Source: Lachnospiraceae bacterium
GTDB lineage: Bacteria; Bacillota; Clostridia; Lachnospirales; Lachnospiraceae
Assembly (NCBI GenBank): GCA_024699355.1
Contig: JAILPR010000204.1
Span: forward strand, 1-33,027
Length of the DNA: 33,027 nucleotides
Direction: 5' to 3'
Both the position numbers and the translations under genes were made by a program. Below, one piece after another: positions 1 to 33,027 of this stretch (positions within the stretch are counted from its first letter, which is position 1; each line of letters begins with the position of its first letter). The notes beneath the pieces were generated by a model. The model searched no databases, was not told the origin of the DNA, and saw only the letters and a program-made list of their open reading frames with translations.

Positions 1-1
1 A

Positions 2-139
2 GCCAACCGCATCATGGAGTTTTTGCCGGACGGCACGCTCATCGATAAGATGACGACCTACGATGAGTATCTCGAATCCGATGAAATGGCCCGTAAGAGA
101 ACCATCTATACAAGTACCGCAACGGATGATGAAGATTGA
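2..139 (+). CDS. ABC-F type ATP-binding protein, C-terminal fragment
   Basis: Only the last 45 codons are in the window, in the frame starting at base 2 and ending with TGA. The peptide begins ANRIMEFLPDGTLIDKMTTY and continues into DEYLESDE, which resembles the stretch that follows the second nucleotide-binding domain of ABC-F proteins, typically a phrase like ANRIIEF..G..ID...TYDEYL. ABC-F proteins are soluble twin-ATPase proteins that act on ribosomes rather than in membrane transport. No Walker or signature motif lies inside the window, so the family call rests on the short tail alone. A clear terminator follows 33 bases after the stop, so this gene ends its own transcript. Confidence 0.65.
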   Translation, partial: ANRIMEFLPDGTLIDKMTTYDEYLESDEMARKRTIYTSTATDDED

Positions 140-171
140 TCTGTGGCGGCAAATACGAACGCAGAAATTCC

Positions 172-203
172 AAAGGCTCATAGCATTCTATGAGCCTTTC
201 TTA
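172..203 (+). terminator. Rho-independent terminator after the ABC-F gene
   Basis: A perfect 12-bp stem (AAAGGCTCATAG / CTATGAGCCTTT) with a 4-base loop is followed by TCTTACAT. The U tract is short but the stem is strong. It sits between the ABC-F stop and the ribosome binding site of the PHP gene. Confidence 0.8.
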
Positions 204-226
204 CATCTTCGCAGAAAGGAGATCTC

Positions 227-1069
227 ATGATCGATCTTCACACACATTCGAATAAATCCGACGGCTCCTTAACACCGACCGAATTGATCGGCAGAGCGCT
301 GGAGAAAAAAATCAGCGCCATCGCGCTGACCGACCACGATACGGTAGACGGTGTCCCTGAGGCGCTTGAAGCCGGCAAGGGACAGCCCATCGAAGTCATC
401 CCCGGCATCGAGCTGTCCACCGAATATCACGGCCGCGAAGTGCATGTCGTCGGTCTCTATATCGATTACCGGAACGAAGCGTTCCTTGCGCAATGCAATG
501 AATTCAAAGAATCCCGCACCACGCGCAATCACAGGATGTGTGACAAACTCCGTACCGAAGCCGGCATGGACATTACCTTCGAAAAACTCCAGGCCGCCTA
601 CCCGGAATCTGTCATCACACGTGCGCACTACGCCCGGTATATGCTGGCCAAAGGATATATCAAAAGCCTGCCGGAAGCCTTTGACCGCTACATCGGTGAA
701 GGTCGTCCCTACTTTATCCCGCGTGCCAAGATCACCCCGATGGAGGCGGTTGAGATCATCCTGTCCGTCGGCGGGATCCCCATCCTGGCCCATCCGATCC
801 TTTATCACATGTCGGATGAGATGCTCGAGACCCTGACCCGTGAAATGAAAGAGGTCGGCCTGATCGGGATCGAAGCGATCTACTCCACCTACAGTGCCGG
901 AGAGGAGCGCGAGATCCGCGCTCTTGCCAAAAAACTGGACCTGGCGATCAGTGGCGGCTCGGATTTTCACGGTGCTGCCAAGCCCAAGCTCGACCTCGGG
1001 ACAGGCTTTGGCAAACTCTACGTACCGGAGGAAGTCCTGGTCCACTTAAAAGAACGCGCCGGAAGGTAA
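227..1069 (+). CDS. PHP-domain phosphoesterase (RNase AM / TrpH-YciV family)
   Basis: A 280-residue protein, the normal length for the YciV/TrpH branch of the PHP superfamily. Metal-binding motifs are visible: HTH at residues 5-7, a D in SDG at 12, TDHD around 35-38, an E in PGIELS at 62, AHP near residue 190 and GGSDFHG near the C-terminus. Characterised relatives are metal-dependent 3',5'-nucleotide bisphosphate phosphatases or 5'-3' exoribonucleases that trim short RNA ends. The specific substrate here cannot be read from sequence. The start ATG follows AGAAAGGAGATCTC, a strong ribosome binding site. The HAD phosphatase gene follows 66 bases downstream on the same strand and may be co-transcribed. 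The stop codon lies inside the first unit of a 20-bp tandem repeat. Confidence 0.88.
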   Translation: MIDLHTHSNKSDGSLTPTELIGRALEKKISAIALTDHDTVDGVPEALEAGKGQPIEVIPGIELSTEYHGREVHVVGLYIDYRNEAFLAQCNEFKESRTTRNHRMCDKLRTEAGMDITFEKLQAAYPESVITRAHYARYMLAKGYIKSLPEAFDRYIGEGRPYFIPRAKITPMEAVEIILSVGGIPILAHPILYHMSDEMLETLTREMKEVGLIGIEAIYSTYSAGEEREIRALAKKLDLAISGGSDFHGAAKPKLDLGTGFGKLYVPEEVLVHLKERAGR

Positions 1070-1120
1070 GATCCCCATACCAAAGGTAAGATCCCCATAC
1101 AGAGCGTAAGATCATCATAC
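1061..1120 (+). repeat. Three tandem 20-bp units across the PHP stop codon
   Basis: Three consecutive 20-bp units at 1061-1080, 1081-1100 and 1101-1120 share the core GGTAAGATCCCCATAC; the third unit has diverged (CGTAAGATCATCATAC). The first contains the TAA stop of the PHP gene; the array ends just before the AGGAAG ribosome binding site of the HAD gene. Confidence 0.9.
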
Positions 1121-1135
1121 AGTTAGGAAGAATAT

Positions 1136-1942
1136 ATGAAGTTATTTTTTACAGATTTAGACGGAACCTTATTAAACCGTGACGGCATCGTCACGAAAGA
1201 AACCCTGGAAGCCATCCACGCCTTTACTGCAGCCGGCAACAAATTCATCATCAGCTCCGGCCGCTCCTTAAGCAGTATCGAAGGCGTCGTTGCCCGTGCC
1301 GGTCTGCCGCTGGAAAAGCTGACCGTTATCTCCTACAACGGCTCCTATGTCTACGATTATCCTTCCCGGAAGGCCCTGATCGAATACCGCATCCCGATGG
1401 CGGATGTGCAGCATTTCATTGACGAGTGCGATGCGCACGGCCAGTATTGCCATGCTTATACCGATACGACCTTTGTCGCAAGAAAAGAGACCAAAGAAAG
1501 CCTCTTCTATGCAGACAGTGTCCGGATCCCGGCGCAGTACAGCAAACAGATCACCGCAGCGCTTACAAAAGAGCCGTTTAAACTGCTTGCGATCAATCTG
1601 GAGGAAAAAGGCCCGCTTGAGCAGTTGCAGAAAGACCTGCAGGTCTGGATCAAAGACCGCTATGCGACCCTCTTCTCCTGCGACCAGCTCCTGGAGTTTA
1701 TCGATATCCGCTCCGGCAAAGGCAATGCGGTGCGGACCGTCTGCGAAATCTACGGTATCGATCCGCAGGATGCGTATGCCGCGGGCGATGCCGGCAATGA
1801 CCTCTCCATGCTGCAGGCCGTCGGACACAGTATCGCCATGGCAAATGCCACGGATGAGATCAAAGCCATCGCTTCCATGATCACAGCAAAAGATCACGAT
1901 CATGACGGCCTCTCGCCGATCCTGAGAGAATTATCCGCGTAG
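1136..1942 (+). CDS. Cof-type HAD-IIB family phosphatase
   Basis: A 268-residue haloacid dehalogenase-superfamily hydrolase of the Cof/YidA subfamily. Motif I is FFTDLDGTLL with the nucleophile Asp at residue 7 and the acid/base Asp at 9; motif II is the Ser/Thr in IISSGRS; motif IV is AAGDAGNDLSML, which binds magnesium. A C2-type cap domain lies between motifs II and III. Relatives dephosphorylate small sugar phosphates and related metabolites with broad specificity, so the physiological substrate is open. The start follows TTAGGAAG. A perfect 9-bp hairpin overlaps the stop codon. Confidence 0.9.
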   Translation: MKLFFTDLDGTLLNRDGIVTKETLEAIHAFTAAGNKFIISSGRSLSSIEGVVARAGLPLEKLTVISYNGSYVYDYPSRKALIEYRIPMADVQHFIDECDAHGQYCHAYTDTTFVARKETKESLFYADSVRIPAQYSKQITAALTKEPFKLLAINLEEKGPLEQLQKDLQVWIKDRYATLFSCDQLLEFIDIRSGKGNAVRTVCEIYGIDPQDAYAAGDAGNDLSMLQAVGHSIAMANATDEIKAIASMITAKDHDHDGLSPILRELSA

Positions 1943-1974
1943 AGATCACCCCCCGTCTTCTTGTGATCTCTGTT
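1941..1974 (+). terminator. Hairpin overlapping the HAD stop codon
   Basis: A perfect 9-bp stem (AGAGATCAC / GTGATCTCT) with a 13-base loop begins within the TAG stop. The bases after it (GTTTGCG) are only weakly U-rich, so it may act as a 3'-end stabiliser or a weak terminator, with the stronger bidirectional hairpin at 2037-2087 as backup. Confidence 0.5.
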
Positions 1975-2001
1975 TGCGCCGTACCGGTTCTACTAAAACA
2001 G

Positions 2002-2060
2002 GGAGCCCGAAGGACAATGTCATCTACATCAAAAAAGGAGCCCTTGGACAATGTCATCTA
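2002..2060. repeat. Pair of 24-25-bp direct repeats next to a bidirectional terminator
   Basis: GGAGCCCGAAGGACAATGTC... at 2002-2026 recurs as GGAGCCCTTGGACAATGTCA... at 2037-2060. They share GGAGCCC and GGACAATGTCATCTA. The second copy forms the left arm of the terminator stem; the first copy looks like a decayed or incomplete version of the same element. Confidence 0.8.
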
Positions 2061-2090
2061 AACTACGTGACTTTGCCCAAGGGCTCCCTT
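2031..2090 (-). terminator. Terminator of the lipoprotein gene (probably bidirectional)
   Basis: An 11-bp perfect stem (GGAGCCCTTGG at 2037-2047, CCAAGGGCTCC at 2077-2087) with a 29-base loop. Read on the minus strand it is followed by TTTTTTGATG, a good U tract. Read on the plus strand it is followed by CTTTCTATT. It therefore ends the minus-strand lipoprotein transcript and could also stop read-through from the HAD gene. Confidence 0.75.
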
Positions 2091-2164
2091 TCTATTCTGC
2101 CTGTTGCAGATCGTTCTCTTTTATTAGATTTCTATGAGATTCGTTAGATTCATCCGTCTTTGGA

Positions 2165-3292
2165 TCAGTCCATCTTTTCGAATACGAAATCGGTATCTAC
2201 ACCATCCAGACCCGGCATGGTCATGGTCAGTGTGCCATCATTTAACACACCGTCTGCTTCATCACCATCATCGCTGGTCAGTACCATCTCTGTACCGTCT
2301 TCACTGACAGCCCAGGTACCTGTAGTGGTGTAATCCTCTGCAGTGCCAAGGCTTCCTGCGATCTCATCAGCCAGCTGTACTTCCAGATCTGCCTTTAACG
2401 CTTCATAAGATTCATATCCGCTATTCTGTGCGATCAGCTCCAGTTCTTCTTCCGTTGCGCTCTCAATACCTGCAATGTTAAGAATGATCGCATCGATATT
2501 GTTGACAACATCTTCCTGGAATTCCATTGCCCAGCTCTCTACATCCGCAGTCATCACGAAGGTCTCATCATCGTTGATGTCCAGCGTATACTGCAGATAA
2601 TAAGACTCTTCTCTCCCAATGGAAAAGCCCATCATATACTCCAGCGCTCCCGGCGTGATCTCATAAGCGCCTGTATAGGTACCTTCCACGTTACCGGAGA
2701 TCAGGCTTGCACCAATGCTCTCTACGTTCTCTTTGATCACTGCCGCAAAGTCTTCCAGCCAGTCTTCTTCCAGATCACCGCTGAAGGTCATCGCATCCTT
2801 GTTGGAACGATCCAGGGTAAAGTCACCGCTGAAATCATCGGAAGTAAAGCTTACGGTGTGATCCTTTGCTTCATAAGTACCTTCGTACTCTTCATCTTCC
2901 TGTGCATCGATGTACTCTTTTAATACGGTCTTTAATTCGCTCTTCAGTTCCTCCTGATAAGCATCGAAATCTGCATAATCCGCTGCAGCGATCTCATTTG
3001 CTTCCAGAACCGCAGTTGCCGGAACTTCGATCTGATCCAGGACCAGATCCATCATCTCTTCCAGTGCTTCGGTCTTTTCTACGGTATAAGTAGCGTTCTT
3101 CTCTTCACCAAGCTCTAACGATGCATTTACGGTAAATGCAGCATCCTCGAATGCATAGCCTGTTTCGTCAGCCAGAAAACTATCGAACGAAAGCTCTTCG
3201 GTATAGTCGCCCGCTACGGAACCGCAACCTGACAGCATGGAAACTGCAAGTGTTGCAACAGTGAAAATTACAGCCAGTTTCTGTTTCTTCAT
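2165..3292 (-). CDS. Secreted lipoprotein of unknown function
   Basis: The likely start is the ATG at 3292 (375 residues), not 3367 in the ORF track, because AAGGAGGAG lies 7 bases upstream and the protein then opens with a textbook lipoprotein signal: MKKQKL, a hydrophobic run, and the lipobox LSGC with the lipidated Cys at residue 23. The mature part is very acidic (many Asp, Glu) with few basic residues and contains blocks such as FSGDFTLDRS and LTSDDGDEADG that look like beta-rich segments of a DUF-type lipoprotein; I do not recognise the family. It should be anchored on the outer face of the membrane. It lies downstream of the aldolase gene but has its own candidate promoter, and its ribosome binding site is covered by a 12-bp inverted repeat. 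Confidence 0.8.
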   Translation of the reverse strand: MKKQKLAVIFTVATLAVSMLSGCGSVAGDYTEELSFDSFLADETGYAFEDAAFTVNASLELGEEKNATYTVEKTEALEEMMDLVLDQIEVPATAVLEANEIAAADYADFDAYQEELKSELKTVLKEYIDAQEDEEYEGTYEAKDHTVSFTSDDFSGDFTLDRSNKDAMTFSGDLEEDWLEDFAAVIKENVESIGASLISGNVEGTYTGAYEITPGALEYMMGFSIGREESYYLQYTLDINDDETFVMTADVESWAMEFQEDVVNNIDAIILNIAGIESATEEELELIAQNSGYESYEALKADLEVQLADEIAGSLGTAEDYTTTGTWAVSEDGTEMVLTSDDGDEADGVLNDGTLTMTMPGLDGVDTDFVFEKMD

Positions 3293-3296
3293 AAAA

Positions 3297-3343
3297 AAAC
3301 TCCTCCTTATATGATGTCTGTTTTGACACACAAGGAGGAGTTT
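3297..3343 (-). promoter_or_regulatory. Inverted repeat sequestering the lipoprotein Shine-Dalgarno
   Basis: On the minus strand, AAACTCCTCCTT (3343-3332) is the exact complement of AAGGAGGAGTTT (3308-3297), which is the ribosome binding site directly before the ATG. The arms are 12 bp with a 23-base spacer that can itself form a small TGTC/GACA stem. Any transcript containing both arms would hide the ribosome binding site. Confidence 0.7.
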
Positions 3344-3367
3344 AAAATACTTAGAAAAAAATGTCAA
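3339..3367 (-). promoter_or_regulatory. Candidate sigma-A promoter of the lipoprotein gene
   Basis: Minus strand TTGACA (3367-3362), 17-base spacer, TAAACT (3344-3339). The -35 is a perfect consensus, the -10 matches four of six. The -10 overlaps the distal arm of the inverted repeat, so a transcript from this promoter would start inside or just after the anti-ribosome-binding arm and escape most of the sequestration. Confidence 0.55.
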
Positions 3368-3383
3368 GTTTTTTAAGTATTTT
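3344..3383 (-). terminator. AT-rich hairpin at the aldolase stop codon
   Basis: AAAATACTT and AAGTATTTT form a 9-bp stem extended by an A6/T6 block with one mismatch. It overlaps the TAA of the aldolase gene. On the minus strand it ends in TTTTA. It shares bases with the TTGACA of the lipoprotein promoter, so termination and initiation may compete here. Confidence 0.4.
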
Positions 3384-4230
3384 ACGCTTTACCATCACAG
3401 CCGCAAACTTTCATTCTGCCCATCACCAGCTGCTTTACGGCTTCCATACCGACTTTGCCGAGTGCCTTGGGATCAAAGGTCTCCGGCTTTTCTTTTAACA
3501 GTGCCTTGCCTGCATCCGTGTAAGCCACACGCAGCTCGGTTGCAAAATTGACTTTGCTGATGCCGCGGGAGACACAGTCTGCCACATCACTGTCGCTGAT
3601 GCCGGAAGCACCGTGCAGTACCAGGGGGATCGATACTTTTGCCGCGATCTCGGAGAGTCTCTGCTTATCGAGTACCGGAGTACCTACATAAAAGCCGTGT
3701 GCGGTACCGATCGCCACTGCCAGAAAATCAACGCCGGTCTTTTCCACGAATTCCACCGCTTCACCGACATCGGTATGCGTATCCATATCGTCGGTCACAT
3801 CATCTTCTTTTCCGCCGACGCGACCAAGCTCTGCCTCTACCGGAAGGTTCTTTCCATGACAATACTCTACGACCTTTTTGGAAACAGCGATGTTTTCTTC
3901 AAACGGAAGCTTTGAACCATCGATCATAATGGAGGTATACCCATTCTCCACGCACTCCACAGCCAGCTCATAGCTGCTGCCATGGTCTAAATGAAGTGCT
4001 ACCGGAACGCTTGCCTTCTGCGCCTCTGCCTTGACGATCGCCGCATAGGTTGCGGAATTGCCGTATTTAATGGTACTCGGTGTCGTCTGGATCATGACCG
4101 GTGCCTTCAATTCCTCTGCCGCCGCAATGATCGCCTTGACCATTTCCATGTTTTCCGCGTTAAATGCGCCAACCGCATATCCGCCTGCTCTTGCATCTGT
4201 TAACATCTTTTTCGAATCAACTAATGGCAT
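3382..4230 (-). CDS. Class II fructose/tagatose-bisphosphate aldolase (GatY/KbaY-like)
   Basis: Start moved to the ATG at 4230 (282 residues), preceded by GAGGAGGTTTACT; the ORF-track start lies upstream in the leader. The protein has the class II zinc aldolase signature: VALHLDHGSS with catalytic Asp and zinc His, IMIDGSKLPFEENI, VEAELGRVGGKEDD, a zinc His in AIGTAHGFY, and VLHGASG with KVNFATEL for phosphate binding. The reaction is reversible cleavage of fructose-1,6-bisphosphate (or tagatose-1,6-bisphosphate) to glycerone phosphate and glyceraldehyde 3-phosphate. Length and motifs resemble GatY/KbaY, but in Clostridia such enzymes often serve as the glycolytic aldolase, which is likely because no tagatose genes are nearby. 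The C-terminus ends in an unusual Cys-rich tail (KVCGCDGKA). Confidence 0.92.
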   Translation of the reverse strand: MPLVDSKKMLTDARAGGYAVGAFNAENMEMVKAIIAAAEELKAPVMIQTTPSTIKYGNSATYAAIVKAEAQKASVPVALHLDHGSSYELAVECVENGYTSIMIDGSKLPFEENIAVSKKVVEYCHGKNLPVEAELGRVGGKEDDVTDDMDTHTDVGEAVEFVEKTGVDFLAVAIGTAHGFYVGTPVLDKQRLSEIAAKVSIPLVLHGASGISDSDVADCVSRGISKVNFATELRVAYTDAGKALLKEKPETFDPKALGKVGMEAVKQLVMGRMKVCGCDGKA

Positions 4231-4283
4231 AGTAAACCTCCTCTTGTCTTCAAAGCGAACCGTTTCGCTCATCTTGTACCTTT

Positions 4284-4312
4284 ATTATACTGTATCTTTT
4301 CAAAAATGTAAC
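4284..4312 (-). promoter_or_regulatory. Promoter of the aldolase gene
   Basis: Minus strand TATAAT (4289-4284), a perfect -10, with GTTACA (4312-4307) 17 bases upstream. The distance to the ATG at 4230 gives a leader of about 45 bases. Confidence 0.7.
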
Positions 4313-4346
4313 CCCTCTTTGACATTTTTTTCACACAAAACGATCT

Positions 4347-4380
4347 AAAAAAACGTTGCGCACCGTTTGGTACGCAACGC
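4347..4380 (-). terminator. Terminator of the FapA/HD-GYP gene cluster
   Basis: On the minus strand CGTTGCGTACC / GGTGCGCAACG forms an 11-bp stem with one G-T wobble and a short loop, followed by TTTTTTTAG. It lies 13 bases after the stop of the HD-GYP gene. Confidence 0.9.
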
Positions 4381-4392
4381 TTAGAATTGATT

Positions 4393-5466
4393 TTAGATCA
4401 GTTCTGCCGTCAGACGCTCGAAATCTTCTCTGACCAGTCTGAAGCAATTGATCAGCTTTGGATTAAAGACGCCGCACTCGCCGTTTAAGATCATGCGATA
4501 GGCTTCATCCGACGTATAAGCGCCTTTGTAGACACGTTCGCTGACCAGCGCATCATAGACATCCGCAATGGATACGACCTGCGCCGACAACGGGATCTGA
4601 TCGCCGACCAGACCGTCCGGATAGCCTTTTCCGTCATAACGCTCATGATGACTGCGCGCGATCTCTAAGGAATAGCGCATATAGTCATTGCTGTCTTCTT
4701 CGCTTAAGACATGCTCGATGATCTCTGCGCCGTGCAACGTATGTGATTGCATCACCTGACGCTCTTCATCGGTCAGACGCGCCGGCTTTAAGAGGATCTT
4801 GTCCGGGATCGCGATCTTTCCGATATCATGCATTGCAGAAGCATAACTGATATTATCGATGTCCTCATCGGTCAGGCCAAACTCCGGATAACACATCGCC
4901 ACGGTTTTGATCAGCACCTTGGTAAGCTCCCGCACACGCAGGATGTGATTGCTCGATTCGAGATTACGGAACTCCACAACCGTACCCAGGGTGTCGATGA
5001 TGTGATAGTTCATCTCCTTGATCCTGCGGTTCTGCTCCTGGATCTTTTTGGTCTGCTGATCGACCAGATCTTCGAGCTGGTTCTTATGCGCCCACAGTTC
5101 GATCAGATTCCGGATCCTCTTGCGGATGACAAACGGATCATACGGCTTATCCACAACATCGCTTGCCCCCAGGGAAAATGCTTTTTCCTTGGTCTCCATC
5201 GCCGTATCTCCGGTGATCATGACAACCGGCATCTCTTCCATATAGTCATACCGGATCATATACTCCATCACCCCGAAGCCGTCGACCTTCGGCATGATGA
5301 TGTCCAGCAGCACTGCCGAGATCTCATCCCGGTGTTCCTCCAGCTGGTGGATCGCCTCTTCGCCATCGACTGCCTCAAGGACCTCATATTCATCCTGAAA
5401 CAGTCTGCACAGCAGCTTTCTGTTCGTATCCTGATCTTCTACAATTAATATCGTACCGTTTTTCAT
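4393..5466 (-). CDS. Response regulator with HD-GYP c-di-GMP phosphodiesterase domain
   Basis: Start set at the ATG at 5466 (357 residues); the ORF-track extension overlaps the upstream FapA gene and is not a protein. Residues 1-125 are a receiver domain: ILIVEDQD acidic pocket, phospho-acceptor Asp in LLDIIMP (residue 55), Thr in MITGDTA, Lys in DKPYD. A short helical linker (KNQLEDLVDQQTKKIQEQN) follows, then an HD-GYP domain with MHDIGK, the His in MQSHTLHG, HHERYDGKGYP and IADVYDALVSERVYK, so the metal ligands and GYP motif are all present. HD-GYP enzymes hydrolyse cyclic di-GMP. No partner histidine kinase is in the window. It is the last gene of the cluster, 32 bases after FapA. Confidence 0.93.
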   Translation of the reverse strand: MKNGTILIVEDQDTNRKLLCRLFQDEYEVLEAVDGEEAIHQLEEHRDEISAVLLDIIMPKVDGFGVMEYMIRYDYMEEMPVVMITGDTAMETKEKAFSLGASDVVDKPYDPFVIRKRIRNLIELWAHKNQLEDLVDQQTKKIQEQNRRIKEMNYHIIDTLGTVVEFRNLESSNHILRVRELTKVLIKTVAMCYPEFGLTDEDIDNISYASAMHDIGKIAIPDKILLKPARLTDEERQVMQSHTLHGAEIIEHVLSEEDSNDYMRYSLEIARSHHERYDGKGYPDGLVGDQIPLSAQVVSIADVYDALVSERVYKGAYTSDEAYRMILNGECGVFNPKLINCFRLVREDFERLTAELI

Positions 5467-5498
5467 AAGTTTACCTCGCTTGTCTGCATCTATTCCGC

Positions 5499-6842
5499 TT
5501 AATTCTGGTAGATGGCGATGATATTTTCGCTCCTTCTGAAGGTGACCATGGAGCGTTGTGTTGTCATCAGTGTCTTCGCAGAGTCGATCCGTACGCTGAC
5601 TCTGGGGAATACATCCTTCTTCACTTTGACATACGCATTTTTGGATTGTTCGAGCAGTTCTTCGAGCGCTTCGATCTGCTTGGAGCAGCTGAGACGATCG
5701 TTCACCTTCATGCACATGGCCGTCACGATCTTCTCATGATTGTCTCCCGGCACACGGAGGTTTCTCTGGAACACATCGATCTCAGCATTTAACTTATCCA
5801 TATCCCGCTTTAACAAGCTAAGTTTTCTGGTGTATGCATCATCGATCCCGACCTTGATCCTGGTCAGGATCTCCGATTCATTCCCAATGGAATTGGCTTC
5901 GATAAAACTTAGTGATTCCGTTGTCCCCCCCAGGATAACGCTTAGATGTCCGGAGACATCCACTCCCTTCAAACCAACGATGTTAGAATTGAGCAGGTAA
6001 TTACAGGTGACCTTCCCCTCTGCATGTACGTTGGCATTTTCTACAAACTTGGCAAAGAAATCGCCCACCGAAGTGATCGAACACTCGCCGTTTCCGACGA
6101 CACCGCCACGGATGATCACATCACCTTTGGCTGAGATCTCCGCAGATTCCACGATACCGCCGATGGTCACAGAGCCGCCGGAGATGATACGCATACCGGA
6201 GCGTACCGCGCCTCTGACTTCGACATCGCCGTCGAATTCAATATTTCCTACCTTATGATCCAAGTCGCCGGATACGGTAAAGAGATTCGATATCCGGATC
6301 TGTCCGTTGGCAAATTCGATCTTGCCGTCGGCGTCCGCATAATATTCCATCAGATCTTCCGAAATGTGGAATCCTTTTCCTCGAAGCGCAGGTTTTTCCT
6401 TGCCCTTCTTCGGCATCACGATACCGCCCTTGACGGTGTACCCCATTGCTCCGCCGGTCGACTTATGATACTTCGCAATCAGCTGATCCTTCATGACTCG
6501 TTCGAACAGGTCGATATTCAGATAATCGACACTGCCGTCTTCGAGCACCTTCGGAACCGTAGGAAGCTTGGTACGGAAAAACATTTCAAACGAACCGTCT
6601 TCTCCGTCGACTGCCGGCTTTCCTTTTGCGACCGTGACCATCTGATCGTAAATCCCGTGATCGATGATATCCTGCAACACATCATTCAAGATGCCATGCT
6701 TGACGCCTGCCGCAAACAATAGATCCTGCAGTTCCTCCATCGTATAGTTCGTCCCGTTGGGCTTTCGACGGAGGTACATCATAGCTTCCATATTGTCGTC
6801 GCTGATGCTTATAAGGTTGTTGTAAGCATCAGTAAATTGCAT
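5499..6842 (-). CDS. FapA family protein (DUF342)
   Basis: A 447-residue protein with the arrangement of FapA/DUF342 proteins: an N-terminal alpha/beta region ending near STGGAMGYTVKGGIVMP, then a right-handed beta-helix-like domain of short repeats (VTIGGIVES, VIIRGGVVGNG, FFAKFVENANVHAEG, VEVRGAVRSG), then a C-terminal coiled coil (about 330-400) and a basic tail. The characterised homologue in Vibrio vulnificus takes part in polar flagellar assembly and binds a phosphotransferase component; in Clostridia the role is unknown. The protein has no signal peptide, so it is cytoplasmic. Its ATG is 2 bases after the stop of the repeat protein, which implies translational coupling. The next gene downstream is a c-di-GMP phosphodiesterase, pointing to surface or motility control by inference. 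Confidence 0.85.
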   Translation of the reverse strand: MQFTDAYNNLISISDDNMEAMMYLRRKPNGTNYTMEELQDLLFAAGVKHGILNDVLQDIIDHGIYDQMVTVAKGKPAVDGEDGSFEMFFRTKLPTVPKVLEDGSVDYLNIDLFERVMKDQLIAKYHKSTGGAMGYTVKGGIVMPKKGKEKPALRGKGFHISEDLMEYYADADGKIEFANGQIRISNLFTVSGDLDHKVGNIEFDGDVEVRGAVRSGMRIISGGSVTIGGIVESAEISAKGDVIIRGGVVGNGECSITSVGDFFAKFVENANVHAEGKVTCNYLLNSNIVGLKGVDVSGHLSVILGGTTESLSFIEANSIGNESEILTRIKVGIDDAYTRKLSLLKRDMDKLNAEIDVFQRNLRVPGDNHEKIVTAMCMKVNDRLSCSKQIEALEELLEQSKNAYVKVKKDVFPRVSVRIDSAKTLMTTQRSMVTFRRSENIIAIYQN

Positions 6843-6844
6843 GT

Positions 6845-8032
6845 TTAGTTGTCCCCGTCTTTCTCAGTGCGTTCTTTGATCAGTCGAAGTCTGATCTCAC
6901 GCATCTGCTCTGCCGAAAGTTCCTTCTTTGCATAAGCATCGGTATCAACCCCGGCTTCGATCCCGAGGATGATCTCCTGTGACTGTTCCTCTGTAAAATC
7001 TTCAATCTCACGCTGCGATAATTCCTGCTGTTGCTCCTGGATCAACTGACGCATCAGCGCCAGTGTATTACCGACCTTCGCGATCTCATCAATGTTCAGA
7101 TCATCTTCCATGGCCATACGGATCTCCTGCATCTCACGCCAGCTGAAGTACTCGCTGGCATATCTGGAGGCATCGAGATGTTCCTCGAGGCCGAGGCGGA
7201 TCTCACGCATCTGGAACCAGTTATAATCCGGTGTCGCATACATCTGATAATCGATCTTACTCTCCATGCCCAGACGGATCTGCTTCATCTGCTGACCGTA
7301 AAGTTCATGTAAGAAATACGGTTCCATCGGCAGCTGATGCTCGATCGCATAGCCGATCTCGTGCAGCTGATCGGCATCAAACCCTTCTGCCGCATACTTC
7401 GAGATATCCACATTCCTGACGAAATATTCAAAGAGTTCTTCCAGTACATGCCCGTTATAACCCATCTTTGCATAGGACAGGATATCAACGTTATTCTCCA
7501 TGCCTTTCCGGATCAGACGCATGACCAGCGAGTCAAACTCAACCAGCGCATATTCTCGTACATTCAGGTTCTTGCGGATACCGCAGAGGATCTCCTCCAT
7601 CTGGTACCAGTCCAATGCCGGATTTAAATATGCACTGACATCAAGGCCTTCCTTTAAGCCCTCACGGATGATCTGCATCTGCGGTGCCAAAAATTCCGGC
7701 TTTAAGTACACGGAGATATCCACATGCTCCTCAAAGCCCAGACGGATCTCCCGGATCTGCATCCAGTCAAAGCGCTCCGCATATGTACGCATATCCAGTC
7801 CCATCATACTTCCCAGGCGGATTTCTTCCATCTCAAACCATGAATAGCCCGGATTCATATACATATGAATGTCCAGACCATCCTCCAGCCCCAGATTGAT
7901 CTGCCGAAGTTGCTCTGCATCATAGTGCGCGTCTTTCAGCTCTTTTTCCTTCAGCCCGTGATCCAGACACTTCTGGAACTCCTCCTGATAGGTTCTGTCC
8001 TGATATTGTTTTAAAGCGTGTCTACTTTCCAT
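6845..8032 (-). CDS. Protein made of about thirteen 25-residue tandem repeats
   Basis: Start placed at the ATG at 8032 (395 residues), 2 bases after the stop of the upstream gene; the track start at 8062 is a TTG inside that gene. After a charged helical leader of about 36 residues nearly the whole protein is a tandem array of 25-26-residue units. The consensus is roughly QMREIRLGLEEHLDVSxYA followed by xPxFxW, with clear units such as FQMREIRLGLEEHLDASRY and IREIRLGFEEHVDISVY, and more decayed ones in the centre. The pattern predicts a helix-turn-helix solenoid. No signal peptide, membrane segment or catalytic motif is seen, so a cytoplasmic scaffold or binding platform is the best guess. 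Similar repeats occur in other Lachnospiraceae proteins to my recollection, but I cannot name an established function. Confidence 0.82.
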   Translation of the reverse strand: MESRHALKQYQDRTYQEEFQKCLDHGLKEKELKDAHYDAEQLRQINLGLEDGLDIHMYMNPGYSWFEMEEIRLGSMMGLDMRTYAERFDWMQIREIRLGFEEHVDISVYLKPEFLAPQMQIIREGLKEGLDVSAYLNPALDWYQMEEILCGIRKNLNVREYALVEFDSLVMRLIRKGMENNVDILSYAKMGYNGHVLEELFEYFVRNVDISKYAAEGFDADQLHEIGYAIEHQLPMEPYFLHELYGQQMKQIRLGMESKIDYQMYATPDYNWFQMREIRLGLEEHLDASRYASEYFSWREMQEIRMAMEDDLNIDEIAKVGNTLALMRQLIQEQQQELSQREIEDFTEEQSQEIILGIEAGVDTDAYAKKELSAEQMREIRLRLIKERTEKDGDN

Positions 8033-8034
8033 CT

Positions 8035-8994
8035 TTACATCCCATACATCACTACGATACAAACCAGCCCCAGAATGATGCCAAACAGATTACTCCACAT
8101 CCTTAACGGATGCTCGTGATAATGCGGTTCGTTATACATTGGTACATGTTCTGCATACGGAATCTGCATCGCATCGATCTGTGCCAGAAATTCCGCCGCA
8201 CGTTTGCTCATATGCTCGCGGATCCTGAAACTGACCGCCTGCGCAAACCAGTGCTTGGCCACATTGAAATTGGCGAGTGCAAATTCCACGCGACCCATAA
8301 AATAACAGTATCTTAAAAATTCATACTTACTCTCCAGGCTGCCCGAACGATAGACCTTACTCAGATATTCTTTGGCCTGGATATTTTTGCCCTGGAACAT
8401 CATCTCCCGAAACTCCAGCTCCTGCTGTAGCATCGTCGCGTTTCGAAGACTTCTCCTCGAGACGTTTCTGCCGCGCAGCCAGCGGTTTCGAAAGTATTCC
8501 AGACAAAGTTCAAAATTGTGAAAGTCCTCCAGCTCCGCATAGAACCTGCACCAGTAGTAATCATAGACAAGTTCTGTCGCCGGTGCGAAATTCGGCTTTT
8601 CATCACGGATCTCCATCAGCCTGCGATAAGCTTCATCAAAATCACCGCGGATCAGAAACGCATCGATGCTGTTGACTTTTTGGCGGCAGATCGCCGCCCT
8701 GCCGATATTAAAATGTTCCAGGAACTCCATACACGATTGGTATGCATCGAAATCACACAATTCCAGCGCCAATCGCTGTAAATGTAAATTGCGAAGTACC
8801 GTTAAGACAAAATAAGAATAGTAATACCACAATCCGAGAAGGATCGTGGCAAAAATCCGGTAGAGGGAAACTCCCGGCGCAAAAAAAGACGCACCGATCA
8901 AGAGTGCCGGTACCAAAAGTGGTAGCACCACCATTCGAAACGTATGCAATACCTTGACCGATAATGTCTCTCTGCCTACCGCTGTCTGCCTCAT
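8035..8994 (-). CDS. Membrane protein with TPR-like cytoplasmic domain
   Basis: Start set at the ATG at 8994 (319 residues), which follows GAGGGGCAGT; the track start is 24 bases further upstream without a good site. Two hydrophobic helices occupy roughly residues 20-60 (MVVLPLLVPALLIGASFF and ATILLGLWYYYSYFVLTVL), and a third closes the protein (LFGIILGLVCIVVMYGM). Between them is a helical region with repeated paired helices (FDAYQSCMEFLEHFNIG, GDFDEAYRRLMEIRDEKPNF, FNVAKHWFAQAVSFRIREH) typical of tetratricopeptide-like repeats. The soluble part probably faces the cytoplasm and binds protein. Family not recognised. It is tightly coupled to the repeat protein gene, with only TAAAGATG between them. 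Confidence 0.75.
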   Translation of the reverse strand: MRQTAVGRETLSVKVLHTFRMVVLPLLVPALLIGASFFAPGVSLYRIFATILLGLWYYYSYFVLTVLRNLHLQRLALELCDFDAYQSCMEFLEHFNIGRAAICRQKVNSIDAFLIRGDFDEAYRRLMEIRDEKPNFAPATELVYDYYWCRFYAELEDFHNFELCLEYFRNRWLRGRNVSRRSLRNATMLQQELEFREMMFQGKNIQAKEYLSKVYRSGSLESKYEFLRYCYFMGRVEFALANFNVAKHWFAQAVSFRIREHMSKRAAEFLAQIDAMQIPYAEHVPMYNEPHYHEHPLRMWSNLFGIILGLVCIVVMYGM

Positions 8995-9032
8995 ACTGCC
9001 CCTCATAAGACATGTCAATCAGGATTAGTCGC

Positions 9033-9299
9033 CTAACCCTCTACAATCAGGTATCTGCCATCCCCTACGTCAAATACCTCTGCCTGCTCGAGGATCTCCT
9101 CTTCGCCGGCGCCTTCAGTATCAATCCCCTCTTCCTCGAAATACCGCAGAACCTCTGCGGGAGAATCTACGACAACTGCCATACAATCCTCCAGAAAGGC
9201 TTCTGCTTCCTCTGCACTTTCAGCAATGTTTTCCGAGAACAGTTGCCGTTGGTTGTCAAGAAAACACTGCAATACAGCTTCATCATATTCATCCGTCAT
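9033..9299 (-). CDS. Small acidic conserved protein
   Basis: An 88-residue, strongly acidic protein (about 30 percent Asp/Glu, few Lys/Arg) with no cysteine cluster, signal or membrane segment. It resembles a small conserved Lachnospiraceae family with the features QRQLFSENIAESAEEAEAFL, LEDCMAVVVDSPAEVLRYF and a closing VGDGRYLIVEG. Such proteins are sometimes annotated glyoxalase, but the size and sequence give no support for that. The start ATG follows AGGAAAGGAAGTAGCGCAAT. It lies 38 bases upstream of the membrane/TPR gene on the same strand and so is probably the first gene of the cluster that ends at 4393, though it could be a separate unit. Confidence 0.75.
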   Translation of the reverse strand: MTDEYDEAVLQCFLDNQRQLFSENIAESAEEAEAFLEDCMAVVVDSPAEVLRYFEEEGIDTEGAGEEEILEQAEVFDVGDGRYLIVEG

Positions 9300-9330
9300 A
9301 TTGCGCTACTTCCTTTCCTATATATTCCTA

Positions 9331-9359
9331 AGAATAGCATATACAAAACAACCTGTATC
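9331..9359 (-). promoter_or_regulatory. Candidate promoter of the small acidic protein gene
   Basis: Minus strand GATACA (9359-9354), 17-base spacer, TATTCT (9336-9331) with a TGC extension directly before the -10 (extended -10). The -35 is weak. It is the only promoter-like pattern found upstream of the five-gene cluster. Confidence 0.4.
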
Positions 9360-9405
9360 ACGCAATACCGCAAACCCTAAAAAAACTATGAAATGTCTGT
9401 AAACA

Positions 9406-11538
9406 TCACATTTGCGGCGCCTGTTCCGGGAGAAATACCCGGCTTTGCGTCAACTCCGGAGATGCATCCTTTGCCGCTTTGTCGGATAATTCCACAAAAT
9501 AGCGCTGTGCGGTAAAACTCTCTGCGCCGCGTCTGTTGACTTTTTCGTAGGTTCCCTTCGGCTGCAGGATGTGCGCCTTGGTATTGTCTTTCAGCTGACT
9601 TTCGAGGATGTGAATGGCTGCACTCCTGATCTCCGGATCATCCAGCGGGAACATCAATTCCACGCGGCGATCGAGATTACGCGGCATCCAGTCCGCGCTG
9701 GCACAGTATACCTCTGCCTGTCCGTCGTTTGCGAAATAAAAGATTCTGGCGTGCTCCAGGAAATTGCCGACGATCGAGCGCACCGAAATGTGCTCGCTGA
9801 CGCCCGGAATCCCGACCTTCAGACAGCAAATGCCACGCACGATCAGATCGATCTTAACGCCGCTTACGGAGGCTTCATAAAGAGCCTCAATGATGTCCGG
9901 ATCGCACAGGGAATTCATTTTCGCAATGATCTGTGCCGGCAGGCCCTGTTTTGCATGCTCGCTTTCTCTGGAGATCAGCTGCAAAAAGCGCTTTTTCAGC
10001 CACAATGGTGCCATTGCCAGGCAATTCCAGTTTCGCGGCTCCGAATAGCCGGACAACATATTAAACACGGCCGTTGCATCCTCGCCGATCTTCTCGGCGC
10101 AGGTCATCAGTCCCACATCCGAATACAGTTTTGCCGTCGAATCATTGTAATTACCGGTGCCCAAATGCACATATCTGCGGATGCCGTCCTCTTCACGGCG
10201 CACCACCAGCGTGATCTTGCAATGGGTCTTTAAGCCCACCAGACCGTAGATGACATGGCAACCCGCCTGCTCCAAACGTCTGGCCCAGATGATATTATGC
10301 TCTTCGTCGAATCTGGCCTTTAATTCCACCAGTACCGTGACCTGCTTGCCGTTCTCCGCCGCCTGCTCCAGCGCTGCGATGATCGGCGAATTACCACTGA
10401 CGCGGTACAGTGTCTGTTTGATTGCCAGTACTTCCGGATCCACGGCTGCCTGTCTGATAAAATTCACCACCGGCAGAAAGCTCTGGTACGGATGATGTAA
10501 AAAGACATCGCCTCTGCGGATGACTGTAAAGACATCCTCTCCATCGCTGAATTCCGGAACCGGTGCCGGCTCATGCGACGGCTCTTTGAGTGCCTCAAAT
10601 CCACCAAGGCCGTATACCTTCATCAAAACCGTCAGATCCAACGGTCCTTTGATCCGGTAGATCTCCTCTTCGCCCAGGTGCAGCTCCCTCTGCAGTACTT
10701 CGAGCAGTTCCTTGTCCATCTTGTCTTCGATCTCGAGACGGATGGCTTCGCCACGCTGCCGTTTCTTTAACTGCTTCTCGATCTCTTTTAAGAGATCTTC
10801 CGCCTCATCTTCATCAATGGAAAAGTCCGCATTACGCATGATCCGAAACGGGCTGACCGCCACGATATCATAGTTCAAAAACAGTTTGTCGATATTACGC
10901 TCAATGATCTCCTCCAAGAAGATGATGGTCTTTTGGTCTTCCTCTTCCGATGGGATCTCGATCACGCGGGATAACACCCCCGGCACCTGTACCGTTGCAA
11001 ATTCCAGCGCATCGCCGCCGCTTTTCCTGCGCACCAGCGCACCGAGGTTCAGCGTCTTGTTGCGGATCAGCGGGAACGGTCTTGAGGAATCCACAGCCAT
11101 CGGCGTCAGTACCGGATAGACGTTCTCCATAAAGAAACGATCCACAAACATCCCCTGTGCCTCGCTTAAATCCTCATGCCGGGCCACGATGCGAAGCCCG
11201 TGCTTTTTCAGTTCCGAAAGGAACTGCTTATTGTAAACATTGTACTGTTCCCGCACCAGCTCGTGCGTCACTTTGGTCACCGCACTCAGCTGCTCTTTGG
11301 CAGTCATGCCCGCGATGTCCTTCTTGGTATAGCCGGCATTGATCATGTCCTTTAAGGAGGCGACACGCACCATAAAGAACTCATCCAGATTCGATGCCGT
11401 GATGCTCAAAAATTTCAGCCGCTCAAACAACGGCACCTTCGCATCTTTGGCTTCGCCCAGAATGCGCTCATCAAACATTAACCAGCTTAACTCTCTGTTG
11501 GTATAGTATTCAGGATTTCGAAAATTTACTGTTGCCAT
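9406..11538 (-). CDS. ppk1: Polyphosphate kinase 1
   Basis: A 710-residue protein with the full Ppk1 layout: N-terminal helical domain starting YYTNRELSWLMFDERIL and SNLDEFFMVRVASL, a head domain, and two phospholipase-D-like C-terminal domains. Motifs include FLHHPYQSF, AIKQTLYRVSG, LKTHCKI with the histidine that becomes phosphorylated, and YVHLGTGNYN. Ppk1 reversibly transfers the gamma phosphate of ATP to inorganic polyphosphate, usually at the inner membrane face. The ATG follows GAGGTGGGAC and lies 8 bases after the stop of ppx, so the two opposing polyphosphate enzymes are co-translated. It is the last gene of the pheA-DUF815-ppx-ppk run. Downstream only a weak ATGT/ACAT hairpin followed by a T-rich run is seen as terminator. 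Confidence 0.96.
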   Translation of the reverse strand: MATVNFRNPEYYTNRELSWLMFDERILGEAKDAKVPLFERLKFLSITASNLDEFFMVRVASLKDMINAGYTKKDIAGMTAKEQLSAVTKVTHELVREQYNVYNKQFLSELKKHGLRIVARHEDLSEAQGMFVDRFFMENVYPVLTPMAVDSSRPFPLIRNKTLNLGALVRRKSGGDALEFATVQVPGVLSRVIEIPSEEEDQKTIIFLEEIIERNIDKLFLNYDIVAVSPFRIMRNADFSIDEDEAEDLLKEIEKQLKKRQRGEAIRLEIEDKMDKELLEVLQRELHLGEEEIYRIKGPLDLTVLMKVYGLGGFEALKEPSHEPAPVPEFSDGEDVFTVIRRGDVFLHHPYQSFLPVVNFIRQAAVDPEVLAIKQTLYRVSGNSPIIAALEQAAENGKQVTVLVELKARFDEEHNIIWARRLEQAGCHVIYGLVGLKTHCKITLVVRREEDGIRRYVHLGTGNYNDSTAKLYSDVGLMTCAEKIGEDATAVFNMLSGYSEPRNWNCLAMAPLWLKKRFLQLISRESEHAKQGLPAQIIAKMNSLCDPDIIEALYEASVSGVKIDLIVRGICCLKVGIPGVSEHISVRSIVGNFLEHARIFYFANDGQAEVYCASADWMPRNLDRRVELMFPLDDPEIRSAAIHILESQLKDNTKAHILQPKGTYEKVNRRGAESFTAQRYFVELSDKAAKDASPELTQSRVFLPEQAPQM

Positions 11539-11546
11539 GTCCCACC

Positions 11547-13088
11547 TCAGAATATACGTTTCTGCCGGATCACCGGGCGGATCGCAAAGATTTCCTCAAA
11601 GAAATCGGCCCGTGCCCGAAAGAGTCCTTTTTCCAGCGTGATATCCTCTCCGGTCTCCACAATGACCTCCAGGCGATCTTCCTTCAACTGCGTCTTGACG
11701 TTTTTGAATTTCTGCTTATGACTACGGTCCAACCCGTTGGCGATGCGCAGGATCGCGGTCAGTTTGGCGATCGTCAGTTCCGTCTCACGATCCAGGCCGC
11801 TGCTGCTCTCATCCAGGGCATCATAGTCAAACGGCATATGATTGTACTTCACCACATTGGCGATGATCTCACGCTCTCTGTGCGAGAGGCCGATGATCTC
11901 GGTCGACATCACGATGTTGTAGGAGCACTCTGCCAGATTGATCATGGAAATATATTTGCCGCAGTCGTGCAGGATCGCGGAAAGCTGCAAAAGGAGCCGC
12001 TCTCGCCTGCCGAGACCGTGGACCTTCTTCATGCTGTCAAATACCGTCAGCGTGATCTGTTCGAGAGTCTCGCCGCGCTTCCTGCTGCCCATATAGCGGC
12101 GTCTGATATTCATCGCGCTCGATAAGATATCCGCTTCAAAATCATGTTCGCTGCGGATCAGTTTGTTTTTATCCGCATATTCATAGACGATACCGTCGCA
12201 CAGTGTAACACCCGGTGCCCAGATCATCTGCGTATCCATCATTGCCACGACGTGCCGCAGCAGACAGCAGCTGATCAGCAAAAGTCTCGCATTTTCTTCC
12301 GGGATGTCAAGCTGCTCTGCCACCTGATTGGTGGACTGTGCCATCATGTTTCCGGTAAAGCGTTCAAATACTTTGGTCCGCACATAACCGGCCTTTAGGC
12401 CCGGTTCCGTCCGCTGCTTGCAAATGGCGGAAAAATAGTCGTCCACCACGATCAGGTTGCGGATCTTACGTTCTTTTAAATAGAGTTTGCGAAAGACATC
12501 GAGCTGGCTCATGACGATCTCTTCAATGATCTGCTCCATCCGGTAGGAGCCTGCATCGAGTCTGGAAAGTGCTTCGTTTAAGCGAAGAACGCCGAGGCGC
12601 ATGTTTTGCGTGGCCGTCAGTTTGCCGTCCTCGAATAACGAGAGCTGCACACCGTCACCGCCGATGTCCAGGATCGCGCCATCCTGCGTCAGTTCATGGA
12701 ACTCCTCGGTTTTGGATGCCACAGATTTATAATCCAGGAAACGCTGCTCGGAGTTACTGAGTACATCGATATGGATCCCCGTACGCTGCTCGATCTGGTC
12801 GATCAGGATCTGCGTCCCCCGCATCTCGCGGATCGCACTGGTGCCGTAGGCTCGATAGTCATCCACGCGATAGGTCTTCATCGTCTGCGCAAAACTCTTG
12901 AGGATCTTACACAGTTCCTCAACCTTTTGCACGGAGAGCTTGCCTGTCTCGTAGGTCTCGGACCCAAGGTCCAGGCGATGCCGCAGATCATCGATCTGCT
13001 TCATGCCTTTTTTGTTGGAGATCTCAAAGATTTTCATCTCGATCTCGAAGGATCCCACGTCGATTGCCGCAAATGTTTTACCAGCCAT
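11547..13088 (-). CDS. ppx: Ppx/GppA-type exopolyphosphatase
   Basis: Start moved to the ATG at 13088 (513 residues), preceded by GAGGGAAAG and followed by the expected AAIDVGSFEIEMKIFE phosphate-1 motif of the actin-like fold. The second half of the nucleotide/phosphate pocket is visible as GAILDIGGDGVQLSLF. The C-terminal half is an HD-like helical domain (ILHDCGKYISM, VKYNHMPFD). The usual first motif has DxGS(N/T)S; here it is DVGSFEIEM, with Phe-Glu where small polar residues are common. Ppx enzymes remove terminal phosphate from polyphosphate; GppA members also act on pppGpp. With ppk1 immediately downstream the polyphosphate role is more likely. Confidence 0.88.
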   Translation of the reverse strand: MAGKTFAAIDVGSFEIEMKIFEISNKKGMKQIDDLRHRLDLGSETYETGKLSVQKVEELCKILKSFAQTMKTYRVDDYRAYGTSAIREMRGTQILIDQIEQRTGIHIDVLSNSEQRFLDYKSVASKTEEFHELTQDGAILDIGGDGVQLSLFEDGKLTATQNMRLGVLRLNEALSRLDAGSYRMEQIIEEIVMSQLDVFRKLYLKERKIRNLIVVDDYFSAICKQRTEPGLKAGYVRTKVFERFTGNMMAQSTNQVAEQLDIPEENARLLLISCCLLRHVVAMMDTQMIWAPGVTLCDGIVYEYADKNKLIRSEHDFEADILSSAMNIRRRYMGSRKRGETLEQITLTVFDSMKKVHGLGRRERLLLQLSAILHDCGKYISMINLAECSYNIVMSTEIIGLSHREREIIANVVKYNHMPFDYDALDESSSGLDRETELTIAKLTAILRIANGLDRSHKQKFKNVKTQLKEDRLEVIVETGEDITLEKGLFRARADFFEEIFAIRPVIRQKRIF

Positions 13089-13099
13089 CTTTCCCTCAT

Positions 13100-13214
13100 T
13101 TCCCGCTGCGGTGCACTGCCGCGCCGTCGCCATTTTGCTGCCGCGCCACCGGCCATTTTGCTGCCGCGCGCTGCGCGGCTGTCGGTTATGCTCCGGCGCT
13201 GCGCGCGCCGGCTC
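13100..13214. repeat. GC-rich repetitive spacer between DUF815 gene and ppx
   Basis: About 115 bases of very GC-rich DNA. GCCATTTTGCTGCCGCGC occurs twice with a 23-base period (13129-13146 and 13152-13169). Two palindromic elements follow: CCGCGCGCTGCGCGG and CCGGCGCTGCGCGCGCCGG. No U tract follows on the minus strand, so these are not standard terminators; they may reduce read-through or shape the message. Confidence 0.7.
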
Positions 13215-14510
13215 TTACACTTTTCCCAGCAGATAGTCTACGAATTGTTGTGCCGTACGTCCCGAAATACCGCCGTGCGATAACTCCCACCGATTGGCTT
13301 CCAGAAGGAGTGTCTCTTTGGACATGGTGATATGGTGCCGCTCCGCCAGTGTCGTAACGATCTCCTGGAACTCCTTCGGTGTCGGCTTGCCATAATAAAT
13401 GGTCACGCCGAAGCGATATGCCAGCGATAATTTTTCCTGTACCGTATCATTGGTGTGCAGATCTTCATCGCGATCAAGCTTGTCGGATGCGGTCTCGCGT
13501 ACCAGATGTCTGCGGTTGGAGGTCGCATAGATCAGGACATTGGACGGTTTCTTTTCCAGTCCGCCCTCGATCACGGCCTTTAAGTATTTATAGTCGGTCT
13601 CAAATTCTTCAAAACTGAGATCATCCATATAAATGATGAACTTATAGTTCCGGTTCTTGATCTGTGCGATCACATCATTGAGCATCCGAAACTGATGCTT
13701 GTAGATCTCGATGATCCGCAGTCCCTTATCGAAATATTCGTTCGTAATGGCTTTGATGCTGGAGGATTTGCCGGTACCGGCATCTCCGAACAGTAAGCAG
13801 TTGTTTGCTTTCTTTCCGGAGACAAACGCCTCGGTGTTATCGATCAGTTTCTTCTTTTGCAGTTCATAGCCGACCAGGTCATCCAGATGGACATGTGCGA
13901 TGTTGGTGATCGGTACGATCTGCGTTCCGTGTGCATCTTCCTCCACGCGAAACGCTTTATGTAAACCAAATTTTCCAACACCGAACTCCTGATAAAACTG
14001 TGTCACCAGGTTCTTGACCTGTGCCGCATCCTTTACCTCCCGAAACTGCTTTGCCAGATCGCAGATCCGCTTCTGGATGCGTTTGTTGTAGACCTTACTC
14101 TTTTCGTTGCTGGCCTGATAATCCGTCAGAAGTGCATAGGTCGTGGCATCCATCTTTTGCGCCAGCGGTGCAAAATCATACCGGATCCACTCCAGAAAGA
14201 TGTCCATATCATGCATGACCGCCTGATTGATGCTGCCATCGATCGGTCCGACGACCTCACAGGCTTTGGAGTAGGCATTCTCATCATTGACGATGATCTC
14301 TGCCAGAAAACAGTGCCAGAGGTTACCATAAAATCCGTTCTGTGCCGCCATCTCCAGCAAGGCGTTTACGCTCCGGCAAAAGATATCGGCGTAGTCTTCA
14401 CTGTCGACCGTTTCCGAGGAGACATGCTCCATCAGAAATACCATATCCGTCAGGAGCTGCTGATTCTGCTCCGAACGGTTCCGAAATATAAAAAGTTGTT
14501 GTTCTTTCAT
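13215..14510 (-). CDS. DUF815 family AAA ATPase
   Basis: Start placed at the ATG at 14510 (431 residues), preceded by ATAGGAACAGAC; the track start adds 23 residues translated from the GC-rich spacer. The N-terminal 190 residues are helical and unlike known domains. From about 205 the DUF815 ATPase begins (HLDDLVGYELQKKKLIDNTE), with Walker A GDAGTGKS at 242-249, Walker B FIIYMDDLSFEE, sensor-like IYATSNRRHLVRE, and LSLAYRFGVTIYYGKP typical of the family. Function is not established for DUF815 proteins. It sits between pheA and ppx on the same strand, separated on both sides by GC-rich spacers. Confidence 0.9.
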   Translation of the reverse strand: MKEQQLFIFRNRSEQNQQLLTDMVFLMEHVSSETVDSEDYADIFCRSVNALLEMAAQNGFYGNLWHCFLAEIIVNDENAYSKACEVVGPIDGSINQAVMHDMDIFLEWIRYDFAPLAQKMDATTYALLTDYQASNEKSKVYNKRIQKRICDLAKQFREVKDAAQVKNLVTQFYQEFGVGKFGLHKAFRVEEDAHGTQIVPITNIAHVHLDDLVGYELQKKKLIDNTEAFVSGKKANNCLLFGDAGTGKSSSIKAITNEYFDKGLRIIEIYKHQFRMLNDVIAQIKNRNYKFIIYMDDLSFEEFETDYKYLKAVIEGGLEKKPSNVLIYATSNRRHLVRETASDKLDRDEDLHTNDTVQEKLSLAYRFGVTIYYGKPTPKEFQEIVTTLAERHHITMSKETLLLEANRWELSHGGISGRTAQQFVDYLLGKV

Positions 14511-14519
14511 GTCTGTTCC

Positions 14520-14601
14520 TATCTGCGCCGCCTGCAGGGCAGCCGCCGTCACTGCAGCGCTCCGAACGGTCGCCGTCACGCCGCCTGCAGGCGGACGTGC
14601 G
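14520..14601. repeat. GC-rich repetitive spacer between pheA and the DUF815 gene
   Basis: CGCCGCCTGCAGG occurs at 14526-14538 and 14579-14591, and GCCGTCAC at 14545-14552 and 14572-14579. The 14-base palindrome CCGCCTGCAGGCGG (14581-14594) lies just after the pheA stop. As in the next spacer there is no U tract after the hairpin. Confidence 0.65.
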
Positions 14602-15726
14602 TTAATAATTGCCGAGGATCTTCATGTTCCGCGCTTCCTCGCGCAGTCCGCGCAGGGCGTTCTTGACCGCGGCATCATTTAAATTGCCTTCAAAGTCGAT
14701 GAAGAAGCGATATTCCCAACTGCGGTCTTCGATCGGACGGCTTTCGATCTTGGTCATGTTTAAGTTGTTATAGATAAAGTGTGAGAGCATCTGATACAGC
14801 GATCCGCTCTCGTGCGGCACTTCAAAGCAGATGCTGATCTTGGACGCATCTTTCCGGAAGATCTTCTGGTTGGTGACGATGATAAACCGTGTCGAATTAT
14901 TCGATGCCTGGTTCACGCCACGCTCCAGGATCTCCAGACCGTAAGTCTCCGCCGCATAGGCGCTGGCGATCGCCGCTTTGCTGTGGTCCTGATCATCCCG
15001 GATCTTTCTGGCTGCAAAAGCATTGTTTTTCATACTGATCTGCTCCCAGGAATGCTCCTGTAAAAAGCGGGCGCTCTGCATCAGGGACTGCGGATGGGAG
15101 TAGACGGTCCTGATCTCATCCATCGTTGTCCCGGGCAGTGCCATCAGGCAGTGCTCGATCCGGATGATCTGTTCTCCGACGATATAGTTTTCAAATTCCA
15201 CGAGCAGGTCGTAGATCTCGCTGACGATCCCGGCTGTCGAATTTTCGATCGGCAGTACGGCAAAATCCGCCGCCCCCTCTTCGATGGCTTCCATCGCATC
15301 ACGGAACGACTCGACATGATAACTGGAAATGGCATCGCCAAAGTAGCTCTTCATCGCCGCTTGCGAATACGATCCCTCGGCTCCCTGGAAGACGACGCGG
15401 ACATTCTCTTTGCCCAGCTCTTCCACCCCGATAAACGGGAGCTTGCCAAGGGCGCCGCTTTCTGTCAGCAGCTGATACTGGAGTTTGCGGCTCATCGACA
15501 TAATTTGCGAAAAAAGCTCCTCGATCCCGCGCCGGTTAAAATCATTGGCGGCAAGACCTCGCAGCTTTTCTATCTTTTCTTCTTCACGGGCGCGGTCATA
15601 GACCTTGCGGCCGTTCTCTATCTTATATTCTGCGACCTGTTTGGAGATGTTCATCCTCTGTTGGTACAGGTCCACCATCTGCTGATCGATCGCATCGATC
15701 TGTGTCCGAAGTTCTGATAAATCCAT
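14602..15726 (-). CDS. pheA: Bifunctional chorismate mutase / prephenate dehydratase (P-protein)
   Basis: A 374-residue P-protein. Residues 1-90 are an AroQ chorismate mutase (LRTQIDAIDQQMVDLYQQRM, KVYDRAREEEKIEKLR); about 107-285 is prephenate dehydratase (VVFQGAEGSYSQAA, AVLPIENSTAGIV, and the catalytic NSTRFIIV); about 295-370 is an ACT domain with ESRP, the site that binds phenylalanine for feedback inhibition. It converts chorismate to phenylpyruvate. GGAG lies 13 bases before the ATG, a long spacing. It is the first gene of a run pheA-DUF815-ppx-ppk1 and has its own promoter. A small hairpin ACGCTT/AAGCGT lies in its leader (15750-15765); no T-box was recognised there. Confidence 0.95.
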   Translation of the reverse strand: MDLSELRTQIDAIDQQMVDLYQQRMNISKQVAEYKIENGRKVYDRAREEEKIEKLRGLAANDFNRRGIEELFSQIMSMSRKLQYQLLTESGALGKLPFIGVEELGKENVRVVFQGAEGSYSQAAMKSYFGDAISSYHVESFRDAMEAIEEGAADFAVLPIENSTAGIVSEIYDLLVEFENYIVGEQIIRIEHCLMALPGTTMDEIRTVYSHPQSLMQSARFLQEHSWEQISMKNNAFAARKIRDDQDHSKAAIASAYAAETYGLEILERGVNQASNNSTRFIIVTNQKIFRKDASKISICFEVPHESGSLYQMLSHFIYNNLNMTKIESRPIEDRSWEYRFFIDFEGNLNDAAVKNALRGLREEARNMKILGNY

Positions 15727-15778
15727 TGAAACTGTTGTGCTCCTCTCTGACGCTTTGGTAAGCGTTTCCTCAACTAAA

Positions 15779-15807
15779 AGTATAATGAATTTAGGGCGCT
15801 ATCGCAA
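15779..15807 (-). promoter_or_regulatory. Promoter of pheA
   Basis: Minus strand TTGCGA (15807-15802), 17-base spacer, TATACT (15784-15779). It is back to back with the plus-strand promoter of the DUF5050 gene starting 7 bases away, so the two units are divergent. Confidence 0.6.
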
Positions 15808-15813
15808 GTTCGG

Positions 15814-15843
15814 TTGACCTGAAAATCCCGTAGGCTGTATAAT
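15814..15843 (+). promoter_or_regulatory. Promoter of the DUF5050 gene
   Basis: TTGACC (15814-15819), 18-base spacer, TATAAT (15838-15843). The AGGAGGAG ribosome binding site begins only 6 bases after the -10, so the expected transcript would start almost at the ribosome binding site and have an extremely short leader. Confidence 0.6.
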
Positions 15844-15861
15844 TCTTTCAGGAGGAGTGCT

Positions 15862-16896
15862 ATGAAACGACCGATTCTTACGACCATCATTACAGTGCTC
15901 GTACTTGCAGCCCTGACGGCAATCGTCATCTACTCCAGAGCCGACCATTATAAAGCTCTGCCGGATGAGGTCGTCGGCAACAGCGCCGGCAATATGCGCG
16001 GCGACGGACTGTTTTGTGAATATGACGGAAAAGTCTATTTTTCCAATGCTTACGATGGCGGCGCGTTATATGTGATGAACGCGGACGGCACCGAAATCAC
16101 CCGTCTCTCCTCTGCTGCCGCAAAATGGATCTGCGTCGGCGGCGATTACATCTACTATTATCTTCAGACGTCCGGCAACGGCACGGGCCTTGGTTATGTC
16201 CGTACCATCTCCGGCATCTATCGTTGTCTCTTAAACGGCAAGAAAACGGTCTGCCTCCACGAGGATGCGGCCACCTCTCTACAACTTGTCGGCAATCAGC
16301 TCTTTTACGAACATTATGATAACAAGACCTTTTCCACCTTCCGCACCATGACCGGAAACGGCGAAGAGGAACAGACGATCAGCGCTCTTGAGATTGATCC
16401 GTCCTGCGCCGCAAACGGCGTCATCTACTACGGTGGTCTCGGCAAAGATCATTATCTGCATGCGTTAAATGCAAAGACGCTCAACGATTCCATCCTCTGG
16501 GCCGGCAATCTCTGCTATCCGACCGTGGTCGGGGACTATGTCTACTATATGGATATCGATCATGATTATCGTCTCTGCCGCTATTCCATGAGTCGCAACG
16601 AGATCGAGATCCTGTGCGAGGAGCGTCTGGATTTTTACAATCTCTATGGCATGGTGATCTACTATCAGGTATCGGATGCCGACAATCCGCGCCTCATGCG
16701 TATGAATGTCGACGGTTCCAATCAGGAGCTTGTGGCGGAAGGTGTCTACAACCGGATCAACACCACATCGACCTATACCTATTTTTATCCGTATGATGTG
16801 GATGGTGTCTGCTATCGCACGCCGACCGCCGGCGCGATCCGTGTCGAGCCGTTTACCGCAGCACAGGAAGCTGCAAGCGAATATCATTCCAAGTGA
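15862..16896 (+). CDS. Membrane-anchored DUF5050 protein, probable beta-propeller
   Basis: A 344-residue protein with an uncleaved-looking N-terminal membrane anchor (about residues 5-24) and an extracytoplasmic domain. The domain shows the repeated blade-like phrases of DUF5050 proteins: YDGKVYFSNAYDGGALYVMN, ADGTEITRLS, GGDYIYYYLQ, NGVIYYGGL, GDYVYYMDID, YRLCRYSMSRNE and LMRMNVDGSNQELV. Such repeats of a bulky-aromatic strand followed by a DG turn suggest a beta-propeller. No catalytic residues can be proposed; a binding or sensing role outside the cell is an inference. Strong AGGAGGAG ribosome binding site. pyrB follows 85 bases later on the same strand. Confidence 0.8.
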   Translation: MKRPILTTIITVLVLAALTAIVIYSRADHYKALPDEVVGNSAGNMRGDGLFCEYDGKVYFSNAYDGGALYVMNADGTEITRLSSAAAKWICVGGDYIYYYLQTSGNGTGLGYVRTISGIYRCLLNGKKTVCLHEDAATSLQLVGNQLFYEHYDNKTFSTFRTMTGNGEEEQTISALEIDPSCAANGVIYYGGLGKDHYLHALNAKTLNDSILWAGNLCYPTVVGDYVYYMDIDHDYRLCRYSMSRNEIEILCEERLDFYNLYGMVIYYQVSDADNPRLMRMNVDGSNQELVAEGVYNRINTTSTYTYFYPYDVDGVCYRTPTAGAIRVEPFTAAQEAASEYHSK

Positions 16897-16901
16897 TCTC
16901 T

Positions 16902-16940
16902 TGTAATTTAGGATTGCATCAGGCCCTAAAATAGGTTACA
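16902..16940 (+). other. Stem-loop in the leader of pyrB
   Basis: TTTAGG (16907-16912) pairs with CCTAAA (16925-16930), extended outside by TGTAA (16902-16906) and TTACA (16936-16940) with a 5-base bulge. No U tract follows directly. A weak promoter-like pair TTGCAT (16914) - 17 - TACATT (16937) overlaps it. It could be the 3' end structure of the DUF5050 message or a regulatory leader of pyrB. Confidence 0.35.
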
Positions 16941-16981
16941 TTAAACAATTGAAAATTGATTGATTTTAAAGGAGTACCTAC

Positions 16982-17896
16982 ATGCGACATCTTATGAATC
17001 CACTGGATTTCTCCGTGGAAGAGCTCGATCGTCTCTTTGATCTGGCAAACGACATCGAGAAGCATCCGGAGAACTATGCACACAAGTGTGACGGGCGAAA
17101 ACTTGCAACACTGTTTTATGAGCCCAGCACCCGTACCAGACTCAGTTTTGAAACCGCGATGTTAAATCTCGGCGGCAACGTCATCGGTTTTGCGGACGCG
17201 ACCAGTTCCTCCGCAGCCAAAGGCGAAAGTGTTGCGGATACGATCCGCGTCATTTCCTGCTTTGCCGATATCGCAGCGATGCGTCATCCCAAAGAAGGTG
17301 CCGCAATGGTTGCTTCCCAGTTTTCTTCGATTCCCGTCATCAATGCCGGCGACGGCGGACATCAGCATCCGACACAGACCCTGACCGATCTGTTGACCAT
17401 CCGTTCCTTAAAAGGACGCCTCGATCACTTTACCATCGGCCTGTGCGGTGACTTAAAGTTCGGTCGTACCGTTCATTCTCTGATCAACGCGCTCTCCCGT
17501 TATCCGGAGGTACATTTCATCTTTATCTCCCCCGAAGAGCTTCGCGTTCCCGATTACATCATCGATATGTTAAAAGAGAAACAGATTTCCTATGAGGAAG
17601 TCATCAAGCTGGAAGATCGCATCGCCGATCTGGATCTTCTGTACATGACCCGTGTTCAGAGAGAGCGTTTCTTCAACGAGGAAGACTATGTCCGTTTGAA
17701 AGATTTTTATATCCTCGATGCCGCCAAGATGGGAATGGCCAAACCGGATATGCTGGTACTGCACCCCCTGCCGCGTGTCAATGAGATCTCGGTGGATGTC
17801 GATGCCGATCCGCGTGCAGTCTATTTCAAGCAGGTACAGTACGGCGTCTACGTGCGTATGGCGCTGATCTTGACGCTTTTGGGATTGGAGGAATAA
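16982..17896 (+). CDS. pyrB: Aspartate carbamoyltransferase, catalytic subunit
   Basis: A 304-residue protein, normal length for PyrB. The carbamoyl-phosphate motif is STRTR at residues 49-53 within [13 protein letters not shown]; further family motifs are [14 protein letters not shown] with the mobile-loop Ser/Lys, HPTQTLTDL, and HPLPRVNEI near 258. It condenses carbamoyl phosphate and aspartate to N-carbamoylaspartate, the committed step in pyrimidine synthesis. The start follows AAAGGAGTACCTAC. The regulatory subunit gene follows after only 3 bases, so the two subunits are made together and should assemble into the allosteric holoenzyme. Confidence 0.97.
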
Positions 17897-17899
17897 GAG

Positions 17900-18346
17900 A
17901 TGTTAAATGTAGGACAGATTGAAGAAGGATTTGTACTGGATCATATCAAGGCCGGCAAGAGCATGGAGATCTATCACTATTTAGGTCTCGGCGATCTGGA
18001 CTGTACCGTGGCGATCATCAAAAACGCCCGCAGCAACAAAATGGGGCGCAAGGACATTCTGAAAGTGGAATGCGACATCGACACCTTAAACCTCGATGTT
18101 CTCGGGTTTGTCGATCACAACATCACCGTCAACGTCATTAAGAATGCCACGATCGTGGAGAAGCGGATCTTAAAACTGCCGCGGGAGCTCCGTAATATTT
18201 TAAAATGTCACAACCCCCGCTGTATCACCTCGATCGAGCAGGGTCTGCCGCACATCTTTGTCCTGGCGGATGAAGAAAAAGAAGTTTACCGCTGCAAATA
18301 TTGTGAAGAAAAATATGCACCGTCAAGCAATCTGGATATGAGATAA
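17900..18346 (+). CDS. pyrI: Aspartate carbamoyltransferase, regulatory subunit
   Basis: A 148-residue PyrI. The N-terminal allosteric domain begins VGQIEEGFVLDHIKAGK and carries the nucleotide-binding region; the C-terminal zinc domain has four cysteines at 103, 108, 132 and 135 (CHNPRC and CKYC). The subunit binds CTP/ATP and tunes PyrB activity. It starts 3 bases after the pyrB stop (TAAGAGATG) and is followed by a strong terminator, so pyrBI ends the transcript. Confidence 0.97.
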   Translation: MLNVGQIEEGFVLDHIKAGKSMEIYHYLGLGDLDCTVAIIKNARSNKMGRKDILKVECDIDTLNLDVLGFVDHNITVNVIKNATIVEKRILKLPRELRNILKCHNPRCITSIEQGLPHIFVLADEEKEVYRCKYCEEKYAPSSNLDMR

Positions 18347-18360
18347 GCAGTTCCAATTCG

Positions 18361-18397
18361 CCCCGTAGGTTGCCGAAACAACCTATGGGGTATTTTT
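18361..18397 (+). terminator. Terminator of pyrBI
   Basis: CCCCGTAGGTTG / CAACCTATGGGG forms a 12-bp stem with one G-T wobble and a 6-base loop, followed by TATTTTTA. Confidence 0.9.
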
Positions 18398-18416
18398 ACA
18401 TCATGGAGGAAATATC

Positions 18417-19379
18417 ATGGCTACGAAGCTTACGCTACCTCAAACCATCGCTCAGGTAGATGCGTTAAAAGAAAACCTGCAGAAAGTCATCGTCGGCAAA
18501 TCCGAGACGATCGATCTGATCCTGATCTCGCTGATCGCCGGGGGACATGTCCTGCTCGAAGATGTCCCGGGTACCGGAAAGACGGTCCTGGCCAAGGCTC
18601 TGGCGGCCTCCCTGTCCGCAGACTACCAGCGAATCCAGTTCACACCGGATTTATTGCCCAGTGATGTCACCGGCTTAAATATCTATAACCAGGCTGCCGG
18701 CGAATTTCAGTTTAAGCAGGGGCCGGTCTTTACCAACATCCTGCTGGCAGATGAGATCAACCGCGCCACACCGCGTACGCAGGCCGGTCTTCTCGAGTGT
18801 ATGGAGGAGCATCAGGTCACGATCGACGGACATACCTATCCGCTTGGCGCACCGTTCTTTGTCATCGCCACGCAGAACCCGCTGGAGACCTCCGGTACGT
18901 TCCCGCTGCCGGAAGCACAGCTGGACCGTTTCCTGATGAAGCTGTCCATGGGGCTGCCGGGCAAGGAGGAAGAAGTCGCGATTTTAAAGCGGTTCCAGCA
19001 TGAAGAAGTCCTGCCGACACTGACCGCCGTCTGCTCTCCGGAAGCGATCCTTTCGCTGCAGGCAGAAGCCAGAAACATCACTCTGCACGATGATCTGCTG
19101 CAGTATCTGGCAGAGCTGATCCTGCGCACCCGCACCCGGAGCGATATCTATTCCGGCGTCAGTCCCAGAGGATCTCTGGCACTGATGAAGTGCGCCCAGG
19201 TCTGCGCGCTGCTTCATAACCGCACCTACTGTGTGCCGGAAGATCTGAAATTCGTCGCACCGTCTGTCCTCTCCCACCGCCTGATCCTCGGCCGTGGCAT
19301 GCAGACGTCCTCAGATGCCCGTAGTATCATCCTGCAGATCCTGCAGGAGGTTCCGGTTCCGACGGAGGCACTTTCCTGA
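18417..19379 (+). CDS. MoxR family AAA ATPase
   Basis: A 320-residue MoxR-type AAA+ protein. Walker A is EDVPGTGKTVLAKAL, Walker B is ILLADEINRATPRTQAGLLE, and the sensor region is VIATQNPLETSGTFPLPEAQ followed by LDRF, all standard for MoxR. These ATPases work as chaperone-like activators of neighbouring proteins. The start follows GGAGGAAATATC. The DUF58 gene starts 1 base after its stop, and a DUF4129-like gene follows, giving the familiar MoxR-DUF58 cassette. No promoter was recognised in the short gap after the pyrI terminator. Confidence 0.95.
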   Translation: MATKLTLPQTIAQVDALKENLQKVIVGKSETIDLILISLIAGGHVLLEDVPGTGKTVLAKALAASLSADYQRIQFTPDLLPSDVTGLNIYNQAAGEFQFKQGPVFTNILLADEINRATPRTQAGLLECMEEHQVTIDGHTYPLGAPFFVIATQNPLETSGTFPLPEAQLDRFLMKLSMGLPGKEEEVAILKRFQHEEVLPTLTAVCSPEAILSLQAEARNITLHDDLLQYLAELILRTRTRSDIYSGVSPRGSLALMKCAQVCALLHNRTYCVPEDLKFVAPSVLSHRLILGRGMQTSSDARSIILQILQEVPVPTEALS

Positions 19380-19380
19380 T

Positions 19381-20505
19381 ATGCAGATTCTATGGATCCC
19401 GCTCCTGCTCCTTGCGCTCTTTGGGCTGGAGCTCTACCTCTACCAAACCAACTGGAGTTCGCATCTGCGCGTAACCCTGCACTTTCCAGGGCAGGCCGTG
19501 ACAGAGGGCGAGACTTCGATCCTCACCGAAGAGATCACCAACCGCAACTTCCTGCCCTTTCCACTCCTGCAGGTGCATTATCAGTTGCGGCTCGGCCTGA
19601 CCTTTTCCCCGCAGATCAAATCCGTCCATACGGATCGTACCACGCTGACGGACATCTTTTCCTTAGGCTTTTACGAGAAGCGGACACGTGATGTGGAGAT
19701 CATCGACACGAAGCGTGGCTACTACACGATTTTAGATGCCCAGATCAACACCGATGATCTGTTTCATTTGCGCCACTTTCTGATGGACACTGCGCAGGAT
19801 ACTGCCATGTATGTCTATCCGAAATGCCTTGACGGTGAGCAGATCGAGGTGACCTTTCAGCATATCCTCGGCGATGTCTTAAGCAGGCGCTTCCTGTATG
19901 AAGATCCGTTCACGTTTCGCGGGATCCGCGAGTATCGCGCCGGTGATCCGGAACGGAGCGTCAACTGGAAGGCCTCTGCCAGAAGCACCTCGCTTCAGGT
20001 CAATGTCCATGATCATACCGCAGGACAGCAGGTGATGCTTCTCTTAAATTTAGAAGCACCGGCGATCCTGTATTCCTCGGAGCTGTTGGAAAACGGCATC
20101 CGCCTGGCACGAACCTATGCAGAACTGTTGATGGAGCAGCAGATCCCGACCGGATTATCCACCAACGGCATGGACGTGCTGTTACATTCCCGGATCCGCC
20201 TCGAACCCGGCAGCACAGGCGCACACCGCATCGCCTTTGCGCAGGCCCTTGCCCGCATCGACCTGTTGCAAAACTGCGTGCCTTTTGCGACCTGCCTTCG
20301 CGAGGTTTCTGCAGAAGCAGGCGATGCCACGCAGATGACCTACGTTCTGATCTCCTCTGCAACGGGCGATGCGCTCTGCAGAGAAGCTGCCCGCCTCTCA
20401 TCTACTGCAGGCGGTCTGTTGTGGATCTGTCCGCTGACGGCAGGCCTGCATCAGGCAGAAGTGAACATCCCCGGCGTGACCTTCCTGCCGGTCCTGTTTC
20501 ATTAA
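19381..20505 (+). CDS. DUF58 domain membrane protein
   Basis: Start placed at the ATG at 19381 (374 residues), one base after the moxR stop (TGATATG); the track start lies inside moxR. One hydrophobic helix at about residues 3-20 anchors the protein, followed by a beta-rich region (TEGETSILTEEITNRNFLPF) and the DUF58 core IREYRAGDPERSVNWKASAR near the middle, then a von Willebrand-A-like segment. DUF58 proteins pair with MoxR ATPases and are usually linked to envelope functions; the exact role is not established. Confidence 0.9.
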   Translation: MQILWIPLLLLALFGLELYLYQTNWSSHLRVTLHFPGQAVTEGETSILTEEITNRNFLPFPLLQVHYQLRLGLTFSPQIKSVHTDRTTLTDIFSLGFYEKRTRDVEIIDTKRGYYTILDAQINTDDLFHLRHFLMDTAQDTAMYVYPKCLDGEQIEVTFQHILGDVLSRRFLYEDPFTFRGIREYRAGDPERSVNWKASARSTSLQVNVHDHTAGQQVMLLLNLEAPAILYSSELLENGIRLARTYAELLMEQQIPTGLSTNGMDVLLHSRIRLEPGSTGAHRIAFAQALARIDLLQNCVPFATCLREVSAEAGDATQMTYVLISSATGDALCREAARLSSTAGGLLWICPLTAGLHQAEVNIPGVTFLPVLFH

Positions 20506-20538
20506 TATGGCGCCCGATTGTGCGTTTAAGGAGTTCTC

Positions 20539-21807
20539 ATGAACAGATATGAAGAATTTCTCCAACGGGAGAGTCGACAGGCAACTGTCAAAATGCAACT
20601 ACTGCGGCTGATCAACTACGGCCTGCTCTTTTATACGTTTGGCATCCTGCCGCTGTTTTTTGGATCCAACCTGCGGCTGTATTTCGGTGCGCTGATCTTT
20701 GTCGCTGCGCTCTGCACTTCGGAAGCGGTGCGCTATCGTAAGGTATCCTTCCTGCTCTACTGTCTGATCCATGCCGTGCTGTGCGGTCTGATCGTTCTTG
20801 TCGGCATCGCCTGCCATGTGCGGCTCTACTACCTTGCCCTGGCGATCCTCCTTACGATCTGTGCCTTCTACGCGCACATCCGGGATATCGATCCGGCAGA
20901 GCCTCATCCGGGCTTTCTGGCGCCTTACATGATCCTGTTTCTGGTCGCACTGTATGTCGGCCATACGCCGCTGTTACGCTTTTCTTATCTGGCAGAAGGG
21001 ATCTGTGCGATCGTATATCTCTTATATCGCAACGAAGATCAGCTGGAGGAGCATCTCTACCGGTTGCAGGAAGATACTGCGGTTCCGGTAGAAAAGATTC
21101 GTCGCACCAACAGTTTTATGGCACTGCTCCTTGCGATCGGCATGGCGATCCTCATCGCCCTGTTTCGCCTGGTGGATTATTCCGAAGAGTTGGCCGTGAT
21201 CTTTCGAAAGATCGTTCATCAGATCCTGCTCTTTCTCTTATCCATCACCAGGCTGTTGTTCCGGAATAACGACGAGGCCTTTGAAGAAGAAGCCCTTGGC
21301 GGCGCGACTTTAGCACCGATGTTGCCGGGCGGGATGTCGGAGCCGAGTCCGTTCATGGAACTGCTCTTTGAGATCATCTTCCGGATCTTTACTCTGGCAA
21401 CGATCATTTTGATCGTCACCGTCGTCTTAAAACTGCTGATTGCGCTCTACCGCGCCTACCTCTCCGGCGGCCGCAAAGCCGATGCAGACAGGATCGAATA
21501 TCTAAAGCCGCATGAACGCAGGGAACATGCCCCACGGAGCGCGTCCGTATCTAAGAGCGAAGGGTTCTTTAGCCCCAGGACGCAGCTTCGACGCGCCTAT
21601 CGCAAATGGCTTTTAAAGAGTCCTAAGGCTGCGGCACTGCAGCCTTCCATGACCCCGGCCGAGCTGGAAGCGACCGCATATCCTTCACATCCTGATTGTG
21701 ACAACGAGACCCTGCACCGGATCTACGAGCAGGCTCGTTACAGTGACAAACCGCTCCAAAGCAGCGATGTCCGTGCATTTCACGATGCCCTCCGTGCGCA
21801 GCGTTAG
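20539..21807 (+). CDS. Multi-pass membrane protein with DUF4129-like C-terminus
   Basis: A 422-residue protein with about six hydrophobic helices in the first 170 residues, another around 195-210, and one near 280-310 (FTLATIILIVTVVLKLLIALY). The cytoplasmic tail contains RRAYRKWLLKSP, MTPAELEATAYP and LHRIYEQARYSD, the pattern of DUF4129 domains (a helix, then TPxE, then YExARY). In many Firmicutes DUF4129 is joined to a transglutaminase (TgpA-like) in the MoxR-DUF58 cassette; here no transglutaminase catalytic Cys-His-Asp is seen, so this is a shorter version. Strong AAGGAG ribosome binding site. Confidence 0.75.
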   Translation: MNRYEEFLQRESRQATVKMQLLRLINYGLLFYTFGILPLFFGSNLRLYFGALIFVAALCTSEAVRYRKVSFLLYCLIHAVLCGLIVLVGIACHVRLYYLALAILLTICAFYAHIRDIDPAEPHPGFLAPYMILFLVALYVGHTPLLRFSYLAEGICAIVYLLYRNEDQLEEHLYRLQEDTAVPVEKIRRTNSFMALLLAIGMAILIALFRLVDYSEELAVIFRKIVHQILLFLLSITRLLFRNNDEAFEEEALGGATLAPMLPGGMSEPSPFMELLFEIIFRIFTLATIILIVTVVLKLLIALYRAYLSGGRKADADRIEYLKPHERREHAPRSASVSKSEGFFSPRTQLRRAYRKWLLKSPKAAALQPSMTPAELEATAYPSHPDCDNETLHRIYEQARYSDKPLQSSDVRAFHDALRAQR

Positions 21808-21861
21808 CGCTCGCAGGTACTGATCCCGTCACGCATCGCTGCCGCAACATCAAGATCATCC

Positions 21862-21921
21862 AAACAGCAAAACAGCCCGAAACACGTTCCTTACCGCATC
21901 GTGTTTCGGGCTTTGCTGTTT
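21862..21921. terminator. Bidirectional terminator between convergent operons
   Basis: GCCCGAAACACG / CGTGTTTCGGGC gives a 12-bp perfect core, extended by AAACAGCAAA / TTTGCTGTTT across a 3-base bulge. Each outer arm supplies a T-rich run on its strand, so it can end both the plus-strand MoxR cassette and the minus-strand ABC transporter operon. Confidence 0.88.
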
Positions 21922-21929
21922 GTGAATTC

Positions 21930-22733
21930 TTATTTGGATAATAAAATGCGATCGTTGTCGAGTCGCTCGCCGGCACGGATCTTAAACTGCTCGAGCAGAT
22001 CATCCACCGTCATATGCGCTCTCTCCTCTCCCTGTACATCCAGAATGATATCTCCGCCATCCATCATCAGGGTACGATTGCCAAGTTCTAACGCCTGGTG
22101 CATGTTGTGAGTGACCATCAGACAGGTGATCTGTCGATCTGCCACGATCTTTTTGGTCAGCTCCAGCACCTTTTGTGCCGTCGCCGGATCCAGTGCTGCC
22201 GTATGCTCATCAAGCAGCAGGATCTTCGGAGTGACCATCGTCGCCATCAGCAGGGTGAGTGCCTGACGCTGCCCTCCGGATAAGAGGCCGACCGGATTTT
22301 TCATACGATCTTCCAGACCCATATCCAGCTGCGATAACTGCTCGCGAAAGAGCTTCTTTTCCGCTTTCGTAATGCGCGAGAAGAGCTGTCCTTTGCTCTT
22401 ATTGGCACGCAGATACGCCAGTGCCATGTTTTCCTCGATCGTCATATGCGGTGCCGTTCCCATCAGCGGGTCCTGAAAGAGGTGCCCGATGTCACGGCTT
22501 CGGAGGTGTTCTGCTTTATAGGTGATGTCTTCGTGATCGAGGATCACGCGTCCCTCATCGACATAGAAGGCTCCTGTAATGGCATTAAAGAGTGTCGATT
22601 TGCCGGCACCGTTGCTGCCGATGATCGTGGCGAAATCACCCGGTTTTAAGTGAAGCGATACCTTACGCAGGGCGACTTTTTCATTGATCGTGCCGGGATG
22701 AAATGTTTTACTGATCTGTTGTAATTCCAGCAT
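21930..22733 (-). CDS. ABC transporter ATP-binding protein (TrpXYZ-like importer)
   Basis: A 267-residue ATPase. Walker A is GSNGAGKST, Q-loop FQDPLMG, signature LLSGGQRQALTLLMA (LSGGQ), Walker B KILLLDEHTAAL and switch MVTHNMHQAL. The closing phrase VDDLLEQF is typical of the group of ATPases paired with ABC_sub_bind lipoproteins. It drives the permease encoded just upstream: the permease TAG is followed by one base and then this ATG. Tryptophan as substrate is inferred from the UGG T-box that precedes the operon. Confidence 0.93.
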   Translation of the reverse strand: MLELQQISKTFHPGTINEKVALRKVSLHLKPGDFATIIGSNGAGKSTLFNAITGAFYVDEGRVILDHEDITYKAEHLRSRDIGHLFQDPLMGTAPHMTIEENMALAYLRANKSKGQLFSRITKAEKKLFREQLSQLDMGLEDRMKNPVGLLSGGQRQALTLLMATMVTPKILLLDEHTAALDPATAQKVLELTKKIVADRQITCLMVTHNMHQALELGNRTLMMDGGDIILDVQGEERAHMTVDDLLEQFKIRAGERLDNDRILLSK

Positions 22734-22734
22734 C

Positions 22735-23670
22735 CTACTGCCCTGCCTTTCTGCCCCGCTCTGTCAGGCGTCTCTTATAAAAGTCCATATTCCCTTTGAA
22801 ATACGGTACAAAGATCGCAACCGTAACGATCACCGCACTGGCCAGTTTCAGTGCTTCCGCCGGTAAGTTAAACCGCAGCGCGATCGCAACGATGATACGA
22901 TACAGGCAACTGCCCAGGACCACGCCGATCGCCCGCCTGAAGATGCTTCCGCGGCGGATCAGAGTCTCTCCGATCATGAGAGATGCCAGTGCGATCGTCA
23001 CCTGGCCGGTACCGAAGTTGATATCGCAGGATTTTTGATACTGTGCAAGGATCGCACCCGAAAGTGCGGTCAATGAACCGGAAACGCAAAGACCGACTGT
23101 AATGGTAAAGGCCGGATTGATGCTGGAGGCTTTGACCATGTGCTCGTTATCGCCCGTTGCACGGATGCTCAGTCCCAGCGTGGTATTTAAGAACCAGTGC
23201 AAAATCAGGCAGATCACCAGCACGATGACCAGTGCGATCACCAGTTTATACAATGTCTTGTATGTTTCCGCTTCACTGACTTCTTTGGCCAGAGAAAAGA
23301 TCGTGTCCACGCCAAAAATATTGACGTTGGAAGATCTTCCCATGACCAGAAAGTTGATGGTATAGAGTCCGGTATTGACAATAATGCCGGCCAGAATGGA
23401 CTGGATGCCCATTCTGGTCTGCAAAAATGCGGTGATAAAACCGGAGAGCACGCCGACCAGCATAGCTGCCGGCAGTGCCAGGAAGGGATGTCCCATCGTC
23501 GTCACGACTGCACCTGTCGCACAGCCTAAAGTAAAACAGCCGTCCGTCGACAGATCTGCAATATTCAAAATGGAAAAGGAAATGTACAACGCCAGTGCGA
23601 CCAGCGCATAAATACAACCCAGTTCCAATGCGGTCACAATGACCGATGTACTAAAAATCGATGCCAACAT
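22735..23670 (-). CDS. ABC transporter permease (LivH-like fold)
   Basis: Start set at the ATG at 23670 (311 residues) because GGAGG lies 5 bases upstream; the track start reads through the upstream spacer. The protein is almost entirely hydrophobic with about eight to nine helices and shows the branched-chain-type permease features SILNIADLSTDGCFTLG near the start and LSIRATGDNEHMVKASSIN in the cytoplasmic loop that contacts the ATPase. This permease type typically works with PF04392-type binding proteins. It is the middle gene of the three-gene importer. Confidence 0.92.
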   Translation of the reverse strand: MLASIFSTSVIVTALELGCIYALVALALYISFSILNIADLSTDGCFTLGCATGAVVTTMGHPFLALPAAMLVGVLSGFITAFLQTRMGIQSILAGIIVNTGLYTINFLVMGRSSNVNIFGVDTIFSLAKEVSEAETYKTLYKLVIALVIVLVICLILHWFLNTTLGLSIRATGDNEHMVKASSINPAFTITVGLCVSGSLTALSGAILAQYQKSCDINFGTGQVTIALASLMIGETLIRRGSIFRRAIGVVLGSCLYRIIVAIALRFNLPAEALKLASAVIVTVAIFVPYFKGNMDFYKRRLTERGRKAGQ

Positions 23671-23695
23671 CTCATCCTCCGTCCCAAATCGTTCC

Positions 23696-23713
23696 AAAGC
23701 CGCCATCGGCTTT
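23696..23713 (-). other. Intercistronic hairpin after the binding protein gene
   Basis: AAAGCCG / CGGCTTT with a 4-base loop in the 56-base gap between the binding-protein stop and the permease start. No U tract, so it probably stabilises the upstream message and raises binding protein level relative to the permease. Confidence 0.45.
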
Positions 23714-23726
23714 GCCTGTCTGTTTC

Positions 23727-24845
23727 TTATTCAAACTCTTCTGCGGTGATGGTTTCTTTTAACTCGGAAGCCATCTCCTCAAACATACTATACTCCAAAT
23801 GGATCGCTTCTGCAGTCTCTGTGTTGACGGTAACGATACCGTTGTCCATCAGGCGTACCGGACAGGTCGCCGGATCGGCACCGTTGACCAGGATCTCTAC
23901 GACCATATCCGCGGTAACCACACCAAGATCCGCATAGTTAACACCATAGCCGACAAAGGCACCGTTTAAGGCAAAGGAATCAGCGCCTGCATAGTGCGGG
24001 ATGCCTGCTTCGATGAATTTCTCATAGATGGAAAGTTCTGCGGTCATGATCGTATTGTCGGTCGGGGTAAATACGGCTTCCACACCGTCTGCAACCAGTG
24101 CATCCGCTGCCAGGGCAACTTCATCCACGGTGGTACCGGTCTTCTCGATCACTTCCACACCCTTCTCTTCGCAATATGCTTTAGCATCCGCTACCGGAAC
24201 CTTGGAAGCATCTTCACTGCTGTTGTATAACAGGCCGACCTTTGTGATGTCCGGATTTGCTGCAAACATCAGATCCATAACAACTTTGGTATTTAATGCA
24301 TCGGAAGTACCTGTGACATTGCTGCCCGGTGCATCAAGACTCTCTACCAGACCTGCGGTGACCGGATCGGATACTGCGGAAAATACGACCGGGATCTGAT
24401 TGTCCTCGGTTGCCGCCTGCATGATGACTGCAGTCGGAGTTGCGATCGGAACGATCACGTCCACTTCATCCGCAACCAGCTCTGCTGCGATCTGATTTAA
24501 GGTCGTCGCATCTGCCTGTCCGTTAAAGGTATAGTCTGCATAATCAAAGGTCACACCAAGCTCTGCGCCCTTGGCATCGAGCTCTGCTTCGATGTTCTGT
24601 TCGATCTGATTTAAGGATGCGTCATCGACATACTGTACGATACCGACTTTGTATACCGCACCTGCTTCTGCGGCTACGCTCTCGCCGGTTTCCTCCGCAG
24701 CGCTCTCTGCTGCCTCACTGCTCTCTGCCGCCTCAGCACTTTCTGCCGGTGCGGATGCTGCACTGTCAGCACTTTCGCCGCAGCCTGCCATCAGGCTCAT
24801 TGCCATCATCAGACTCATGATACTTGCTACTGCTCTTTTTTTCAT
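23727..24845 (-). CDS. ABC transporter substrate-binding lipoprotein (ABC_sub_bind family)
   Basis: Start set at the ATG at 24845 (372 residues) behind GCAGGAGGAAACATT; the track start lies in the T-box leader. Signal peptide MKKRAVASIMSLMMAMSLM is followed by lipobox MAGC with Cys at 22, then an Ala/Ser/Glu-rich flexible linker (about 35 residues). The mature domain starts YKVGIVQYVDDASLNQIEQN and contains IVPIATPTAVIMQAA and VFSAVSDPVTAGLV, hallmarks of the PF04392 family. The family includes TrpX-type tryptophan binding proteins. The upstream T-box with a UGG specifier supports tryptophan as ligand, although analogues cannot be excluded. Confidence 0.92.
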   Translation of the reverse strand: MKKRAVASIMSLMMAMSLMAGCGESADSAASAPAESAEAAESSEAAESAAEETGESVAAEAGAVYKVGIVQYVDDASLNQIEQNIEAELDAKGAELGVTFDYADYTFNGQADATTLNQIAAELVADEVDVIVPIATPTAVIMQAATEDNQIPVVFSAVSDPVTAGLVESLDAPGSNVTGTSDALNTKVVMDLMFAANPDITKVGLLYNSSEDASKVPVADAKAYCEEKGVEVIEKTGTTVDEVALAADALVADGVEAVFTPTDNTIMTAELSIYEKFIEAGIPHYAGADSFALNGAFVGYGVNYADLGVVTADMVVEILVNGADPATCPVRLMDNGIVTVNTETAEAIHLEYSMFEEMASELKETITAEEFE

Positions 24846-24881
24846 AATGTTTCCTCCTGCTCTTTGTTTCTTGTAACCATA

Positions 24882-24919
24882 TAAAAACGCCTCAATCGAC
24901 ATTGCTATCGATTGAGGCG
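24882..24919 (-). terminator. T-box terminator
   Basis: CGCCTCAATCGA / TCGATTGAGGCG, 12 bp perfect with an 8-base loop, followed on the minus strand by TTTTTAT. The alternative antiterminator uses the T-box core just upstream. Confidence 0.93.
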
Positions 24920-25170
24920 ATCTATAACATAACCGCGGTACCACTCAACTTGGTGTAACACCCACTGAATTCACGTACTATCATACATGCCACGCTGGTA
25001 ACGGGTGTGGTCCCCGTCGGAGCCTACTTTTACTTCGGTCCGCCCTCGAAAGGCCATTCCATATCTTTCTCCGCATCGCAATCCCACCGCCTGCGACTCT
25101 CTGTCCGGTTCCCGATATGTACTCCTCTTTCTCATCGGTTTCATCCATATGATTGATGATCACTCATCTG
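24882..25170 (-). promoter_or_regulatory. T-box riboswitch with UGG (Trp) specifier
   Basis: On the minus strand the leader has all T-box parts in order: stem I with GAGGAGTA and the matching CATATC/GATATG helix; a specifier loop reading GATATGGAATGGCC; the linker AAGTAAAAGTAGGC; a stem III-like CGGGG...CCCGTTACCAG; the T-box core AGTGGTACCGCGG (24945-24933); and a terminator. Either possible triplet in the specifier loop (25061-25059 or 25056-25054) is UGG, the tryptophan codon. Uncharged tRNA-Trp is expected to stabilise the antiterminator and switch the ABC importer on. Confidence 0.93.
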
Positions 25171-25176
25171 TTCTTT

Positions 25177-25205
25177 ACTTTAAAACGCATCTTTACAAAA
25201 GTCAA
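25177..25205 (-). promoter_or_regulatory. Promoter of the T-box/ABC importer operon
   Basis: Minus strand TTGACT (25205-25200), 17-base spacer, TAAAGT (25182-25177). Transcription would begin near 25170, just before the T-box stem I. It overlaps the divergent plus-strand promoter. Confidence 0.6.
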
Positions 25206-25221
25206 GAAAGAAATCTATAAT
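25192..25221 (+). promoter_or_regulatory. Promoter of the methyltransferase gene
   Basis: TTTACA (25192-25197), 18-base spacer, TATAAT (25216-25221). Five of six and six of six matches. It physically overlaps the divergent promoter of the ABC operon, so the two polymerases would compete. Confidence 0.65.
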
Positions 25222-25230
25222 ATGCTTTGT

Positions 25231-25250
25231 TGGTTATCTATAACTAACCA
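25231..25250. promoter_or_regulatory. Operator-like inverted repeat
   Basis: TGGTTATCTATAACTAACCA: outer arms TGGTTA/TAACCA with a nested GTTAT-CT-ATAAC. It begins about 10 bases after the -10 of the methyltransferase promoter, where a bound repressor would block initiation. No regulator gene adjoins it. Confidence 0.5.
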
Positions 25251-25291
25251 TTGTGTTCAACTAAAATTTTAATCAAAGGAGTGCCAGACAA

Positions 25292-25921
25292 ATGGGAGTA
25301 TTGAAAAAAATTTTTGGAAATGCCAGAAAGCCGCAGGGCGTCATCGGAAAGATGATGGCAAAAGGAATGAATCGCGGGCCTCACGAGAAACTTGCCAATT
25401 GGGGGTTTACGCACCTGATGCTAAACGGAGATGAAACAGCGATCGACTTAGGATGCGGCGGCGGTGCCAATGTCGCAAAGCTTCTGACGAAGCTGCCAAA
25501 CGGCAAAGTCAGCGGACTGGACTACTCCGAAGTATCGGTCGAAACCTCTAAAGAAACCAACCGCCGGGAAATCTCCGCAGGACGTTGCAACATCCTGCAG
25601 GGAAATGTTATGAATCTGCCGCTGAAAGAGCAGAGCTTTGATGTAGTCACGGCCTTTGAGACCATCTACTTCTGGCCGGACTTAAGCCAAAGTTTTTCCG
25701 AGGTTTATCGGATCTTAAAGCAGGGTGGCCGTTTTATGATCACCAATGAATCCGATGGAAAGCATGAAGCTTCCTTAAAGTGGAAGGACCTGGTCGATGG
25801 CATGAACGTCTATACCGCGGAAGAATTGGAAACGCTCCTGACCGGGGTCGGATTTACGATCGGAACGATCGATGAAGACAGTGCACACGATCGCCTCTGC
25901 GTGGTTGCCTGCAAAGCATAA
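25292..25921 (+). CDS. Class I SAM-dependent methyltransferase
   Basis: A 209-residue protein. Motif I AIDLGCGGGANV binds S-adenosylmethionine; the acidic residue follows in SGLDYSEVS; motif for the target half is FDVVTAFETIYFWPDL; then RILKQGGRFMITNE. This is the methyltransferase type-11 layout (UbiE/SmtA-like). The substrate is unknown. The first 45 residues (LKKIFGNARKPQGVIGKMM and MNRGPHEKLANWG) are a basic leader seen in small-molecule methyltransferases of gut Clostridia. Start after AAAGGAGTGCCAGACAA. It is a single gene with its own promoter, convergent with the metal transporter gene; the 25-base gap between them holds no visible terminator. Confidence 0.88.
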   Translation: MGVLKKIFGNARKPQGVIGKMMAKGMNRGPHEKLANWGFTHLMLNGDETAIDLGCGGGANVAKLLTKLPNGKVSGLDYSEVSVETSKETNRREISAGRCNILQGNVMNLPLKEQSFDVVTAFETIYFWPDLSQSFSEVYRILKQGGRFMITNESDGKHEASLKWKDLVDGMNVYTAEELETLLTGVGFTIGTIDEDSAHDRLCVVACKA

Positions 25922-25946
25922 CCGTATTTCCGGAGCCTGTGCTGTA

Positions 25947-27317
25947 CTATTTGATAAACATCAGCAGCATGATCATCGCAAACCCGGTGACAAAAGCAAA
26001 TGCCGCGCTGTCATTGTCTTTTTCTCCCACCATCATCGGCAACTCTTCGATCGTCGTATAGATCATCGCGCCGCCGGCCATGACCATGATATACGGGAGG
26101 GATGCCGGAACGAGGATGATCACCAACAGGATAAAGACGGCGACAAGCGGCACCGAAATACCGGAAACCACGCCCATAAAAAAGGCTTTTCCTTTGCCGG
26201 TTCCCTGTTCCATCACCGGCATTGATACAAACAAAGCTTCCGGAAAATTCTGAATGGCGATCGCAAGTGCCAGGAAAAAAGCGGTAGAGGCAGGAATATA
26301 AGCTGTCTGCATAAAATGTCCCGCATAGATCGCGCCTAAAGCAATCCCTTCCGGCACATGATGGATCAGCTCTGCCAGCATCATTTTGGTCTCCGGATTC
26401 AGACTGCTCCTTAGGCCTTCCGTGATCTCCACAAACGCATGCGTATGCGGCACCAGACTATCCAGCACATACTGGATCGCGATGCCTGCGCCAAAGCAGA
26501 CCGCAAGGGATAAGATCGCCTGTTTCCCTTCCACGGAAAATCCGCTTGCTGCCGGCTCGATCATGCCCCAAACGGACACCGAAAACATGATGCCGGCACT
26601 GGCTCCTGCCATGAGCACACGCACTTTTTGCGACAGTTTCTGCTGCTTGGCATAGACAAATGCCGCGCCGAGCACGGTACCGATCAGCGGGATCAGCATT
26701 CCGAACAGTGTATCCGAATCGCTCATCGCTCCGTTGGTATCCAAAAATTCGATCAGTGTCTTCAGTCCGATAAAGATCAGGATCGTACCGCCCATCACTT
26801 CGGAACCGGACTTATACCGTATGCCGAACAGGTTCCCGATCTTCACGCCGATCCCCGAGATCAGGAACGTCACCACGGCGATGACTGCAACGCCAAATAG
26901 GGTATTCTGTAGTTTACCGGCATCCAGTACCTCGATCGGCACCGCCACAAATGTAATGCCGACCGCCAGTGCATCAATGCTGGTAGCCACTGCCATCATG
27001 AACATCGTTTTGATCCCGAAGTCGTCCTTTTCCTCTTCTTCATCTTCGGAAAGTGCTTCACGGATCATATTGGCACCGATCAACGTTAATAACACAAACG
27101 CCACCCACGGTGCAACGATCCGGATCCACCGTTCAAATCCGGAGCCGACAAGATATCCGACAAGTGGCATGATCCCCTGAAAGGCACCAAACCAGATCCC
27201 ACAGATCAGACTTTCTCTGATCGTCAGTTTTTTGACTGCAAGCCCTTTACAAATGGATACCGCAAATGCATCCATGGAAAGTCCCACAGCAAGCAACAAC
27301 AGTTCAAATATTCCCAT
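25947..27317 (-). CDS. MntP-ZIP fusion metal transporter
   Basis: A 456-residue membrane protein joining two transporter families. Residues 1 to about 190 are MntP (manganese efflux): LLLAVGLSMDAFAVSICKG with Asp16, an acidic loop SEDEEEEKDD, and TSIDALAVGITF with Asp115. Residues about 200-456 are a ZIP-family domain: LIPLIGTVLGAAFVY at its start, the metal-site motif HHVPEGIALG (319-328), the second-site QNFPEALFVSMP (356-367), and C-terminal IEELPMM. MntP alone is about 190 and ZupT-type ZIP about 260 residues, so both parts are full length and in one uninterrupted frame. MntP exports Mn; ZIP proteins usually import divalent metals, so the physiological direction is unclear. Ribosome binding site AAGGAAACGAG. 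Convergent with the methyltransferase gene. Confidence 0.9.
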   Translation of the reverse strand: MGIFELLLLAVGLSMDAFAVSICKGLAVKKLTIRESLICGIWFGAFQGIMPLVGYLVGSGFERWIRIVAPWVAFVLLTLIGANMIREALSEDEEEEKDDFGIKTMFMMAVATSIDALAVGITFVAVPIEVLDAGKLQNTLFGVAVIAVVTFLISGIGVKIGNLFGIRYKSGSEVMGGTILIFIGLKTLIEFLDTNGAMSDSDTLFGMLIPLIGTVLGAAFVYAKQQKLSQKVRVLMAGASAGIMFSVSVWGMIEPAASGFSVEGKQAILSLAVCFGAGIAIQYVLDSLVPHTHAFVEITEGLRSSLNPETKMMLAELIHHVPEGIALGAIYAGHFMQTAYIPASTAFFLALAIAIQNFPEALFVSMPVMEQGTGKGKAFFMGVVSGISVPLVAVFILLVIILVPASLPYIMVMAGGAMIYTTIEELPMMVGEKDNDSAAFAFVTGFAMIMLLMFIK

Positions 27318-27364
27318 CTCGTTTCCTTCGCATATCTAAACAATCTCAAAGTTTCTCATTGCCG

Positions 27365-27403
27365 CAAAAAAGCAGCATATAATTGTAACATTATACACTG
27401 CTT
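27365..27403 (-). terminator. Terminator after the aldo/keto reductase gene
   Basis: On the minus strand AAGCAGTGTATAAT / ATTATATGCTGCTT makes a 14-bp stem with two G-T wobbles and a 6-base loop, followed by TTTTTTGCGG. It separates the reductase from the MntP-ZIP gene, for which no convincing promoter was found in the remaining 50 bases. Confidence 0.85.
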
Positions 27404-27422
27404 TCCCACAAACTTATAGTCT

Positions 27423-28397
27423 TTATGCGTCTTCTATGGTGGTCAGATTTTGAAAATCCTCCCTCTTCCAGGCAATTTCCAATGTCTTCATCGACTCCGT
27501 GATCCGCTCCGGTTTCCCCGGTCCGATCAGTGCCACACACGGGAATTCCCGGTTCAGGACGTATGCTAACACGATCTGCGTCACACCGGTCTCATACTGC
27601 GCAGCCAGTGCTTTGATCTTTTCAGCCACAGCGAGATTGCCCGGCGTAGCGTAGTTACTCTCCGGCACCTCTCCCTTTTCGATCAGCCGCTGGAAAAATC
27701 CTCCGGCCGTACTGCTGTAGGCCATCGCCAGGTTATGGCTCTGCTCCTTGTGATAGGCCAGAATATCATCCTTCAGGGACGTTAAGGTATCATCCGACAT
27801 CGGCTTCATGTGCACCATCCCGACATTCAGCAACGTCTGATCTGCCACAAATCCGCGGTATCCCTTTTCCCTGCAATAGGCATCCGCCTGCCGCATACGG
27901 TCCGCAGACCAGTTCGAGCAGGCATAATACCGGATCTTTCCTTCCCGCACAAAGTTTTCCATCGTCTCGATCTCTTCTTCGATCGACTGGCGTTCGTTAT
28001 CGCGATGATAAAAATAAATGTCGATCACGTCCGTCTGAAGTGCGCGCAGCGACAGCTCCAGATCATAACGCATATCCGCATCGGACATTCTGGAAAGATG
28101 CAGATCATCCTGCGGTCCGGTAAATTTCGGATGGCCGCCTTTGGTCATTAAAATGATCTCATTTCGCTTGCCGGATCGTTTGATCCAGTCTCCCACCGCT
28201 CTCTCGCTGCGGCCGATCTCTCCCGGCACCCAGTCCTGATAGATCCTGGCGGTATCCACCAGATTGCCGCCCAGCTCCAGATATGTTGCAAACATCGTAT
28301 CCGCTTCTTTGCCGTCCCACTTAAGACCTGCACCGATTGCGCCCATGCCGATCGGGCAAAGTGATAGCTCAGTATCCGGTATGGTGATTCTGTTCAT
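27423..28397 (-). CDS. Aldo/keto reductase
   Basis: Start moved to the ATG at 28397 (324 residues), preceded by GGGGAGAAGC. The (beta/alpha)8 fold catalytic tetrad is visible: Asp and Tyr in NLVDTARIYQDW, Lys in ILMTKGGHP, His in DIYFYHRDNERQ. Further family features are GSERAVGDW-like IGRSERAVGDWIK and the NADPH-site phrase VALIGPGKPERITES. Members reduce aldehydes or sugars with NAD(P)H; the substrate is not evident. Likely co-transcribed with the chemoreceptor gene upstream, 73 bases away. Confidence 0.92.
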   Translation of the reverse strand: MNRITIPDTELSLCPIGMGAIGAGLKWDGKEADTMFATYLELGGNLVDTARIYQDWVPGEIGRSERAVGDWIKRSGKRNEIILMTKGGHPKFTGPQDDLHLSRMSDADMRYDLELSLRALQTDVIDIYFYHRDNERQSIEEEIETMENFVREGKIRYYACSNWSADRMRQADAYCREKGYRGFVADQTLLNVGMVHMKPMSDDTLTSLKDDILAYHKEQSHNLAMAYSSTAGGFFQRLIEKGEVPESNYATPGNLAVAEKIKALAAQYETGVTQIVLAYVLNREFPCVALIGPGKPERITESMKTLEIAWKREDFQNLTTIEDA

Positions 28398-28470
28398 GCT
28401 TCTCCCCTGTTTCTTTCTGATGTTGCGATCCGTTTTCAAATCCGCTGTTGCTCTGTTTCCTGCACTGTTC

Positions 28471-29949
28471 TTAACGAAGCTTGTTTAACTCTTCCGCATG
28501 GCGGTTCATCTCATCAACGATGCCCTGTACTTCCGTTACGATCTCCTGATTCTGCTCGGTCGCTTCACACGTGTTGACCGAATGAGCGGAAACCTCTTCG
28601 GTCACCGCAGAGATCGTCTGGATGCTCTCCACGATCTCCTGATTGGTCGCAGACAATGCTCTGACAACGTTGGATAATTCCTCGGAATTGTCATCGATCT
28701 CATGAATGGAGTCGATGATCTTCTCAAAGCTTTCTCCCGTCACCACTGCAGATTCGTTCTGCAACTGATTGCTCTCTACCAGCGAATCGATCGCGCCGGT
28801 CACTTCTTCCATCGCTCTGACGATGCTGCCGATCAGATCATTGATATTGCCGGTTGCCGTCTGCGTCTGACTCGCCAGATTGGAAATCTCTGTGGCAACC
28901 ACTGCAAAACCACGTCCCGCTTCTCCTGCTCTGGCCGCCTCGATCGAAGCATTTAACGCTAGCATACTGGTCTGCGATGCGACGCTCTGGATCAGTTCGA
29001 CGATCGACTGCATCTTCGTAGTCGAGCTCTTTAAGCTCTCTACTTCGTTCACGACTTCGCTACCGGCTTTCTCCGAAACTTTTGCCTGCTCGATGAGCTT
29101 GCCGATGTTGCTGCGTCCTTCACTGCAGGCATCGCTCGTCACGGAAATGCTGTTGCCGATATTACCGGCAGCCCCGGTCACCTTTTCGATCAGTTCCTGG
29201 ATCTCCTCGGTCTTATGGAGCTGTGTCTGCACGGACTCTGCACAGTCGCTCGTCCCCGTCTGGATCTCCTGCATGGACGCCAGGGTCTCCTGACTGGATG
29301 CTGCCAGCAGCGTCATCTTATCGGATACCGCTTCCACTTCCGAGATCATATCCCCGGATAACTCCATGACCGCGTTTAACATCGCATTCGTCTTATCTCC
29401 CGCTTCATGGATCTCCGTTACCTTACGCTCATTGAGCATGACGATGATTTTGTTGATCAAAATGGAAAATACCGCCACCAGGATCATGACCGCAATCTCA
29501 ATCTCCATCGCGGCAACCGCCTCATGCGTAAACTGATTGTTCGCTGCGAAATAAACCGCATGCGCGATCGAAATGATCGCCACACCGACAGAAATAGTGA
29601 CAGAGAACCGGAAGTCGTTAAAGAGCATGACGACCAGAAGCATCGGGATCGCATACACATAAACCTGCTGCTCCGTACTGGTGATACAGGTGAGCAGATA
29701 AAAAATTCCATAGCCGATTCCCATGATATGACGGATCAGTACAGAATCCGGTGTTCCCTTTTTGACCACGTGACAGGCGATCATCGGGCCTAAATCTGCC
29801 AGCATCAGTAAAGCAAAGACGCCAAGCGTTCTCGAGCCTTGTAAGTACTGCGCCAGATACGCGACTGCCAGAACGCAGGTCACGACCGTATACATGACAC
29901 ATGCATGTTTGTTGATATATGCTTTTTCCTGATCAAATACTTGCTCCAT
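28471..29949 (-). CDS. Methyl-accepting chemotaxis-type protein with membrane-only N-terminus
   Basis: Start placed at the ATG at 29949 (492 residues) behind GGAGGGAGAATTACCG. The first 170 residues hold about six hydrophobic helices and short loops, with no periplasmic sensing domain. No HAMP motif is recognised after the last helix ([19 protein letters not shown]). The cytoplasmic half is a long coiled coil with the conserved hairpin tip [20 protein letters not shown], which binds CheA/CheW. The architecture suits a receptor sensing something in the membrane (for example energy state or a lipid-soluble signal), which is inference. No other chemotaxis gene is in the window. The 163-base region upstream to the next terminator is AT-rich; no reliable promoter was recognised. 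Confidence 0.92.
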
Positions 29950-30112
29950 CGGTAATTCTCCCTCCACATTGTTTGTGATGTAGTTTCTGTAGACATATCT
30001 ATTAAAATTTTATCATATTTAAACACGCCTGTTCTTATTTTCAGATTTTTTTTATATTTTGAATCTCATTGTATGCAATTATGTTGTGTTGTCTGCACAA
30101 AAACTGCAATCG

Positions 30113-30141
30113 AAAAAGGGCGCTGTTCAACAACGCCCTTT
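30113..30141 (-). terminator. Terminator of the rubrerythrin-flavodiiron operon
   Basis: Minus strand AAAGGGCGTTG / CAGCGCCCTTT, 11 bp with one wobble and a 5-base loop, followed by TTCGATTG; starts 7 bases after the flavodiiron stop. Confidence 0.85.
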
Positions 30142-30148
30142 GATCTGC

Positions 30149-31309
30149 TTACAATGCCGCAAGTTCCTTCGCAAGTTCCTTGATCGCTTCTTTGGTCTCC
30201 GGTTTTACCGTAGAGATCATTTTAACTTCTGTTTCAAGTACGGTGATATTCTTCATCGCACCCAGATACTCTTTCATGACACGGGAAGCCGTCGGTGCCC
30301 AGGAACCGTTCTCAATGATCGCTACCGTGCGGTTCTGATAGGTCTTTGCACGCAGATGCATCAAAAACTCTTCCATCGGCGGGAATACACCGCCGTCATA
30401 GCTTGCCGCCGCAAGGACCATACGGTCATAACGAAACGCATCTTCCACCGCTTCCGCCTGATCATCGCGACTCAGATCGGTGATCGCCACCTTCTTAACG
30501 CCCGCCTCTTTCAGTTCCTTCGCCATCAGCTTTGCAGCCTCCGCGGTATTGCCATGGATGGAAGCATAGGCTACCAGTACGCCGTGATCCTCCGGTGCAT
30601 AGCTGCTCCAGGTATTGTATTTTTCGATATAATACGACAGATTCTCATCCAGTACCGGACCGTGCAGCGGCAGGATCTTTTGGATCGTCAGTCCTGCTGC
30701 CTTCTTTAACAGGGTCTGTACCGGCATGCCGTATTTCCCGACGATATTAAAGTAGTAACGTCTCGCTTCGCAGGCCCAGTCTTCTTCGATATCCAGTGTC
30801 CCGAATTTGCCGAAACCATCTGCCGTAAACAGTAGCTGCTCCGACTGCTCATAGGTCACCATGACCTCCGGCCAGTGCACCATGGGCGCCATGAAAAACT
30901 GCAGCGTGTGTGCACCGAGTGATACGCACTCACCTTCTTTGACCGTTACCTGCTCCTGCGAAGATTCCAGGAAATTCGGCAGCATCTGAAATGTCTTGGC
31001 ATTGCCGATCAGCGTCAGTTTCGGATAAACGTTCAGCAACGCTTTGATCGATCCGGAATGATCCGGCTCCAAATGAGAGATGACCAGATACGTCGGCACC
31101 TTTTCCCCGAGCACTTCCTTCAGGTTTGAGAGCCACTCTTCTGTTTTATGCGCATCCACGGTATCCATAATGGTGATCTTATCATCCAGGATCACATAGG
31201 AATTATAGGATACCCCGTTTGGTACCTCATACTGGCTTTCGAACAGATCGATCTCATGATCGTCGACGCCGACATACTTCACTGCTTCCGAAATTTCCAC
31301 CTTATTCAC
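30149..31309 (-). CDS. Flavodiiron protein (FprA-type oxygen/NO reductase)
   Basis: A 386-residue class A flavodiiron protein. The beta-lactamase-like domain has the diiron ligands H79, E81, D83, H84 (SHLEPDHSG), H145 (MVHWPEVM), D164 (ADGFG) and H216 (LHGPV). The flavodoxin domain follows from about 250 (LVAYASIHGNTAEAAKL, with FMN phosphate loop). The enzyme reduces oxygen to water or NO to N2O using electrons from rubredoxin. The start codon is GTG, with AAGGAGGAAAGCGTAAC before it and no nearby ATG. It is downstream of rubrerythrin by 36 bases, whose rubredoxin-like domain could be an electron source in principle. Confidence 0.95.
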   Translation of the reverse strand: MNKVEISEAVKYVGVDDHEIDLFESQYEVPNGVSYNSYVILDDKITIMDTVDAHKTEEWLSNLKEVLGEKVPTYLVISHLEPDHSGSIKALLNVYPKLTLIGNAKTFQMLPNFLESSQEQVTVKEGECVSLGAHTLQFFMAPMVHWPEVMVTYEQSEQLLFTADGFGKFGTLDIEEDWACEARRYYFNIVGKYGMPVQTLLKKAAGLTIQKILPLHGPVLDENLSYYIEKYNTWSSYAPEDHGVLVAYASIHGNTAEAAKLMAKELKEAGVKKVAITDLSRDDQAEAVEDAFRYDRMVLAAASYDGGVFPPMEEFLMHLRAKTYQNRTVAIIENGSWAPTASRVMKEYLGAMKNITVLETEVKMISTVKPETKEAIKELAKELAAL

Positions 31310-31345
31310 GTTACGCTTTCCTCCTTGTCAGTTACGGTACATAGA

Positions 31346-31885
31346 TTAATAGTTTTCTTCGTGTACCTCGAAGAATGCCTGCGGATGCAGGCAAACCGGA
31401 CAAACCTCCGGTGCCTTGGTGCCGACAATGATATGGCCGCAGTTTCTGCACTCCCATACCTTGACTTCGCTCTTTTCAAATACCTGCGCGGTCTCCACAT
31501 TCTTGAGCAGCGCACGATATCTCTCTTCATGATGTTTCTCGATGGCAGCAACCATGCGGAATTTGGCAGCCAGTGCCTTAAAGCCTTCCTCTTCCGCGGT
31601 CTTTGCAAAGCCTTCATACATATCGGTCCACTCGTAATTTTCACCTTCCGCTGCTGCCTTCAGGTTTTCTGCGGTGTTGCCGATCCCGCCAAGTTCCTTG
31701 AACCAAAGCTTTGCGTGCTCTTTTTCATTGTCCGCGGTTTTCTGGAATAACGCAGAGATCTGCTCATATCCCTCTTTTTTTGCTACCGATGCAAAATAGG
31801 TATACTTATTACGTGCCTGAGATTCACCTGCAAAAGCGGCCTCCAAATTCTTCTCGGTCTGTGTTCCTGCATACTGATTACCCAT
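31346..31885 (-). CDS. rbr: Rubrerythrin
   Basis: Start moved to the ATG at 31885 (179 residues) after GAAAGGAGAATTACG. The ferritin-like domain contains the diiron helices [49 protein letters not shown] and [15 protein letters not shown]. The C-terminal rubredoxin-like domain has CRNCG and CPVCLHP. Rubrerythrin reduces hydrogen peroxide with electrons from rubredoxin, so with the flavodiiron protein it forms a peroxide plus oxygen defence unit of anaerobes. No PerR box was recognised upstream; a 5-bp hairpin with a T-run (minus strand GTGCA...TGCACTTTTTT, about 31941-31965) is present in the leader. Confidence 0.95.
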
Positions 31886-32137
31886 CGTAATTCTCCTTTC
31901 ATCTTCCTGAATTGTTTGTGATCTTCCCCTGTCACATCCAAAAAAGTGCACTGCGTCATGCACAGCGTTTTTGCGATAGAATAAAGCAAAACCGCTATAT
32001 TGACCTTACCTTATGGGAGCATTTTTTGCAATATTTGGCTCATTAAAAGTGTATTAAATTATTGCACAGTTCGATAGGATAAACTTAAGAATACACGCAA
32101 CTTACAACGTGTCATATTGCAAAAGGGAGGGCCGATT

Positions 32138-33027
32138 ATGCAGGCTGTTTTTGAAGCGATCAACAATATCTTTGGCTTTGTCATTCCGATTTCCGATTTT
32201 TTCTGGGAGTTCCCGACCAACTTTGACTGGTACGCAAACATTCCCATCCTCGGAAATTTCTCACTCGCGATCATTCTTCTGGTCGGATCCGGCATCTATT
32301 TTTCCATCCGCCTGGGATTCATCCAGATCACCCATTTCAAAGAGGGCTGCAGGTTACTTGCCCGTAAAAAAAGTGAAGAGATCGGTATTTCTTCGCTTGG
32401 CGCCTTCTTCTTAAGCTCCGCCATGAGGATCGGCCCCGGGAACATTCTCGGCGTCACCGGTGCGATCTCGATCGGCGGTCCGGGTGCCCTCTTCTGGATG
32501 TGGGTCTCCGCCTTCTTCGGCATGTCCACAGCCTATACCGAAGCAACCCTGGCACAGCTCTTTAAGGAACGCAAAGATGATGAATTTGTCGGCGGTCTCC
32601 CTTATTACGGAAAGAAGCTCCTGGGCAATAAGGCCTGGCCGGGCATCCTGCTCTCCGTCATGTTTATCATCTATGCGATGTGCTGCCTGCCGGCACAGGG
32701 CTTTAACGTCGTCAGCTCGATCGGTCAGATCGGTGAACTGATCACCGGCGCTACCATCAGCACGACCTCCCCGTTATATGTCATTACTGCGATCCTGCTG
32801 ATCGTCCTGACCGCATACATCGCATTCGGCGGCACCAAAAAAGTTGCCAAAGTTGCCGATACCGCAGTTCCCGTGATGGCGGTCATCTACATCGTTACCG
32901 TCCTTGCACTGATCCTGATCAATATCACCTCGATCCCGTACTTCTTCGGCGCAGTCTTCGGCGGCGCCTTTACACCGGAAGCCATCTTCGGCGGTGCCTT
33001 CGGTACCTGCCTTGCACAGGGCATCAA
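32138..33027 (+). CDS. AGCS-family alanine/glycine:cation symporter, N-terminal part
   Basis: Incomplete: 296 codons from the ATG to the window edge, not listed in the ORF track because no stop lies inside. Start chosen at 32138 after AGGGAGGGCCGATT. The peptide has the AGCS/DagA features: LAIILLVGSGIYFSIRLGF, GISSLGAFFLSSAMRIGPGN followed by ILGVTGAISIGGPGALFWMW, STAYTEATLAQLFKE and YVITAILLIVLTAYIAFGG. Members import alanine or glycine with sodium or proton. Six to seven hydrophobic helices are already visible. No glycine riboswitch was recognised in the leader (31986-32137); the upstream gap is AT-rich with a weak TTGCAC (32062) -35-like site. The C-terminal half is outside the window. Confidence 0.93.
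   Translation, partial: MQAVFEAINNIFGFVIPISDFFWEFPTNFDWYANIPILGNFSLAIILLVGSGIYFSIRLGFIQITHFKEGCRLLARKKSEEIGISSLGAFFLSSAMRIGPGNILGVTGAISIGGPGALFWMWVSAFFGMSTAYTEATLAQLFKERKDDEFVGGLPYYGKKLLGNKAWPGILLSVMFIIYAMCCLPAQGFNVVSSIGQIGELITGATISTTSPLYVITAILLIVLTAYIAFGGTKKVAKVADTAVPVMAVIYIVTVLALILINITSIPYFFGAVFGGAFTPEAIFGGAFGTCLAQGI

Follow-up and report, generated by a model that had tools for sequence, protein, structure and literature searches.

The window, a 33,027-nucleotide stretch of DNA from a Lachnospiraceae bacterium, contains five tightly packed open reading frames (ORFs), all on the minus strand. They encode a small acidic protein of 88 aa (positions 9033..9299), a membrane protein of about 319 aa whose ATG start codon follows AGGGG (8035..8994), a repeat protein of 395 aa (6845..8032), a FapA-type protein of 447 aa (5499..6842) and a response regulator of 357 aa with an HD-GYP output domain (4393..5466). 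The ORF coordinates reproduced the intergenic gaps of 38, 2, 2 and 32 bases given in the first-pass annotation of this DNA. The strong terminator which it had placed at the end of the cluster was also found: an intrinsic terminator on the minus strand at 4351..4382 (read from 4382 to 4351), with a stem of 14 pairs, a 4-base loop and a T-run. No histidine kinase or HPt gene is present within the five-gene cluster.

The response regulator matched Response_reg (3e-22, 79 bits) and HD_5 (5e-30) in Pfam. Its receiver domain carries the phospho-acceptor Asp at residue 55, in DIIMP, which identifies the protein as a two-component response regulator. The output domain contains the motifs HDIGK and HHERYDGKGYP. 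The HD motif, the HHER...GYP motif and flanking His/Asp positions align with those of the solved HD-GYP enzymes 4mcw and 4r8z, so that the phosphodiesterase is apparently intact, as had been proposed. Structures 4r8z and 4mcw were also the best matches in the PDB, and the third was 5z7c. The FapA-type protein was recognised well above the Pfam cut-offs, both by FapA_N (PF20250; 8e-40, 136.5 bits against a cut-off of 27) and by FapA (PF03961; 5e-53, 180.9 bits against a cut-off of 31).

Twelve units were identified in the repeat protein by a position-specific scan, which started from the window and was then extended to relatives. The core tandem array covers residues 37-320 (7073..7924, minus strand). 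Intervals between the units are 26, 25 and then eight times 26 residues, and a spacing of 26 was found in 329 of approximately 366 intervals over all proteins scanned, the window and its relatives taken together. The period is thus 26 residues, against the 25 initially noted, with a consensus close to YDWxQMREIRLGLEEGLDVSxYAKP. AlphaFold2, supplied with 51 sequences from the window and the fetched loci, returned an entirely helical model (mean pLDDT 96.3) with regular helices of about 12 residues separated by short turns. The protein is therefore confidently predicted to be an alpha-solenoid. No Pfam family scored above its cut-off (the best, Decapeptide, reached 17.9 bits against 45), no sequence match was found in the PDB, and comparison of the model with PDB folds gave nothing at E<=0.001, only weak matches to designed repeat and TAL-type proteins. 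The protein was thus not assignable to a known alpha-solenoid repeat family, either by Pfam score or by a significant PDB fold match. Among viral models, only two short uncharacterised phage proteins matched the fold.

Neither of the two upstream proteins contains a Pfam family above cut-off, and NCBIfam added nothing for these two or for the repeat protein. Hydropathy analysis placed hydrophobic segments close to both ends of the membrane protein, which supports the membrane location first suggested for it. Its TPR-like character was not upheld, with TPR_8 scoring 11.9 bits against a cut-off of 25.7 (E=0.28). This protein was found in all three genomes of the window's genus and was absent from every module locus outside the genus in both genome collections described below. 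Homologues of the small acidic protein occur in 29 of 40 module genomes, mostly at a great distance or on a different contig; it adjoins the module only in the window's genus and lies 5-6 kb off in genomes G176 and G305. Since the membrane protein is restricted to the genus and the small acidic protein is mostly unlinked, the conserved core consists of the repeat protein, FapA and HD-GYP. Judged by gene neighbourhood, the two upstream genes are companions of this core in the window's genus and lie outside the conserved unit.

Linkage of the three remaining genes was analysed in two collections. In a sample of 397 genomes drawn evenly across the family, with loci chosen by the repeat alone, the repeat was present in 51 genomes. 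Among the loci fetched, to which one from the third genome of the window's genus was added, 43 were FapA-linked; repeat and FapA are fused in a single ORF in 33 and adjacent in 10. An HD-GYP gene lies within 2.5 kb on the same strand at 33 of the 41 loci with enough flanking sequence, downstream at 32 and upstream at one. From the second collection, composed of named genomes, the best 80 of 259 loci were taken; as these resemble the window most, their percentages favour the module. Here 67 fusions, 10 adjacent pairs and three loci lacking FapA, one of them truncated by the end of its contig, were found, and HD-GYP is encoded downstream, within 2.5 kb and on the same strand, at 65 of the 72 loci with enough flank. 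The gap to the HD-GYP gene is mostly a few bases. By comparison with this near-constant adjacency, HD_5 matches are few: each of five genomes contains only 3-14. Six of the seven loci without an HD-GYP neighbour belong to Butyrivibrio and the seventh (L226) is cut at a contig end; several split-gene loci likewise have the solenoid and FapA with no HD-GYP beside them. At L154, L174, L230 and L053 an apparent absence was rejected, the gene being present and masked by antisense ORFs.

Among 341 genomes sampled from the class, only Lachnospiraceae had the pair fused or adjacent; outside the family the repeat matched stand-alone ORFs, and the short stretches retrieved there contained no FapA. Because FapA is linked at 77 of 80 loci in one collection and at 43 in the other, and HD-GYP is near at 65/72 and 33/41, we regard chance grouping of the three genes as excluded. 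The co-occurrence of the repeat protein with FapA and HD-GYP, suggested earlier as a check, was thereby found. Repeat protein, FapA and HD-GYP are strongly supported as a conserved three-part putative signalling module, kept in many genera. The earlier proposal that all five genes form one functional unit stands for these three, which are joined by gene fusion and by an order retained in dozens of genera. It fails for the membrane and small acidic proteins, which conserved neighbourhoods do split from the rest. The fused or split state requires several changes on the FapA tree, and therefore the linkage of solenoid and FapA has outlived repeated fusion or fission. Fused in most relatives and encoded by adjacent genes in the window, the two are shown, at the level of sequence, to be parts of what would act as one protein. 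The AlphaFold model of one fused protein, L196 from Lachnospiraceae bacterium COE1 (pLDDT 88.6), has the order solenoid, low-confidence linker (262-280), FapA_N, beta-rich region, long helical hairpin and C-terminal beta part; it gave no significant match to PDB folds.

FapA scored above cut-off in 187 of the 397 family genomes. In most examples listed, a form of approximately 540 aa shares contig and strand with flhA, at a distance of roughly 10 kb. The window's own genome encodes flhA on contig C152 and the window is on C280. Matches of flagellar FapAs to the window FapA start at residues 72-106, and because the alignment begins there the solenoid-linked FapA is without the N-terminal extension of about 72 residues found in the flagellar one. 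A tree of 107 proteins was built by a quick method, with SH-aLRT support and without bootstrap. All 20 flagellar FapAs fall on one side of a branch with support of 100, and all 49 solenoid-linked FapAs within one lineage of 55 members with support of 96; the six others in that lineage have no detected solenoid. The window FapA groups with its genus mates inside the solenoid-linked lineage. Both its position in the tree and its location on another contig than flhA argue against orthology with the flagellar-operon protein, of which it is, by this placement, a paralogue. We considered whether second FapA copies without a solenoid share the HD-GYP context, and rejected this; these copies occupy another conserved neighbourhood, most of them between a gene for ~880 aa and genes for ~440/465 aa.

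A relation to flagella was nevertheless seen in gene content. FlhA is encoded in 211 of the 397 family genomes: in 40/40 of those with a linked pair and in 171/357 of the others (Fisher p=1.5e-12, kinship ignored). The association could partly stem from shared ancestry. Two genomes with the repeat alone have no FlhA, and neither carries a FapA-linked repeat. The role in c-di-GMP-linked motility that had been put forward is therefore supported indirectly as regards motility, through the confinement of the linked pair to genomes with FlhA, and is not carried by identity of this FapA with the flagellar one.

An HPt-type gene stands directly upstream of the module at 17 of 75 loci from the best 80 of 259; Pfam Hpt was above cut-off in one sampled neighbour and sub-threshold in another. 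In the window's genome an HPt of the module-like family follows a REC-EAL-GGDEF protein. A near-identical protein of 106 aa occupies the HD-GYP position at the Butyrivibrio loci L182 and L185 and at L038 of the family sample, where the copy has a PilZ match just above cut-off. Catalytic motifs are retained in 56 of 64 neighbouring HD-GYP proteins (best 80 of 259 loci), and the receiver is missing in about a third.

Building on the observed linkage, we propose with a probability of about one half that solenoid-FapA is a scaffold which senses, or sets the position of, a c-di-GMP phosphodiesterase under phosphorelay control, probably for motility or the transition to surface life. The FapA beta-solenoid and coiled coil would form an elongated, possibly self-assembling platform, with the alpha-solenoid as an arm for protein docking. 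The phosphodiesterase would be recruited to this platform or controlled by it. Phosphorylation of the receiver by an HPt-type phosphorelay would then turn on local hydrolysis of c-di-GMP and shift the balance from attachment to motility; where the HD-GYP of a lineage has no receiver, the scaffold itself may exert control. We counted for the scaffold the Rosetta-stone fusions, HD-GYP adjacency, the kept motifs, the HPt and PilZ neighbours and co-occurrence with FlhA, and also the REC-HD-GYP precedent of PA4781, whose activity requires receiver phosphorylation (PMC3774798), and the partners reported for Vibrio FapA, EIIAGlc and HubP (PMC6877527 and its references). Counted against it were loci without HD-GYP, the six solenoid-free FapAs, receiver-less HD-GYPs, homologues acting on cGAMP and the part that common descent may have in the FlhA association. 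A bolder form, in which solenoid-FapA is a new type of self-assembling scaffold, polar or at the surface, which captures the phosphorelay-controlled phosphodiesterase and confines c-di-GMP degradation to a single site within the cell, as a Clostridia counterpart of HubP/FimV-type polar organisers, appears rather unlikely.

The loci without HD-GYP could be explained if solenoid-FapA were itself the regulated output, such as a factor for the envelope, cell shape or flagellar number, and an untethered HD-GYP set a c-di-GMP level sensed directly or via PilZ. Retention of solenoid-FapA where HD-GYP is missing and the PilZ-type gene downstream in such Butyrivibrio loci fit this explanation; however, HD-GYP is elsewhere a near-invariant neighbour separated by very short gaps, and we consider it somewhat unlikely. 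As to the substrate, some homologues of the HD-GYP enzyme use 3'3'-cGAMP and not c-di-GMP. One of these, 5z7c from V. cholerae, ranks third among the PDB matches, so that the enzyme might cleave another cyclic dinucleotide and the module be no c-di-GMP device. Since the two better matches are the c-di-GMP phosphodiesterase 4r8z and 4mcw, and the window's genome has 29 GGDEF matches, this is distinctly unlikely.

Two further explanations concern the extent of the unit. Close spacing, the single terminator and retention of the order small acidic protein, membrane protein, repeat protein, FapA in genome G236 would suit one dedicated unit of five genes, in which the membrane protein would serve as anchor and regulation would fall to the small acidic protein. 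Such a unit is contradicted beyond the genus, where module loci have no membrane protein, and by the mostly unlinked small acidic protein; as a general account it is unlikely. At the other extreme, unrelated genes can be grouped in operons, and FapA, the repeat protein and HD-GYP might share nothing except a promoter. The solenoid-FapA fusion and HD-GYP adjacency in many genera make this highly improbable, and for solenoid and FapA it is largely refuted.

Overall, the scaffold that we favour would be part of what is likely an undescribed motility- or surface-signalling module of flagellated Lachnospiraceae. The first-pass annotation was aware of no named system with this gene set, and we found no published description of the solenoid-FapA fusion with an HD-GYP partner in the literature searched, which covered the repeat motif and DUF342/FapA with HD-GYP and lay largely outside subscription journals. 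As far as that literature shows, FapA and REC-HD-GYP are already known and their combination through the solenoid is undescribed. An unannotated repeat domain thus gains FapA as its partner and cyclic-dinucleotide turnover as its pathway, throughout a major family of the gut and rumen. Separation of the solenoid-linked FapA from the flagellar one means that the annotation 'flagellar assembly protein A' can mislead in Lachnospiraceae. The module also offers a testable case for spatially controlled c-di-GMP in Clostridia.

Several known systems can be compared with this module. The MinC C-terminal domain matched the window FapA weakly (MinC_C, E=0.001, under the Pfam cut-off), and FapA is predicted to be a beta-rich solenoid; bactofilin-type beta-helices are, we presume, similar to it. 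The FapA (DUF342) of Vibrio vulnificus and V. cholerae belongs to the same family, with FapA_N and the FapA beta-solenoid. According to PMC6877527, FapA in Vibrio interacts with EIIAGlc in its dephosphorylated form and has a role both in flagella and in polar localisation (citing Park 2016 and 2019); recruitment that depends on HubP is reported in work cited there. The window FapA is unlike it in standing beside an alpha-solenoid, or being fused to one in relatives, and in lying outside the flagellar operon, which holds another FapA copy; from that Lachnospiraceae copy it differs in the N-terminal extension. PA4781 (4r8z) has the same order of REC and HD-GYP and the same catalytic motifs as the window response regulator, which differs in being a near-constant neighbour of solenoid-FapA and in having relatives without a receiver. 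In Shewanella, the landmark protein HubP activates the c-di-GMP phosphodiesterase PdeB at the flagellated pole (PMC9061725). The proposed module resembles that pair in concept only, with no sequence relation claimed, and its scaffold would be based on FapA.

The 26-residue repeat of the window's solenoid was also found on viral contigs: 22 IMG/VR loci (L129-L150), on contigs of 9.6-274 kb, carry the same repeat. The repeat genes at these loci often lie side by side in runs, and often no FapA match was detected in the genes adjoining them. Arrays of repeat-protein genes without FapA were observed in an Erysipelotrichaceae MAG (locus L181) and on a contig titled Candidatus Woesearchaeota archaeon (locus L187). 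The archaeal title of the latter may be due to binning or to a mobile element.

Upstream of the five-gene cluster, the window holds putative polyphosphate kinase-like and Ppx/GppA-like genes at 9406-13133. On another contig of the same genome (C294; L239:3560-7338) a REC-EAL-GGDEF protein precedes an HPt that shares its family with the module-linked one, and a similar pair is present in genome G236 (L240).

In genome G011 a receiver-like domain is fused to the C terminus of a FapA (L124:5302-7092), and beside this fusion lies a protein of 944 aa that has a receiver-type match. Second FapA copies that lack a solenoid often have a gene of ~880 aa on one side and genes of ~440/465 aa on the other (L089-L127). 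Their neighbourhood is conserved and different from that of the module.
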